From contig JAFGKT010000075.1 of NCBI GenBank assembly GCA_016928435.1, positions 1 through 64,000 of the forward strand: a DNA stretch of 64,000 bases, given 5' to 3'. Origin of the DNA: Sedimentisphaerales bacterium (GTDB taxonomy: Bacteria; Planctomycetota; Phycisphaerae; Sedimentisphaerales; SM23-30). Position numbers and translations under genes: made by a program. This document shows, in pieces, positions 1-64,000 of the stretch. The notes beneath the pieces were generated by a model, which was not told the DNA's origin, made no database searches, and worked only from the letters and a program-made list of their open reading frames with translations. Each line of letters begins with the position of its first letter. Position 1 is the stretch's first letter.

Positions 1-129
1 AATATAGCCCCCACCAACCCCCCTAAAAACCGCCTTTTTGACCCTCAAAACCGCTTATTCCCCGACATCTCCGGTTTTTCCCGCCTAACGTCCGCTTCTG
101 GCCATATCCAGTTGCGCTTTACACCTAAA

Positions 130-215
130 AAACCTTCGCGCATCTCACCTCCCGTCCCGCATCGCGCACCTGCGGCACTTCTGCGTACATATCCCACCAA
201 ATCTCTCATTTCCGC
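130..215 (+). repeat. Dispersed noncoding repeat, copy A
   Basis: This segment is clearly related to the reverse complement of 61502-61588. The first 28 bases match at about 26 positions and the last 26 at about 24, while the middle is diverged. The shared core includes GCGCATCTCAC followed by TCCCGTCC. No open frame is conserved between the copies, so the element is probably noncoding. Confidence 0.65.
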
Positions 216-317
216 GTCTCCATTTTGCGCATTTTTACTCCACTTTGGTAACACCTAACGGAAGCACCATCTACCCACCAAATATCCCAAAAACACCTTT
301 TCGCCTCTGGCGAATCT

Positions 318-392
318 AAAATCCGCGATAATCAGCGAACTCCGCGGTTTCGAATTCCCTGACCGACCAAAGATGTTGATGCACCCCGCTGA
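318..392 (+). repeat. Direct repeat, copy 1 (left of tRNA-Gln)
   Basis: This copy aligns with 728-800. Both contain AAAATC-GCGA-AATC-GC motifs, then CCCTGACCG-CCAA and a GAT(A/G)CA-C block. The two copies flank the tRNA-Gln gene. The AAAATCTGCG-type wording resembles short intergenic repeats found widely in bacterial genomes. Confidence 0.6.
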
Positions 393-536
393 ATATTTCC
401 CTCAAAATCAGCTTTTCGCCGTCGCTACTATCCGTTATAATCCCCACTTGCGTTGCTCAGCCAACCTCGGCCCAGCAATCGCACTCCTGTCGACAAGGAC
501 CGATCAGTACCGGCAAGTCCTTGCTAGGCAACAATT

Positions 537-607
537 TGGGGAATGGTGTAACGGTAGCACGGCTGACTCTGGATCAGCTAGTCGGGGTTCGAATCCCTGT
601 TCCCCAG
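537..607 (+). tRNA. tRNA-Gln (anticodon CTG)
   Basis: A complete cloverleaf can be drawn. The acceptor stem TGGGGAA pairs with TTCCCCA and is followed by discriminator G607. The anticodon stem GCTGA/TCAGC encloses CTCTGGA, giving anticodon CTG at 569-571. The T arm is CGGGG-TTCGAAT-CCCTG. The weak U1-A72 first pair is the known identity feature of bacterial tRNA-Gln. CCA is not encoded. Confidence 0.95.
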
Positions 608-820
608 TTCATAATCTCCCGCGAAATTCTTTAAATCCGCCAGAATCTTACCAGCCTCCCTAACCTCAATAACTACACCACACTACCGATTAATCCCTCT
701 GTGCTTAGTCGCCCCGTTGGCTAACCCAAAATCTGCGAAAATCCGCTAAATCTGTGGATAAAACTCCCTGACCGCCCAAGAATATTGATACATCCACTAA
801 TCGATTTTATGAAGTTACAC
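608..820. other. Intergenic region with second direct repeat
   Basis: This noncoding stretch runs between tRNA-Gln and the promoter of the anti-sigma operon. It contains direct-repeat copy 2 at 728-800. Inside that copy is one exact match to the DnaA-box consensus (complement strand, 753-761), which is isolated and probably fortuitous. Confidence 0.5.
728..800 (+). repeat. Direct repeat, copy 2
   Basis: This is the partner of 318-392. The match continues through CCCTGACCG and the following GATACATCCACT-like block. The two copies are about 410 bases apart with tRNA-Gln between them. Confidence 0.6.
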
Positions 821-849
821 TTGAGAACCGCGGCAATGCACCTTACAAT
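821..849 (+). promoter_or_regulatory. Predicted sigma-70 promoter of the STAS operon
   Basis: TTGAGA (821-826) is a 5/6 match to the -35 consensus. After a 17-base spacer comes TACAAT (844-849), a 5/6 match to the -10. Transcription would begin near 856, giving a leader of about 75 bases before the STAS gene at 932. Confidence 0.55.
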
Positions 850-931
850 ATAGCAATCAATAGGGCATGCCATTGTCAGCATCAAAATGATTGTTGGCAG
901 TAAGTTACGTTTAATTCTTGAAGAGGCTAAA

Positions 932-1288
932 ATGGAAAAGCACGGACCCAGAATCGAAGTCACTCGTGAAGGAAGCATAACTATTGTTGACCTTCTTGAT
1001 GAGGAAGTCCTCGAAGAACATATCATAGCCGACATCGCTGAATCTCTGTTTGGTGTAATCGAAGATGAAAAACCGGTCAAAATGGTCTTGAGCTTCGCCC
1101 GCGTCAAACATATGAGTTCTGCCGCGTTGGGCATGCTTATCCGCTTGAATAAACACACCGAAGAGACCGGCGGATGCCTCAAACTCTGCGATATAAGAGA
1201 AGCCCTCTATCAAGTGTTCCTAATCACCAAGCTCAATAAGTTGTTCGATATCTACGATAACGAAGACACCGCCGTCAAAAGTTTCTAA
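932..1288 (+). CDS. Anti-anti-sigma factor, STAS domain (SpoIIAA/RsbV-like)
   Basis: This 118-residue protein is a single STAS domain. In this family an unphosphorylated serine lets the protein bind an anti-sigma kinase and so release a sigma factor. The serine pair in HMSSAALGMLI (residues 62-63) lies where the phosphorylated serine of SpoIIAA sits, although the usual preceding Asp-Ser wording is absent. The start at 932 is preferred over the upstream ATG at 887 because AGAGG precedes it at good spacing. The next gene is the matching kinase-fold protein, which supports a partner-switching pair. The sigma or other target is unknown. Confidence 0.85.
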   Translation: MEKHGPRIEVTREGSITIVDLLDEEVLEEHIIADIAESLFGVIEDEKPVKMVLSFARVKHMSSAALGMLIRLNKHTEETGGCLKLCDIREALYQVFLITKLNKLFDIYDNEDTAVKSF

Positions 1289-1370
1289 ATCCAACCCAAA
1301 AACGAGATAGAAACTCAACGGAACATTTACCAAAGATAATTGCGTGGCCGTCAGGCCGATTCCTCCTCAT

Positions 1371-1376
1371 TATAAT
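1371..1376 (+). promoter_or_regulatory. Perfect -10 hexamer before the kinase-fold gene
   Basis: TATAAT occurs 26 bases before the TTG start at 1402. The hexamer 17 bases upstream (CCGTCA) is a poor -35 match. It may be an internal promoter or a chance match; a GGCC-GTCA-GGCC palindrome lies just upstream. Confidence 0.3.
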
Positions 1377-1401
1377 AGAGTATTTAACGGATTAAATAGC
1401 A

Positions 1402-1803
1402 TTGCACGAATGTAAGATTTCCAGTTGTTTTTGCCAAGCCAAGCAGCTCGAAGACGATATCGTCAACGCTGCCCAAGAGTGCGGCCATGATGAAGAAAGC
1501 ATCTTTGCTTTGCGATTGAGCCTCGAAGAAGCATTTGCCAACGCCATCCGACACGGAAATCAACAGGATAAAACCAAAAACATCTCTGTTCGATACAGTG
1601 TAACCAAAGAATGCATCGAAATATTCGTCGCCGATGAAGGTCTAGGATTCGACCCCAGCGAAGTGCCCGACCCAACTGAAGAGAAAAACCTCCAAAAACC
1701 TACCGGTCGAGGTATTATGCTGATGCGCTCTTATATGAACCTAGTGGAATATAACGAAACCGGTAATATGCTCCACCTGGTAAAATTGGGCAAAGTCGGA
1801 TAA
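1402..1803 (+). CDS. Anti-sigma factor serine kinase-like ATPase (SpoIIAB/RsbW family)
   Basis: This 133-residue protein has the GHKL (HATPase_c) ATP-binding fold: N-box EAFANAIRHGN (43-53), G1 box DEGLGFDP (78-85) and G2 box GRGIMLM (102-108). Family members bind and hold a sigma factor and phosphorylate the STAS antagonist, here encoded just upstream. The only start that keeps the whole domain is TTG at 1402. Its ribosome site is weak, so the exact start is uncertain. The gene lies 113 bases after the STAS gene and 15 bases before the amidase gene. Confidence 0.85.
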   Translation: MHECKISSCFCQAKQLEDDIVNAAQECGHDEESIFALRLSLEEAFANAIRHGNQQDKTKNISVRYSVTKECIEIFVADEGLGFDPSEVPDPTEEKNLQKPTGRGIMLMRSYMNLVEYNETGNMLHLVKLGKVG

Positions 1804-1818
1804 TGGAAATCTAAAAAA

Positions 1819-2511
1819 ATGCGCCATTACAGTCACGTCGCTAAATTCCAAGTTCGGATGGGATGGACATTCTTGGTTGTAGTGTTAGCCTCCGTTCTGT
1901 TGGGCGGTTGTCCGGCTGCCCAGCGTACCCTGCCTAATCCGATGTTAAGACCCGTCGGCCCCGCCGAGATGGTTTCAAACAACACATTGCCGCCCCAGCA
2001 AAACTACACCAACAATTACACCTCCGCGCACCAGGAATGGCTACCAAACCCACAGCAAGAAGTAAGAGACCGATGGGAAGGAATCTTAATACACCACACC
2101 GCAACCAATAGAGGTTGCGCTGATTACATCAACCAACTCCACATACAGCGAGGATGGGACGGCCTCGGTTACGACTTCGTCATCAATAACGGAACCGATA
2201 AACCCGACGGACTAATAGAGGTCGGCTGGCGCTGGCGAATTCAACGAGAAGGAGCCCATTGCCGGGTAGAAGGCGATAATACAAATTATTGGAACGAACA
2301 TACTATTGGTATAGCGCTAATCGGGAATTTTGAAAACTACCCACCAAGCGCAGCACAATACGCTTCGTTGACGGAACTGGTGCGATTTCTAATGGATCGG
2401 TACCATATCACACCTGACCAAGTTAAAGGGCATCGTGACATTGAACCAACGGCGTGCCCGGGGGCGAATTTTGATATGGAACGGTTCAGACAGATGCTTA
2501 GGACACGTTAA
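1819..2511 (+). CDS. Lipoprotein N-acetylmuramoyl-L-alanine amidase (Amidase_2)
   Basis: This 230-residue protein has a signal sequence ending in lipobox LLGGC (Cys31), so it is probably a lipid-anchored envelope protein. The Amidase_2/PGRP domain spans about 85-228. Zinc ligands are expected at His92/His93 (IHHTAT), His205 (GHRDIEP) and Cys213 (TACPG). The family cuts the amide bond between N-acetylmuramic acid and L-alanine in peptidoglycan. It starts 15 bases after the anti-sigma kinase gene, so a common transcript is likely, linking wall turnover or stress to the partner switch by position only. TTGGTG-GTTTA-CACCAA follows the stop but has no T run. Confidence 0.88.
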   Translation: MRHYSHVAKFQVRMGWTFLVVVLASVLLGGCPAAQRTLPNPMLRPVGPAEMVSNNTLPPQQNYTNNYTSAHQEWLPNPQQEVRDRWEGILIHHTATNRGCADYINQLHIQRGWDGLGYDFVINNGTDKPDGLIEVGWRWRIQREGAHCRVEGDNTNYWNEHTIGIALIGNFENYPPSAAQYASLTELVRFLMDRYHITPDQVKGHRDIEPTACPGANFDMERFRQMLRTR

Positions 2512-2696
2512 AGTTTGGTGGTTTACACCAAGAGGGGCGGGATATCATGATGGCGATGAGATGGCAGTGTCAATAGTATCGCGTGAGATGTTCTTGATAC
2601 TACCCGAGGAATAAGGGAACACAATTCACAGCCGGTTTTTTTGTGGGGTGATTGGGCTGTGTGGGGATGCCGGCGGTGGGGACCACAGCTGGAAAC

Positions 2697-4289
2697 TTAT
2701 ACGGCGGAGCTTTCTAGGATGTCTTCAGACGCTTTTGATCTTCTGAACATTGAAGAGTAAGTGGCTTGCAGAGACAGGAAACCGACGTAATAGTATCCGA
2801 AGGTAAAGGTAATCAGAAAGGGCAGACAGCAAATAAGGGCGTATCCACCTCGTTTGATGCATAGAACGGTACATACGGTCATGTAAACACCGTAAGCCAA
2901 TTCGATAAAAGGCATAAAAGCTGGTTTGCGGGCGAAGGAGCCGGCTTTTTTATGCCATGCGTTTTTCTTCTCGTCGGAGGCGACGCCAAACTTGGGGGTT
3001 CGTTCAAAAGCGGTATCTTTGCCGAACAAGGCTTCGAGTACGCCCCGGCCGTTGTTCAATCCCATACCTACGCCCAAGCTCATCAAGAAGGGCAAATATA
3101 AAACTTTGTCGTACCAGGAATGGAATATTTCTCGCTGGCTGCACATATAAAAGGTGCTTGCTGAGCAACTGCCGATAACGAACAAGGAGAAATCCAACAG
3201 ACTTCTGATAGTTGCCTGGTCGCCGAAAGCCGAGATTCGCATAGCGAAGACCGGCAGCAAAAGCAACATCAGTATCGACATAAATAGGTATGACATGGGG
3301 TTGAGCAAATGGAAGCTGGCTTCGAGCTTGACGCGCCAGCTCAAGGATTTGCTGCAAAGAATGCGAGGCAGCAGTTTCTTGGCGGTTTGCACAGCCCCTT
3401 TGGTCCAGCGGAATTGCTGCTGTTTGAATCCTTGAATTTCCGGGGGCAGTTCAGCAGGAGAAGTAACATCGGAAAGGAAAATAAAACGCCAACCGGCAAG
3501 TTGGCAGCGATATGAAAGATCGAGATCTTCAGTCAACGTATCGTGTTGCCAGCCGCCGCCTTGTTCGATACAAATTCGGCGCCAAATACCGGCTGTGCCG
3601 TTGAAGTTCATGAATCTGCCGGAACGACTGCGAGCGGCATGTTCGATGACAAAATGACCATCGAGTAATATCGCCTGACCACGTGTAAGCAAAGATTGGT
3701 CACGGTTGATATGATCCCACCGCACCTGCACCATACCGATTTTTTCATCGGTGAAATAATGAATGCTGTGTTGGAGCATGTCAGGCTTAGGAACAAAGTC
3801 AGCGTCAAAGACGACTATGAATTCCCCGGTCGCGGTTTTGAGGCCGTTGTCGAGAGCGCCGGCTTTGAAGCCGGTACGATCTTGACGATGGATATATACT
3901 ATATCAATGCCTTGGGCAGCATGACGCTGGACGGCTTTTTGGGCGATATTGCGGGTTTCGTCGGTTGAGTCATCCAAGACTTGGATTTGAAGTTTGTCGG
4001 CAGGATAATCAAAAGCACAAACACTATCAATAATACGCTCAGCAACGTAAAGCTCGTTGTACATGGGTAGCTGCACAGTCACCTTAGGCAGCTCAGTGAA
4101 ACGTTGGGTGATTTTGGGGGTTTGGTGGCGATGCCGATAGTAGAGAAAAACCAACACCCAGCGATGTATGCCGAATATAGCTACGAAACCCAGCATGAGC
4201 AGATACAGACCGGTTATCCCGCCTGTGACTACGGAGACTAAAACATCCATAGCACTGCTGGCAGCAATAACATTCTGCATGATGGGCAT
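2697..4289 (-). CDS. Membrane glycosyltransferase, family GT2 (cellulose synthase-like)
   Basis: This 530-residue processive-type GT2 enzyme has one N-terminal membrane segment (about 17-50) and several C-terminal ones (about 320-520). Catalytic motifs are in order: DD (106-107), DAD (162-164), TED (253-255) and QQFRW (291-295). The QxxRW motif marks enzymes that polymerise beta-linked sugars across the inner membrane, such as cellulose or glucomannan synthases. The sugar donor cannot be told from sequence. No PilZ domain and no cellulose operon partners are nearby. It lies just downstream of the HIT gene on the same strand. Confidence 0.88.
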   Translation of the reverse strand: MPIMQNVIAASSAMDVLVSVVTGGITGLYLLMLGFVAIFGIHRWVLVFLYYRHRHQTPKITQRFTELPKVTVQLPMYNELYVAERIIDSVCAFDYPADKLQIQVLDDSTDETRNIAQKAVQRHAAQGIDIVYIHRQDRTGFKAGALDNGLKTATGEFIVVFDADFVPKPDMLQHSIHYFTDEKIGMVQVRWDHINRDQSLLTRGQAILLDGHFVIEHAARSRSGRFMNFNGTAGIWRRICIEQGGGWQHDTLTEDLDLSYRCQLAGWRFIFLSDVTSPAELPPEIQGFKQQQFRWTKGAVQTAKKLLPRILCSKSLSWRVKLEASFHLLNPMSYLFMSILMLLLLPVFAMRISAFGDQATIRSLLDFSLFVIGSCSASTFYMCSQREIFHSWYDKVLYLPFLMSLGVGMGLNNGRGVLEALFGKDTAFERTPKFGVASDEKKNAWHKKAGSFARKPAFMPFIELAYGVYMTVCTVLCIKRGGYALICCLPFLITFTFGYYYVGFLSLQATYSSMFRRSKASEDILESSAV

Positions 4290-4325
4290 AATAACCTTCA
4301 GTTTTTTCCAAACCTACTTAAAACA

Positions 4326-4739
4326 TCAAAGCAGGGATTTGATTTCTTTGGCAATTTCTTCGATAAGGCCCTGCGGGTACTTTCCCGCCGGCCATCCAGA
4401 CAACACACCATCTCCTTCAATCCGAGGGATGATATGGAAATGCACGTGGCCCACTAATTGGCCGGCACAACGACCGTTATTATTGAGAATGTTGTACCCC
4501 TGAGCCTTGGTCGCTCCAACCACTGCGTCGCCAATAGCAGCTAACTGCCCAGCAAGCTGAGCTACAACTTCCTGAGGACATTCAGACAGGGTGGCGTAAT
4601 GTTTTTTGGGGATTAGCAGACAATGGCCGGGGCTAACCGGGGCAATATCGAGAAACGATAACATATATTGGTCTTCGTAGATTTTACATGCCGGGATGCT
4701 GCCATTAACGATCTGACAAAAAACACAGTCAGCACCCAT
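4326..4739 (-). CDS. HIT family nucleotide-binding protein
   Basis: This 137-residue HIT protein carries the histidine triad HVHFH (His98, His100, His102) and an N-terminal CVFCQI segment typical of the Hint branch. Hint proteins hydrolyse AMP-lysine or related nucleoside phosphoramidates; the physiological substrate is usually unknown. The start at 4739 is preferred over an upstream TTG or ATG because GGAGGT precedes it by eight bases. It follows rplQ after about 115 bases and may be the last gene reached by alpha-operon transcription. Confidence 0.9.
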   Translation of the reverse strand: MGADCVFCQIVNGSIPACKIYEDQYMLSFLDIAPVSPGHCLLIPKKHYATLSECPQEVVAQLAGQLAAIGDAVVGATKAQGYNILNNNGRCAGQLVGHVHFHIIPRIEGDGVLSGWPAGKYPQGLIEEIAKEIKSLL

Positions 4740-4853
4740 ATTGGCACCTCCAAAATGCCACAAAATGCATCGCAAATCCGTATCGCTAAAACCGCCAACC
4801 TCAGAGCTGACACCTATGATACAACAAAATCAACGAGCAAACAACATGGACTA

Positions 4854-5438
4854 TTAGTTGCCGGTCTTTTCATCCGTTTGATCTGCGGAAGCAGCTTCGG
4901 CATCTTTCGTTTCGGTTTGATCGGCTGAACTTTCAGCGGTGGTATCGGCAGCGTCAATATTAGCATCAGCTTTCGGCTCAATGGACACCGGTGCATCCTC
5001 GGTAGTGAAGACGGTATTTTGAGGCTTGGCCTTTACTGTTTCTTCGACCAGCTGGAGCAATACCAATTGGCCATTATCGCCGACACGCCTTAACGGTAGA
5101 TTAATGATACGTGTATATCCGCCGTTGCGTGAGGCAAAACGTGGGCCCACCTCTGAAAATAGCTTGCCGATCACCGTATTGACCTTCATGGGCTCACCAT
5201 CTTGGATTGCACAAATATCGCGATCCTGCAAAAGGGAGATAGCCCTTCTCCGGGCATGTAAGCTACCATCTTTGGCTAGAGTGACAAGTTTTTCAACGAA
5301 AGGCTTGACGAATTTAGCCTTTTCGCGGGTTGTCGAGATGGTTCCATGCTCGATCACCGAAGCTGCCAGATTACGCCGCAAAGCGGTGCGGTGGGCACTA
5401 GTCCGGCTCAGGTGTCTTCCACGTACCTGGTGTCGCAT
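4854..5438 (-). CDS. rplQ: 50S ribosomal protein L17 with acidic C-terminal extension
   Basis: Residues 1 to about 125 form a normal bL17, beginning MRHQVRGRHLSRTSAHRTAL. The usual family length is about 115-130, but this protein has 194 residues. The extra tail of about 65 residues is low in complexity and rich in Ala, Asp, Glu and Thr. L17 sits near the exit of the peptide tunnel, so an acidic tail could reach solvent. The gene follows rpoA, the conserved order of the alpha operon, after a 138-base spacer with two hairpins. Confidence 0.95.
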   Translation of the reverse strand: MRHQVRGRHLSRTSAHRTALRRNLAASVIEHGTISTTREKAKFVKPFVEKLVTLAKDGSLHARRRAISLLQDRDICAIQDGEPMKVNTVIGKLFSEVGPRFASRNGGYTRIINLPLRRVGDNGQLVLLQLVEETVKAKPQNTVFTTEDAPVSIEPKADANIDAADTTAESSADQTETKDAEAASADQTDEKTGN

Positions 5439-5518
5439 TTTACTTTCCGTCCTTATCAGAATGGCTGTCCGACATTACATCTTATCGGCACAGGCGTTAA
5501 CATCATCCAAGCGTTTTT

Positions 5519-5567
5519 TGGGATCCGTTTCATCAGGTTACGGGAATCCCAGCCGGCAAGAGCCGGC
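5519..5567 (-). other. Two adjacent hairpins between rpoA and rplQ
   Basis: TGGGAT (5519-5524) pairs with ATCCCA (5546-5551). Immediately after, GCCGGC-AAGA-GCCGGC (5552-5567) forms a GC-only stem with a four-base loop. No T run follows on the minus strand, so this looks like mRNA structure rather than a terminator. Confidence 0.45.
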
Positions 5568-5576
5568 CACGCTCAC

Positions 5577-6620
5577 TTATTCACCAATATCACTACTATC
5601 ATCACCGGCGACATGCTGGAGTTCCATCGCGGGCAGATTCATACCCAACAACAAACCCATATCCGCCAATTTACGTTTTACTTCACGCAAGCTGGTTTTA
5701 CCGAAGCTGCGTAGATTGAGCAGTTCACTTTCCGGCATCGACACCAATTGCCCGACGGTTTCGATCTTGGCCATTTCGAGACAATTATTAGCTCGAACAG
5801 ACAGCTCAAGGTCGGCAATTGTGGTATTGAGCTTACGCCGCAATTCTTCATCTACGGCTTGCTCAACGGGCGCGCCAATTTCGGCAGCGGCAGGCTCAAC
5901 CATTTCATCACTCATCTCAAAATACTGCACGAAAGGCGAAAGGTGTTTGCGTAAGATCTTAGCTGATTCCACCAACGCCATTTCCGGACTGACGGTTCCA
6001 TCGGTCCAGATTTCCATGATTAGTCGGTCGTAATTAATTTTCTGTCCCACGCGGGTCTCTTCGGTCTTATATCGCACACGGGTAACGGGCGAATAAAGAG
6101 CATCGACGGGAATAACGCCGACTTCCTGCTCGGAGGCTTTGTCATCATGTGTTGCGATAATATACCCACGTCCCTTTTCGACGGTCATTTCCATCGAGAA
6201 TTCGACGTTGTCGGTAAGGGTCGCGATAACACAATCCGGATTCATAATAGTGATGGTCGGATCGGCTTGAATATCGGCACCGGTTATTTGGCCGGCGGAG
6301 TTTTTCCGCACGGTCATTTTCTTGGGCTCATCACTATCGAGTTTTACCACAAGTGATTTGATATTCAGAATAATATCGGTGACATCTTCGAGGACACCGG
6401 GCAGCGACATAAACTCATGGGGAGCATTCGCGATTTTAACCGAAGTAATGGCACTTCCTTCGAGCGAGGAAAGCAAAACCCTTCTTAGGCCATTACCCAC
6501 TGTTATTCCGAAACCGCGTTCAAAAGGCTCAATGATCAGCCGACCATATTTATCGGTTGATACGGTTTTGTCCAGTTCAACTTTAGTGGGCAATTCAAGC
6601 CCGCGCCACCTAATTCGCAT
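5577..6620 (-). CDS. rpoA: DNA-directed RNA polymerase subunit alpha
   Basis: This 347-residue alpha subunit contains the N-terminal dimerisation and assembly domain (for example NGLRRVLLSSLEG) and the C-terminal domain with LNLRSFGKTSLREVKRKL, the helix-hairpin-helix part that contacts UP elements and activators. The start at 6620 follows GGGAGG by eight bases. The gene normally between rpsK and rpoA, rpsD, is absent; a 200-base spacer takes its place. Confidence 0.97.
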   Translation of the reverse strand: MRIRWRGLELPTKVELDKTVSTDKYGRLIIEPFERGFGITVGNGLRRVLLSSLEGSAITSVKIANAPHEFMSLPGVLEDVTDIILNIKSLVVKLDSDEPKKMTVRKNSAGQITGADIQADPTITIMNPDCVIATLTDNVEFSMEMTVEKGRGYIIATHDDKASEQEVGVIPVDALYSPVTRVRYKTEETRVGQKINYDRLIMEIWTDGTVSPEMALVESAKILRKHLSPFVQYFEMSDEMVEPAAAEIGAPVEQAVDEELRRKLNTTIADLELSVRANNCLEMAKIETVGQLVSMPESELLNLRSFGKTSLREVKRKLADMGLLLGMNLPAMELQHVAGDDSSDIGE

Positions 6621-6822
6621 TTGTTAGGCCTCCCTATTTCGGGTCAAGGTTGAGGATACTGTCAACCGCAGGACCAATCGGTCGGATCAAGCAAGTCGAG
6701 CAGGGCGTCTCAAATCAGTACCCGGCAGGTATTGCATCAAAACTAAAAAACAACTGTTGTCGTCAATTCCATCTCGGTCTCGCCTCAGTGGCAATTAATC
6801 ACACGCAGGCAAAGACAAAGAT

Positions 6823-7209
6823 TTAGACTCTGCGGCGTTTTCCCGGGCGACAACCGTTGTGAGGCAAAGGAGTCACGTCTTCGATGGATGCGATTCTCAA
6901 TCCCGCTCCCTGGAGCGATGTAATCGCAGACTCTCGTCCTCCGCCAGCCCCTTTGACACGGACTTCTACTTCGACCACGCCAAGTTTTTTGGCGGCATTG
7001 GCACATTTTTCCGCGGCACGTTGCGCGGCAAACGGCGTACTCTTACGTGATCCTTTGAAGCCGATGGTTCCGGCGGAGTCCCAACAAAGAGTTTCTCCGT
7101 TGGTATCGGTGATAGTTATGAGAGTATTATTGAAGGAAGCCTTAATATGGACAATACCTTTGCCCACATTACGTCTGACCTTCTTTTTAACACCTTTCTT
7201 CTTCGCCAT
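6823..7209 (-). CDS. rpsK: 30S ribosomal protein S11
   Basis: This 128-residue uS11 has the family segments [16 protein letters not shown] and [20 protein letters not shown] at its end. S11 sits on the 30S platform near the E site. It is encoded 61 bases downstream of rpsM. The basic N-terminus [13 protein letters not shown] is typical. Confidence 0.97.
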
Positions 7210-7270
7210 AAGGTAACCCTTTTTCGCTTAACTAATTAGCACATAATCTTTGAAATAAACAATCAAAGAC

Positions 7271-7654
7271 TTAGCGCATTTCCTTAACGCCCTTCTTACC
7301 AGCAACAGTTTTTCTCGGTCCCTTTCGGGTCCGGGCGTTACTTTGGGTACACTGCCCTCTGACAGGCAATCCACGTCGGTGTCTCAAGCCGCGATAACAC
7401 ACGATATCTCGGAGCCGAGCGATATTCTGGCTGGTTTGCCGTCGCAGTTGTCCTTCGACAATATAACTGCGGTCAATAATACCGGCAATTCGGCTGAGTT
7501 CATCATCGGTGAGTTCTTTGGCTCGAACGATCTCAGAGATTTCAGCTTCTTTGAGAATCTGCTTTGACAGAAACCGTCCGATCCCGTGGATATACGTCAA
7601 TGAAATCCAAATAGGCTTGTCATTGGGAACATCAATACCAGCTATACGTGGCAT
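7271..7654 (-). CDS. rpsM: 30S ribosomal protein S13
   Basis: This 127-residue uS13 begins [19 protein letters not shown] and contains the conserved [19 protein letters not shown] region and the basic C-terminal tail that reaches the P-site tRNA. Its closeness to rpmJ (12 bases) and infA follows the usual secY-adk-map-infA-rpmJ-rpsM order. Confidence 0.97.
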
Positions 7655-7665
7655 AATCGACCTCG

Positions 7666-7785
7666 CTACTTACCTTGACGCTGTTTATGACGCGGATTAG
7701 CCGAACAAATGACTCTCACCACGCCTTTGCGTTTGATAATCTTACAGTTTTCACATATTCGTTTTACAGAACTACGTACTTTCAT
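7666..7785 (-). CDS. rpmJ: 50S ribosomal protein L36 (zinc-binding type)
   Basis: This short gene encodes 39 residues starting [20 protein letters not shown]. The zinc ligands of the C+ form are present: Cys11, Cys14, Cys27 and a histidine near 33. It lies between infA and rpsM with 35- and 11-base gaps, its standard position. The stop is TAG at 7668-7666. Confidence 0.95.
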
Positions 7786-7820
7786 GGCTATTCTACCTCT
7801 ATTACAGCATCTCTACGATT

Positions 7821-8036
7821 TTACTTGCGTAGAGTAATCCGGCCCCGAGTTAGATCATAAGGACTCAACTCAACAGTGACGCTATCACCAGGCAAGATTC
7901 TGATAAAGTTCATTCTCATTTTACCGGAAACATGGGCCAGTATTTCGTGTCCGTTTTCCAACCGTACTCGAAAAACCGCATTAGGCAACGCCTCTACAAC
8001 CGTGGCATCGACCTTGATAGCGTCTTTTTTAGCCAT
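7821..8036 (-). CDS. infA: Translation initiation factor IF-1
   Basis: This 71-residue protein is a single OB-fold domain, beginning [20 protein letters not shown] and including [13 protein letters not shown] and [11 protein letters not shown]-1 blocks the A site during initiation. The gene sits between map and rpmJ, as in many bacteria. Confidence 0.97.
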
Positions 8037-8083
8037 AGGCGTTTCCTTAGATATCTATGTTAGTACCAATATACCTAAAAAGG

Positions 8084-8863
8084 CTAATCAGCAACAGTAA
8101 GGGCCTGAGCCCCATCGTTTGTAATCGCGACAGTATGCTCAAAGTGTGCTGACGGTTTACCATCAGCGGTGACGACGGTCCAGCCATCTTTAAGCACCTT
8201 AACGCGCCAAGTACCCATATTAACCATCGGTTCGATGGCGAGTACCATTCCTTTACGCAAAAGCAAGTCGTTAGCCCGCAATTCGGAACTAACGAAGTTG
8301 GGCACTTTAGGATCTTCGTGCATATGTCTGCCGATCCCGTGACCAACATAATCTCGCACAACTCCGAACCCGGCGTCTTCAGCGTGCTTTTGCATGGCCC
8401 GAGCGACTTGGCTCCAGTAAACTCCGGGAGCTGATTTCGCCAAAGCAATGGCCAACACTTCTTCAGTAACCTGCAGCAGCCTCTGCAATTCAGGTTCAAT
8501 AGTGCCGACAGCAATAGTCACCGCGGCGTCGCCGCAATAACCTTTCAACTTAGCACCGCAATCGATACTGATAACATCGCCGGCAACTAGCTTTCGCTCG
8601 CTGGGAATGCCATGCACCACTTGCTCATTAAAGCTGGCACAGATGCTCGCGGGAAAGTCGAATTTTGCCGCGGGGTTCGGCACGCCTTTAAACAAGGCTA
8701 TAGCACCAGCATCAGCTATTATATTATCACTCAGCTCGGCCAACTGTGCGGTGGTAACACCAGGGGCAGCTTGCTTTTTAATTTCATTCAGGACGCGAGC
8801 CACGATTCGGCCGGCATCTCTGATACGTTCAATTTCTTTATCGCTTCGTATAGCGACGGCCAT
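8084..8863 (-). CDS. map: Methionine aminopeptidase, type I
   Basis: This 259-residue enzyme removes the initiator methionine from new proteins. All five metal ligands can be placed: two Asp in ISIDCGAKLKGYCGDAAV, His in GHGIGRHMHEDP, Glu in AIEPMV and Glu in FEHTVAI. The ATG at 8863 is preferred to the GTG one codon earlier because GAGG lies six bases upstream. There is no N-terminal zinc finger or SH3 extension. It lies nine bases after adk. Confidence 0.95.
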   Translation of the reverse strand: MAVAIRSDKEIERIRDAGRIVARVLNEIKKQAAPGVTTAQLAELSDNIIADAGAIALFKGVPNPAAKFDFPASICASFNEQVVHGIPSERKLVAGDVISIDCGAKLKGYCGDAAVTIAVGTIEPELQRLLQVTEEVLAIALAKSAPGVYWSQVARAMQKHAEDAGFGVVRDYVGHGIGRHMHEDPKVPNFVSSELRANDLLLRKGMVLAIEPMVNMGTWRVKVLKDGWTVVTADGKPSAHFEHTVAITNDGAQALTVAD

Positions 8864-8872
8864 CACTTACCT

Positions 8873-9529
8873 CTATGCCGATGTTTTTACCCCATCTAGC
8901 ACATCATAAAGAGCCTTGGTAACCTCTTGGATATCCAAGTTACCATTAACATTTTTAACATTGCCTTGCTGTTGGTAGTATTCCACCAAAGGCGAGGTTT
9001 GTTCGTGATAAGTTTTGATTCTCTGCTGGACGACTTCGCTGGTATCGTCGGGGCGTTGAGTCAATGCGCCGCAACCTTTATCACATTGATCCTCGGTTTT
9101 AGGCGGATTAAAGGTAACGTGGTAAGCGGTACCGCATTTGCCGCAACTGCGTCGGCCTGTGATTCTGGTTTCGAGCTTGTTATCATCAACTTCAAGATTG
9201 AGGACAACATCTACCTTTTTGCCGGCCGCAACCAGAGCTTTGTCGAGTTCTTGAGCTTGTCCAATGGTGCGGGGGAAGCCGTCGAGGACGTATCCGCCGG
9301 ACGATTGCGAGCCGATTTCTTTCATCATCATCGCCACGATAAGGTCATCGGGAACAAGTTGGCCGCTATCCATATACGATTGAGCTTTTTGGCCCAGTTC
9401 GGTATTTTCTTTGCGCTCGCGTCGCAGAATATCGCCGCTGGAAAGATGGGTCAGTCCATAACGATCGACAATCAGCTTACATTGGGTACCTTTGCCGGCA
9501 CCGGGGGGGCCTAGAAAAACAACTATCAT
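8873..9529 (-). CDS. adk: Adenylate kinase
   Basis: This 218-residue long-form adenylate kinase has P-loop GPPGAGKGTQ at its start and a LID domain with four cysteines (CGKCGTAYH and CDKGCG), which would bind zinc. It interconverts AMP and ATP with two ADP. The ATG at 9529 overlaps the secY stop by one base (TGATG), which points to translational coupling; GGAG precedes it. The secY-adk-map order is standard. Confidence 0.96.
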   Translation of the reverse strand: MIVVFLGPPGAGKGTQCKLIVDRYGLTHLSSGDILRRERKENTELGQKAQSYMDSGQLVPDDLIVAMMMKEIGSQSSGGYVLDGFPRTIGQAQELDKALVAAGKKVDVVLNLEVDDNKLETRITGRRSCGKCGTAYHVTFNPPKTEDQCDKGCGALTQRPDDTSEVVQQRIKTYHEQTSPLVEYYQQQGNVKNVNGNLDIQEVTKALYDVLDGVKTSA

Positions 9530-10887
9530 CAATAAGCTCCCTTAATTCTGCCACTTTCCATGAAGCCGCTGTAGTTACGCATTAACAAGTGGGTTTCAAT
9601 CCGCTGCACAAGGTCAAGCGATACTGAAACAACGATGAGCAAACCGGTTCCGCCCAAGAAACCAGCGATATTTTGCGGCACTTTTAGCCAAACAAACACC
9701 ACTGTGGGGGCGACGGCAATCACGCACAAAAACGCGGCACCAACATAAGTGATTCGCGACATTACCCGTTCGAGATACTCAGCGGTACGACGGCCAGGCC
9801 TCAATCCGGGGACAAAGCTGCCGGTATCGCGAAGCTGATTAGCCATTTCTTTGGGCTGAAACTGTACGGTGGTCCAGAAATACGCGAAGAAGTAAATCAG
9901 AATAACATTGAGGAAATTGTACCAAAAGGCATCACGCAGGAACGCACTGCTTATCTGCGCCAGGATAACCGGTTGTCTCTCGAACAAACTGGAAATCCAT
10001 TGAAGGATAATGGGCGGGAACTGCATTACGGTTACCGCAAAAATAACCGGCATAACACCGCCATGATTAACTCTCAAGGGCATATAATTGCGTTGGCCGC
10101 CATAAACGCGACGACCGCGGGTCATACGAGCGTGCTGAATTGGAATCCGGCGTTGGCCTTGGGTTATAAGTATGGTTCCAGCGACGACACTGATAAAAGC
10201 AATGGCCAAGATTATAATCTTGACGGGCCCGATAGCCTCAGGTCCGGCGTTGCTGGTGAAATCGGCGTTTTGGATAATATACATAATGGCACCAGGCATG
10301 CGGGAAACAATACCCGCCATGATGATCAAGCTGATACCATTACCGATGCCGTATTCATCGATTTGCTCGCCGAGCCACATCAGGAAGATGGTACCGGCAG
10401 TCATGCCAAGCACGCCCATACAGAAGAACATAGTCCAGTGTTCAGCGACAATAAGCGGATACACCGACGCCTTGACATAATACATAATGGCACTGCCCTG
10501 TATTAGACAGAGTACCACAGTAGCGTATCGGGTATATTCTTGTATTTTCTTCCGGCCGGTCTGGCCCTCTTTTTGGAGCTTTTCCAACGCGGGGATAACG
10601 GTACCGAGCAATTGGAAGATAATCGAAGCTGAGATATAGGGCATAATACCCAAGCCAAACAAACTACTTTGGCTTAGAGTTCCACCGGTAAACATTTGCA
10701 GGTAGTCCGCGATGCGTCCAGCGGGGGTCTCGGAACTACTGGACATCCGCGAGAACAGCTGCTCTTGATCGACACCAGGAACAGGCACATGGAAGCCGAC
10801 GCGATAGATGCAGAGCATCAGCAGCGTAAAAAGGATTTTAGTACGCAGTTCCGGAATCTTGAAGATATTAGTTATGGCTTTGAACAT
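9529..10887 (-). CDS. secY: Preprotein translocase subunit SecY
   Basis: This 452-residue protein has ten predicted membrane segments and the SecY signatures GLGIMPYISASIIFQLL and EYGIGNGISLIIMAGI. It forms the protein-conducting channel with SecE, which is encoded at 36239-36658 in this window. The cytoplasmic loop RRIPIQHARMTRGRRVYGG is present. It is translationally coupled to adk. Confidence 0.97.
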   Translation of the reverse strand: MFKAITNIFKIPELRTKILFTLLMLCIYRVGFHVPVPGVDQEQLFSRMSSSSETPAGRIADYLQMFTGGTLSQSSLFGLGIMPYISASIIFQLLGTVIPALEKLQKEGQTGRKKIQEYTRYATVVLCLIQGSAIMYYVKASVYPLIVAEHWTMFFCMGVLGMTAGTIFLMWLGEQIDEYGIGNGISLIIMAGIVSRMPGAIMYIIQNADFTSNAGPEAIGPVKIIILAIAFISVVAGTILITQGQRRIPIQHARMTRGRRVYGGQRNYMPLRVNHGGVMPVIFAVTVMQFPPIILQWISSLFERQPVILAQISSAFLRDAFWYNFLNVILIYFFAYFWTTVQFQPKEMANQLRDTGSFVPGLRPGRRTAEYLERVMSRITYVGAAFLCVIAVAPTVVFVWLKVPQNIAGFLGGTGLLIVVSVSLDLVQRIETHLLMRNYSGFMESGRIKGAY

Positions 10888-10914
10888 AATGATCTCGGCA
10901 AGAAGTCAGATTGA

Positions 10915-11388
10915 CTAGGAGGCCTGTTCCTCGGGGGTGGAGGCCAACATATCTTCTACAGTACCGCCGGCATTAGTTATCTTGTCGCGGGCGCTGCGGC
11001 TGAACTTATGAGCAACAACAGTAAGACTACGGTTAAGGTCGCCGTTGCCCAGGATTTTGACTTTCAGGCCGGCGCCGCGGATCAACCCGGCATCAATGAG
11101 CATTTGCGGATCAATACGTGTTCCTTCGTCAAACTGCTGCAACTGATCGACATTGACAATCGCGTATTTGGTGGCGAAATTGACATTGTTGAAGCCGCGT
11201 TTGGGAATACGACGGAACAAGGGCATCTGACCACCTTCAAAGGTAATCAGTTGACTTGCACCAGCTCTGGAAGACTGACCTTTATGGCCTCGGCCTGCGG
11301 TTTTTCCGCATCCGCTACCGGCACCCCGTCCTCGACGGCGTTTGGTCTTATGCTTACCAACAACAGCGGTAATATCGTGGTTCATCAT
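10915..11388 (-). CDS. rplO: 50S ribosomal protein L15
   Basis: This 157-residue uL15 has the Gly/Arg-rich N-terminal segment RRRGRGAGSGCGKTAGRGHK and FEGGQMPLFRRIPKRGF. Two ATG codons are adjacent at the start, so the start may be one codon shorter. It directly follows rpsE; rpmD, normally between them, is missing. Confidence 0.96.
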   Translation of the reverse strand: MMNHDITAVVGKHKTKRRRGRGAGSGCGKTAGRGHKGQSSRAGASQLITFEGGQMPLFRRIPKRGFNNVNFATKYAIVNVDQLQQFDEGTRIDPQMLIDAGLIRGAGLKVKILGNGDLNRSLTVVAHKFSRSARDKITNAGGTVEDMLASTPEEQAS

Positions 11389-11403
11389 GACAACACATAT
11401 CCT

Positions 11404-11916
11404 TTAGGAAGCCTGAATCTTGACGCCGCGCAGTTTTTCGATCTGCTCACGACTACAAAGACTTTTTAGGGCATTCATCGTAGCCTTGACAACATTCTTT
11501 GGAGAAGTACTGCCATAGACCTTGGTCAACACATTATGTACGCCTGCCAATTCCAACACGGCACGAGCCGAAGCTCCGGCAATCACACCAGTACCTTCCC
11601 CGGCGGGCACCAATCTTACTTTTGTAGCACCGTAAGCGCCTTCCACCTCATGCGGGATGGTGTGGCCGGCCAAGCTGATATCTACGATATTGCGGCGGGC
11701 TTCTTTAATACCTTTTTCGAGGGCGCCTGCCACTTCATTGGCTTTGCCGTAACCAAAACCAACTTGTCCTTCGCGATTACCAACAACCACCAAACCGGCA
11801 AAGCTAAAGCGTCTACCACCTTTTACCACGGTAGAACAGCGATATACCTTGACGACTTGATCCTCATAAGGACTGTCATCATCGCGTCTTTGACTTTTCT
11901 GTTCAAACCTTGCCAC
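11404..11916 (-). CDS. rpsE: 30S ribosomal protein S5
   Basis: This 170-residue uS5 contains the S5 motif around VVKGGRRFSFAGLVVVGN and the C-terminal domain with VPAGEGTGVIAGASARAV. S5 helps maintain decoding accuracy and 30S assembly. It stands between rplR (57-base gap) and rplO (15-base gap). Confidence 0.97.
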   Translation of the reverse strand: MARFEQKSQRRDDDSPYEDQVVKVYRCSTVVKGGRRFSFAGLVVVGNREGQVGFGYGKANEVAGALEKGIKEARRNIVDISLAGHTIPHEVEGAYGATKVRLVPAGEGTGVIAGASARAVLELAGVHNVLTKVYGSTSPKNVVKATMNALKSLCSREQIEKLRGVKIQAS

Positions 11917-11973
11917 TATTATCTCCCTGAATCAACTGCCGCAGGTTCACGGCGAAATCCATCAGAACTATAC

Positions 11974-12342
11974 TTAAAACACCAACCCGCCTTTTCTTGC
12001 GGCGTCGGCCAGGGCCTTGACTCGACCATGGTATTTATAACCACTGCGATCGAGACAGACTTTGTGAACACCTACATCGATAGCTTTCTTAGCAATCGCT
12101 TCGCCCACCTTAGCGGCAGCCGCTTTATTGCTTTTACATTTGCCTTCAAAAGACATCTCTTTGCTGAGCGTGCTGGCGGAAACCAAGGTTGATCCGGTAC
12201 TATCGTCGATCAACTGAGCGTACATATTACGCCCTGAACGAAACACACACAAGCGGGGTTGTTCAGGCGTGCCTTGCACTTTGCCTCGTATGCGGCGTTG
12301 ACGTCGTCGCCACAAAACTGTTTTCTTTTTTTGCTTATTCAT
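11974..12342 (-). CDS. rplR: 50S ribosomal protein L18
   Basis: This 122-residue uL18 binds 5S rRNA in the central protuberance. Recognised by [34 protein letters not shown] and the C-terminal [20 protein letters not shown]. Spacing to neighbours (95 bases to rplF) is wider than in most spc operons. Confidence 0.96.
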
Positions 12343-12437
12343 ATTATCACTTCGTCTTTAGAAACAATCGGTTTTGTCTAGCAGCTAGGTTTTTGAGCTT
12401 TCCTGACCGCACCGACCTATTAAGCTGTCAAACTATA

Positions 12438-13010
12438 TTACGCGCTGCCGAAGGCCTTACCCATCTTACGCTTGATCTGCTCATCGGCATAACGGATTCC
12501 TTTGCCCTTGTAAGGTTCCGGCGGACGGCACTTGCGAATCTCGGCGGCGAACTCACCGACCACAGCCTTATCCGCACCAGAAACGATGAACTCAGCAGGG
12601 ACATCATTACCTCTGGCATTAGGAGTTTTGATTTCGATCTCTATGCCGGCGGGAATTTTCACCGAAGCAGGCTGAGCCATACCAACGGTCAACAATATAT
12701 CCTGTCCTTGGATTTTAACACCATAACCGGTGCCAAAGATCTTCAGTCCTCTGTGGAAGCCTTTAGTAACACCTTCGACCATATTAGCGATCAAAGCTCG
12801 CGTGGTACCGTGCATAGCTCTATCGAAACGTTCATCACTTTTTCGAGAAACACGCACCTCGTTAGCACTGGAATCCCACTCGACATCGACCACAGGATTG
12901 ATGTTGAGAGTCAGATTACCCTTGGCGCCGCTAACTTTGAGCACCGACTGGTTGATTTCCACTTTAACGCCGGAAGGCACGCTTACAGGTTTTTTTCCAA
13001 TACGACTCAT
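12438..13010 (-). CDS. rplF: 50S ribosomal protein L6
   Basis: This 190-residue uL6 begins MSRIGKKPVSVPSGVKVEI and ends with the conserved CRPPEPYKGKGIRYADE segment. L6 lies at the base of the L7/L12 stalk. It sits between rpsH and rplR as in the spc operon. Confidence 0.97.
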   Translation of the reverse strand: MSRIGKKPVSVPSGVKVEINQSVLKVSGAKGNLTLNINPVVDVEWDSSANEVRVSRKSDERFDRAMHGTTRALIANMVEGVTKGFHRGLKIFGTGYGVKIQGQDILLTVGMAQPASVKIPAGIEIEIKTPNARGNDVPAEFIVSGADKAVVGEFAAEIRKCRPPEPYKGKGIRYADEQIKRKMGKAFGSA

Positions 13011-13065
13011 TATTCAATCTCAACAGTCATTTATTACCGGGTTTATATTCGATCCGGCGAATCAT

Positions 13066-13467
13066 TTAGCAGATAGTACAAAGCAGTTCGCCGCCAATTT
13101 TGCGTTCTCGGCACTCAGCATCGGACAAAACACCCTGGCTGGTGCTGATAATAGCTATTCCGAGTCCGCCCATAACATTGGGTATATCATCAACAGAGCA
13201 ATAAAGTCTTCGCGACGGCTTGCTGCAGCGTTTGATTTCACGAATGATTTTTTCACCGAGCGGTCCGTACTTAAGCTGAACCCGCAACATATCTTGTTTA
13301 CTGGCGGTCTCGATACGGTCATATCCATTGATATATCCTTGCTGGGTCATCACTTTAGCGATGCCTTCGCAAATACACGAAGCCTTTACACGAACCTCTT
13401 CGCGTTCGACACGGACGCCATTTCTTATCCTGGTCAGCATATCAGCAATAGGGTCAGCATGACTCAT
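13066..13467 (-). CDS. rpsH: 30S ribosomal protein S8
   Basis: This 133-residue uS8 starts MSHADPIADMLTRIRNG and ends with STSQGVLSDAECRERKIGGE plus a short Cys-containing tail. S8 is a primary 16S rRNA binder and in E. coli represses the spc operon at an rplE leader. No matching site was identified here. Confidence 0.96.
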   Translation of the reverse strand: MSHADPIADMLTRIRNGVRVEREEVRVKASCICEGIAKVMTQQGYINGYDRIETASKQDMLRVQLKYGPLGEKIIREIKRCSKPSRRLYCSVDDIPNVMGGLGIAIISTSQGVLSDAECRERKIGGELLCTIC

Positions 13468-13509
13468 ACTGTTTTAACTCCGAGCTTGTGGGTTTGACAC
13501 CCGAGTATT

Positions 13510-13695
13510 CTACCAACTAGTCTTTTTCACACCTGGGATTTTGCCTTCATTGGCAAGGGTGCGAAAACAGATTCGACAAATTTTGAACTTACGGTACACC
13601 GCTCTGGGTCGGCCGCACAGTTCGCAACGAGTATAGCCTCTAACCTTAAATTTAGGTGTTTGGGCTGCTTTGGCTCTTATAGCTTTAGTCGCCAT
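13510..13695 (-). CDS. rpsN: 30S ribosomal protein S14, zinc-binding type
   Basis: This 61-residue protein is the short zinc-binding form of uS14. Two CxxC pairs are present ([20 protein letters not shown]), followed by [18 protein letters not shown]. The usual length of this form is 61 residues, which matches. It is encoded between rplE and rpsH. Confidence 0.97.
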
Positions 13696-13741
13696 ACAAA
13701 TCCTCGTGGGGTCAACACCCCGTATTACATTAACTGCTTAC

Positions 13742-14284
13742 TCAATTACTTTGAAACGGCACGCCAAACAAAGTTAACATACGTTTAGATTCTTCGTCAT
13801 TACCGGCGGAGGTAACCATGGAGATATTCATACCTTGCTGAGCAGCGACCTTATCGGGATTAATCTCCGGGAAGACCAACTGTTCGGTCAGGCCCATATT
13901 GTAGTTACCACGGCCGTCAAAACCTTTGGCGCTGAGTCCGCGAAAGTCTCTTACACGAGGCACAGCCACGCTGATGAGTCTATCCAAGAACTCATACATT
14001 CTGGCGCCCCGCAAGGTAACTTTCAGGCCGATCGGCATACCTTCACGTAACTTAAAATTCGAGACACTCTTACGTGCTTTGCAGATCAGCGGCTTCTGGC
14101 AGGCAATGACCGTGAGATCACGTTCGGCACCTTCGATAATCTTTTTATCTTGAATGGCTCGCCCCACACCCATAGACACAACGATCTTGACCAGTTTAGG
14201 CACCTGCATGCAATTGCGATACTTAAACTCGTTAACGAGCGTCGGAACGATCTTTTCTTTATACAGTTCTTCCAACCGTACCAT
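13742..14284 (-). CDS. rplE: 50S ribosomal protein L5
   Basis: This 180-residue uL5 has KIVVSMGVGRAIQDKK, the conserved FKLREGMPIGLKVTLRG and RDFRGLSAKGFDGRGNYNMG. It binds 5S rRNA and touches the P-site tRNA. It is located 16 bases after rplX. Confidence 0.97.
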   Translation of the reverse strand: MVRLEELYKEKIVPTLVNEFKYRNCMQVPKLVKIVVSMGVGRAIQDKKIIEGAERDLTVIACQKPLICKARKSVSNFKLREGMPIGLKVTLRGARMYEFLDRLISVAVPRVRDFRGLSAKGFDGRGNYNMGLTEQLVFPEINPDKVAAQQGMNISMVTSAGNDEESKRMLTLFGVPFQSN

Positions 14285-14300
14285 AGCTATAACCTTTTAC

Positions 14301-14621
14301 CTAGTTGCGTTCAATAACACCGCCATCAGCGGCAACGCGACTTTTCTTTCCTTGAGCATCAACTTCAAAATGCACCCGTCGGCCCTTATTACTCTTAGGA
14401 CTGACAGGCAACACATTACTAATATCGATAGGGCGTTCGACATGGAGCCGACCGCCTTGCGGATTACGGCGCGAAGGTCTCACGTGTTTGTACACAAGAT
14501 TAACGCCTTCGACGACAACTTTGCCTTTGACAGGATCGACGGTTAGTACTTTGGCCTGCGTACCGCGATCATCACCGGCAATAATTTCCACCATGTCACC
14601 AGCTTTAACTTTAGCAGCCAT
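14301..14621 (-). CDS. rplX: 50S ribosomal protein L24
   Basis: This 106-residue uL24 has a KOW-type N-terminal domain (KAGDMVEIIAGDDRGTQAKV) and the HVRPSRRNPQGG segment. L24 starts 50S assembly. The ATG overlaps the rplN stop (TGATG), and GGAGGTGG lies just upstream, so the two genes are probably translationally coupled. Confidence 0.96.
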   Translation of the reverse strand: MAAKVKAGDMVEIIAGDDRGTQAKVLTVDPVKGKVVVEGVNLVYKHVRPSRRNPQGGRLHVERPIDISNVLPVSPKSNKGRRVHFEVDAQGKKSRVAADGGVIERN

Positions 14622-15007
14622 CAAACCACCTCCGAAGCCAGCGAGATAATTTTCATAAAATTCTTCTCACGCAGCTCACGCGCCACGGCCCCAAAGATAC
14701 GGGTGCCGATGGGGTTATTGTTATCATCGATCAAGACACCCGCGTTGCGATCAAAGCGGACATAGCTGCCATCGGGGCGTCTGGTAGGGCTGGCGGTGCG
14801 AATAATAACGCAACGATGGGTTTTCTTATCATCCAGACTAAGTGTAGGCAGCGACTTTTTTATGGCGACTCTGATGATATCGCCGACGCCGGCACACCGT
14901 CGGGTATATTGACCGCGAGCAGTACTGCCGCCCAGCACCCGCACGCACAAAGCTGTTTTGGCGCCGGAGTTATCGGCAATGTCAATTACGGTTTCTTGTT
15001 GAATCAT
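14621..15007 (-). CDS. rplN: 50S ribosomal protein L14
   Basis: This 128-residue uL14 starts [19 protein letters not shown] and ends with [12 protein letters not shown]. It lies at the subunit interface and contacts 16S rRNA helix 14. Its stop overlaps the rplX start by one base. The 77-base gap to rpsQ is unusually wide. Confidence 0.97.
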
Positions 15008-15084
15008 GTTTTAGTAACCTCGTTCGGAGCTGTCGGCCATGTTGGGCACGATTTCAGCCTTTCACTAAACGCTCACAGAGCAAA

Positions 15085-15357
15085 CTACTCTTTGGCAGTT
15101 TCGACAACTTCCACCAGTCGCCAATTTTTGGACTTACTATACGGACGACACTCACAGATCGAGACAGTATCACCCACGTTGGCAAGGTTTTTTTCATCAT
15201 GCACGTGAGCGGTCGTCGTGCGTTTCATTATCTTACCATATTTAGGATGCTTGACCTGATATCGTAAAGTAACACGTATGGTCTTGTCACCCGACTTAGC
15301 GGCAACGACACCTCTAAACGTGGTCGGCGGTTTTCTGCCTTCTTTGGTCATTGTCAA
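15085..15357 (-). CDS. rpsQ: 30S ribosomal protein S17
   Basis: This 90-residue uS17 OB-fold protein is recognised by TFRGVVAAKSGDKTIRVTL, KHPKYGKIMKRTT and GDTVSICECRPYSKSKNW. It is encoded between rpmC and rplN, the standard order. Confidence 0.97.
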   Translation of the reverse strand: MTMTKEGRKPPTTFRGVVAAKSGDKTIRVTLRYQVKHPKYGKIMKRTTTAHVHDEKNLANVGDTVSICECRPYSKSKNWRLVEVVETAKE

Positions 15358-15399
15358 ATTACCTTGAAAAAACTATTACAATTGGAAATCGCGAACACA

Positions 15400-15612
15400 T
15401 TACGCTTGCGAAGCTTGTTGGGCCTCAATCTGACGTTCTCTGATAACGGTCTTAATACGAGCAATGTCGCGTTTGATTTTCTTCAACATGGTTGCATCTT
15501 CGAGCTTTTCGGTCACAGCTTGGGTACGCACATCGAACAACCGGCGTTCCAGGGTTTCCAACTCGCCTTCGAGCTCATCAGGATTCATTTCTCTAATTTC
15601 AGCAGCTTTCAT
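15400..15612 (-). CDS. rpmC: 50S ribosomal protein L29
   Basis: This 70-residue uL29 is a two-helix hairpin: MKAAEIREMNPDELEGELE, then LFDVRTQAVTEKLEDATML and KKIKRDIARIKTVIRER. The open frame extends 44 codons upstream into rplP, but GGAG seven bases before the ATG at 15612 and the family length fix this start. L29 lies near the tunnel exit and forms part of the trigger-factor and SRP docking site. Confidence 0.95.
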   Translation of the reverse strand: MKAAEIREMNPDELEGELETLERRLFDVRTQAVTEKLEDATMLKKIKRDIARIKTVIRERQIEAQQASQA

Positions 15613-15640
15613 GAACAACTCCAACGGAGCAAAAAAAGGG

Positions 15641-16057
15641 CTAAGCATGATGCCGAGTAACGAATCGGCACCGAACAGGCATTTTATGAGCAACGCGCGC
15701 CAAAGCCTGACGCGCGACATCTTCGGCGACTCCACCGATTTCATACAGCACGGTTCCAGGTCTTACGCGAGCGGCCCAATGGTCCGGTTCACCTTTACCC
15801 TTACCCATACGAGTTTCGAGCGGTTTGGCTGACACCGACCGATGCGGGAATACGCGTACATAAACTTTACCTTCACGGTGAAGGAAGTGAGTAGCGGCTA
15901 CACGACCGGCTTCAAGTTGGCGACCGGTAATAAACGCAGGGCCGAGCACTTGTAAGCCAAAATCACCAAAAGCGACATAATTACCACGGCAGGCATTGCC
16001 GCGAATTTTACCGCGTTGATACTTACGCCATTTTACACGTTTTGGCATTAACGCCAT
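15641..16057 (-). CDS. rplP: 50S ribosomal protein L16
   Basis: This 138-residue uL16 starts MALMPKRVKWRKYQRGKIRG and includes MGKGKGEPDHWAARVRPG. It helps position A-site tRNA. The conserved RGKIRGNACRGN arginine-rich loop is present. It lies between rpsC and rpmC. Confidence 0.97.
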   Translation of the reverse strand: MALMPKRVKWRKYQRGKIRGNACRGNYVAFGDFGLQVLGPAFITGRQLEAGRVAATHFLHREGKVYVRVFPHRSVSAKPLETRMGKGKGEPDHWAARVRPGTVLYEIGGVAEDVARQALARVAHKMPVRCRFVTRHHA

Positions 16058-16089
16058 TGCTTATCTTCCTTTCCAGTCAAGCGACGCTG

Positions 16090-16782
16090 CTATTGCCTTC
16101 TGCCCCTGCCGCGATTAGGCTGTACAGGATTGGGTTCCGGTTCAAAACCAAACATACCTCTGTATATCCACACTTTGATACCGATGGCACCATAAGTCGT
16201 AACCGAAACAGCCAAGCCATAATCAACATTGGCTTGCAGCGTCTGCAGAGGAATCGAGCCAAGAATCTGGGTTTCTCGACGAGCCAATTCAGCTCCGCCA
16301 AGTCTGCCACCACAAATAATCTTCACACCCAACGCGCCGGCAGCCATAGTATTTTCGCAATGCTGTTTCATCAAACGTCTAAACGCACCACGACGCTTAA
16401 GCTGCTCGGAGATAGACTCAGCGACAAGCTGGGCATCCAGATCAGGATGCTTCACTTCCATAACATTAACATTAACGCGACGATCGATAAGGTCTTCAAG
16501 TTCTTCTCGCAGACGGTCGATTTCGGCGCCTTTGGGGCCGATCACCAAACCAGGACGTGCGGTATGCAACGTTACTTTAACATCATCACGAGTTCGTTCG
16601 ATTTCGGTCTTGGCAATCGCAGCATATGGCGGCTTACGATTGAGACGGTCATCTACAAACGCACGAATCTTCTGGTCTTCCACAAGAAACTCGCCGAATG
16701 CTGCCTTTGGGGCAAACCAGCGACTTTTCCAACCTAATGTAATGCCGGTTCTAAAACCGATCGGTGATACCTTTTGGCCCAT
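16090..16782 (-). CDS. rpsC: 30S ribosomal protein S3
   Basis: This 230-residue uS3 has the N-terminal MGQKVSPIGFRTGITLGW, a KH type 2 domain (about 40-110) and the C-terminal domain with KIICGGRLGGAELARRE. S3 forms part of the mRNA entry tunnel and helicase. It lies directly downstream of the unusual rplV. Confidence 0.97.
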   Translation of the reverse strand: MGQKVSPIGFRTGITLGWKSRWFAPKAAFGEFLVEDQKIRAFVDDRLNRKPPYAAIAKTEIERTRDDVKVTLHTARPGLVIGPKGAEIDRLREELEDLIDRRVNVNVMEVKHPDLDAQLVAESISEQLKRRGAFRRLMKQHCENTMAAGALGVKIICGGRLGGAELARRETQILGSIPLQTLQANVDYGLAVSVTTYGAIGIKVWIYRGMFGFEPEPNPVQPNRGRGRRQ

Positions 16783-16821
16783 TACAAATCCTCAAATCAG
16801 TGTTCTGAATGGCCTATAAAT

Positions 16822-17370
16822 TTAGTCTTGATCGACGCTCACATGAATATGGCTAGCCAACCGGGTAAACGACACGGCACGGCCTCGATCTTTTGGACGC
16901 CAACGACGAGTACCCTGACGAATACCGCCTTCATCAACTCTAGCTTCGGAAACATAGAGGCGTTCAACATCAGCCTCTTGTTCATCAGCGTTAGCGATAG
17001 CGCTACGCAATACTTTATCTATCATAACCGCGGCTCGCTTGTTAGCGAACTTGAGTACATCCAAGGCATCCTGTACGTTACGATCCCGAATGAGATCGGC
17101 AACTAAACGCACTTTGCGGGGCGCCATTGGAGCATAATAATGGGAAGCGCGCCAAACGATTAAGTCTTGATGAGTCACGTTGAGGGCACGGGCTATACGG
17201 TCGATATCAGAGCGTTTGGGTTTAGGAGAGAGAAGTCCTCTTTCCCAATTGCCAATAGCGGTTTTCATATCGGCGGCGGAGCGGCCTCTTTCGGCGACTG
17301 CCTCAGCCAATTGGCCCACGGACATCCCGGCGGCTTCACGGCTTTTTTTCAATTTACTTGCACTTAGCAT
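16822..17370 (-). CDS. rplV: Ribosomal protein L22 fused to an N-terminal XRE-type helix-turn-helix domain
   Basis: Residues from about 73 to 182 are a complete uL22: WRASHYYAPMAPRKVRLVAD, then KVLRSAIANADEQ and the loop GGIRQGTRRWRPKDRGRA that lines the exit tunnel. A normal bacterial L22 has about 110-120 residues; this one has 182. Residues 1-72 look like a Cro/C1 (XRE) helix-turn-helix: LKKSREAAGMSVGQLAEAVA, IGNWERGLLSPKPKRSDID and RIARALNVTHQDL. The two parts share one frame with no stop, and no separate ATG with a good ribosome site marks the L22 part. The fused domain could bind rRNA, its own mRNA or DNA; its role is unknown. Gene order (rpsS-rplV-rpsC) is normal. Confidence 0.92.
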   Translation of the reverse strand: MLSASKLKKSREAAGMSVGQLAEAVAERGRSAADMKTAIGNWERGLLSPKPKRSDIDRIARALNVTHQDLIVWRASHYYAPMAPRKVRLVADLIRDRNVQDALDVLKFANKRAAVMIDKVLRSAIANADEQEADVERLYVSEARVDEGGIRQGTRRWRPKDRGRAVSFTRLASHIHVSVDQD

Positions 17371-17423
17371 AATACTCGTATCCTACAAATCAGACAGCTC
17401 AATCGCTTAATCTGCTATCAAGC

Positions 17424-17693
17424 TTATTTCTTCTTAGAACCAGCGTGACCTCGGAAAGTTCGCGTTGGAGAAAACTCGCCCAGTTTATGGCCGACCATTT
17501 CTTCAGTGACATAGACTTTGTTGAAGATTTTGCCGTTATGCACCATAAACGTAAAGCCGACAAATTCCGGAACGATAGTGCAACGACGAGCCCAGGTTTT
17601 CATAGGCTCATGGCCGCCGGATTCCTGTTGCTTCACGACCTTACGAAACAATTTCTCGTCAACGAAAGGTCCTTTCTTAAGCGATCGACCCAT
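17424..17693 (-). CDS. rpsS: 30S ribosomal protein S19
   Basis: This 89-residue uS19 starts [19 protein letters not shown] and ends [18 protein letters not shown]. It is part of the 30S head and forms an intersubunit bridge. The ribosome site GTTAG-TATG region is weak, but the start matches the family. A 93-base gap with a small TTACCG-ATAT-CGGTAA hairpin separates it from rplB. Confidence 0.97.
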
Positions 17694-17786
17694 ACTAACA
17701 TCCTTATCAAGCTTTAGCGTACTTACCGATATTCGGTAACATTTAGTTTATCTTTAGCGGCCGGCCAATTTAACAGCCGAAACCTG

Positions 17787-18626
17787 TTAACCATTAGCTT
17801 TGTTTTTTCGCCGCCTTACGATTCGTTTATTGGAGGCCTTACGCGGATTGCGTGTTTTGCCGCCCTTAGCCAACAAACCGGTGGGCGAACACGGATGACG
17901 ACCACCATTGGAACGTCCTTCGCCACCACCCATTGGGTGAGCGACCGGGTTCATAGCTTTGCCGCGTACATGGGGACGACGTCCCAAATGGCGTTTACGG
18001 CCAGCCTTGCCAATTCGGATATGCTGATGATCAGCATTACCAACCTGGCCGATGGTAGCACGGCAATTCAACGACAGCAATCGCATTTCGCCGGACGGCA
18101 TCAGCAGTTGAGCCCACTGACCTTCCTTAGCCACCAAACGAGCGGACGACCCGGCACTGCGGACGATTTTGCCACCTTGGCCCGGATTCATTTCGATATT
18201 GTGCAGTTCCAGCCCAGCGGGTATTGTCGCCAAGGGCATGCAATTACCGACTTTCGGCTCGACCTGCTGACCACTTTCGACGGTATCACCTACACCCAAG
18301 CCAGCCGGGGCGAGAATATAACGTTTTTCGCCATCGGCATATTCCAACAAAGCGATATTGCAGGTACGGTTGGGATCGTATTCAATAGCGATGACATTAG
18401 CGGCCACACCATCTTTTGTGCGTTTGAAATCAATAATACGATATATGCGTCGGGCACCGCCGCCACGAAAACGAGTGGTGGTTTTACCGCTGTGATTGCG
18501 GCCGCCGGACTTTTTGATCCTTTTAACCAGGGTCTTTTCCGGCCGATTCTTCGTTATCTCCGCAAAATCGCTGACGCTGCTGTTGCGACGTCCGGCACTT
18601 GTTGGTCTGTAAATACGAATACCCAT
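17787..18626 (-). CDS. rplB: 50S ribosomal protein L2
   Basis: This 279-residue uL2 has [20 protein letters not shown] at the start, the SH3-like core, and the conserved [20 protein letters not shown] near the peptidyl transferase centre. The basic C-terminus ends [10 protein letters not shown]2 is needed for subunit association and peptide bond formation. Confidence 0.97.
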
Positions 18627-18682
18627 AGTTATGTATCTTTCTCTATTGCACTATTACTTGGCGAAGGCTGCGATGGTAGCGC

Positions 18683-18961
18683 CTAGAACAAGTCAATATG
18701 ATGATCCTCATGGAGTACAACAACGGCTTTTTTCCAGGAAGCGGTAAGGCCTTGAGTACGACCGCGACGGCGCGGTTTGCCTTTGCGATTAGCCGTTCGC
18801 ACATCAAGAACTTTGACATTGTAGATGTCTTCCACAGCCTGCTTGATCTCTATCTTATTAGCCTGCCGATGTACTTGAAAAGGATACGCCCGGAGCGATT
18901 GGCCCTGATGAGTGCCTTTCTCGGTAATCAGCGGTCGAATGATAACTTGATATTTATCCAC
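18683..18961 (-). CDS. rplW: 50S ribosomal protein L23
   Basis: This 92-residue uL23 contains VIIRPLITEKGTHQGQSL and the IEIKQAVEDIYNVKVLDVRT motif. It is the main docking site of trigger factor and SRP at the tunnel exit. A 138-base gap with a strong nested hairpin separates it from rplD; these genes usually overlap or nearly touch. Confidence 0.96.
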   Translation of the reverse strand: MDKYQVIIRPLITEKGTHQGQSLRAYPFQVHRQANKIEIKQAVEDIYNVKVLDVRTANRKGKPRRRGRTQGLTASWKKAVVVLHEDHHIDLF

Positions 18962-19013
18962 AATACTTTTCCTTAGCTAGTACTGCGTACGGCTAAAATT
19001 GCCGGGTACACAA

Positions 19014-19061
19014 TGGGTGTAACTATCTGCAATGGCGGGCTTTGCCCGCGGCAGGCACCCA
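19014..19061 (-). other. Nested three-part hairpin in the rplD-rplW spacer
   Basis: Three inverted pairs nest inside one another: TGGGTG (19014-19019) with CACCCA (19056-19061), CTGC (19027-19030) with GCAG (19051-19054), and GCGGGC (19035-19040) with GCCCGC (19044-19049) around a three-base loop. No T run follows on the minus strand, so it is more likely mRNA structure, such as a processing or regulatory site, than a terminator. Confidence 0.55.
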
Positions 19062-19099
19062 ACATTATTTCATTTACGGAACACTAGCAGCCTAGGCAA

Positions 19100-19741
19100 C
19101 TAAGCGTTCTTCGGGGCCCCACTGGCCGAGGCCAACACTGCATCCAATGCCTCACGGGTGAAGACGATTTTTCGCCGACGACAAATATCACCGGCATTCA
19201 ACTGAGCGACGGTAAGAGCGTCAACATTAGGAATATTCCGAAGCGATTTATAAACGTTCTCATCATTGCCGCCCAGAGCAACCAAGCAACTGCGATCAAT
19301 CTTGAGATTACGCAGAATCGCGGCAAAATCCTTGGTCTTAGGCGTATCGAACTTAAACTCGTTGATCACAACGGCGTCATCGCTTTTCAACTTAGCCAAG
19401 ATGGCAGAGTCACGTGCCAAGCGGCGTTGTTTTTTGGGCATGTCTTTGCTGAAATCGCGATTGCGTTTGGCAAAAGCCACGCCGCCCCCGGTCCGCACTA
19501 CGGTACGTGCCGATCCCACACGAGCCCGGCCTGTACCTTTTTGGCGATACAGCTTGGTAGTCGAACCGGCCACCATGCCGCGACTCTTAGTACCAACTGT
19601 TCCTTGACGCTTATTGGCGTGATACATCACGATGGCTTGTTTGAGCAGCGGCAGACGAACCCGCAAGCCCAAAACCGCTTCATCGATCTGAATGCGATCG
19701 ACTTCTTTGCCTTGTTTGTCATAAACTGGTATATCAATCAT
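19100..19741 (-). CDS. rplD: 50S ribosomal protein L4
   Basis: This 213-residue uL4 contains KRQGTVGTKSRGMVAGSTTK, the tunnel-lining loop KLYRQKGTGRARVGSARTV and RRLARDSAILAKL. In E. coli L4 also represses the S10 operon by binding the mRNA leader; whether it does so here is unknown. It follows rplC by 49 bases. Confidence 0.97.
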   Translation of the reverse strand: MIDIPVYDKQGKEVDRIQIDEAVLGLRVRLPLLKQAIVMYHANKRQGTVGTKSRGMVAGSTTKLYRQKGTGRARVGSARTVVRTGGGVAFAKRNRDFSKDMPKKQRRLARDSAILAKLKSDDAVVINEFKFDTPKTKDFAAILRNLKIDRSCLVALGGNDENVYKSLRNIPNVDALTVAQLNAGDICRRRKIVFTREALDAVLASASGAPKNA

Positions 19742-19790
19742 TGTGCTACACCCTTTATTGGGCCATTTGTTAAATATGCTTCAAGCGTTT

Positions 19791-20432
19791 TTAGCTTTTG
19801 GTTCTAGCTGAGGAAATCACCACATAACCGTTTCTGGGCCCGGGCACCGCCCCGGCAACCAAAAGCAGATTGTTTTCGGTATCGACTTCCACCAAATCCA
19901 GGTTTCGTGAAGTACAACGGACGCAACCCAGATGCCCGGCCATTTTCTTACCCTTCTTGATACTTCGACCATCGGCACCAGGAGCTACCGAAATCGAACC
20001 AGGGCTACGGTGTTTACGTTCGACACCATGACTGGCAAGCTGGCCTTTGAAACCATGACGTTTTACAACACCGGCATAGCCTTTACCTTTGCTGGTACCG
20101 ACCACATCGACATATTTGACATCTGCGAAGCTCTCAACGGTCAACTTCTGGCCGGGGGCGTATTGATCGGAATCCTCGGACAGTCTCATTTCGCGAACAA
20201 AACGTTTGGGCTTGGCCTCGGCAGCTTTGCAGTGTCCGATAGCCGGTTTCTGCTGCCGTGATTTTTTGACATCATCATAGCCCATTTGCACAGCGGCGTA
20301 GCCATCGGTTTCGACGGTCTTTACCTGCAATACAGCACACGGACCAGCCTGAATAACAGTTACCGGAACAATCGTACCGTTGTCATCATAGACACGGGTC
20401 ATTCCAACTTTTTTGCCTAGGAGCATCGTCAT
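19791..20432 (-). CDS. rplC: 50S ribosomal protein L3
   Basis: This 213-residue uL3 starts MTMLLGKKVGMTRVYDDNG and contains VVKRHGFKGQLASHGVERKH and the loop SISVAPGADGRSIKKGKKM. L3 nucleates 50S assembly near the peptidyl transferase centre. It is the first gene after an intrinsic terminator that separates it from rpsJ, and no clear promoter lies between that terminator and its start. Confidence 0.97.
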   Translation of the reverse strand: MTMLLGKKVGMTRVYDDNGTIVPVTVIQAGPCAVLQVKTVETDGYAAVQMGYDDVKKSRQQKPAIGHCKAAEAKPKRFVREMRLSEDSDQYAPGQKLTVESFADVKYVDVVGTSKGKGYAGVVKRHGFKGQLASHGVERKHRSPGSISVAPGADGRSIKKGKKMAGHLGCVRCTSRNLDLVEVDTENNLLLVAGAVPGPRNGYVVISSARTKS

Positions 20433-20477
20433 TTTCGATTACTCGCTCTCAATTAGGTTTATGAATTATCCAATCAC

Positions 20478-20509
20478 AAAAAAACGTGCCGCCTTTATGA
20501 GGGCACGTT
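20478..20509 (-). terminator. Intrinsic terminator or attenuator between rpsJ and rplC
   Basis: On the minus strand AACGTGCC (20509-20502) pairs perfectly with GGCACGTT (20490-20483) across an 11-base loop, and the stem runs into seven T residues (20484-20478). This is a strong rho-independent terminator inside what is usually one S10 operon. It may be leaky or regulated. Confidence 0.8.
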
Positions 20510-20522
20510 CTATTTGCATTAA

Positions 20523-20831
20523 TCAAACACGTATTTTCACGAAAACACCGGCCGGGACCACCAAGCGATTAAGCGCTTCGACGGTGCGCGGGTTGGCTTC
20601 GTAAATATCGATCAGCCGTTTATGCGTGCGCATTTCGAACTGCTCGCGAGACTTCTTGTCAATGTGCGGCGAGCGCAACACAGTATAGCGCTCAACACGA
20701 GTAGGCAGAGGGATTGGGCCACTAACTCTGGCGTTAGTACGACGCGCCTGCTCCACAATCTCTTTGGCCGAGGCGTCCAGAGACCCGTGGTCATAGGCTT
20801 CCATTCTGATACGGATACGTTCAGCGTCCAC
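20523..20831 (-). CDS. rpsJ: 30S ribosomal protein S10
   Basis: This 102-residue uS10 matches the usual 100-105. The GTG at 20831 is chosen because GGGAG lies eight bases upstream and the product then starts with the family-like (M)[18 protein letters not shown]; the later ATG would cut into the first strand. S10 is part of the 30S head and also of antitermination complexes as NusE, with NusG encoded upstream in this cluster. A possible promoter lies at 20956-20983 and a terminator follows the stop by 14 bases, so rpsJ may be transcribed as a short unit. Confidence 0.95.
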
Positions 20832-21255
20832 GCAACTACTCCCAAGATTTTTTTCAAGCCTAAGTGCCAGGTAGCCCAAAATCGAGCAAAACAGCCAACC
20901 CAACGGCGATATCAGTACTAAACGTCAGTAATTAGACGATTTATAAAGACCCGTAAGTTTAACAGCTAAACCTACGGCGTCAACCAAAAAAAGCGATAAA
21001 AAGCAGTCCAAAATGATCTTCACGGGCTTTTTTGAGATTCAAGCCTGCCCAATGTTGTTACCGAGGCCTTGAAATAGACCTGGTAATTATCCGAGATCTA
21101 GCGGCGAGGTGGCCGATTTAGGGCCTGCCGCCACGACTGTCGGTCCATCCTTGGACTGTAAATAGAGAAGAAATCAACTTGCACTATCGCAGTAACATCC
21201 TGTTTCTGCTCGCTTTGGTCGAAGAGTAAGAATTTAGCAGAGGATTAAAAATCTG
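20832..21255. other. Long fusA-rpsJ spacer
   Basis: This 424-base stretch has no gene I can support. It holds an inverted repeat CCGTA-GTTTA/TAAAC-TACGG at 20951-20977, overlapping a possible minus-strand promoter (20956-20983), and several T-rich segments on the minus strand. A leader for rpsJ is the simplest reading. Confidence 0.45.
20956..20983 (-). promoter_or_regulatory. Possible promoter of rpsJ
   Basis: On the minus strand TTGACG (20983-20978, 5/6 to consensus) is followed after 16 bases by TAAACT (20961-20956, 4/6). An inverted repeat spans the same bases. The leader to the GTG start would be about 120 bases. Confidence 0.35.
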
Positions 21256-23334
21256 TCAATAGGCAGTTTCTAAAACTTTCTGTAAAACTTGTTCCGGCAT
21301 GGGAGCATAATCATACGGCTCCATGGTATAGCTGCCCCGTCCCTGGGTCGAGCTTCTCAGATCGGAGGCATATCCGAACATTTCAGCCAGGGGTACGGTG
21401 GCGTCGATGACTCTCACCGGACCACGTTGGGCGGTCTTGGTTATAATGGCCCGTTTGCGGGAGAGATCACCCTGGACAACACCGTAAAACTGTTCTGGCG
21501 TAAGGACTTGCAGCTTCATGATAGGCTCGAGCAGAGTTGGGCCCGCCTTTTGGGAAGCATCTTGAAAGGCTATGGAACCGGCCTGTTGGAAGGCGATTTC
21601 CGAGGAATCGACAGGGTGAAAAGAGCCGTCGATGATAGCGATTTTTAGATCTGTTACGGGGTAGCCTGCCAGGGAACCGCTGGTAGCGGCATCACGAATA
21701 CCAGTGATGGCGGAAGGAATAAATTCTTTTGGAATTACTCCCCCTACTGTCTGATCTTCGACAATAATTGCTTCTTCATCGGGTCCGGGCCTATGATGCT
21801 CGACCTTAATCACCACATGTCCGTATTGGCCTCGCCCGCCGGTCTGATGGATAAATTTGCCCTCGCCTTGAGCGGATTTGGTGAGCGTCTCCTTATAAGC
21901 CACCCTTGGACGTCCGATAAGCACATCGACTTTCATATCTCGGGTTATCTTATGTTGGAGGATTTCGAGGTGCAGCTCACCCATACCGCTGATGATGGTT
22001 TGGCCGGTAGCTTCGTTATACTTGGCCCTAAAAGTGGGATCTTCGCGTTTGAGGACATCCAGTGCTTCAGCGAGTTTGGTCCGTTCACCGGCGGTCCTAG
22101 GCTCAATCGACAAACTCATGACCGGCTCGGGGAACTCAATAGCGTCGAGAACCACCGGTTTTTTGGGTAAACTGAGTGTGTCGCCGGTAAGTATCTGCTT
22201 TAGTCCTACCAAAGCGACAATATCCCCAGCCTGGGCTTGTTCACGAATAGTACGTGACGCAGCGTGCATCTGGAATATTTTCTGGACGTTTTCTTTGCGA
22301 TCCTGAGTGGCATTTAGAACACGCGACCCGGCTTTTAGGGTACCGGAATAGATACGCACAAAGGTAAGATCACCATGTTGATCGGAGGCGATTTTGAAAG
22401 CGTAAGCTACCAACGGAGCGCCGGGGTCGCAGGGACAATCGATCTTATGTTGGGTTTGGCCGGGCGCGTGCCCTTGAACTATAGGGCGATCAAGCGGACT
22501 GGGCAGGTAATTCACTATCGCGTCCAAGAGCTTACGGGATCCAATAGACCGCAAAGCGGCACCACAGAACACAGGATGCACTTGGCCGGCCAATGTGCCT
22601 TTACGCAGACTCTGGATGATTTCATCTTTGGTGAGAGGCTGATCCTCAAGATACTTCTCCATGAGCGCATCGTCGAATTCAGCGGCTTTTTCGAGAATAT
22701 CATGATGGGCTAACTCAGCGGCATCCTGCAGATCAGCGGGAATTTCCTGTTCGGTCATTACCGCGGCGACTTTATCTTGCTCAAAATAACAGGCTTTCAT
22801 GTCGAGCAGATCGACAAAACCTTGGAAGTCTTCCTGTTGACCGATGGGAATCTGCATCTTGAGAGGCTTGGCGAGCAGTTTTTCACGTAAGCTTTGCACA
22901 GCCATGTCAAAATCGGCGCCTATTTTGTCCATCTTATTGATGAAACAAATACAAGGCACACCATATTTTTGCGCTTGATGCCAAACGGTCTCAGATTGAG
23001 CCTGTACGCCTTCGCTGGCATCAAACACAGCAACGGCGCCATCCAGTACCCGCAGCGATCGTTCGACTTCAACGGTGAAATCGACATGGCCGGGGGTATC
23101 GATAAGATTAATGGTGTGTTTTTTCCAAGGGCAGGTGGTAGCAGCGGACGTGATGGTAATGCCGCGTTCCTGCTCCTCGGCAAGGTAGTCCATAACCGCG
23201 GTGCCGTCGTGGACTTCGCCGATTTTGTGGGTTCGGCCCGTGAAATAGAGAATTCGCTCGGTGACGGTGGTCTTGCCGGCATCAATATGGGCCATGATAC
23301 CAATGTTACGGATTTTCGATAGTTCCGATGCCAT
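21256..23334 (-). CDS. fusA: Elongation factor G
   Basis: This 692-residue translational GTPase drives tRNA-mRNA translocation and, with RRF, ribosome recycling. G motifs: AHIDAGKTT (G1), RGITITSAATT (G2), DTPGHVDF (G3) and NKMDK (G4). All five domains are present up to the C-terminal EPYDYAPMPEQVLQKV. The ATG at 23334 is preferred over a GTG three codons earlier because AGGTG precedes it by seven bases. A terminator-like hairpin lies between rpsG and this gene. Confidence 0.96.
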   Translation of the reverse strand: MASELSKIRNIGIMAHIDAGKTTVTERILYFTGRTHKIGEVHDGTAVMDYLAEEQERGITITSAATTCPWKKHTINLIDTPGHVDFTVEVERSLRVLDGAVAVFDASEGVQAQSETVWHQAQKYGVPCICFINKMDKIGADFDMAVQSLREKLLAKPLKMQIPIGQQEDFQGFVDLLDMKACYFEQDKVAAVMTEQEIPADLQDAAELAHHDILEKAAEFDDALMEKYLEDQPLTKDEIIQSLRKGTLAGQVHPVFCGAALRSIGSRKLLDAIVNYLPSPLDRPIVQGHAPGQTQHKIDCPCDPGAPLVAYAFKIASDQHGDLTFVRIYSGTLKAGSRVLNATQDRKENVQKIFQMHAASRTIREQAQAGDIVALVGLKQILTGDTLSLPKKPVVLDAIEFPEPVMSLSIEPRTAGERTKLAEALDVLKREDPTFRAKYNEATGQTIISGMGELHLEILQHKITRDMKVDVLIGRPRVAYKETLTKSAQGEGKFIHQTGGRGQYGHVVIKVEHHRPGPDEEAIIVEDQTVGGVIPKEFIPSAITGIRDAATSGSLAGYPVTDLKIAIIDGSFHPVDSSEIAFQQAGSIAFQDASQKAGPTLLEPIMKLQVLTPEQFYGVVQGDLSRKRAIITKTAQRGPVRVIDATVPLAEMFGYASDLRSSTQGRGSYTMEPYDYAPMPEQVLQKVLETAY

Positions 23335-23430
23335 ATTAGTCACCTATCGCGGTTAATCAAAGCAAAGCATGAATTCTCTAAGCGAACAGCAAAACACAAT
23401 ACAAAACAAACGTCGAACAACCGAGTCTAT

Positions 23431-23476
23431 TTAAGAAAACTGCCACAGCCGGGGCTTTATCCCGATCGTGGCAGTT
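23431..23476 (-). terminator. Intrinsic terminator between rpsG and fusA
   Basis: On the minus strand AACTGCCAC (23476-23468) pairs perfectly with GTGGCAGTT (23446-23438). An inner CGGG/CCCG pair can add to the stem, and the hairpin is followed by TTTTCTT. It lies 22 bases after the rpsG stop. Confidence 0.65.
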
Positions 23477-23498
23477 GACGGATCTGATAAAATGTTTG

Positions 23499-23972
23499 CT
23501 ACCAAGCGAAATGCGAAAAGGCTTTGTTAGCTTCGGCCATGCGGTGAACGTTTTCGCGCGTAGTCATAGCGGTGCCTTCCTTGCGGTAAGCAGCCAGCAG
23601 TTCATCGGCGAGCTTAACGCTCATGGGGCGACCCTTTTTGCCTCGGGTCGCAGCCAAAAGCCAACGAAACGCCAATGCCTGCTGACGCGAAGGCTTGACC
23701 TGCATCGGAACTTGGTAGGTTGAACCACCAACACGTTTGCTACGCACTTCAATGAGAGGCTTGAGATTGTTGATAGCGGTCTCGAAAACTTCCAGGGGCG
23801 GAGTATCCGCGACCTTTTTCTGCATAATGTCCATAGCATCGTAGATAATCTGCTGCGCTACGGTTTTTTTGCCATCCCACATCAAGTTATTGACAAACTT
23901 GGAGACAAGTTTGCTCTTGTACTTGGGATCCGGTTTCCATTGTTTGGCTGATGCCGTAAATTTTTTAGGCAC
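23499..23972 (-). CDS. rpsG: 30S ribosomal protein S7
   Basis: This 157-residue uS7 contains [20 protein letters not shown], the [11 protein letters not shown]-like [20 protein letters not shown] and the C-terminal [14 protein letters not shown]7 nucleates assembly of the 30S head. It lies 291 bases after rpsL, much farther than in most str operons. Confidence 0.97.
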
Positions 23973-24263
23973 TAGATGTAACCTCCGAATATCTCTGTTA
24001 TTTTGAGTTTCTTATATTTTAGTTTTCTCGAAATTAGTCCAGCGTCACCAAAGCGACTTTAGCAGCCATCAGGCTACAAGAAATATATCAAAATCCGTTT
24101 CCCAAATCCTTAAAGGCTTTTGGCTTTGGGTTCCGGTTAGTTTGCAACATGGGAGAACAGCCAAGGTTCTGCAACCATATAAGCCATTGCGTTGACCACA
24201 AAACATTGCAAGGCAGGCACTTACACCACTGCGCATAAGAGTCCGGCCGCTGCAATTGTCAGC

Positions 24264-24635
24264 TTACTTGCCCTTCTTGGCGCCGTATTTACTGCGGCCT
24301 TGGCGACGATTGCTCACGCCGAGGGTATCCAACACACCACGAACAATGTGATATCTCACACCGGGCAAGTCGCGTACACGTCCGCCTCGAACCAGCACAA
24401 TGCTGTGTTCCTGGAGGTTGTGGTCTATGCCGGGGATATAAGCGGTGACTTCCTTGCCATTGCTTAGTCGCACACGAGCGACTTTCCGCAACGCGGAGTT
24501 AGGCTTTTTCGGCGTTTGAGTTCTCACCTGCAGGCAGACGCCCTGGCGTTGCGGGCAATTCTTGAGGTCGGGCGTACGATTCTTTCTACGTACGGACTTG
24601 CGACCGTTTCGGACTAGCTGATTAATAGTCGGCAT
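24264..24635 (-). CDS. rpsL: 30S ribosomal protein S12
   Basis: This 123-residue uS12 has [19 protein letters not shown], the decoding loop [20 protein letters not shown] and [17 protein letters not shown]. Lys and Arg at the usual streptomycin-resistance positions look wild type ([10 protein letters not shown] and GRVRDLPG). It follows rpoC by 118 bases, where a GC-rich hairpin (24667-24689) sits. Confidence 0.97.
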
Positions 24636-24666
24636 TTAAATCTCCAAAAGTTAACACTAGATAACA

Positions 24667-24689
24667 CTCCTGCCGGGCAACCGGAGGAG
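24667..24689 (-). other. Hairpin in the rpoC-rpsL spacer
   Basis: CTCC-(TG)-CCGG-GCAA-CCGG-(A)-GGAG forms a compact GC-rich stem-loop. There is no T run on either strand, so this is probably mRNA structure rather than a terminator. Confidence 0.4.
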
Positions 24690-24753
24690 GTTTCGCCTTT
24701 CAATTTCACAAACTATTACTTTACCAAAACTAGGTGGCCTCTGTAAAGCCTGA

Positions 24754-27700
24754 TTATTCCAGACCCAAGGCCTGTTTAACCGCGGCCTCAGCCAAGGCTT
24801 CATCTTCTTCACGCTGGGTGTACTCTTCGCTCTCCAGTTCCACAGGGGTTACCGGCGCGCCAATGCTCTTGGGGTGAATGCCCAAATAAGGCTTAAACGC
24901 GGTACCAGCGGGGATTAGATGGCCCAAGATAACGTTTTCTTTGAGCCCAAGCAGTTGGTCCACCTTGCCGGAAATACTGGCTTCGGTAAGGACGCGGGTG
25001 GTTTCCTGGAAGCTAGCGGCTGAGACAAAACTCTCAGACTGCAGCGACGCCTTGGTTATACCCAACAATACGGTCGATCCGGTGGCCGGGCGACACTTGG
25101 TGCCTTCGGCTGAGTCACCGCCGATAGCAATGACAGGCTCATTGATTCGCTCAAGTTCTTCGCGAGTAATGACAGTACCCACTTCCAGATCAGTATCACC
25201 CGGTTCGGTGATCTTGACACTATTGCCAACCTTGTCATTGGCTCCGCGGAATTGGAACTTGTCAACAACATCACCAGGCAGCAAATCGGTGGCACCGGGA
25301 TTATCAACCGCCACTTTACGCAACATCTGGGTGATAACCACTTCGACGTGCTTATCGTTGATACGCTCATTCTGAGCGCGATACACATTCTGGATTTCGC
25401 CCAGGAGGTATTCCTGCAACGCTTCTTCACCGCGGATACGCAGAATATCATGAGGTACCAAAGGTCCATCGGTAAGCCGTTCGCCGGCCTCGACGTAGTC
25501 ACCGGTGTGTACATTCAGGTGCTTATCGGGGGACACGTGATGATCATGCTGCATACCGGACTCGGCAGTAACAATAATGGTCATCTTTCCGCGGCGCTTG
25601 TCACTACGCAGTTCGACGGTACCGGATATTTCCGCCATGGCGGCTGGGTCTTTAGGTTTGCGGGCCTCAAAAACTTCTGTAACACGAGGCAGACCACCGG
25701 TAATATCCTGCGTACCAGTAATAGCACGAGGCTGCTGGGCGAGCATTGTACCGGGCTCGATTTCCTGGCCTTCTTCTACCTGAATACGAGCCTTGGCGGG
25801 CAAGTAATGGAAGTCCAAAATCCGGCCTTCGACATCCTCGACAACAATACGCGGATGCTTTTCGCCCTTATGCTCAATAACGACCGGCCTCATATCGCGG
25901 CCTTCCTTGGCATCGGTGCGGATAGTTTCGCCTTCTTCGATATCCTGGAAGCGAATTATACCACCAACCTCGGATAGAATCGGCACACTATGCGGATCCC
26001 ACTCGAACAGTACTTGGTTGGCCTTGACGGTATCGCCTTCATTAGCCAGCACCCAAGCACCATAAGGAGCGCGATACCGATCAAGTTCACGTCCTTTGGC
26101 ATCAACAACCACGATTTCACCATTACGCTTTAGAGAAACCTTGCGTCTTTCACCATCAGGAGCGACAGTCTCAGCAACTTTGAGATTGAAATACTGGACC
26201 GTACCTTCAACCATGGAGTGCAACTTGTTTTCTACAACGGCACGTTCAGCGATACCACCGGTATGGAACGTACGCATAGTAAGCTGCGTACCTGGTTCAC
26301 CAATGGATTGCGCGGCAATAATACCGACAGCCAAACCTTCTTCAACAAGCCGACCGGTGCTTAAGTCCACACCATAACACTTGGCACAAACACCCAACGG
26401 GCTTTCGCAGGTCATAGGGCTGCGCACCCGAATGGTATCCAAGCCCAGTTCCTCGATCTTGCGAGCGACTTCAGGGGTAATAATATTGTTTTCTGAAACA
26501 ATGATTTCGTCGGTGATGGGATTGCGAATGGTATCGCGTGCGATCCGGCCGACAATCAGATCACCCAACGGTACGGAAACCTGCTCACCTTGATAGATGG
26601 CGGATTTGTTGACGCCTTGCAGAGTACCGCAATCGTCTTCATTCACAATTACGTTCTGGCAAACATCAGCCAACTTACGGGTTAGGTAACCACTGTCCGC
26701 GGTCTTAAGAGCGGTATCAGCCAAGCCCTTACGAGCACCATGAGTTGAACTGAAATACTCCAGAACACTTAGGCCCTCGCGGAAGTTAGCTTTAATGGGA
26801 GTTTCGATGATTTCACCGGAAGGCTTAGCCATCAACGCCCGCATACCAGCCAACTGCTGAATCTGATCGACTTTACCACGAGCCCCAGACTCGGTCATCA
26901 TAAAGACCGGGTTGAGATACGGCACACCGTCGCGAACATCGTGTTCCAGTTCACGCATCATTTCGTTGGTAACTTGAACACGAGCATGGGTCCAAGCGTC
27001 AATAATCTGATTGTAACGTTCGCCATCGGTCAGAGCGCCGGCACTATAATTACTTTCGATGCGGTCAACACGAACCTGGGTTTCGTCAATGATTTCCTGC
27101 TTCTTGCTGGGGATACGCAAGTCGGTAACCGACATTGATATACCCGCCAAAGTAGCGTAATGGAAACCAAGGCTCTTGATATTATCGAGCAAGTCGATAG
27201 TCGCGGCCCGACCGGCAAACTCGAAACAGTCACTAATCACACGACTGAGGCCTTTGTTACCCAAGGCGTAGTTATAAAACGGCATTTCCGGGGACAATAT
27301 GTCGTTGAAAATGCAACGGCCGGCGGTGGTTTCCACCACCACACCATATTTACTATACACACCAGCTTTGTCACGAGCGCGTTTGTTTTTAGGCAAACGA
27401 ACCTTGACACGGGCATGAACGGAAACCAATCCCTTCTCGTAGGCCATGATAGCTTCGAAGGTATTGGCGAATATCATACCTTCGCCTTTTTCGTCAGCAC
27501 GATCGATGGTAATGTAATAGTTACCCAACACGATGTCCTGCGAAGGCGACATAATCGGCGAACCATTGGCCGGGGAGAAAATGTTGTTGCTAGACAGCAT
27601 CAACACATGCGACTCAACTTGTGCTTCGACACTGAGAGGCAAATAAACACCCATTTGGTCGCCGTCGAAGTCCGCGTTAAAACCGCTGCAAACCAGCGGA

Positions 27701-29034
27701 TGAATCTTAATCGCGTTACCTTCGATAAGTACCGGCTCAAAAGCCTGGATACCCATACGGTGCAAGGTGGGAGCGCGGTTCAACAATACCGGATGCTCAC
27801 GAATAGCTTCTTCGAGTACATCCCAAACATGCTCTTCGCGCCGTTCGAGCATTTTCTTGGCGCTCTTGATGGTGTCAGCCATGCCCCGCTCTTTGAGCAG
27901 ACGAATAACGAAAGGCTGATACAACTCCAAAGCGATCTTCTTAGGCAGACCACACTGATGTATCTTGAGTTCCGGGCCAACAACAATAACCGAACGGGCG
28001 GAATAATCGACACGTTTACCGAGCAGATTCTCGCGGAATCGGCCTTGCTTACCTTTGATCATATCGGTAAGACTCTTAAGTGGACGATTGCTCGAGCCAA
28101 GCACCGGTCGACGGCAACGGCCATTGTCGAAAAGCGCATCGACAGCCTGCTGCAACATACGCTTTTCGTTGCGAATAATGACTTCCGGAGCGTTAAGGTC
28201 AACCAGCTTTTTCAGTCGGTTGTTACGGTTAATGATACGACGATATAGATCGTTGAGGTCACTGGTGGCGAAATTGCCGCTCTCCAGCAACACCAAAGGA
28301 CGCAGGTCCGGCGGAATAACCGGAATAACATCCATAATCATCCATTCAGGATCGTTGTCGCTATTACGCAGCGACTCGATGATCTTAAGGCGTTTGGTAA
28401 TATCCTTGGTTTTCTGCACACTGCTGGTTTTTTCCAGAGCTTCACGGAGCAAAACTGCTTCTTGCTGCAGATTGAGCTGGCTCAGCAGTGTCCGTACGGC
28501 TTCGGCGCCCATTTCCGCCTTGAAAGAATCACCGTACTTCTCGACGGCGCGACGGCAATCTTCTTCGCTGAGCAACTCCCGCAACTTCAAAGGCGTATCG
28601 CCTGGATCGCTAACCACATAATCCTGGAAATAAATCACCTTTTCCAGATCGGAGGTTTTCATGTCCAGAAGGTTAGCCAGGCGCGAAGGCATGGCTTTGA
28701 AAAACCAAATGTGTACCACCGGCGCAGCTAGATTGATGTGGCCCATGCGCTTACGACGCACCACCGACCGCGTAACCTTGACGCCGCAGCGATCACAAAT
28801 GATACCCTTGAACTTGGTACCTTTGTACTTACCGCAGGAACACTCCCAGTCCCGTTCCGGGCCGAAGATGCGTTCGCAGAACAGACCGTCCTTCTCCGGA
28901 CGATATGTGCGGTAATTGATCGTTTCGGGTTTGCGTACCTCACCGAAAGACCAACTGCGAATATCGTTGGGGCTAGCCAGGCTAATCTTCACGGAACCAT
29001 AATCGTTAATGCGATCATAGATCGAATCGACCAT
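24754..29034 (-). CDS. rpoC: DNA-directed RNA polymerase subunit beta-prime
   Basis: This 1426-residue beta-prime subunit has the N-terminal zinc site [20 protein letters not shown], the catalytic magnesium loop NADFDGDQM, the second zinc cluster near [13 protein letters not shown], and the trigger-loop region [11 protein letters not shown]. The ATG at 29034 is chosen because AAAGGAG lies eight bases upstream; a GTG three codons earlier overlaps that site. It lies 95 bases after rpoB. The C-terminus is acidic. Confidence 0.97.
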
Positions 29035-29129
29035 GTGGTTCACTCCTTTATAGTTACAGGCTTTTGTTTCAAAGCTCCAAAACGCTTATGTTCATTTTCA
29101 GTTGACGCTGATTGCGCTACACAAACACG

Positions 29130-32867
<3,738 letters not shown>

Positions 32868-33076
32868 GTTTTTTTGCCTCGTAATCAAGGATTCGCCAGT
32901 CATCCATAGTCCAAGTTTCACAACTTAGAGCTGCTCGAGTTTTTCGCCAATCACACACCCGTATGAGCCTATGACATTTTGACGCAACCCGTTAAACTTG
33001 GGTACGACGATCGCTTACTACAAGTCCGCTCATATGCACTAGGCCGTTTTTTTGGCTCGGCCCGCAAAACAACCAA

Positions 33077-33120
33077 AGGATGTCGGGCAGCTATCGCAAT
33101 ACGACGGCGCCCGGCATCCT
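33077..33120 (-). terminator. Attenuator-like hairpin between rplL and rpoB
   Basis: On the minus strand AGGATGCCGGGC (33120-33109) pairs with GCCCGACATCCT (33088-33077) with one mismatch in twelve, 16 bases after the rplL stop. It is followed by TTGGTTGTTTT, an imperfect T tract. E. coli has an attenuator and RNase III site at the same place, and a similar role is plausible. Confidence 0.6.
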
Positions 33121-33136
33121 CGGTTTGATACAATAA

Positions 33137-33550
33137 TTAAGCAAGTTTTACAGAGGCGCCGACTTCTTGCAGCACTTTGGCCAAAGCTTCGGCGTCTTCT
33201 TTGCTCATGCCTTCTTTGATCGGCTTGGGAGCGTTGTCCACAAGGTCCTTGGCTTCTTTCAGGCCCAGTCCCGTAGCGGCACGAACTTCTTTGATAACCT
33301 TGATCTTCTGATCACCGGCCGACTCCAAAATGACATCGAAAGAGGTTTTCTCTTCGGCTTCTTCAGCGGCGGCGCCACCGGCCGGACCAGCGACCATGGC
33401 CACTGCACCAGCGGCAGGCTCGATACCATGAACTTCCTTCAGGTAATCGCCAAGTTCCTTGGCTTGCAGCAAGGTCAAACCAACAATCTTGTCACCCAAA
33501 GCCTTAATGTCATCACTAAATGTCTTTTCTGCAATTGCTTCTTCAGTCAT
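33137..33550 (-). CDS. rplL: 50S ribosomal protein L7/L12
   Basis: This 137-residue bL12 has an N-terminal dimer domain, an Ala/Gly/Glu hinge ([16 protein letters not shown]) and the C-terminal factor-binding domain with [20 protein letters not shown]. It is slightly longer than the usual 120-130. The ATG at 33550 follows AGGAG; the open frame extends 11 codons further without support. Confidence 0.96.
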
Positions 33551-33722
33551 GTTCTTACAACTCCTAATCTCAAAACTTTTCAACTAAACCAATAGCCAAG
33601 ATACCTTAATCTTGTTTAACCCTTGCGGGGCAGTTGGATCAGCAAATTTACCAATTAATCAACAAAGTCGACTCACCAAACACCGGTTCAACCAAAGCGA
33701 CATATTCCAATCACCGTTGAAC

Positions 33723-34253
33723 TTAGGCGGCTTGGCCTTCTTCGAGTTTCTCAATGATGGTCTTGATGCACCCTGCGATGTTGCCCGCGGGACTATTGAT
33801 AGCACCGGCAATACGTGCGCCGGGTGACTTGGCGATCATGATAACCGCGGCCTGAAGTTCGGCGCGACTGGGCAACTTCGATAAAGCCTTTGTGGCTTCA
33901 GCATCCAAAGGCTGGCCATCCAAATAGCCGCCTTTGACTTCCAATTTATCGTACTCTTTCGCGGCTTCAATAACGGCTTTGACAACATCGACAATGCTGT
34001 CACCGCCATAGACGACCGAACAAGGCCCGCTAAGAACCTCTTTCATGCCATCCATGCCCAACTCAGCGAAAGCAGCAGCTGCCAAGGAATTCTTGACCAC
34101 TATCAGCTTAATGCCTTTATCCAACAATTCACCGCGAAGTTTATTATTGGCGGTGCCACGGATCCCGCGGATCGACACTATCGCACATTCATTGACACCT
34201 TCTAAGCTGGCTTTCAACTCGGCCTGCATAAGGTTTTTTACTCTGGTACTCAT
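33723..34253 (-). CDS. rplJ: 50S ribosomal protein L10
   Basis: This 176-residue uL10 anchors the L7/L12 dimers on the stalk. RGIRGTANNKLRGEL, VVKNSLAAAAF and the C-terminal helix near IIEKLEEGQAA are typical. The ATG at 34253 follows AGAGG by six bases; the TTG one codon earlier is less likely. The 89-base gap before it is short for an L10 leader of the E. coli type. Confidence 0.95.
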   Translation of the reverse strand: MSTRVKNLMQAELKASLEGVNECAIVSIRGIRGTANNKLRGELLDKGIKLIVVKNSLAAAAFAELGMDGMKEVLSGPCSVVYGGDSIVDVVKAVIEAAKEYDKLEVKGGYLDGQPLDAEATKALSKLPSRAELQAAVIMIAKSPGARIAGAINSPAGNIAGCIKTIIEKLEEGQAA

Positions 34254-34342
34254 CAACAGCCTCTTTTCACTAAAGTCGTTTCCGACCGGATATCGAGCTT
34301 AAGGACAAAACAACTAAAAACCTGCCCCAAACATTACAACAC

Positions 34343-35023
34343 CTAGGCCAACAACAATTGCACCGACGGACTCATGGTCGCGCTGATGCAAACTTTATTA
34401 ATAAAGGACCCCTTTACCACCGAAGGACGCATTTTTTTGATGTTGTCCATAAAAGCGGTAATATTTTCTTCGAGTTTTTGGTTCTCGAAACTAACCTTGC
34501 CGACCAACGCGTGAACATTGCCGCCGCTGTCGTTGCGAAATTCAACTTTGCCGGCAGCATAGTCTTTTACAGCCTGGGCAATGTCAGCTGTAACGGTACC
34601 GCTCTTGGGCGAAGGCATTTTGCCCTGCGGTCCCAGAACCCGACCTAGTTTACCAACTTGCCCCATAGCTCGAGGGTGAGCGATGGCAACATCAAAATCA
34701 AGCCAGCCGCCTTGTACTTTCTTTACCAGGTCTTCCAGACTGGCTTCGATAGCACCGGCTGCCAAGGCCGCCTTGGCGTCATCGCCTTCGCAAAACGCGA
34801 CTACCTTCAATGATCTACCAATACCATGAGGCAGAGAAATAGCGCCTCTAATGGCCTGATCAGCCTGTCTTGGGTCAATTCCCAGATGCATTACACATTC
34901 AACCGACTGGTCGAACTTTGTGGTAGCCCAACCTTTGATCTTCTGCACCGCCTCAGCTAACGGGATAGCTTCTTTTACCGCACTGGTCACGTCGCTTTTG
35001 TAGCGTTTGCTTCGAAAACGCAT
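34343..35023 (-). CDS. rplA: 50S ribosomal protein L1
   Basis: This 226-residue uL1 contains VVAFCEGDDAKAALAAGA, HPRAMGQVGKLGRVLGPQGK and the C-terminal SATMSPSVQL. L1 forms the mobile stalk by the E site and commonly represses its own operon through an mRNA mimic of the rRNA site; I did not identify one. Confidence 0.96.
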   Translation of the reverse strand: MRFRSKRYKSDVTSAVKEAIPLAEAVQKIKGWATTKFDQSVECVMHLGIDPRQADQAIRGAISLPHGIGRSLKVVAFCEGDDAKAALAAGAIEASLEDLVKKVQGGWLDFDVAIAHPRAMGQVGKLGRVLGPQGKMPSPKSGTVTADIAQAVKDYAAGKVEFRNDSGGNVHALVGKVSFENQKLEENITAFMDNIKKMRPSVVKGSFINKVCISATMSPSVQLLLA

Positions 35024-35133
35024 TTTTCACCTCGCGAATACATTCGCTCCCACTGTCACCGGCCGTGGTTTGCCGTCAATAATTTCACCTACACAAAATA
35101 CATTACATCCAGCCTAAAGGCCCGACGATAATG

Positions 35134-35565
35134 CTAATCGACAATTTCAATCCCCATGCTGCGAGCGGTGCCCGCGATAATCTTAGCGGCTTGCTCGGGA
35201 CTAAAAGCATTGAGGTCTTTGGTTTTTGTCTTAACAATGTCCTTAATCTGAGCTTTGGTTACGGTGCCCACTTTTTCGCGGTGAGGTTCGCCGCTTCCTT
35301 TGGCTACACCGGCAGCTTGCTTGAGCAAAACCGCCGCAGGAGGACTCTTGATAATAAAATCAAAAGACTTATCCGGATAAACACTGATCTCGACGGGGAT
35401 GGTCGTTCCGTTATATTCCTTGGTTCTATCGTTGAACTGTTGAACAAACTGCCCGATATTTACACCGTGCTGACCCAAAGCCGGGCCGATCGGCGGTGCC
35501 GGTGTGGCTTTACCACCAGGTGCCTGTAATTTGATCAGTGCTACAATCTCTTTTTTCTTCGCCAT
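35134..35565 (-). CDS. rplK: 50S ribosomal protein L11
   Basis: This 143-residue uL11 has [20 protein letters not shown], the Pro-rich N-domain, [15 protein letters not shown] and a C-terminal RNA-binding domain ending [13 protein letters not shown]11 is part of the GTPase-associated centre. It lies between nusG and rplA, as is standard. Confidence 0.97.
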
Positions 35566-35657
35566 AATTTACTCGCTATAGATTCACTATTGTTTTGTGT
35601 ACTGTAAATCTTTGATCTCTGGCACGGCTTACCTGCCGGCCCCGCCCGAAAACCCCG

Positions 35658-36221
35658 TTAGGATTTTTCGATCTGCCAATATTCGATATCCAAAGGAGTA
35701 GGCCGACCGAAAATCGTGACTATTACACGCACGGTGCCTTTTTCAGCGTCAATGTCCTCAACCGATCCTTCCATACCTTCAAAAGAACCGCCTTTTACTT
35801 TGATGGCGTCGCCCTTTTGGAATTCCATTTGTACCTGAGGGCTCTCTTCCGGACGCTCGGCTTGGTTGAGCATCTTTGCGACATCAACATCGCTCATCGG
35901 ACTGGGTTTGCCTTCGGTGCCGATGAAATCACCAACACCATTGGTCTCGTTGATGACAAACCAAGACTTCTCCAGCAAACTGCCGTCCTCGGAAGTGGCC
36001 ATCTCGACAAAAACATACCCTGGGTAAAGTTTACGCTCGTAAACCCGCTGCTGGCCGGCACGTACACGCTTCACCTTTTCAGTCGGAACCAATATCCGCC
36101 CGATCTCGGTCTGCAGGCCTTCGATTTCGACCTTGCGCGCAAGCGCATCGCGTACTTGCTCCTCACGATTGGAGGCTACACGCAAAACATACCAGCGTTT
36201 TTCCAGTGCTTCTTCGGTCAC
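35658..36221 (-). CDS. nusG: Transcription termination/antitermination protein NusG
   Basis: This 187-residue protein has the NGN domain (RWYVLRVASNREEQVRDAL, LYPGYVFVEM) and a C-terminal KOW domain (FQKGDAIKVKGGSFEGMEG). NusG bridges RNA polymerase with Rho or, through S10, with the ribosome. GTG at 36221 is chosen because the longer frame would start with TTG inside secE; GGGA lies about nine bases before the GTG. Confidence 0.93.
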   Translation of the reverse strand: MTEEALEKRWYVLRVASNREEQVRDALARKVEIEGLQTEIGRILVPTEKVKRVRAGQQRVYERKLYPGYVFVEMATSEDGSLLEKSWFVINETNGVGDFIGTEGKPSPMSDVDVAKMLNQAERPEESPQVQMEFQKGDAIKVKGGSFEGMEGSVEDIDAEKGTVRVIVTIFGRPTPLDIEYWQIEKS

Positions 36222-36238
36222 GAATAAAATCCCAAACT

Positions 36239-36658
36239 TTATATTACCTGAAGTACGCCGATCCAATTAAAGAACCAGGCAAAAGCATGGTCCACAACAG
36301 CTAAAAGAACAGCTACGATCGCAACAGTAATAATAACCACCTTGGTTGAGCTGACGATCTCTTTCTTGCTCGACCAAGACACCTTCTTCATTTCACCTTC
36401 GGTGGCGATCATAAAATCAGCGTACTTGGGGGTATTGACAATCTTGAATATGAACCACGCAAAAATCGCCAAAAGCACCACAGGCACAAGGGCTTGAGTC
36501 CACACTCCCTTGACCGGCCCGAGATAATCATCGTCCAGCAGCACCGCTAGTTTATTGTAAAGGGCATAACAACCATATATAGACAAAATACCCAGGCCCG
36601 CCGCGGTGCCGAGACGTGTATAATAACCTTGTCCTTTTTTGTAGAACTTCAGTGCCAT
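36239..36658 (-). CDS. secE: Preprotein translocase subunit SecE, extended form
   Basis: This 139-residue protein ends in the SecE core: amphipathic EGEMKKVSWSSKKEIVSST followed by a membrane segment (VVIITVAIVAVLLAVVD). Two extra hydrophobic segments lie upstream (about 17-40 and 55-75), so it resembles the three-helix E. coli form rather than the 60-residue single-helix type. It partners SecY in the translocon. It lies between tRNA-Trp and nusG. Confidence 0.93.
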   Translation of the reverse strand: MALKFYKKGQGYYTRLGTAAGLGILSIYGCYALYNKLAVLLDDDYLGPVKGVWTQALVPVVLLAIFAWFIFKIVNTPKYADFMIATEGEMKKVSWSSKKEIVSSTKVVIITVAIVAVLLAVVDHAFAWFFNWIGVLQVI

Positions 36659-36677
36659 TTATGTGTCCTCATCAAAA

Positions 36678-36751
36678 CAGGCCAGGAGGGAATCGAACCC
36701 CCAACCTGCGGTTTTGGAGACCGCTGCTCTACCAAATTAAGCTACTGGCCT
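36678..36751 (-). tRNA. tRNA-Trp (anticodon CCA)
   Basis: Acceptor AGGCCAG (36751-36745) pairs with CTGGCCT (36685-36679) and the discriminator is G. The anticodon stem GCGGT/ACCGC encloses CTCCAAA, giving CCA at 36717-36715. The T arm ends in GGTTCGATTCC. G73 is the expected identity base. Its place between rpmG and secE is conserved in many bacteria. CCA is not encoded. Confidence 0.95.
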
Positions 36752-36777
36752 AGGTTGATGTTCTCTGACTGTGCCAA

Positions 36778-36945
36778 TTATTTTTTACGTAATTTATGAA
36801 CGGTGTGCTTCCGTTCTTTTTTGCAGTACTTTTTGAGTTCCATCTTGGGAACTCCACCCATGGTATTGACCTGCGTACGATAATTGCGTTCACCGCACTC
36901 AGTGCATTCCATCGTAAAGAATTCTCTTTTGGCTGCCTTGGCCAT
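36778..36945 (-). CDS. rpmG: 50S ribosomal protein L33
   Basis: This 55-residue bL33 starts MAKAAKREFFTMECTECGER and has the family segments MELKKYC and KHTVHKLRKK. A CxxC pair (Cys14, Cys17) and Cys41 are present, but the fourth zinc cysteine of the C+ form is a lysine. It lies between tuf and tRNA-Trp on the same strand. Confidence 0.95.
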   Translation of the reverse strand: MAKAAKREFFTMECTECGERNYRTQVNTMGGVPKMELKKYCKKERKHTVHKLRKK

Positions 36946-36971
36946 TTTGCCACTCCAGCAATTAATTTAGT

Positions 36972-37030
36972 CGGGGCGATCTGACTGAAACGTCTTTACA
37001 TATCAATCAAATCGCCCCGGTTATTGTCAA
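36972..37030 (-). promoter_or_regulatory. Hairpin and consensus -35 in the tuf-rpmG spacer
   Basis: CGGGGCGAT (36972-36980) and ATCGCCCCG (37011-37019) form a perfect 9-base inverted repeat. Upstream on the minus strand is an exact TTGACA (37030-37025), but no convincing -10 is found at normal spacing. It may be mRNA structure after tuf, a weak promoter for the secE-nusG segment, or both. Confidence 0.35.
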
Positions 37031-37075
37031 CAGTGCCGCGATATCAAAGAAATGATTACGCGACGCCACACATTA

Positions 37076-38281
37076 CTACTCAAGAATCTTGGTCACCACG
37101 CCGGCACCCACAGTACGGCCGCCTTCGCGAACCGCAAAACGCAGGCCTTCTTCCATGGCGATCGGATACATGATTTCGCCTTCCACGGTGATATTGTCAC
37201 CAGGCATGCACATTTCCGCGCCGCCCATCAGCTTAATTCCGCCGGTCACGTCGGTGGTACGGAAGTAGAACTGCGGACGATAACCATTGAAGAACGGGGT
37301 ATGACGGCCACCTTCCTCTTTGGTCAACACGTAAACTTCGCCTTCAAACTTGGTGTGAGGAGTGATGCTGCCTGGTTTGGCAAAAACCTGACCACGTTGC
37401 ACTTCGTCCTTGTCGATACCACGCAGCAAGCAACCGACGTTGTCACCGGCTTGACCTTGATCCATGGTCTTGTTGAACATTTCCACACCGGTAACGGTGG
37501 TCTTGCGGGTTTCGCCCAGACCAACGATCTCGATTTCTTCACCCATCTTGATAACGCCGCGCTCGATACGACCGGTACCCACGGTACCACGGCCCTTGAT
37601 GCTGAAGACGTCTTCAACCGGCATCAGGAACGGCTTGTCAATCTCGCGCTGCGGTTCAGGAATGTAGCTGTCGATAGCGTCCATAAGCTCTTGGATGCAC
37701 TTGGTCGCTTCGGGATCGGTCGGGTTGCTTGCCGCACCCAGGGCCGAGCCGTGTACTACCGGAGCGTTGTCGCCGTCGAACTCGTACTTGCTCAGCAGTT
37801 CGCGAACTTCCAGCTCTACCAGTTCCAGCAGTTCCGGATCGTCAACCAAGTCAACCTTGTTCAGGAACACTACCAAAGCCGGCACGTTTACCTGACGGGC
37901 CAACAGCACGTGTTCGCGGGTCTGGGGCATCGGGCCGTCGGCGGCCGACACTACCAGAATAGCACCGTCCATCTGGGCAGCACCGGTAATCATGTTCTTG
38001 ATATAGTCAGCGTGACCCGGGCAGTCGATGTGAGCATAGTGACGATTGTCCGTCTCGTACTCTTGGTGACTGGTGGCGATAGTCAGAATTTTGGTCGCAT
38101 CACGACGGCCCTGGCTTTCCGAAGCCTTGGCTACTTCGTCATAACTAACCGCTTTGCACAAACCCTTGGCTGCCTGAACAACCGTGATAGCGGCAGTCAA
38201 AGTTGTCTTACCATGATCGATGTGTCCGATCGTACCGACATTTACGTGAGGTTTAGTTCTTTGAAAAACGTCTTTGGCCAT
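37076..38281 (-). CDS. tuf: Elongation factor Tu
   Basis: This 401-residue EF-Tu delivers aminoacyl-tRNA to the ribosome. G motifs are [19 protein letters not shown] (G1), DCPGHADY (G3) and NKVD (G4). Domains 2 and 3 are complete. It lies downstream of tRNA-Thr on the same strand, the classic thrT-tufB context. Codon use is strongly biased, as expected for a highly expressed gene. Confidence 0.98.
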
Positions 38282-38451
38282 GCTGGCGTCCTCCTGAATC
38301 TTTGGGGACCTATGTTATGTTCTCTTTGTTTTATACCAATGGCTGCCCGCAACAATCAGTGGCCAAATCCACAAGTCGAGCAACCTTACACAACTAACTA
38401 TACTATTAGCCGCTAAGCTACCTACCGCAAAGCACCAAAAGCTCCGCAAAA

Positions 38452-38523
<72 letters not shown>

Positions 38524-38899
38524 GGGTCACCCACCGCAAAAGACAATGACAACCCCGCAACATCATCGCCAACCGCCCTAAAGCGGCAACAACCATAGCA
38601 GTTAGACACTCCAGGCGTAACACGCCCGGGCGCCGTAGAATGGATTAATATAAAGCTCCCGCATCGTGAATGCCACCGAAAAATGGCAAAAAAAACACTT
38701 TTTTGGCCTGGCCGATATCAGTAGTAGCAGGCGGGTTATATAAATAAATAACAATCTACAATGTTGCCTGACTGCACAACGCGCAACATGCGAATCTTTG
38801 CTGGTCTGGCTGGAGTTCTGGGCTGGTTTGCCCGAGTCCTCGAATAAACCCGCCCCAAGTTTCACCGCGACGCCCTGTCAGGAAACTTGGCCGTTTTTA
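38524..38899. other. Spacer upstream of tRNA-Thr/tuf
   Basis: This 376-base stretch shows no gene. It probably holds the promoter of the tRNA-Thr-tuf transcript: a TATATAAC segment at about 38735-38742 on the minus strand is a candidate -10, with a weak -35. A GGC-A6/T6-GGCC palindrome lies at about 38681-38707. Near the right end a perfect 9-base inverted repeat, CCAAGTTTC/GAAACTTGG (38855-38890), follows the PIN-TRAM gene. Confidence 0.4.
38855..38890 (-). other. Inverted repeat after the PIN-TRAM gene
   Basis: CCAAGTTTC (38855-38863) and GAAACTTGG (38882-38890) are perfect complements with an 18-base loop, ten bases beyond the stop of the gene at 38900. The minus strand after the stem is GGCGGGTTTATT, so it is a poor intrinsic terminator but a plausible transcript end. 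Confidence 0.45.
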
Positions 38900-40066
38900 T
38901 CAGCTTCTATCGTCTCGGGATGGCCGCGACGAGCGAGAATAAGGCCTATTGTCGCGTGAGCCCCGGCCGGGCCGCTGGTTCACACGGCCTTCGGAACTAT
39001 CCAGCGCAGGCGACGAACCGTCATCCATCCGCGCGAAAATCATCCGACCCGCCGAAGTCTGCAATACCGAAGTAACCACCGGCTCGACCTCCTGATTAAG
39101 GTAGCCCCTGCCGTTATCCACCACAATCATGGTGCCGTCATCCAGATAGCCGACCCCTTGGCCGTTCTGGTCCCCCGGCTTGACCAACTTAACCAGGATA
39201 TTCTCCCCGGGAAGCAGAATCGGCTTCATCGCGTTGGCCAAATCATTGATATTGATCACGTCCACACCGCGAATACTGGCAACCTTGTTCAAATTATAGT
39301 CATTGGTAACCAGCTTGCCGCCCAGTTTTATACCCGTAGCCACTAGCTGATGGTCCACTGGTTCTGCTTGCTCCGCAGCGCTAAGGTGAACCTCTTGAAC
39401 TGTAATATCAATATTCTCAGTACTTTGCAGCACATTTAGCACGTCGAGCCCTCGCCGCCCCCTCGTACGCCGCATCCGATCCGCCGAGTCGGCTATGTTC
39501 TGCAACTCATTAAGGACAAAACGCGGCACTATCAGCGGAGAGTTCAGGATTTTGGTCGCGGCAATATCCGCGATCCGGCCGTCAATAATCACCGAAGTAT
39601 CCAGAATCAGCGGACAAACACCCTTCGTCTGCTTGCTAAACTCCACATACGGAATAATAAACCGAAAATCATCCTTTGTCTGCATAACAAACGTAATCGC
39701 CAGATAACAGCAGAGAATATTAATCGACAGCTTCAGCGGATCCTTGGCATACATCAAGGCTGTGTCCGCCGGAACCCTATAGACTTCATAGAGAAAATCG
39801 AGGATCGAATTGAACCCCAATCCAATCAGCAAGCCAACCAGCAAACCAAAGAATATCCCCGCCAACGCCGCCAGAGTTTTCCGCCGAACCAGCAGGTCAA
39901 TGGAAAAACCCATTATCACCACCACCAAAGCGAAAGCGAACACAAGGTTCCTAAATTCCCCCGCAACAGTGGAAGTTCCCCGAGACAATTCCACGTTGCT
40001 GAAGCTGAACATCACCGTCGCGGCAATCAGCAACACAAAAATCGCACGTACAAACCAAGATACCAT
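38900..40066 (-). CDS. Integral membrane PIN/TRAM domain protein (YacL-like)
   Basis: This 388-residue protein has four hydrophobic segments in the first 130 residues, then a PIN nuclease-fold domain (from LILDTSVIIDGRIADIA to VTNDYNLNKVA, with the acidic residues expected for metal binding) and a TRAM domain (GENILVKLVKPGDQNGQGVG). It matches the layout of Bacillus YacL. PIN domains often cut RNA, but the role of YacL-type proteins is not well known. The last 40 residues are an Arg/Ser/Asp-rich disordered tail. GGAGG precedes the start and a good promoter lies at 40097-40124. Confidence 0.9.
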   Translation of the reverse strand: MVSWFVRAIFVLLIAATVMFSFSNVELSRGTSTVAGEFRNLVFAFALVVVIMGFSIDLLVRRKTLAALAGIFFGLLVGLLIGLGFNSILDFLYEVYRVPADTALMYAKDPLKLSINILCCYLAITFVMQTKDDFRFIIPYVEFSKQTKGVCPLILDTSVIIDGRIADIAATKILNSPLIVPRFVLNELQNIADSADRMRRTRGRRGLDVLNVLQSTENIDITVQEVHLSAAEQAEPVDHQLVATGIKLGGKLVTNDYNLNKVASIRGVDVININDLANAMKPILLPGENILVKLVKPGDQNGQGVGYLDDGTMIVVDNGRGYLNQEVEPVVTSVLQTSAGRMIFARMDDGSSPALDSSEGRVNQRPGRGSRDNRPYSRSSRPSRDDRS

Positions 40067-40096
40067 ATAGCCTCCGGTATTTATAAAAAGTATGGC

Positions 40097-40124
40097 AATA
40101 TATACCGCAATTCCCGATGGTCAA
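40097..40124 (-). promoter_or_regulatory. Predicted promoter of the PIN-TRAM gene
   Basis: On the minus strand TTGACC (40124-40119, 5/6) is followed after 16 bases by TATATT (40102-40097, 5/6). Transcription would start near 40090, giving a short leader with GGAGG before the ATG at 40066. Confidence 0.5.
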
Positions 40125-40437
40125 CGGTCAATTACAACCATTATATATGCCAACATCAACATGTCGGCATTTTTATCACATAAAGTATTTTATAATAAGT
40201 AATTATATAAAATCATATCGCCGAGACGCCCTGGACACACCTCCGTAAGACAGCCATAATGCACGCTCGTATATTTGGCATATCACCAGAAAAATCACAT
40301 ATAGACGATGTGACAAACCATGTGCATCAGCCGACTTAAAACACGAATTCCCTAAAAACTAAACGTGTAGGCTAGATACTACTTGGGCGATAACAATCCG
40401 TCAAGTACGAAGTTACAGCACCGAACAACCGGGCACA
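40125..40437. other. AT-rich intergenic region
   Basis: No gene is seen. The segment around 40165-40215 is very AT-rich with TATAATAA and ATTATATAA runs. The rest shows no repeats, tRNA or clear terminator that I can support. Confidence 0.4.
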
Positions 40438-41088
40438 TCAGATGTCGAGCAACTTGGGCAGTTGCAGCGGATGTTCAATTATCCCCACAGCACCGTTGAG
40501 TATCAATTCGGTCCGGCAGCGAAACCCCCACGTCACCCCCACCGGGAAAAAGCCCGCCGAAGTCGCGGTCTTCATGTCAACCGCGCTGTCCCCCACATAG
40601 GCAACCTTCGATGGTGCTACCTGCATTTCCTCGGCTATGGCCAACGCCGCGCCCGGCACCGGTTTCAGCGCGTAGCCGTCACGATGGCCCCAAACACAAT
40701 CAAAATACTCCCGACCCAACAATCGCGCCACCACCTCTTGCGTAAAACCGTCGCCTTTATTGGACAAGACCGCGAGTTTACGCCCGCTCTGCTTCAGTTG
40801 ATCGAGCATCTCCGGCACCCCAGGGTAAGGCCTCGACGAGTCAGCATAATGTTCGGCATAGTATTGACTGTGCAGCCCCAGCAATTGCTCAGCCAAATCC
40901 TGCCGGTCATCGGGCAACGAACGCTCGATCAACTTGCGTACACCATCGCCCACCCGCTTGCGATACGACGCCGGTTCATGCGTCGGTAGATTAAGCTGCC
41001 TTAGCCCATGATTGACGCTCTCAGCTAAATCATCGAGGCTATTTACGAGCGTGCCGTCAAGATCGAATATCACTGCTTGGTATTTCAT
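40438..41088 (-). CDS. HAD-family hydrolase (phosphoglycolate phosphatase-like)
   Basis: This 216-residue HAD phosphatase has motif I DLDGTLVNS (Asp nucleophile), motif II LSNKGDG, a lysine in YALKPVPGA and motif IV VGDSAVDMKTA. The small helical cap between motifs I and II is like that of Gph, which removes 2-phosphoglycolate. The precise substrate cannot be assigned. It is 50 bases after the BshC-like gene on the same strand, perhaps in the same transcript. Confidence 0.85.
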   Translation of the reverse strand: MKYQAVIFDLDGTLVNSLDDLAESVNHGLRQLNLPTHEPASYRKRVGDGVRKLIERSLPDDRQDLAEQLLGLHSQYYAEHYADSSRPYPGVPEMLDQLKQSGRKLAVLSNKGDGFTQEVVARLLGREYFDCVWGHRDGYALKPVPGAALAIAEEMQVAPSKVAYVGDSAVDMKTATSAGFFPVGVTWGFRCRTELILNGAVGIIEHPLQLPKLLDI

Positions 41089-41138
41089 GTTGTGAACTCT
41101 CGGTCAAATTTAGCAGGTTTGAACGTCGGAATATGCAC

Positions 41139-42797
41139 TCACAAGTGCTTGATCGTAAGTCCTTGCTGCAATTCTTTCCGGTCAAAAAGCCCAAAGAAAA
41201 ACTCACGGTTAGCAGACACATTAGCATTTTCAAGCTGAGCTGTCATTCTTTTTTCCGCGGCAAGCAACTCTTGCCTCTTTTTATCGAGAAGACCGCTTAG
41301 TTGCTCATTAACGTCACGAATCTTTTCAAATGCCGCTCGACGCTGCTGGGCTGAGCCGTTCGCCGACCGCAGTTTACGCGAGTCTTCTACTGCTTGCCGT
41401 CGCTGTTCGAGCAATTTCGCTACATCAGCCTGACCCGCGACCGAGTCATCGATATGACGTTGAGGATTATAAAGCAGCTCACGTTTAAGTCGTTGAATCC
41501 GAGATCGCTCAGTGTCAATCGCAGTCAGGCTCGGCTCGCAGTCGGCAAACAAATGTATTGTCGCGCTGGCCACAGCGAACCTCGGCGGTTCAACCCCATA
41601 AAACAAACGAATAAAACCATCGGTTACTTGATCGTAACGTCCCCCGCCGATACCGTGTACAAAATAATCCGCTAAGAACAAACGAACAAATGCCGTCAGC
41701 ATCAGTGCCTTGGGACGCAATGCCATATTGCCTTCCTTCAATAATCGCCGCAACTGCCCCACAGCCTGCATATTCGGTTCAAACGCCTCCGCCGGTATCT
41801 CGAGCAACGCGTTATCTTGGTCACCCAAAAATATCTTGCCCGCCGATTCGTAAACATACAAAGAACTGCGCGAATGTTGCTCCCGCAATATCCAAAAAGG
41901 CATCTCAATCTTGTTGTCATCGATAGTAAGATCAGGTAAAGGCTGCGATTGATTACGCACACGGTTGGCTGCGCGAAATTCTCCCAAAGCTTGATTGTAA
42001 CAACTGCTCATCCGCCGCCGTTGCAGCAGCAAATCCAAAAAGAATCCCGTAAAGGCTGATGAACCACTCATCTCCGAGAGCGGCAAATCACACCAAGACA
42101 CATTAATCGCCTCCGCCAAGTAGCGATTCAGCAAAACGAAAAACTCACCCAGATTGCCCCCGCGCCCCGCGATTCGTTCCAGCGTCTCAACCAACCGTGC
42201 CATCGGCTGCTTAAGTTTCTCAGGCACCGTCAGAGATCGCAGTTTCGCAACAATACCACCAACCTCCGCGACACTCGGCACCGGCAAAAGCTCGACCGGC
42301 ATAGATAACTGATCCGGACAGAACGGCAAATGCTGCACCGACAGCTTGCCCGCACTATCAATCGGCACACTTAGACTGCTATGCTTGGGCAAATCGCTAT
42401 CCACTGCCACATTCCAGACCACACCCCCTATCGCCCGCGCCAAAAAGTCCGCCAGAGTGTACTTGATCAGAATGCCGCAATGATAGAACTGACATTGATG
42501 CCCGGTGAGTATCAAAGGCGTGGAATAATCGCCGACAGCATCATAAGTGACTTCCCCACCCCCAGCCTTACCAGGCCGCAACTTCTGAGCATAACACCTG
42601 ACCACTTCCCCCAGCTCCTGCCGTGCCTCGCGCCGCATCGAAGGCAAATCACTGTCAAGAATCTGCAAAGAAGATTGCGACAAGACCACCCGATTGATAT
42701 CGATCGCCTTGAGCATTTCCCCAATGGTCGGATAAAGCAACTGCTCGCCGTGCTTTTGAGGTGTATTGAGAACAACTGGATAATTGGAATCGGTCAT
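41139..42797 (-). CDS. BshC-like protein of unknown function
   Basis: This 552-residue protein has LILTGHQCQFYHCGILIKYT at about 96-115, similar in pattern to the TGQQ region of the bacillithiol ligase BshC, and LTAFVRLFLADYFVHGIGGG-type wording farther on. The C-terminal 120 residues form a likely coiled coil (LKRELL, RRAAFEKIRDVNEQL, KKRQELLAAEKRM). The ATG at 42797 overlaps the stop of the upstream glycosyltransferase (ATGA), so translation is coupled. No bshA or bshB is in the window, so a bacillithiol role is not supported. Confidence 0.6.
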   Translation of the reverse strand: MTDSNYPVVLNTPQKHGEQLLYPTIGEMLKAIDINRVVLSQSSLQILDSDLPSMRREARQELGEVVRCYAQKLRPGKAGGGEVTYDAVGDYSTPLILTGHQCQFYHCGILIKYTLADFLARAIGGVVWNVAVDSDLPKHSSLSVPIDSAGKLSVQHLPFCPDQLSMPVELLPVPSVAEVGGIVAKLRSLTVPEKLKQPMARLVETLERIAGRGGNLGEFFVLLNRYLAEAINVSWCDLPLSEMSGSSAFTGFFLDLLLQRRRMSSCYNQALGEFRAANRVRNQSQPLPDLTIDDNKIEMPFWILREQHSRSSLYVYESAGKIFLGDQDNALLEIPAEAFEPNMQAVGQLRRLLKEGNMALRPKALMLTAFVRLFLADYFVHGIGGGRYDQVTDGFIRLFYGVEPPRFAVASATIHLFADCEPSLTAIDTERSRIQRLKRELLYNPQRHIDDSVAGQADVAKLLEQRRQAVEDSRKLRSANGSAQQRRAAFEKIRDVNEQLSGLLDKKRQELLAAEKRMTAQLENANVSANREFFFGLFDRKELQQGLTIKHL

Positions 42798-43585
42798 GAT
42801 TGACAGTTGCACGCTTTGTGCCATGCTAAGCAACCGCAAGGCTGGCTGCTATCCGCACACCACCCAACCTTTTCCATCGATTGCTCGAATACCTCCATAT
42901 AATGGCGTAAACGATTGCTAACATTATCGAGATTGCCGCCGAAGTAGCGATTGGGGTCATTATAGATCAAACTGACAGGTATCTCACGAACTCGCAAACC
43001 ATGATACGCCGCCTGTACCCAAAACTCCAGCGGAATCGCATAACCGCACTCGGTCAGCTCCAATCGAGCCACCGCCGAAACCCGATAAGCCTTAAAACCG
43101 CAAAAACTATCTGTAAGATCAAGCCCCAACTTTTCATTCACCATAGCGGTGATGATTTCATTAACGCTGCGTCTCTCTGCCGGAGGTGTAGAGTATTCCG
43201 AAATCGGGCAGAGATAACGCGACCCGCTGATAATATCAGCGTCATCGTTGCAGATAGCTGAGAAAAACACCGGTATCAAATTCGGATCATGCTGCAAATC
43301 ACAATCCATGGTGATCATCCACTGGGCACCGCAGGCTTGAGCGAAATGAAAAGCGTCGATGATCGCTTGGCCATAACCTTTGTTGCAAGGCCGACTGATC
43401 AAATTAATGTCAGACCGCCGGACCAGCAATTCCTTCGTACCGTCAGTACTGCCGTCGTCGATTATCACGATATCATCAGTGTATCGCCGGGCCTGATCCA
43501 GCACTTTACTAATGTACTTACGCTCATTGTAAACTGGAATCGCCAGCAACACCGACTGTCTGGCTTTGAAATCTCGATATTTCAT
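42794..43585 (-). CDS. Glycosyltransferase family 2 (dolichyl-phosphate mannosyltransferase-like)
   Basis: This 263-residue soluble-type GT2 enzyme has AIPVYNERKYISKVL, IIDDGSTDGTKE, DCDLQHDPNLI (metal-binding DxD region) and SGSRY. It resembles polyprenol-phosphate sugar transferases but lacks C-terminal membrane helices. The C-terminal tail is unusual, with five cysteines in the last 24 residues (CADSS, CGCL, KACNC). It is coupled to the BshC-like gene by a four-base ATGA overlap. Confidence 0.82.
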   Translation of the reverse strand: MKYRDFKARQSVLLAIPVYNERKYISKVLDQARRYTDDIVIIDDGSTDGTKELLVRRSDINLISRPCNKGYGQAIIDAFHFAQACGAQWMITMDCDLQHDPNLIPVFFSAICNDDADIISGSRYLCPISEYSTPPAERRSVNEIITAMVNEKLGLDLTDSFCGFKAYRVSAVARLELTECGYAIPLEFWVQAAYHGLRVREIPVSLIYNDPNRYFGGNLDNVSNRLRHYMEVFEQSMEKVGWCADSSQPCGCLAWHKACNCQS

Positions 43586-43688
43586 GCAAATATGATAGGC
43601 AAAGCACTCTTTAAAGTCAAACAGTCAAGGCTAAACATTACCCATCTTGCCTGTTTTGCCAATTTGCTTGCCCAATCCCTTCAACCAT

Positions 43689-43716
43689 TGCTTTTACTTA
43701 GTCAATAGCCATAATA
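43689..43716 (+). promoter_or_regulatory. Possible promoter of larE
   Basis: TTGCTT (43689-43694, 4/6) and CATAAT (43711-43716, 5/6) are 16 bases apart in the divergent space between the glycosyltransferase and larE genes. A further TATTATATT overlaps downstream, so the exact -10 is uncertain. Confidence 0.35.
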
Positions 43717-43769
43717 TAGTATTATATTGCCCATTTAACAACACTCTCCTTTCAAAACCATAACATTCA

Positions 43770-44588
43770 ATGAATCATACGAATCTATCAACCAAACTCG
43801 CTCACCTAAAAGACATCTTGCACAGCTACACCAAAGTAATCGTCGCGTATTCCGGCGGTACCGATAGCACATTCCTGCTCAAAGTCGCCCTCGATACCTT
43901 AGGTCGCGAAAACGTCCTAGCCTGCATCGCCCTAAGCGAATCATTCGCCCAGAGTGAATATCAACAAGCCCTGCAACTAGCCCGCCAAATGCAAGCGGAA
44001 ACCGTAACCATTAACCCCAACGAAATGCAAGACCCCCAATACCGCGCCAACTCCGCTCAGCGTTGCTTCTATTGCAAACAACATCTATTCGCCAAAATGA
44101 CCGAACTCGCCCAACAGCGTAACATACCCACCATAATATCCGGCGACAACGCCGACGACCCCAACGACCATCGGCCAGGCCTAGCCGCCGCCAAAAATTT
44201 CCACATCGCCAGCCCTCTACTAGAGGCCTCCCTCACCAAAGCCGACATCCGAACCCTAAGCAAACAACTCCAACTGCCCACTTGGAACAAACCCGCCCAA
44301 CCGTGCCTGGCTTCGCGAATAAGCTACGGCTTAGAGATATCCGCTGATCGCCTGCGCCAAGTAGAACAAGGCGAACAATTCCTCCGCACCCTGCTCCCAG
44401 GACAACCACTGCGAATGCGCCATCACGACCAACTAGTCCGCATCGAAGTACCCACCGAACATATCGCAAAACTAACCGACGAAAAACTACGCGAAAAAAT
44501 CGTAACCTTCTTCAAGCAACTAGGCTTCAAATACGTCACCCTAGACCTGCAAGGCTTCCGCAGCGGCTCCGCCAACGAAGTACTCTAA
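43770..44588 (+). CDS. larE: ATP-dependent sacrificial sulfur transferase LarE-like
   Basis: This 272-residue PP-loop protein has SGGTDS (28-33) for ATP binding, RCFYCKQHLF (98-107) and Cys179 in KPAQPCLASR, which aligns with the sacrificial cysteine of LarE. LarE adds sulfur to the nickel-pincer cofactor of lactate racemase and related enzymes. No larA, larB or larC is nearby, so it may serve another racemase elsewhere or have a different role. It is transcribed opposite to both neighbours; codon use is rich in C-ending codons. Confidence 0.85.
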   Translation: MNHTNLSTKLAHLKDILHSYTKVIVAYSGGTDSTFLLKVALDTLGRENVLACIALSESFAQSEYQQALQLARQMQAETVTINPNEMQDPQYRANSAQRCFYCKQHLFAKMTELAQQRNIPTIISGDNADDPNDHRPGLAAAKNFHIASPLLEASLTKADIRTLSKQLQLPTWNKPAQPCLASRISYGLEISADRLRQVEQGEQFLRTLLPGQPLRMRHHDQLVRIEVPTEHIAKLTDEKLREKIVTFFKQLGFKYVTLDLQGFRSGSANEVL

Positions 44589-44623
44589 CCAACACCATCC
44601 GCCAACTTTAGCCCCCGAACGTA

Positions 44624-44641
44624 AGCAATATTTATATTGCT
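44624..44641. terminator. Hairpin between convergent larE and deaminase genes
   Basis: AGCAATA-TTTA-TATTGCT is a perfect 7-base stem with a four-base loop, 36 bases after the larE stop and 40 bases after the stop of the opposing gene. No T run is present, so termination is uncertain. Confidence 0.35.
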
Positions 44642-44680
44642 CTAGCTCGGCGGTTCAAACTCCAATCCACAATCAATCGC

Positions 44681-45907
44681 CTAACCATCTCCTCGATAAA
44701 CTACTGTACCCCCCACCATCGTCAACTTCACCTGCCCATCGCCATCCAAAATATCCGCCGGCACATCCTCCGCGCCAATCCCCCGATCACTAACCGCAAC
44801 CGCCACAATATCCGCAGCCTTACCAACCGCCAGCGACCCAATCTCATCGGCCCAACCCAACGCCCGCGCGCCGTTAATCGTACCCATCGCCAATATCGTC
44901 TCCGCCTCAAGCTGCGGATAACGCCGCCGCAAAAAACGCATCTCATCAAGAATGCTCAGCGAATCATTACTAGCCAAGCTGTCCGTCCCCAAACAAACAT
45001 TGATCCCCATCGCCAGCATTTCCCGAAACCGATGATTGCGATGCCCAAAAAAATCCGCCGAACGCGGACAATACGCCACACTGTGCCCCCGCCCCGCCAA
45101 CAAAGCCAAATCCTCATCGTCCGCGTAATTCACATGCGCCAACAAAAAATCACGCCCCGAAAGCTCCATCCCCAAAAAATACCGGATCGGCGAAACCCCA
45201 ACCGGCTCAAAACTCCCATCCCATCTTCCAATCCTCTTCAAATACGCAGGCCAAATCCCCGAACCGTCCCGCAAAAAATCCGCCTCCGCCACCGTCTCCG
45301 CCAAATGCGTCGTCAGCAAAACATCACACTCCGCCGCCGCTTCATACAACTTTCGATTCGTCGAATACGGCGCATGAGGCGACACCCCCACTCGCATCAA
45401 CCCATCATCACTCCGCTCCCACACACACTGCGCCAAATAATCCAAAGGCCCCACAACATCCTCCCGCAACCCAATCAGCTCCGCGAACGCCACCTTACGA
45501 ATCCCACTCTTAGCCAACTCCGCCCGCGCCCGATTCTCATGGCTAATATCACCAACCGTAGTCACCCCCCCCGCCAACGATGCTTCACATGCCGCACCAA
45601 TCGTCCCTGCGATATCATCCCCCAACTCCGTCCGCAACTCAACAATCCGCCCCACCCATTCCGTAAAATCACCCTCGAACGGAACCCGCCCCCCCAAATC
45701 CGACAACTCCAAATGTGTATGCCCATTAACCAACCCCGGCAGCAAAACACAATCCGGAAGATCAACCACCGCCGCCCCAGAAAACTCCCCCAACAAATCA
45801 CTATACTCACCAACCCCCAAAATCCGCCCACCATCAACAGCAACCCCCCCCCGCCCAACAGCAGCAGCCCCACCCAACCAAACACTATGCCCACGTAATA
45901 TCAACAT
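44681..45907 (-). CDS. Amidohydrolase, probable aminofutalosine deaminase
   Basis: This 408-residue member of the metal-dependent amidohydrolase superfamily has the metal site NGHTHLE (His63, His65), a later histidine in SPHAPYST, TTHLAE and the Asp of GTDSLASND. The family includes SAH, guanine and aminofutalosine deaminases. Its location beside mqnA and mqnC argues for aminofutalosine deamination in menaquinone synthesis; sequence alone does not prove it. The ATG at 45907 is preferred to nearby TTG/GTG. The coding strand is strikingly rich in G and T. Confidence 0.7.
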   Translation of the reverse strand: MLILRGHSVWLGGAAAVGRGGVAVDGGRILGVGEYSDLLGEFSGAAVVDLPDCVLLPGLVNGHTHLELSDLGGRVPFEGDFTEWVGRIVELRTELGDDIAGTIGAACEASLAGGVTTVGDISHENRARAELAKSGIRKVAFAELIGLREDVVGPLDYLAQCVWERSDDGLMRVGVSPHAPYSTNRKLYEAAAECDVLLTTHLAETVAEADFLRDGSGIWPAYLKRIGRWDGSFEPVGVSPIRYFLGMELSGRDFLLAHVNYADDEDLALLAGRGHSVAYCPRSADFFGHRNHRFREMLAMGINVCLGTDSLASNDSLSILDEMRFLRRRYPQLEAETILAMGTINGARALGWADEIGSLAVGKAADIVAVAVSDRGIGAEDVPADILDGDGQVKLTMVGGTVVYRGDG

Positions 45908-46176
45908 CACCAAAGTGTATCAGCTCCCCCACCACGGTCAACTTCAAAGAGATCACAACTTTCTACCATTACATTCAGTTATCCAAGATAACACCCTTGT
46001 TTGCAGTCTCTCCTACTGATATACTACCTGCGATCTAGGGTATTTGTCTGGTCGGGCCATATTCGTATGGCCAAATTTGAGTGTTTACTCGCAAGCCGTT
46101 AAGAACACAATGTTGACATACTTTAGACATAGCGGGCTGGTTTAAATGGGCTAAAAAGAGAACAGAGGCCAAAACG

Positions 46177-47613
46177 ATGAAAATTGGACGAAATCAAAAA
46201 TGTCCTTGTGGGAGCGGAAAGAAGTACAAGCATTGTTGTGCCAAACCTGAGCCATCGTTTGACCCGGTTATTGCAGCTACTGAATTGAGCTTACGTGATC
46301 GAAACATCATCTTATTTAATGAAATCTTTGATATTTTTAAGATAAATGAGGGAATTGACTGGTCAGATATCCAATCAACAATATCTGACGACCAAATTCG
46401 TCATATGTATCAAATTGTTGCAGATTTGTGGCACTATAAAACAGACATCGGGTCACTATTGCCCAAGCCAGATAACAAGCTTCGCGCATTGTATCAAGGC
46501 GACATCGCTCCTGAACTTCTGGTGAGAAATGTATTTCGATTTAGTCTTTATGCTGATGAAATTCTTGTGGTTAGCCCATTCTTAAATCCATGGGGAATAA
46601 GAGAAGAATATAATCCCATAGATAATCCTGCGCAGCATAAGGTGGATGCACTCAAACTTGTCTTCTTCGCAATACAAATGGCACCTTGGATAGATGCCGG
46701 GCTAGTTAATCTCATACCAGACCCCAGCGATTATGATCATCAACTGAAAATACGTACTTGGAAAATGGCAGAGCAACGAATAAAAAAAGATATGCCGACA
46801 GACGAAGATATGGCTCCAGAATTGAATCGTACCGAAGAAGAACTCCGTTCTATTCTGCTTGCATCACCTAATGAATATCTTATCAGAAAAATGAGGCAAT
46901 ACAACTCTGACGTATCGGAAAAGGAAATTAAAGGCGCACTTGAATATGTGGATCAGTTACGAGAACAATCCCTATTTATGCCTATGCAGACTTTAGATAT
47001 GATGGGGCCCCAATTACTTTCACTTCGTTTAGGTGTGAATCTAGAAATGGCATTGTATCTATGCCAAAGCACTGGTGCATTTCCGTATACAAATGTCAAA
47101 TATAGATGGAAAGAGCTACAGTCCGTCAAAGAATCATTGCCTACCGATGCAGAAATCTGGACCCCATTGACCAAAGCATTTTCTGATTTAGATTTTAGGT
47201 TCCTTGATAACATTAATACATCCTTCGCGTGCAATATGCGTAAGGAGAATAGATTGGAAGGTTTCCGTACGTTTTTGCGACGAATGTGGTCTACTCTTAA
47301 CAACGAAGATGACTTAACCAAACTTCAATCCAAATCCAGAGATTTTGCAGATGAGCTATCAGATGAATATCACAAAGCTAAAGCAGAATGGGACAAGATT
47401 GACACCGATTTGATTAAATGGCTTGGGGGGACCATCTCTACTGGAATTGGAGCTAGCGGATTAGGAGCAATTATTGATGGCAAACTTGGAATCGCGGCTG
47501 GAGCGTCGTTTGCCATAAAGGCGGTAACTGAACTAGTTGCCGCAAAAAGAAACCGAAGGTCGTTCCGCGAGAAAGTTCCAATGTCTGTATTCATAGATTT
47601 GAACGGAAAATAA
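46177..47613 (+). CDS. SEC-C motif protein of unknown function
   Basis: This 478-residue protein opens with a SEC-C zinc motif, KCPCGSGKKYKHCC (Cys9, Cys11, Cys20, Cys21), the element found at the C-terminus of SecA. The rest is unrecognised and mostly helical, with a glycine-rich hydrophobic segment near the end (about 415-450, WLGGTISTGIGASG). The gene is far more AT-rich than its neighbours and uses different codons. It splits the menaquinone cluster on the opposite strand, suggesting horizontal gain. AGAGG lies eight bases before the ATG. Function is unknown; it is not SecA. Confidence 0.75.
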   Translation: MKIGRNQKCPCGSGKKYKHCCAKPEPSFDPVIAATELSLRDRNIILFNEIFDIFKINEGIDWSDIQSTISDDQIRHMYQIVADLWHYKTDIGSLLPKPDNKLRALYQGDIAPELLVRNVFRFSLYADEILVVSPFLNPWGIREEYNPIDNPAQHKVDALKLVFFAIQMAPWIDAGLVNLIPDPSDYDHQLKIRTWKMAEQRIKKDMPTDEDMAPELNRTEEELRSILLASPNEYLIRKMRQYNSDVSEKEIKGALEYVDQLREQSLFMPMQTLDMMGPQLLSLRLGVNLEMALYLCQSTGAFPYTNVKYRWKELQSVKESLPTDAEIWTPLTKAFSDLDFRFLDNINTSFACNMRKENRLEGFRTFLRRMWSTLNNEDDLTKLQSKSRDFADELSDEYHKAKAEWDKIDTDLIKWLGGTISTGIGASGLGAIIDGKLGIAAGASFAIKAVTELVAAKRNRRSFREKVPMSVFIDLNGK

Positions 47614-47718
47614 ACTATTCAATCAGCCGACCAGGAAGGCCTCATCAGCCCATGCTGTTTGGTTTTGGGGTACAAGACTTGTTAGGCTGGAATTTTCGCA
47701 ACCGTCCGCGCGTAGTGC

Positions 47719-48492
47719 CTAGACTTTGACGTACTTTCGCCCGTTGATCTGAGGCAGCCGCGATTGCGCCGGCCCCGTGCGAGTGGTTCCCGTCTCTGGA
47801 GCTGCGAGCTGTTGCTCCATCAGCATTTCCTCAAGATCACCAGCTTTATTTTCGCGTTCCAGGCTTTCCATGAACTCTTCCGCGGTCTTCAAACGCCGCC
47901 GGGCCAGTTCGCGCACCGAATCAAACCGAAAACTCTCGCGCAGCCGCGCCGACCAGTAATCGTATTCGATCTTGCGTTTCCAGCTCACCAACGCATCGCT
48001 GGCACCCCGCCCATGCACCACATACCGGCGGAACTCGTTAAAAATCCCCACTGCCCCCATATCATCCAAATTGCGCGCATCCGAAAGTATCATCGCTTCG
48101 ATCAGCGTCGTAGAACGATTCCCAGACTCAATAACAATACTGCAAACCCGCTCCATCTGCCGCGGGTTGATCAATTCCTGCAATTTCTCCTGGATAATCT
48201 GAGCCGAAAAGTCCCGCAAATCCTCATCGGTAAGGTCGGCTAACACCATCCGCGCCGCCCGATCCTCCTGGTTGGCGTACCGGGCGAAGCCCGCGTCCCG
48301 GAAAAGAGCCGCGATATTCAAGCATTCCTGGTCCACCTGGAACCGCTGCGTATCGGGCAACCGAGCGATACTGCCGCAATGGCGCATTACCCGCCGGGCA
48401 CGATCGATGAGGTAACGGTCGGGCGTACCCTTTATGGTAGGAACTGCTAGAACTTGATCGGATATTTCCTGAATTACGCCTAGATTGGCCAT
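47719..48492 (-). CDS. HD-superfamily protein (YedJ-like), partly degenerate
   Basis: This 257-residue protein resembles HD-domain phosphohydrolases of the YedJ type: RVMRHCGSIARL (first His), AALFRDAGF where an HD dyad is expected, and ILSDARNLDDMGAVGIFNEF (second Asp region). The dyad reads RD rather than HD, so metal binding may be altered. The ATG at 48492 follows AGGAG by six bases. It lies in the menaquinone cluster downstream of mqnC; whether it acts in that pathway is unknown. Confidence 0.6.
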   Translation of the reverse strand: MANLGVIQEISDQVLAVPTIKGTPDRYLIDRARRVMRHCGSIARLPDTQRFQVDQECLNIAALFRDAGFARYANQEDRAARMVLADLTDEDLRDFSAQIIQEKLQELINPRQMERVCSIVIESGNRSTTLIEAMILSDARNLDDMGAVGIFNEFRRYVVHGRGASDALVSWKRKIEYDYWSARLRESFRFDSVRELARRRLKTAEEFMESLERENKAGDLEEMLMEQQLAAPETGTTRTGPAQSRLPQINGRKYVKV

Positions 48493-48660
48493 CGCGGACT
48501 CCTGTGCCAATTGTCATCTATGCCAAAAACCAAGGCGACCCAGCGGCAAAAAGAGCATTCCCCGCTAAACTCGCCATTTAGCATATATCGGCCCGACCAT
48601 CGACAATCCTTGAATCCCACCGACCAAACAGTCCCATTCCGCTCAAAATCCGCGTCAGTG

Positions 48661-48712
48661 AAAAAAGGGGACTGGCTCCGCAGCGTCAGCGGAGGTGCCT
48701 GTACCCTTTTTT
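48661..48712. repeat. REP-like palindrome at the 3' end of mqnC
   Basis: A long imperfect palindrome: AAAAAAGGG near the left end matches CCCTTTTTT near the right, and the centre pairs CTCCGC with GCGGAG. The form, an A-run/T-run palindrome with GACTGGCTCCG and CGGAGGTGCC arms, is like REP elements seen scattered in many genomes. It begins four bases after the mqnC stop and has T runs on both strands, so it may also end transcription of mqnC. Confidence 0.6.
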
Positions 48713-48715
48713 CGC

Positions 48716-49870
48716 CTAGCCATTAATATTGCGATAATAGAAGTCCCGCTGTTGCGGCTCAAAACCCGCATTGCGTATCAATCCCCGCAGCGTCTCCAAC
48801 TCCAACATATAGCAAGTCCCCGCCGCGGAAACTACATTCTCCTCCATCATCAGCGACCCAGCGTCGTCGCAGCCCGCTAATAAGCTCAACTGAGCGATTT
48901 TTGCCCCCATAGTCACCCAAGAAGCCTGAATATGCCCCACATTATCGAGAAAAATCCGCGCCAAAGCCGTCATTCTAAGCTGCTCCACCGCGTCAGCCGT
49001 GACCAATTCCCCCCGCTCGCGAGGTCGACCACTCGCCTCATCATACTCCGCCCGAGCCCCCAACCGCGTATTACGCCCCTGGAAAGGCCAACAAATAAAC
49101 GCTGTGAAATACCCCCCCTCACCCGTCCGCTCGCGATACGCCAACGATTCATCCTGCAAATCCCGCAAACGCTGCAAATGCTCAATCCGCTCCGCCACCG
49201 TCTCCACATGCCCAAACATCATCGTCGCCGTCGTACAAATCCCCATTCGGTGCGCTTGCCTGCTGACTTCCAGCCATTCTTCCGCCGAGCACTTCCCCGG
49301 CGAAACCTCCTGCCGCACCGAATCCACCAGTATCTCCGCCCCACCCCCAGGAATACTGTCCAACCCCGCTTCCCGCAAACGCTCCAGCAACGTTCGCAAA
49401 GGCATATCAAAATGCCCCGCCATGAACGCAATCTCAGCCGGCGAAAACCCATGGATATGCAACCCCGCAAAACGCCCCTTTATCCCCCTCAACAAATCCT
49501 CGTACCACGAAAGCCCCAAAGCCGGGTTCATCCCCCCCTGCAGCAATATCTGCGTCCCCCCCAACGCAACCAACGGTTCAATCTTAGCATTAACTTCCTC
49601 AACCGTCAGCGTATAACCGCCCGGATCCTTACCCCCCACACTAAAAGCACAAAACGAACAAGCAGTCCCACAAATATTCGTATAGTTAATATTACGCTCG
49701 ATCGCGTAAGTGCGAACCTCTGACCCATGCAGCAAATCAGCAATCTCCCCACCCCGCCGACACAATTCATGCAGATTCCCATCACGATACAACTGCTCCG
49801 CCCGCTGCGCCGTTATCCGCTCCACACCCCTTCGCCCCACCGCAGCGACAAAATCCGCACAAGTAACCAT
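48716..49870 (-). CDS. mqnC: Cyclic dehypoxanthinyl futalosine synthase MqnC
   Basis: This 384-residue radical SAM enzyme has the CxxxCxxC cluster site at Cys67, Cys71 and Cys74 (ICGTACSFCAF). Family-specific stretches include GGTQILLQGGMNP, GLDSIPGGGAEILVDSVR and ATMMFGHVET. It makes the cyclic intermediate of the futalosine route to menaquinone from dehypoxanthinyl futalosine. Its start overlaps the mqnA stop by one base (TAATG), so the genes are cotranslated. A segment between FICWPFQGRN and the preceding RDLQDES is slightly longer than usual. Confidence 0.93.
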   Translation of the reverse strand: MVTCADFVAAVGRRGVERITAQRAEQLYRDGNLHELCRRGGEIADLLHGSEVRTYAIERNINYTNICGTACSFCAFSVGGKDPGGYTLTVEEVNAKIEPLVALGGTQILLQGGMNPALGLSWYEDLLRGIKGRFAGLHIHGFSPAEIAFMAGHFDMPLRTLLERLREAGLDSIPGGGAEILVDSVRQEVSPGKCSAEEWLEVSRQAHRMGICTTATMMFGHVETVAERIEHLQRLRDLQDESLAYRERTGEGGYFTAFICWPFQGRNTRLGARAEYDEASGRPRERGELVTADAVEQLRMTALARIFLDNVGHIQASWVTMGAKIAQLSLLAGCDDAGSLMMEENVVSAAGTCYMLELETLRGLIRNAGFEPQQRDFYYRNING

Positions 49871-50721
49871 TACACCGTTGATTCCGTAGCGGAAGGTTCG
49901 CTGACCGGACTATAAAAACGCAAAGGTCGGCACTTATCGATCAAACCATACTGCTGAGCCAATTCATAAAACCGACAAAGCCCCCGTTGTTGGCGTTTCC
50001 CGAAGTCAAAGCAAATATTTTCCGCGAAATACCGCTGCGCCACTTCGTTAGAAAAACCATGCCGCCCGGCATAAGCCGCAATCACAGCGTCAATATTCTT
50101 GCGCCCTTCAGTGGCCGCGTTCTGCAGCAACTCACATAAATGCCCATCAACCGTCTCACTCGGACACGCCCAAAACGCGTAAACAAAAGGCAACGACGTC
50201 AGCTCAAACCAAGCCTGCCCCAAATCCAACTGGTAAGGCCAATTCGGCAACTGACCCAAAACCTTATCACCAATCAACAACACCGCTTGCTCCGCTTCAA
50301 TCGGTCCCGCCAAAGGCTTCATCGGCAACTCGCGTCCAAACCGCAACTGCCAAACCACCCCCGCCAACACTATCGAAGTGTGTGAATCCCCATCACATGC
50401 CAAGCATTCAATCTCATCCAAAGGCCGTCTAGACATTATCCGCACTGTAAGCACCTCGCCCTGCGAAGCAATCGCCGCAATAGGCAAAATAAACCAGTCT
50501 TGGCTCGTCCGCTGATAGTCAATACTAGGCACTAAAGCGCAATCGACACTGCCGGCTTCCATCAACCCCGCCAGACGCGAAGGAACATCAAAACTAACAT
50601 CCACCCGATCGTTATCTGCCAGGGTATATGTCAAAGGCCGGGTATTGAAAAAGCTCACCGCCCCCACCCGGTACCTATCACGCCCAACCAGTCTCTCTGT
50701 TGCATCGTTGTTTTCTGTCAT
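49870..50721 (-). CDS. mqnA: Chorismate dehydratase MqnA
   Basis: This 283-residue protein of the MqnA/MqnD periplasmic-binding-like family converts chorismate to 3-enolpyruvylbenzoate, the first step of the futalosine menaquinone pathway. Recognised by RVGAVSFFNTRPLTYTL, CALVPSIDYQRT and LPFVYAFWACPSE. It begins the mqnA-mqnC pair. mqnE, mqnB and mqnD are not in the window. Confidence 0.9.
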   Translation of the reverse strand: MTENNDATERLVGRDRYRVGAVSFFNTRPLTYTLADNDRVDVSFDVPSRLAGLMEAGSVDCALVPSIDYQRTSQDWFILPIAAIASQGEVLTVRIMSRRPLDEIECLACDGDSHTSIVLAGVVWQLRFGRELPMKPLAGPIEAEQAVLLIGDKVLGQLPNWPYQLDLGQAWFELTSLPFVYAFWACPSETVDGHLCELLQNAATEGRKNIDAVIAAYAGRHGFSNEVAQRYFAENICFDFGKRQQRGLCRFYELAQQYGLIDKCRPLRFYSPVSEPSATESTV

Positions 50722-50784
50722 AGTTGCTTATTATACCTCGATTAATGCCGCTGACAAGGGCATGAACCCCTAAGGAAAAATTCC

Positions 50785-50813
50785 TTGGCCCCACGCCGCC
50801 CTTGCCCTATAAT
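50785..50813 (+). promoter_or_regulatory. Predicted promoter directly abutting the yggS start
   Basis: TTGGCC (50785-50790, 4/6) and an exact TATAAT (50808-50813) are 17 bases apart. The expected transcription start is at about 50820, one or two bases before the ATG at 50822, so the mRNA would be leaderless. No ribosome-binding site is present. Confidence 0.5.
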
Positions 50814-50821
50814 CAGCCATC

Positions 50822-51565
50822 ATGAAAAAAAGGATCGCTGACAATCTGCAACGGATTCGTGACAATGTAGCCGAAGCCTGCCTCCGCAAAAATCGCGATC
50901 CCAACGAAGTCAGAATCGTCGCGGTAAGCAAAACCGTCGATGTAGATGCCATTCTTTCCCTTTTGGAACTGGGACATTTGGAACTGGGTGAATCACAAGT
51001 TCAGCAGCTAATCCAACGCGACGCCCGAATCCGCGAAACCCTGGCCCGACAGCGCGAACTGCACAGCACCCCTGAAAGCCAAGCCCTGCCGAGGCCTCAT
51101 TGGCACATGATCGGCCATCTTCAGCGCAATAAAGTCAAACAAGTACTTCCCCTGGTGGACATGATCCACTCGGTCGATTCCCTGCGTTTGGCTGAAGAAA
51201 TCAACACCGGCGTCGCCAAGTCCGGCCTAGCCCACAAAGCCAAAATCCTCCTGCAAGTCAACACCAGCCAAGAAAAGCAAAAGTTCGGCCTGGCTGTCGG
51301 TGCCGTCTCAGCTCTGGCTGAACAAATAAAAACCTTGCCCAATCTCGAAATCGCCGGCCTAATGACCATGGCGCCGCTCACCGACGACGCGGAAATCTCC
51401 CGGTTTTGCTTCGGCCGACTGCGCGAAATCTTCGAGGAAATGCGCGGCGAACGAATCGTCGGCCCTGAATGCACACACCTTTCAATGGGAATGAGCCAGG
51501 ACTACATCGCAGCCGTCGAAGAAGGCGCTACTATCCTGCGTATCGGCTCCGCTCTCTTTTCTTAG
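50822..51565 (+). CDS. YggS-family pyridoxal phosphate homeostasis protein
   Basis: This 247-residue single-domain PLP-binding protein has VRIVAVSKT (PLP lysine), HMIGHLQRNK, LQVNTSQEKQKFG and HLSMGMSQDYIAAVEEGAT. Family members (PLPBP, YggS) balance vitamin B6 and amino acid pools and show no known enzyme activity. The first ATG aligns with family starts. The promoter lies so close that the transcript is probably leaderless. Confidence 0.93.
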   Translation: MKKRIADNLQRIRDNVAEACLRKNRDPNEVRIVAVSKTVDVDAILSLLELGHLELGESQVQQLIQRDARIRETLARQRELHSTPESQALPRPHWHMIGHLQRNKVKQVLPLVDMIHSVDSLRLAEEINTGVAKSGLAHKAKILLQVNTSQEKQKFGLAVGAVSALAEQIKTLPNLEIAGLMTMAPLTDDAEISRFCFGRLREIFEEMRGERIVGPECTHLSMGMSQDYIAAVEEGATILRIGSALFS

Positions 51566-51678
51566 ATCCGAGAAATAACTACGTTGCCAAAGCATTAGGC
51601 TGTAACAAGCTATTGTCTTTCGCTGACACTAATTGTCCTTTGAGCTACTCGGTACTCTAACAGAAAAAGTGTGCCCTC

Positions 51679-52308
51679 ATGAGGGAACCTATTCGCAGCT
51701 ATCTTTATAGTCTGTATATTTCTTGGCGTACGGGCAATATGGATGGATTCCGCCCCAAAATATTGGCATACCATCGTAACGTCATAAGGATTGGCAAAGG
51801 TGCCCGTTTGATTGTGGGCAAACGTCTGCATCTGTCAACCAGGCCCACAGCATGGCCCGGCGGGTGCTTCATAGAACTGGGAGCCAACAGCACAATCCAT
51901 TTCACCGGCTACGCCAGTATCCGCGCCGAAGTCCGAATCGAAACCACCGAGAATGCTAAAATAACCATTGGTGATCGTTGTATTGTGAGGGAACGCGCAC
52001 GCATCAATGCCAACCAGGAAATCACCCTTGGCGACCGCACAGGTATCGGAAATAGTACCATGATCTCCGACGGCGATTTTCATCCCATAATCGAAAATGG
52101 CAAAGTGCAGCAAATGACCGCGCCCGTTCATATAGGCGACCACATATGGGTCGGCGCTCACTGTATTATCCTAAAGGGAGTTACCATCGGCAACGACACC
52201 ATGATCGGAGCCGGTTCGCTGGTCACCAAAGACATTCCCGATCATGTTGTCGCATTCGGCCGACCTGCCAAACCCCATCATAGTATCGACAGTTGTTTTC
52301 GCAACTAA
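51679..52308 (+). CDS. Hexapeptide-repeat acyltransferase
   Basis: This 209-residue left-handed beta-helix protein has many hexapeptide turns (IRIGKGARLIVG, AKITIGDRCIVR, EITLGDRTGIG) and the C-terminal active region HIGDHIWVGAHCIILKGVTI plus GAGSLVTKDIP. It resembles WbbJ and maltose O-acetyltransferases that acetylate sugars, often of surface polysaccharides. The acceptor is unknown. It follows yggS and converges on mnmA with only five bases between stops. Confidence 0.85.
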   Translation: MREPIRSYLYSLYISWRTGNMDGFRPKILAYHRNVIRIGKGARLIVGKRLHLSTRPTAWPGGCFIELGANSTIHFTGYASIRAEVRIETTENAKITIGDRCIVRERARINANQEITLGDRTGIGNSTMISDGDFHPIIENGKVQQMTAPVHIGDHIWVGAHCIILKGVTIGNDTMIGAGSLVTKDIPDHVVAFGRPAKPHHSIDSCFRN

Positions 52309-52313
52309 CCCGC

Positions 52314-53384
52314 TTACCGCCCCGGCGATGCTATCCAACCGCCCCCCAATACAAATCCATCCTTATCGTAAAACACCGCCGCCTGACCAGGCGTAACCGC
52401 GCTAACCGGCTCAGCAAAATCCACTCTCACCCTACCGTCGTCTAACGGCGTAATCTTCGCCGGCGCCCCACGATGGTTGTAACGTATCTGGGCCGAAACC
52501 TCCAACGAACCCACCGGCCGATCGACCAACCAAATCATATTCTCAGTCACAAACGTACCACTAAGCAATTCCTCCCGGCTGCCCAGCACCACCGTATTAG
52601 TCTCAGCATCCAATCGAATCACATACGCCGGGTCACCCAACGCGATCCCCAACCCCCGCCGCTGACCTATCGTATAACGAAAAATCCCATTATGTTCGCC
52701 CAACACCTCCCCAGCGGAATTGATAACCACGCCCGGCTTAACCAATTCCGGCGCGTGTTCCGCCACCACCCGAGCATAATCATCATCCGGAATAAAACAA
52801 ATTTCCTGCGATTCGGATTTGTCGTGTATCGGCAACTTCAATTCTTGAGCGAAACTGCGTACCTGCACCTTGTGATAATCACCCAAAGGCAGCAACACAC
52901 GCCCTTGGTTTTCTCGCCCCATACCGAACAGCACGTACGATTGATCTTTCTTATAATCCCACGCCCGGCACAAACGCGCCCCCTGCTCCGTCTGCGCCAT
53001 TCGAGCATAGTGCCCCGTCGCGAAAAATTTCGCCCCCACCTCATCCGCATGATCGATCAGCGCGCCGAACTTCAAACGCCGATTACACAACACACAGGGA
53101 TTAGGCGTACGGGCATGGCGATACTCATCCACAAAATAATCCACAATCCCCTTGAGCTGCTCGCGAAAATCCAGCACATCCAATTCAATGCCCAGCATAT
53201 CCGCCACTAGCCGCGCATCGTCCGCCCCGTCGGTTGATGCGTCTCCGAAAGTATCCTCCCCCGCTACGCCCAATCGCATATACACCCCGCGCACTTCATA
53301 CCCCGCCCGCTGCAGCAGCGCCGCCGTAACACTGCTGTCCACCCCCCCGCTCATCGCCACCAATACCGTATCCTTACGCGCCAT
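52314..53384 (-). CDS. mnmA: tRNA-specific 2-thiouridylase MnmA
   Basis: This 356-residue enzyme thiolates U34 of tRNA-Lys, -Glu and -Gln at C2. The PP-loop SGGVDSS (12-18), nucleophile Cys97 (NPCVLCN) and second catalytic Cys196 (SQEICFIPD) are all present, as is TIGQRRGLGI. The ATG at 53384 with AAGGA seven bases upstream is preferred to an ATG five codons earlier. Its substrate tRNA-Gln is of the CTG type in this window; a TTG isoacceptor would be the usual target. Confidence 0.94.
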   Translation of the reverse strand: MARKDTVLVAMSGGVDSSVTAALLQRAGYEVRGVYMRLGVAGEDTFGDASTDGADDARLVADMLGIELDVLDFREQLKGIVDYFVDEYRHARTPNPCVLCNRRLKFGALIDHADEVGAKFFATGHYARMAQTEQGARLCRAWDYKKDQSYVLFGMGRENQGRVLLPLGDYHKVQVRSFAQELKLPIHDKSESQEICFIPDDDYARVVAEHAPELVKPGVVINSAGEVLGEHNGIFRYTIGQRRGLGIALGDPAYVIRLDAETNTVVLGSREELLSGTFVTENMIWLVDRPVGSLEVSAQIRYNHRGAPAKITPLDDGRVRVDFAEPVSAVTPGQAAVFYDKDGFVLGGGWIASPGR

Positions 53385-53419
53385 CAAAATCCTTATCATT
53401 CCCTCCGCAAACCAGTGGG

Positions 53420-53455
53420 GTGGGTAATTTTAACATCTTGTTCAATGTTACCCAC
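53420..53455 (-). other. Inverted repeat upstream of mnmA
   Basis: GTGGGTAA (53420-53427) and TTACCCAC (53448-53455) form a perfect 8-base stem, extended by AACAT/ATGTT with a bulge. It lies between the nucleoside deaminase stop and mnmA start. No T run follows, so it may be mRNA structure or an operator. Confidence 0.35.
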
Positions 53456-53492
53456 GCGGTTCTCTGACCAATCGGTTGCGGTTTAACCACTC

Positions 53493-54077
53493 TTACGACT
53501 GCTTACTGTTATAAATCTCCCCACCCTCCTCAGCGTATAGCTGAAGCAACTCAACCGACTTATCCCGCAGCACATCTTCAATCACTTTTATGCCCCGCCG
53601 CTCCAGCAGTGCCATCCAATAATTGGGTTTATCACCTTCATCAAAGCCTATCGCCCGAGCGTCATTGTCCCTCGCGCCGCAAACCAACCGAACAATGCCC
53701 GACCAAGCCAACGCCCCCAAACACATCGCGCAAGGCTCGGTAGAACTGACCAACTCATAACCCCCTTCGCCCACCAAAGCAAGATCATAACTGCCCAACG
53801 ACTGCTGCGCCAGCGAAAGCGCCATCATCTCCGCGTGGGTTATGGAACAATTGCTCGTTTGAACAATGTTGACTCCGACGGATATGAGCTTACCGGTATC
53901 TTGAGCAAACACCGCCGCGGCAAAAGGCCCCCCCGTCTTACGAGCGATATTCTCCTCTACCAAACTCAGCACAAACTCCATACGCCGCTCATCGTCGAGC
54001 AACGGTTTATTACACTTACGCGCAACAGGCCCAACCCAATCAGGCAGAGCAAGAGTAAGCTGGTACTTTTTCGCCAT
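53493..54077 (-). CDS. Nucleoside deaminase, zinc-dependent (CDA superfamily)
   Basis: This 194-residue protein has the zinc and proton-shuttle signature HAE (81-83, THAEMMAL) and PCAMC (115-119). This wording is shared by guanine deaminases and TadA-like enzymes. GGPFAAAVF and the length beyond the HAE motif fit guanine deaminase better than TadA, but the substrate is unproven. It follows lon by 24 bases on the same strand. Confidence 0.82.
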   Translation of the reverse strand: MAKKYQLTLALPDWVGPVARKCNKPLLDDERRMEFVLSLVEENIARKTGGPFAAAVFAQDTGKLISVGVNIVQTSNCSITHAEMMALSLAQQSLGSYDLALVGEGGYELVSSTEPCAMCLGALAWSGIVRLVCGARDNDARAIGFDEGDKPNYWMALLERRGIKVIEDVLRDKSVELLQLYAEEGGEIYNSKQS

Positions 54078-54101
54078 AGATTACGCTCCGAACTCGGTCA
54101 G

Positions 54102-56876
54102 CTATTTGGCTTCTAAGGCCAACTTCAACACTTTTTCGACCCGTTTGACGAACTGAAATTTAATGCCTTTTAGAACGTTCTTAGGCAAATCTTCCAGATT
54201 TTTGCGATTGCGCTCCGGAAGAATAACCGTCTTGATACCAGCCCGCTTGGCGGCGATGACCTTTTCCTTCACCCCGCCGATCGGCAGCACCGAACCGGTA
54301 AGCGTAATCTCGCCGGTCATGGCGATATCATGTCGTACCGACCGACCAGACAACAACGACGCCAACGAAGTAAACATCGCCAAGCCTGCCGACGGACCAT
54401 CTTTCGGTATCGCCCCGGCGGGAACGTGAATGTGAATGTCACGCTTCTTCAACGCCTCTTCGTCAGCTATAGTTTCAAGCAAATCCTTGGGCAACTTCAC
54501 CCGTCGCACGCTGCCGTCCGTCACCGCCAGGTTTTTCAGCACACTAAATGCCGCCTGGGCTGATTCCTTCATCACATCGCCTAATTGTCCGGTAAGCAGC
54601 AACTGACCGCTACCAGGCATAATCGTCGCTTCGATAAAGAGAATCTCACCACCCACCGGCGTATAAGCCAGGCCCGTCGCCACGCCCGGCACACTGCTGC
54701 GCATAGCTAATTCCGACTCGTACAGAATCGGACCAATCAACTTGCCCAACATTGTCGGGGTTACCGTAGCGCTTTTGCGTTTGCCCTCGGCGATATCCGC
54801 AGCTACCGCTCGGCATACCGAAGCGATTTTGCGCTCTAATTCACGAACCCCCGCTTCGCGCGTATATGACTCTATGAGAGCCAGCAACGTCTCATCGCCC
54901 AACTTGAGCTTCGACGCCGTCAGACCGTTCTCTTTAAGCTGGCGCGGCACCAAGTAACGCTTGGCAATCGCCAACTTGTCGTCAGTCGTATAACCGGGTA
55001 GCTCCAAAACTTCCATACGGTCACGCAATGCCGGGGGAACCGGCCCCATGTAATTCGCCGTCGCGATAAAAATCGTCTTGGAAAGGTCAAACGGCTGATC
55101 GATATAATGATCCGTAAAGGTGTTGTTCTGTTCGGGATCGAGCACTTCCAGCAAAGCCGACGCCGGGTCGCCTCTAAAGTCCGCGCCGATTTTGTCCAAC
55201 TCATCCAGCATGAATACCGGATTGTTCGTACCGCATTTGCGCAGTTCTTGGATAATACGTCCGGGTATCGCGCCGATATACGTCCGGCGGTGGCCTCGAA
55301 TCTCCGCTTCATCACGCATACCGCCCAAAGACACACGCACAAACTCCCGACCCATGGAAGCGGCTATGCTTCGGCCCAGCGAGGTCTTGCCTACCCCAGG
55401 CGGACCAACCAGACAAAGAATCGGACTGCGACCTTGCGGATTCAATTTACGCACCGCCAAGAACTCCAAAATCCGCTTCTTTACCTGAACCAAATCATAA
55501 TGATCGCGATTGAGAATACGACGCGCTTTGACCAAATCGAGTTTGTCGCGACTGCTCTTGGACCAGGGCAGTTCGCAAAGCCATTCAATATAACTGCGAA
55601 GCACACTGAACTCCGGGCTGATCGAATGTATTCGCGACAAACGTTCCAGCTCCCGCATGGCTTCATCTTCGACCTTTTCCGGCATTTGCGCATCAATAAT
55701 ATCTTGCTTGAGTTCCGCTATGTCCTGCGATTTCTGATCGGTTTGGCCCAGCTCGGTCTGAATCGCCTTTAGCTGCTCCTGCAAAAAGTACTCGCGCTGG
55801 GTTTTGTCGATTGATTGACTAACCTGCTGATGAATCTTATCCGAAAGCTCCAACAGCTCCAATTGACCCGCCAACGCGACCGATAGCTTTTGCAGGCGTT
55901 CTTCGACGTCGATGGTTTCCAGCAGTTCTTGCTTTTTGTCGATGGGAATATTGATATTGGCTGCGAGAAAGTCCGCCAACGCGCCGGGGTCTTCGATGTT
56001 GCTCAACACAACATTCACTTCATCGGGGATGTTGGGGGCAAGTTGAATCATTTTTTCCGCGGTATGCCGAATGTTGGCTGCCAGAGCCTGCAGCGTTTTG
56101 CTCGGCTTGACTTCGGAAGTGATAACCTCGATCCGCGCCTGCATGAACGGTTCTATCGAAAGCCATTCCACCACCTTGAAGCGTACCAAGCCATGCACCA
56201 CCAGGCTGTTTTGGCCGTCAGGCAATTTCAATGTTTTCAATACGGTAACCGCTGTGCCGGTCGGATACAGGTCGTCGGCGGTAGGGTTGTCAATACTGGG
56301 GTCTTTTTGGGTGATAACGCCGATAACGTTGTCGGGCTGATTGAGCGCTGCCTTGTCATTTGCCGTGATCTCGTCAATTTCTTGATTGAGTTGGCCTTCA
56401 GCCAAGGCCGCCAAAAGCCGCCGACTGCGAGGCCGCCCCACCGCCAAAGGAATAACCGTTCCAGGAAACACAACCACATTGCGTAAAGGCAAAATCCCCA
56501 ACTCAGTGGGAATCAGAAAATGATCGAAATCCGCTTCGGTCTTTGTTTTCATACCGACGCGCCGCCGGGTCGAGCGCAATCTAGGCTGCTCTTTGCCGCG
56601 AGCGACCGACCTGGCTGTAGCCTTATCGCCGGCCTTAGACTGCACCGTAATCTGTCGCGTCGCGGGGGGCAGTTCTATCCCGGTGGAATTCACATCCACT
56701 TCATCCGGATCGATAGCGTCGGTGTCTAATTGACAGGTATCCCAGATAGAATCGCCGTTGGGCTCGGCCGGACTTTCAGACGGACCAATCTCAACCTCCG
56801 GTTCATCGCGGATCGGTTGTTCGTTGGGATCACTTTTCTTCTTACGGGTGGTTTTTTTGCGTTTTGTCTCGCTCAT
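54102..56876 (-). CDS. lon: ATP-dependent protease Lon with charged N-terminal extension
   Basis: This 924-residue LonA protease has the LAN substrate domain (from about 118, LGILPLRNVVVFPGTVIPLA), the AAA+ module (GPPGVGKTS, then MLDELDKIG) and the protease domain with Ser829 (KDGPSAGLAM) and Lys872. Lon degrades damaged and regulatory proteins. A typical LonA has about 780-820 residues; the extra 110 N-terminal residues are Lys/Arg-rich, then acidic, and look disordered. Met at 56876 is the first in frame. Confidence 0.95.
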   Translation of the reverse strand: MSETKRKKTTRKKKSDPNEQPIRDEPEVEIGPSESPAEPNGDSIWDTCQLDTDAIDPDEVDVNSTGIELPPATRQITVQSKAGDKATARSVARGKEQPRLRSTRRRVGMKTKTEADFDHFLIPTELGILPLRNVVVFPGTVIPLAVGRPRSRRLLAALAEGQLNQEIDEITANDKAALNQPDNVIGVITQKDPSIDNPTADDLYPTGTAVTVLKTLKLPDGQNSLVVHGLVRFKVVEWLSIEPFMQARIEVITSEVKPSKTLQALAANIRHTAEKMIQLAPNIPDEVNVVLSNIEDPGALADFLAANINIPIDKKQELLETIDVEERLQKLSVALAGQLELLELSDKIHQQVSQSIDKTQREYFLQEQLKAIQTELGQTDQKSQDIAELKQDIIDAQMPEKVEDEAMRELERLSRIHSISPEFSVLRSYIEWLCELPWSKSSRDKLDLVKARRILNRDHYDLVQVKKRILEFLAVRKLNPQGRSPILCLVGPPGVGKTSLGRSIAASMGREFVRVSLGGMRDEAEIRGHRRTYIGAIPGRIIQELRKCGTNNPVFMLDELDKIGADFRGDPASALLEVLDPEQNNTFTDHYIDQPFDLSKTIFIATANYMGPVPPALRDRMEVLELPGYTTDDKLAIAKRYLVPRQLKENGLTASKLKLGDETLLALIESYTREAGVRELERKIASVCRAVAADIAEGKRKSATVTPTMLGKLIGPILYESELAMRSSVPGVATGLAYTPVGGEILFIEATIMPGSGQLLLTGQLGDVMKESAQAAFSVLKNLAVTDGSVRRVKLPKDLLETIADEEALKKRDIHIHVPAGAIPKDGPSAGLAMFTSLASLLSGRSVRHDIAMTGEITLTGSVLPIGGVKEKVIAAKRAGIKTVILPERNRKNLEDLPKNVLKGIKFQFVKRVEKVLKLALEAK

Positions 56877-57049
56877 GCAGCGTTAGTTTCCAATATAAGA
56901 ATACAAATCGACTCCTAAGTACAGCTCCAGCCTCACGCCGCACTTAACAATGGTCTCAGCAGGAACACAGCGGAAGATTCACTGATAACATAATCTGCCC
57001 CCAGCTTCGGCATCGGCATAAGATCAGCCTTGCCCCAAGGGTATCGGTA

Positions 57050-57078
57050 AGCTTAGCGGCAAGATAGAGAATTGTCAA
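57050..57078 (-). promoter_or_regulatory. Possible promoter upstream of lon
   Basis: On the minus strand an exact TTGACA (57078-57073) is followed after 17 bases by TAAGCT (57055-57050), only 3/6 to the -10 consensus. It would give a leader of about 170 bases. No heat-shock operator was recognised. Confidence 0.3.
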
Positions 57079-57141
57079 ACACAGCCCGGCGTAAAGCCTG
57101 GCCCAATCACATACAAGAGGTTTTTACAGCGGTAATTACGA

Positions 57142-58662
57142 TTATCGCACCGACCCCTGGATCAGCACGGTACGCCGCCCTATCGGGCTGACCAAAGACA
57201 ACTGCATTGCTCCAGTCTCAAAGTCTGTTTGACTGACAATGTCACGCAATTGATCCACTGTCTGTATCGCTGCGCCATTCACATGGGTAATTACCTCACC
57301 GACACGCAAACCACAAAGTTGGGCCAACGACCCCTGGATCACTTCGACAATGATCACCCCCCTGGTCTTTGAATCCAGTCCGTAAAAACGCGCAGCCTCC
57401 GAATCGAGCTGCCGCACCGAAACCCCCAACCGCGGCCCGTTTCCATGAGGCGATTGCGAACGACCAGGCCCATCAGAACGATTACGCGGGTCCGACTGCG
57501 CCAACCAATGATTTTGCTCCTCCATCGCCTTGGCGACATCGCGGTCACCCAAGACTATATCAAAGTCTATCATCTCGCCGTCGCGCCAGACCGAAAAAGT
57601 CGCTTCCGTTCCCGGAGCCATCGTGGCAATAAGATTACGCAATTGGTTATCATCGACAATTGGATTGCCGTCGATCGCTGTGATGATATCAAAACCTTCG
57701 AGCCCCGCTTCAGCAGCCGGAGTGTTCGGAACTACCAGGTGTATCAGCACGCCTTCGACGTCCTCGGGAAGCTCAGCCAAAAACTCCGGAAGATCTCTGC
57801 TCAACTCCAAAATATACTCCTCAGGTAGATTACGCAGTTCCTCCAGAGTCCTATTCTGCATCGTCACTCCTAGATAACCGCGACGCACCTGTCCGTGAGC
57901 GATCAGTTCGCTCGTGACAAAACGCACCAAATCACTAGGCACAGCAAAACCATAGCCCGCTGACACACCCGTCGGACTGAGAATATTGGAATTGATGCCG
58001 ATCACCTGGCCGTAGAGATTCACCAACGGACCACCGCTGTTACCCCGATTGATTACCGCGTCGGTCTGGATGAAATTTTCGTAAGCCCATGGGTTTACGT
58101 CACCACCCACGCCGCCTCGCAAAACCCCGGTTTGTCGGCCGAGAAAACTCACCACACCCGTCGTAACCGTCTGCTGCAAACCGAAAGGAGAACCTATCGC
58201 GATGACAAAATCACCTACCTGCAACTCCGAAGAATCGCCCAATACCGCGTAAGGCAATTCTTCATCGCCCGGGTCAATCTGCACCACCGCTAGATCGGTA
58301 TCAGGATCGCACCTTACGTCTTGCGCCGAAAAACGACGCCCGTCCGGCAGAATAATATCAACTTCACTGCCGTCAGCTACCACATGATTGTTCGTCACCA
58401 CATAACCGGCTGGATCAATTATAAAACCCGAACCCAAACCCAAAGGCTGACCGTTATTACCACGCACATCAATGAAAACCACCGCAGGCATTACCTGCTG
58501 GACAGCCCTACGGAAGGTGTTGTTAATCTGCGCTGCCAGATCGGTCTCGGCCGCAGTCAGAGGCTCAGGCGGCACCGCGAACGAAACCGCCGGCACTGTC
58601 AAAACCGCCAGCAAAAACCAAATTACCGCCACTTTCCGATTAAACCCAATAGCTCGTAACAT
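57142..58662 (-). CDS. Periplasmic serine protease, HtrA/DegP family
   Basis: This 506-residue protein has a signal peptide (cleavage likely after VSFA, residue 29), a trypsin-like domain with His93 (TNNHVVADG), Asp123 (DTDLAVVQID) and Ser209 (NRGNSGGPLVN), and two PDZ domains (about 255-370 and 405-500). HtrA proteins remove misfolded envelope proteins. It has an acidic insert in the first PDZ domain. It sits 265 bases upstream of lon, putting two quality-control proteases side by side. Confidence 0.93.
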   Translation of the reverse strand: MLRAIGFNRKVAVIWFLLAVLTVPAVSFAVPPEPLTAAETDLAAQINNTFRRAVQQVMPAVVFIDVRGNNGQPLGLGSGFIIDPAGYVVTNNHVVADGSEVDIILPDGRRFSAQDVRCDPDTDLAVVQIDPGDEELPYAVLGDSSELQVGDFVIAIGSPFGLQQTVTTGVVSFLGRQTGVLRGGVGGDVNPWAYENFIQTDAVINRGNSGGPLVNLYGQVIGINSNILSPTGVSAGYGFAVPSDLVRFVTSELIAHGQVRRGYLGVTMQNRTLEELRNLPEEYILELSRDLPEFLAELPEDVEGVLIHLVVPNTPAAEAGLEGFDIITAIDGNPIVDDNQLRNLIATMAPGTEATFSVWRDGEMIDFDIVLGDRDVAKAMEEQNHWLAQSDPRNRSDGPGRSQSPHGNGPRLGVSVRQLDSEAARFYGLDSKTRGVIIVEVIQGSLAQLCGLRVGEVITHVNGAAIQTVDQLRDIVSQTDFETGAMQLSLVSPIGRRTVLIQGSVR

Positions 58663-58876
58663 ATTATAAATCTCTCATTATCAAAGGCTTAAATGCCAAT
58701 AGCTCTAGTTTTTCTTGCTCCAAGGCCCCCGCCGCAACTTCCTAGCTGTATTATAGTACGCTCGCCGCGGGATATCCGTTCATGGCGTACGAATCGAGAC
58801 TTTTCTGCCCTCAGCCCACTTTTGGCGAGATATACCTTAGATATTACCGGCACGATTATGATACACGCTGGATTGA

Positions 58877-59725
58877 CTAAAGTGCCTTGATCGCCGCTCG
58901 AAAAGCGTCAATATTCTCGGCGTTCATGTGGTAACAGTGGTCGTTATCCGGGAATCGCCTTGCCGCTACGTCGGCGACATACTCTTGAGCCGCCTTCAAC
59001 ATCATAGGCGCTACTTGGCAATAAGTCTTGACAAAACGCGGAGCTGAACCACCGGGCAATCCCATAACATCATGTAAAACAATAACTTGCCCGTCACAGC
59101 CGGGACCGCTGCCGCAACTTATAACCGGCACCTCACAGCGTTTGCTGACCTCCGCAGCCACCTCCGCGGCCACACACTCCAACAACAACGCCACCGCCCC
59201 AGCCTGCTGCATCGCCAGGCAATCCTTAACCAAATCCACCGCCTGCTCAACCTGCCTGCCTTTGACAATAGTAGCGGTTTGATACGCCGATTGCGGACGA
59301 TAACCCAAATGAGCGATCACCGGAATATTCGCCTTGGCTAAATCCGCCACCAAATCGACATAACGATGATCAACTTCTACCTTGACCGCGTCGCAGCCGG
59401 CTTCGGTCAGGAACCGCCCGGCGTTACGTATCGCGTCGGCCTTGCTGGTCTGGTAGCTCAGAAAAGGCATATCACCGATCAAAAACACATTGGGCCCACC
59501 TCGACGAACCGCCGCTGTAATCGCGATCATCATATCCATAGTCGCCGGGAGAGTACTATCATACCCCAATATCACCTGCGCCAGCGAATCGCCCACCAAA
59601 ATGCTGTCGATCCCCGCTTGCTGCAATAATGCCGCGGTGTGGGCATCGTAGCAGGTCAATACGGTTATAGGACGCTGCTGTCTTTTAAACTCCAACAGTT
59701 GAGCTAGATTAACTCGCTGTGACAT
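58877..59725 (-). CDS. panB: 3-methyl-2-oxobutanoate hydroxymethyltransferase (ketopantoate synthesis)
   Basis: This 282-residue enzyme adds a hydroxymethyl group from methylene-tetrahydrofolate to ketoisovalerate in pantothenate and CoA synthesis. Metal and substrate motifs are present: TCYDAHTAALL, VGDSLAQVILGYDST, IAHLGYRPQSAY and the catalytic Glu in LLLECV. Full length. No panC or panD is nearby. Confidence 0.95.
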   Translation of the reverse strand: MSQRVNLAQLLEFKRQQRPITVLTCYDAHTAALLQQAGIDSILVGDSLAQVILGYDSTLPATMDMMIAITAAVRRGGPNVFLIGDMPFLSYQTSKADAIRNAGRFLTEAGCDAVKVEVDHRYVDLVADLAKANIPVIAHLGYRPQSAYQTATIVKGRQVEQAVDLVKDCLAMQQAGAVALLLECVAAEVAAEVSKRCEVPVISCGSGPGCDGQVIVLHDVMGLPGGSAPRFVKTYCQVAPMMLKAAQEYVADVAARRFPDNDHCYHMNAENIDAFRAAIKAL

Positions 59726-59818
59726 ATAGTTTTATTCTCCAACAATCCGCCGAGACATCCATCGCGGGGCAATGTAACTAACACGCCGATCCTACACTAA
59801 TGATAAGCGTTTCGGCGG

Positions 59819-60844
59819 TCAAGGTAAAGGCGAGTTCTTCTTACCCAACAACTCCGCCAGTGGACGCAATTTGCTCATTAGATTTGAAAAGTCATCAAAC
59901 GTAAGCGCCTGCGGGCCGTCACAAAGGGCGCTTTTGGGATCGGGATGGACTTCGATTATGACCCCGTCGGCCCCGGCCGCGACTGCCGCCTGCGCTAACG
60001 GCGCTACTGCCCAATTTACCCCGGCTGCGTGGGATGGGTCCACAACGACCGGCAAATGCGACAAGCGCTTTATCACCGCCGCGGCGGAAATATCCAATGT
60101 GCTGCGTGTAGCTGTTTCAAATGTACGAATGCCTCGTTCGCAAAGGATCACATCGAAATTGCCTTGCGAGACGATGTACTCAGCGGCCTGGAGCAATTCC
60201 TCCACCGTGGCGGACATGCCTTTTTTGAGCAGAATGGGTTTGCCGACCTTGCCCGCGGCTTGGAGCAATGAGAAGTTCTGCATGTTACGAGCGCCGATTT
60301 GCAAAACATCCGCGTATTCAGCAACCAATGGCAAAGTCTCAGTATCTTTCACTTCGGTAACGATGGGTAAACCGGTTTCGTCGCGGGCTTGGGCCAATAT
60401 CTTCAGGCCCTCTTCCGCCATGCCTTGAAAGCTGTACGGATTCGTTCGCGGCTTGAACGCGCCGCCTCGCAACAATTGGGCCCCGGCTTTTTTTACCGCT
60501 TTCGCTGTCGCTAGAACCTGCTCATGCGACTCAACCGAACAAGGACCCGCGATAACCGTTAGAACATCGCCGCCGATTTTATGATCGCCAACCTTAACAA
60601 TGGTGTCTTCGTGCTTGACTTCACGTGATACCAATTTGTAAGGACGCGACACCCGTACGCACTGGGCGATCCCTTCGTGCAGCGCGAAAACTTCCGGATC
60701 GATAGCGGTCTGGTTGCCGGTTATGCCGATGGCCACGCGGGTAGAGCCGGGAATCTTGTTGGGAGTGAAACCTAAGTTGCGAATATGTTGGCAGACCTGC
60801 TCAACCTGTTGGGCGGTGGCATCGTTACGCATTACGATAAGCAT
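59819..60844 (-). CDS. aroF: 3-deoxy-7-phosphoheptulonate synthase, class I-beta (DAHP synthase)
   Basis: This 341-residue enzyme has an N-terminal ferredoxin-like domain (1-70, MLIVMRNDATAQQVEQVCQH) and a TIM-barrel domain with AGPCSVES, LRGGAFKPRTNPY and DPSHAAG. It joins phosphoenolpyruvate and erythrose-4-phosphate in the first shikimate step, supplying chorismate, which MqnA also uses. AGAGG precedes the start. The N-domain often confers feedback control. Confidence 0.95.
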   Translation of the reverse strand: MLIVMRNDATAQQVEQVCQHIRNLGFTPNKIPGSTRVAIGITGNQTAIDPEVFALHEGIAQCVRVSRPYKLVSREVKHEDTIVKVGDHKIGGDVLTVIAGPCSVESHEQVLATAKAVKKAGAQLLRGGAFKPRTNPYSFQGMAEEGLKILAQARDETGLPIVTEVKDTETLPLVAEYADVLQIGARNMQNFSLLQAAGKVGKPILLKKGMSATVEELLQAAEYIVSQGNFDVILCERGIRTFETATRSTLDISAAAVIKRLSHLPVVVDPSHAAGVNWAVAPLAQAAVAAGADGVIIEVHPDPKSALCDGPQALTFDDFSNLMSKLRPLAELLGKKNSPLP

Positions 60845-61150
60845 TGATGATAACCTCTGTGTTTGGAACGCTTAAGGGAACCTCTGATAATTCAATTTTG
60901 GCTGAGATGCGGAATGGGCATACATACAATAGATATTAACACTGGAGATATCATCGGCATTTGGGGCGGAGCAGGCAAGGGGTAATTTGTTCGGATGCTC
61001 CGTGGTAGAAATCGAATAATTGTGTTATTGGGGCCTTGCAAGTGATGCGATATTGGAGTATATTAGATGGTTTACGGCTTGGTGCAAGTGAAGTAAGTTC
61101 CGCCGAGTAAATGATTTACGTTTTCTATTTGTTGAAATTGGAGTTGTTTG
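60845..61150. other. Divergent intergenic region with strand-composition switch
   Basis: This 306-base stretch separates genes read leftward from genes read rightward. The plus strand changes from C-rich on the left side to G-rich on the right. A good rightward promoter lies at 61036-61064. No gene, tRNA or clustered DnaA boxes were seen. Confidence 0.5.
61036..61064 (+). promoter_or_regulatory. Predicted promoter of the small basic-peptide gene
   Basis: TTGCAA (61036-61041, 4/6) and TATATT (61059-61064, 5/6) are 17 bases apart. The start site would fall near 61071, about 80 bases before the ATG at 61151. Confidence 0.5.
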
Positions 61151-61228
61151 ATGGGTAAACCCAGACGTCGTCGTAAGGTCGGTAGCAAAAAACGTCGTGC
61201 TCGCTGGAAGGTACGCAATCGCAAGTAA
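61151..61228 (+). CDS. 25-residue Arg/Lys-rich peptide, possible small ribosomal protein
   Basis: The frame encodes only 25 residues, of which 15 are Arg or Lys, beginning MGKPRRRRKVGSKK and ending RWKVRNRK. GGAG lies seven bases before the ATG, a promoter lies upstream and a terminator about 150 bases downstream, so it is probably a real gene. Size and composition recall tiny ribosomal proteins such as bTHX, bS22 or the AURKAIP1/COX24 family, but I cannot align it to any of them with confidence. It is too short for most gene finders. Confidence 0.65.
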   Translation: MGKPRRRRKVGSKKRRARWKVRNRK

Positions 61229-61321
61229 TTAGACACTTGGGGCTAAGTTGGGCAACGATAGCTTTTCTACGTAAAATGCTTATTGCTAGAGACTTAAAGC
61301 GTATATACAGCTAGTTTTCGC

Positions 61322-61342
61322 GTGTGCAAACAAGTTGCACAC
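61322..61342 (+). repeat. Perfect inverted repeat
   Basis: GTGTGCAA-ACAAG-TTGCACAC forms an 8-base stem with a five-base loop. It could be a protein-binding site or RNA stem in the trailer of the small basic-peptide gene. Confidence 0.5.
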
Positions 61343-61376
61343 CCTACGGGCTGAAGATAAAGTGATGTACATTAAG

Positions 61377-61404
61377 AACACCCGAAGCAATTTGGGTGTT
61401 TTTC
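61377..61404 (+). terminator. Intrinsic terminator after the small peptide gene
   Basis: AACACCC (61377-61383) pairs with GGGTGTT (61394-61400) across a ten-base loop and runs into five T residues with TTCT. It is the nearest terminator downstream of the basic-peptide gene. Confidence 0.7.
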
Positions 61405-61501
61405 TATGCGCAGTTCGGGGCAAAAAAGAGAACACAGACATATCAGAAACGCGCGGGGCGCTGCAACGCAATGAAACAACAGTGCGGTGGTTTTGGGGGT
61501 A

Positions 61502-61588
61502 GCGAAAATGAGAGATTTGTTGGGATACAGGCGCGCTTGGTTTCGTAGGTGGGCGTATGAGGACGGGAAGTGAGATGCGCAAAGGTTT
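61502..61588 (-). repeat. Dispersed noncoding repeat, copy B
   Basis: The minus-strand sequence aligns with 130-215. The ends are well conserved and the centre is diverged, with nearly equal length (87 against 86 bases). The two copies lie in opposite orientation about 61 kb apart. Confidence 0.65.
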
Positions 61589-62029
61589 GGCGGGAGCGCG
61601 CGGGAGTGGGATAGGTGAGAATGGACGATCAAAAACTAGCAGAAATTTGTCGGTTTTGATTGGTTTTGGTTAGAAATGGGGCTGGAATTTTCAGAAATTC
61701 GGAAGTTTTTTGGGGGTGGCTGATTTTGCGCGGTTTGGTAGGTATTAGTTTTGCGCAATGAGGAACCGAACCACGAATGGACACAAATATTCGCTAATAA
61801 ATTGGCTCCGCAGTATCTATTGATGATTGTTTTTCAATATCATTTTTGATTACTAAAACAATATTGATGGATACCAATGGACACGAATAAAGGCATGATT
61901 GTAGTTCATTGGTGGTTGCAAAAGCATGAACGGTTACGGAATTGTTGAAATAATTAGACTGAAATGGACAGCTCGATTGTGTATTAGATGAAGGATGATC
62001 ATTCTGGTGCATAGCTAGCGAGGCGAGAC

Positions 62030-62572
62030 ATGCTGGAAGACAGATTGCTGTTGTGGAAATTCAAGCGCGGGTCAAGCGAAGCGCTGGAGAGGATCTACGA
62101 CAAATACGAGACATATCTGATAACGGTCGCGACGGCTCTGTTGAACAACACCCACGCAGCGGAAGATGTGCTGCATGATTTTTTTGTTTCGTTTGTGCAA
62201 TCGGCTGAGAAGGTAAAGCTGAACGGCAATTTGAAATCGTATCTGGCGGTGTGTGTGGCGAACCTGGCTCGGAATAAGATTAAAAGAAGGCAGATAGAGC
62301 CGGGGTCGTTGGATGACGGAGACAGCATTGTTTCGACAGAATCGGAACCGGATTTGCTGGCGATGCAGAAAGAAGACGTCGCTAAGCTGAATGAAGCTAT
62401 GGCACAACTGGCGTATGAACAGAGAGAAGTTATTGTTCTTCATTTGCAGGGAAATATGAAATTTACCCAGATCGCGAAACTTAGAAGTACTTCGGTGAAT
62501 ACAATTCGCAGTCGATATCGTTACGGCTTGGATAAACTGAGATCACTGCTGAACAGCGAGGTGATCATATGA
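62030..62572 (+). CDS. ECF-type RNA polymerase sigma factor
   Basis: This 180-residue sigma-70 family protein has region 2 (about 9-88: YDKYETYLITVATALL, AAEDVLHDFF, LARNKIKRR) and region 4 (about 120-175: AYEQREVIVLHLQGNMKFTQ, then SVNTIRSRYRYGLDKLR). There is no region 3, as in ECF factors. Its stop overlaps the start of the next gene by four bases (ATGA). The downstream membrane protein is likely its regulator, a pairing repeated many times in Phycisphaerae genomes. Confidence 0.93.
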   Translation: MLEDRLLLWKFKRGSSEALERIYDKYETYLITVATALLNNTHAAEDVLHDFFVSFVQSAEKVKLNGNLKSYLAVCVANLARNKIKRRQIEPGSLDDGDSIVSTESEPDLLAMQKEDVAKLNEAMAQLAYEQREVIVLHLQGNMKFTQIAKLRSTSVNTIRSRYRYGLDKLRSLLNSEVII

Positions 62573-63996
62573 AATCGCTGAAAGACATTAAAAAAATTGT
62601 TAAGCAATTCAGTATCAAACCTCGATCAGAGATGCGAAGCAAGGTACTCAAGGACGCTTTGGATGTCCAGAGAAGCCAGAAGCATTTGTCTGATATGAGT
62701 ATATGGAGAATGATTATGCATAGTAAGATTACGAAATTGGCAGCGGCAGCAGCGGTGATTATCATTTGCATTGGAATCTTCACCATTTTGAATCATAGCG
62801 CGAAAACAGCCTATGCAATCGAGCAAACAATTACAGCAATGCGGTCTATAAGTTCCGTTCACGCATATTGTACGGATTGGGACGGCAGCAGAGGCGAGGT
62901 ATGGGTGCAAGTTAATCCGGTAACAGGCGAAGAAGAATATTGCTACAGTGATATAGGCAACCTAGTGATAGTGGGTACACCGGAGGTAACGTATTACTAT
63001 CAAACAGACGAGAATAGGGTGCGAATCCGGGCGGGATATGTGACGGCTTCGGATGTACGTTTTTCCTATTTCTTCGAAGATATGATAGCGTTGATGGAAC
63101 AGTACGAAGGGGAGCTTACCATCAATAATCAATACGACGAAGAACTGCGACGAGATGTGATTATAGTACGAGCATATATTCCTGACCAGCCTGATATGCC
63201 GGAAAAGGAGTTTGTGGTGCGGGTGGATCCGCAGACGAAATTGCCAATCAGCATTGAGGTGACCATATGTGCTGCCGGTAACGGCGTTAAGAGTGTGGAT
63301 CGGTTAGAATATAATTTGCCGATACCGGAAGGGATATTTGAGTTTGAGATTCCCGAGGGGGCAGAGGTAGTAGATGAATCACGATATCCGGAAGCAAACG
63401 AGTGTTTCGACAGAGGTAGAAGGGCCTTGGCGGCAGGAGATTTTGCTCAGGCGAAGGAACTTTTTGAGCGGGTCATAGCTATACAGCCAATGCGTAACAG
63501 GGCGCATTATTGGCTGGGCGTTACTTACTGTAATCTCGGTCAATACGATACAGGCATTGCGCAGTTTACAGCAGTGATAGATATGTTTGGTGAATATAAT
63601 ATGGATGTTCCATACGCAAGATTCACGCGGGGGTTGGCCTATGCGGCAGCGGGAAATGAGCAGGCGGCGAATGAGGATTTGTTAGCGGTATTGCCGACGA
63701 TGATCGGACATCTGAGAGATGGAGAACGCAGAGGCAACCACTTTGACGGTACAGATGATCCACTTCTCCGAGATCGTAACGAAGAGCAGCAGATACGGAG
63801 CGCGGAGTTGAGCAGAGCGAATATGATACGGCGGCTGCGGAAGATAACGGGGGAAGATTTTGGTTTTGATGTTTATGATCGGGAAGCATACGAAGTGCCC
63901 GAGGCAGTGATCGAGGCTTGGGAGCGGTGGTACGCGGAGTCGCCCAGCATTGAGATTGATGAAGATTATGAGTTGGAGTTTGTGTTACCGGACTAG
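62569..63996 (+). CDS. Membrane protein with LolA-like and TPR regions, probable ECF partner (anti-sigma)
   Basis: This 475-residue protein has a cytoplasmic N-terminus (1-53, MKSLKDIKKIVKQFSIKPRS and SIWRMIMHSKITK), one membrane segment (about 55-75), an outer domain of about 84-265 whose pattern suggests a LolA/LppX-like beta fold, and two to three TPR units (about 275-375, RALAAGDFAQAKELFERVIA). The C-terminus is acidic. Position and translational coupling suggest it senses an envelope signal and controls the sigma factor. No zinc anti-sigma motif (HxxxCxxC) is present, so the mechanism is unknown. Confidence 0.7.
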   Translation: MKSLKDIKKIVKQFSIKPRSEMRSKVLKDALDVQRSQKHLSDMSIWRMIMHSKITKLAAAAAVIIICIGIFTILNHSAKTAYAIEQTITAMRSISSVHAYCTDWDGSRGEVWVQVNPVTGEEEYCYSDIGNLVIVGTPEVTYYYQTDENRVRIRAGYVTASDVRFSYFFEDMIALMEQYEGELTINNQYDEELRRDVIIVRAYIPDQPDMPEKEFVVRVDPQTKLPISIEVTICAAGNGVKSVDRLEYNLPIPEGIFEFEIPEGAEVVDESRYPEANECFDRGRRALAAGDFAQAKELFERVIAIQPMRNRAHYWLGVTYCNLGQYDTGIAQFTAVIDMFGEYNMDVPYARFTRGLAYAAAGNEQAANEDLLAVLPTMIGHLRDGERRGNHFDGTDDPLLRDRNEEQQIRSAELSRANMIRRLRKITGEDFGFDVYDREAYEVPEAVIEAWERWYAESPSIEIDEDYELEFVLPD

Positions 63997-64000
63997 AGGT

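Follow-up and report, generated by a model that had tools for sequence, protein, structure and literature searches.

Ribosomal protein uL22 occurs universally and forms part of the wall of the protein exit tunnel, and L22 extensions as such are already known. For example, in Mycoplasma pneumoniae the L22 extension forms an ordered structure on the ribosome (PMC9534751). Helix-turn-helix (HTH) domains of the Cro/C1 type are also found on ribosomes: that of EDF1/Mbf1, a factor said to be absent from bacteria, is sandwiched between helices h16 and h33 of 18S rRNA (PMC7486125). The literature that we searched contained no account of an HTH domain fused to L22, nor of the structure of a Planctomycetota ribosome, and the fusion that we describe here is therefore one for which we found no published report.

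Our analysis of the window, i.e., the whole 64,000-nucleotide stretch of Sedimentisphaerales DNA under study, demonstrated that rplV is present as a single copy in its usual place in the S10 operon, in the order rpsS, rplV, rpsC, and that its frame starts with ATG and runs for 182 codons with no internal stops. The features of this locus are as follows, in coordinates of the window:

16822 to 17370, minus strand: rplV gene, encoding an XRE-like domain and ribosomal protein uL22 (182 amino acids plus stop)
17155 to 17370, minus strand: XRE/Cro-C1-type helical domain, residues 1-72 (HTH_3, HTH_31, AlphaFold, Foldseek)
17296 to 17319, minus strand: helix 2 of the N-domain, residues 18-25, with the usual Gln absent at position 18 (DSSP of the model, column counts)
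17242 to 17277, minus strand: helix 3 of the N-domain, the recognition-helix equivalent, residues 32-43, with the invariant N41-W42 (model, column counts)
16825 to 17154, minus strand: complete uL22 core, residues 73-182 (Pfam PF00237 over residues 75-179, 98.6 bits; Foldseek)
17424 to 17693, minus strand: rpsS (uS19), the upstream neighbour of rplV
16090 to 16782, minus strand: rpsC (uS3), the downstream neighbour of rplV

The first-pass annotation, made from the sequence, had described an uninterrupted frame of 182 residues between rpsS and rpsC that combines a Cro/C1 HTH in residues 1-72 with a complete L22 at the C-terminal end, and our search confirms each part of this description. The frame and both neighbours are as described, residues 75-179 match the Pfam Ribosomal_L22 family (PF00237) at 98.6 bits (2.7e-28, with a cut-off of 28 bits), and the protein matches the NCBIfam model rplV_bact (TIGR01044) at 96.6 bits (cut-off 73.65); all of the 50 aligned members of the family match a uL22 profile (TIGR01044 or PF00237). 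When the whole protein from the window was scanned, HTH_3 scored 25.3 bits, above its cut-off of 23, and HTH_31 scored 26 bits, below its cut-off of 27, and when residues 1-72 were scanned alone both profiles exceeded these cut-offs (29.3 bits for HTH_3 and 29.1 bits for HTH_31), so that the HTH profiles are not silent on this part of the protein. Two of five further N-domains also scored above cut-off (HTH_31 at 34.5 and 30.9 bits, both in the family that we label f10) and three scored below, and among 50 members at E<=0.01 we observed matches to HTH_31 in 12 and to HTH_3 in 8. The domain in the window is thus a member of the XRE/Cro-C1 profiles, with membership weak across the family as a whole. 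No Pfam domain was found N-terminal to the HTH in the window protein, i.e., the HTH is the start of the protein.

An AlphaFold model of the whole protein, built with 81 sequences, has a mean pLDDT of 91.8 and a pTM of 0.82, and the N-domain modelled alone has a pLDDT of 93.5. DSSP places helices in the model at residues 4-14, 18-25, 32-43 and 53-63, with a short helix at 67-69, and the first strand of L22 directly continues helix 5 with no spacer between the two domains; as modelled, the protein is a uL22 with an XRE-fold domain rigidly attached at its N-terminus. Foldseek matched the N-domain to C.BclI, C.Csp231I, C.AhdI, SinR, P22 c2, 434 Cro and DdrO in the PDB with a probability of 1.00 and a TM to query of 0.64-0.74, and the top matches were all XRE or controller proteins or enzymes with an XRE domain; the E-values are only 0.01-0.1, as expected because the query is a helical domain of 74 residues. 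The predicted N-domain has the five-helix lambda-repressor-like fold, and the whole model matches ribosome-bound uL22 with a TM of about 0.9 to target. The HTH picture of the first-pass annotation is therefore right as to the fold, but not as to a textbook turn, since the connection between helix 2 (18-25) and helix 3 (32-43) is longer. Four loci of the window's family (L004, L007, L010 and L011) carry 6-14 additional residues in or near this link.

The fusion is present in every sampled Sedimentisphaerales genome with an rplV match. Of 40 sampled relatives, 39 gave a match to the rplV protein, almost all aligned end to end; two (L036 and L037) aligned from residue 32 only, yet contain the domain. 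A scan of named genomes, in which other phyla were covered through one pattern taken from the L22 core and the genomes are a sample, identified at least 80 species with an intact N-domain and an identically placed ATG, many of them titled Sedimentisphaerales. One locus titled Candidatus Kuenenia stuttgartiensis (L109, CAMDDF010000002.1) has a fused rplV of the Sedimentisphaerales type and groups with Sedimentisphaerales, and its title is apparently wrong. Using the Sedimentisphaerales N-domain as a profile, we also recovered family f10, which belongs to another order of the window's class, with E-values from 1e-12 to 1e-15 and in every case at rplV; the start codon there is GTG or ATG at an unchanged position. 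A combined profile placed the domain in 98 of the 251 genomes from this second order, in families f10 and f25; among the matches listed, none was from f20, f22, f24 or f112. In one f25 genome (L267, G445) the N-domain is split across two reading frames while the L22 part is still open, which may reflect a frameshift from sequencing error, a programmed shift or decay. Between the rpsS stop and the L22 core lie 266 nt in the window, 214-381 nt in fused genomes and about 0-103 nt in unfused relatives. Most genomes in our class-wide and phylum-wide samples lack the fusion, including the sampled other classes and many families of the window's own class, and this rules out a phylum-wide trait; a spread through Planctomycetota, which had been raised at the outset, was not borne out, with the fusion confined in the genomes sampled to parts of one class.

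Genomes of the phylum, searched with the domain profile, yielded no convincing homologue that stands alone: matches near 1e-3 outside rplV were partial and lay inside large open frames, and in the window's genome and the other fused genomes the rplV copy alone was matched. The linkage to L22 is obligate in these genomes, and the domain therefore appears to work only within L22.

The N-domain is conserved as a coding sequence. No stops occur in it across 81 genes. In the 199 unsaturated pairs that were compared, dN/dS has a median of 0.27 in the N-domain and 0.10 in the L22 part; by this measure the N-domain is under purifying selection. A chance reading frame or an annotation artefact is ruled out by the conservation, the dN/dS and the fixed start. 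A set of 50 sequences, with f10 and f25 among them, shows no variation at M1, N41 and W42. At the junction, all of 81 Sedimentisphaerales sequences have W73, in place of which f10 and f25 have Phe. Basic residues recur in the column counts at K6 (100% K/R), K8 (75%), R27 (81%), K40 (86%), K44 (88%), K48 (81%) and R58 (72%). Overall the domain carries a modest net charge, which averages +2.9 and varies from -4 to +9. In an alignment made here, in which positions 18, 36 and 37 are equated with Gln17, Gln28 and Gln29 of the 434 repressor, position 18 is mostly V/I/A/L, with Gln outside its six commonest letters, and positions 36-37 are mostly V/A/I and A/S/T, i.e., small or hydrophobic, and variable. 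As judged from these columns, the domain does not conserve the polar residues with which DNA is read, neither the helix 2 Gln nor a polar N-terminal half of helix 3. The L22 part of Sedimentisphaerales proteins carries a three-residue insertion (GGxRxGT) in the beta-hairpin extending into the exit tunnel, at about residues 148-156 (minus strand, about 16903-16929 in the window); this insertion is untied to the fusion, since it is absent from f10 and f25 and some unfused Planctomycetota show an insertion at this site.

On a tree of linked ribosomal proteins, Sedimentisphaerales and f10 form two distinct clades, with support of 100 and 99, respectively, and a single clade of fused species is ruled out (p-AU 3e-52). 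The N-domains fall into three groups that match their hosts, and, compared by sequence, those of Sedimentisphaerales and f10 are clearly homologous. Because the junction, the long link between helix 2 and helix 3 and the NW motif are shared, we read this as one fusion event, after which the domain was probably either lost several times or passed on once, long ago, by lateral transfer. A phage donor was considered and rejected, with only weak matches (E 0.03) to CI-like repressors of Staphylococcus phages.

The reading that we favour, with a confidence slightly better than even, is that the N-domain is a lineage-specific module of the ribosome surface that contacts rRNA or neighbouring exit-site proteins. 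We infer that rplV gives one protein of 182 residues, uL22 with a rigid N-terminal XRE-fold domain. In Sedimentisphaerales and two families of the related order, this protein would be permanently built into the large subunit. The N-domain would lie on the solvent face of the 50S subunit near the tunnel exit, where its conserved basic residues and invariant Asn may contact 23S rRNA or adjoining exit-site proteins, the nucleic-acid-binding face of the fold being used for RNA in place of operator DNA, in a structural or docking role. Binding to RNA or to a fixed surface fits better than binding to an operator because the basic face is kept and the base readers are not. A lineage-specific contact on the ribosome, one of the ideas of the first-pass annotation, is compatible with all of the evidence, although no change in 23S rRNA tracks the fusion: among 14 complete or nearly complete genomes compared using part of the E. 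coli 23S as query, we found no length or base signature that does so, and no matching RNA partner. Compensation for a deletion or expansion of 23S rRNA is ruled out, since in these 14 genomes none separates fused from unfused. One of the loci (L255, G015) has roughly 290 extra 23S bases near E. coli positions 1861-1880, possibly an intervening sequence or intron. In addition, no change in the exit-site proteins trigger factor, peptide deformylase, bL32 and bL17 tracks the fusion, and a replacement of any of these four is ruled out, as all are present in fused and unfused genomes. These negative results count against a surface module, as does the net charge of the N-domain, which is lower than is usual for rRNA-binding tails.

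The N-domain could instead stay outside the ribosome, with L22 used at its ordinary length following an internal translation start or cleavage. Many fused genes do contain in-frame internal start codons, e.g., a GTG at -9 codons in the window, and the enrichment of Shine-Dalgarno-like 4-mers before the N-terminal ATG is only modest (40 of 80, with 26.5 expected). However, the rplV genes of unfused relatives begin near codon -1 or -2 relative to the L22 core, and in the 81 fused genes no start codon is conserved at these positions; 10 of the 81 have no ATG, GTG or TTG at all from -12 to +8 codons of the core, so that some species can hardly translate L22 except as the fusion, which may yet be cleaved later. 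With the purifying selection on the N-domain, its freedom from stops and a start fixed in at least 80 species also against it, we regard this explanation as very unlikely. Ribosomal proteins often autoregulate, which counts in favor of autogenous regulation, an idea already put forward at first pass, whereby surplus free L22 would bind, through its XRE domain, the promoter DNA or mRNA leader of the S10 operon and halt expression. The N-domain has the phage repressor fold by Foldseek, and upstream of rpsJ in the window, directly after a TTGAC box, lies a near-perfect inverted repeat of 27 bp, CCGTAGGTTTAGCTGTTAAACTTACGG (minus strand, window 20951-20977); a second locus of the window's family (L095) carries a palindrome of another sequence, CATAGCGATCTTTCGCTATG, at the matching place. 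These two promoter palindromes are a lead only. The inverted repeats that precede rpsJ at 67 loci of the order vary widely in both place and sequence, only 9 of the 67 surpass the 95% level of shuffles, and an operator common to the order was not found there; no Rfam leader was found and no dimer interface was identified, and the positions that usually read DNA are not kept polar. The fold and the two palindromes thus speak for autoregulation, the missing common operator and the DNA-reading positions that are not kept polar speak against it, and on balance we consider it improbable.

Protein docking comes second after a contact with rRNA or a fixed surface, because uL22 is among the proteins around the rim of the tunnel exit (PMC5071890) and, in E. 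coli, provides the principal site at which peptide deformylase docks (PMC3130931; PMC5452302). The N-domain would here be a recruitment platform that binds a protein factor beside the tunnel exit, its conserved surface being a protein-protein interface, and the candidates would be deformylase, methionine aminopeptidase, a chaperone, SRP or the membrane. Deformylase and trigger factor are, however, present in fused and unfused genomes alike, the deformylase tails, where readable, are of similar length (30-34 residues in fused and 30-35 in unfused genomes), and no lineage-specific partner was identified; we hold recruitment, taken as a whole, to be rather unlikely. A tether by which the N-domain holds the ribosome to DNA or nascent mRNA, and so couples transcription with translation, would suit a nucleic-acid-binding fold with a conserved basic patch, but the residues that read sequence are not kept, the gene context gives no pointer and the tether is a speculative addition to the surface-module model, which makes it extremely improbable. 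Stated more broadly, it is fairly likely that a repressor-fold domain is permanently stationed at the tunnel exit, binding rRNA or factors in the manner of a covalent EDF1/Mbf1, or else that L22 is the repressor of its own operon.

If a surface module is indeed what the N-domain is, a fold that binds DNA can be taken up as a permanent part of the ribosome across whole bacterial lineages, which bears on the diversification of the exit-site surface, where nascent-chain factors dock, among bacteria, and on the survival of domain fusions in genes thought to be too constrained for change.

Compared with bacterial uL22 in general, the protein in the window has the same complete core, and its gene the same single copy and place between rpsS and rpsC; it differs in 72 additional N-terminal residues that form a globular XRE-fold domain. 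This domain shares with the Cro/C1 proteins SinR, C.AhdI, P22 c2 and 434 Cro four long helices with a short fifth, an NW..G...P motif after helix 3 and scores around the gathering cut-off, and differs from them in a longer connection between helix 2 and helix 3, a longer helix 3, the lack of the conserved helix 2 Gln, recognition-helix positions that are not polar at the N-terminal end, and, throughout the genomes searched, its constant fusion to a ribosomal protein. EDF1/Mbf1 and archaeal MBF1 likewise have a Cro/C1-type HTH and, given its link to uL22, the N-domain probably resembles them in binding the ribosome; these proteins, however, are separate small-subunit factors that are recruited to collided ribosomes and have an MBF1 or zinc-ribbon N-domain, whereas here the HTH would be a covalent part of the large subunit with no such domain ahead of it. 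The extensions of S6, L22 and L29 in M. pneumoniae (PMC9534751) offer a uL22 with a lineage-specific extension that is ordered in the ribosome, and NCBIfam PRK12279 is named an 'L22/unknown domain fusion'; the match to PRK12279 spans the L22 part alone, at the N-terminal end of the model, and the added part of PRK12279 is therefore C-terminal. In contrast to both, the extension described here lies at the N-terminus and can be recognised as a domain belonging to another protein family.
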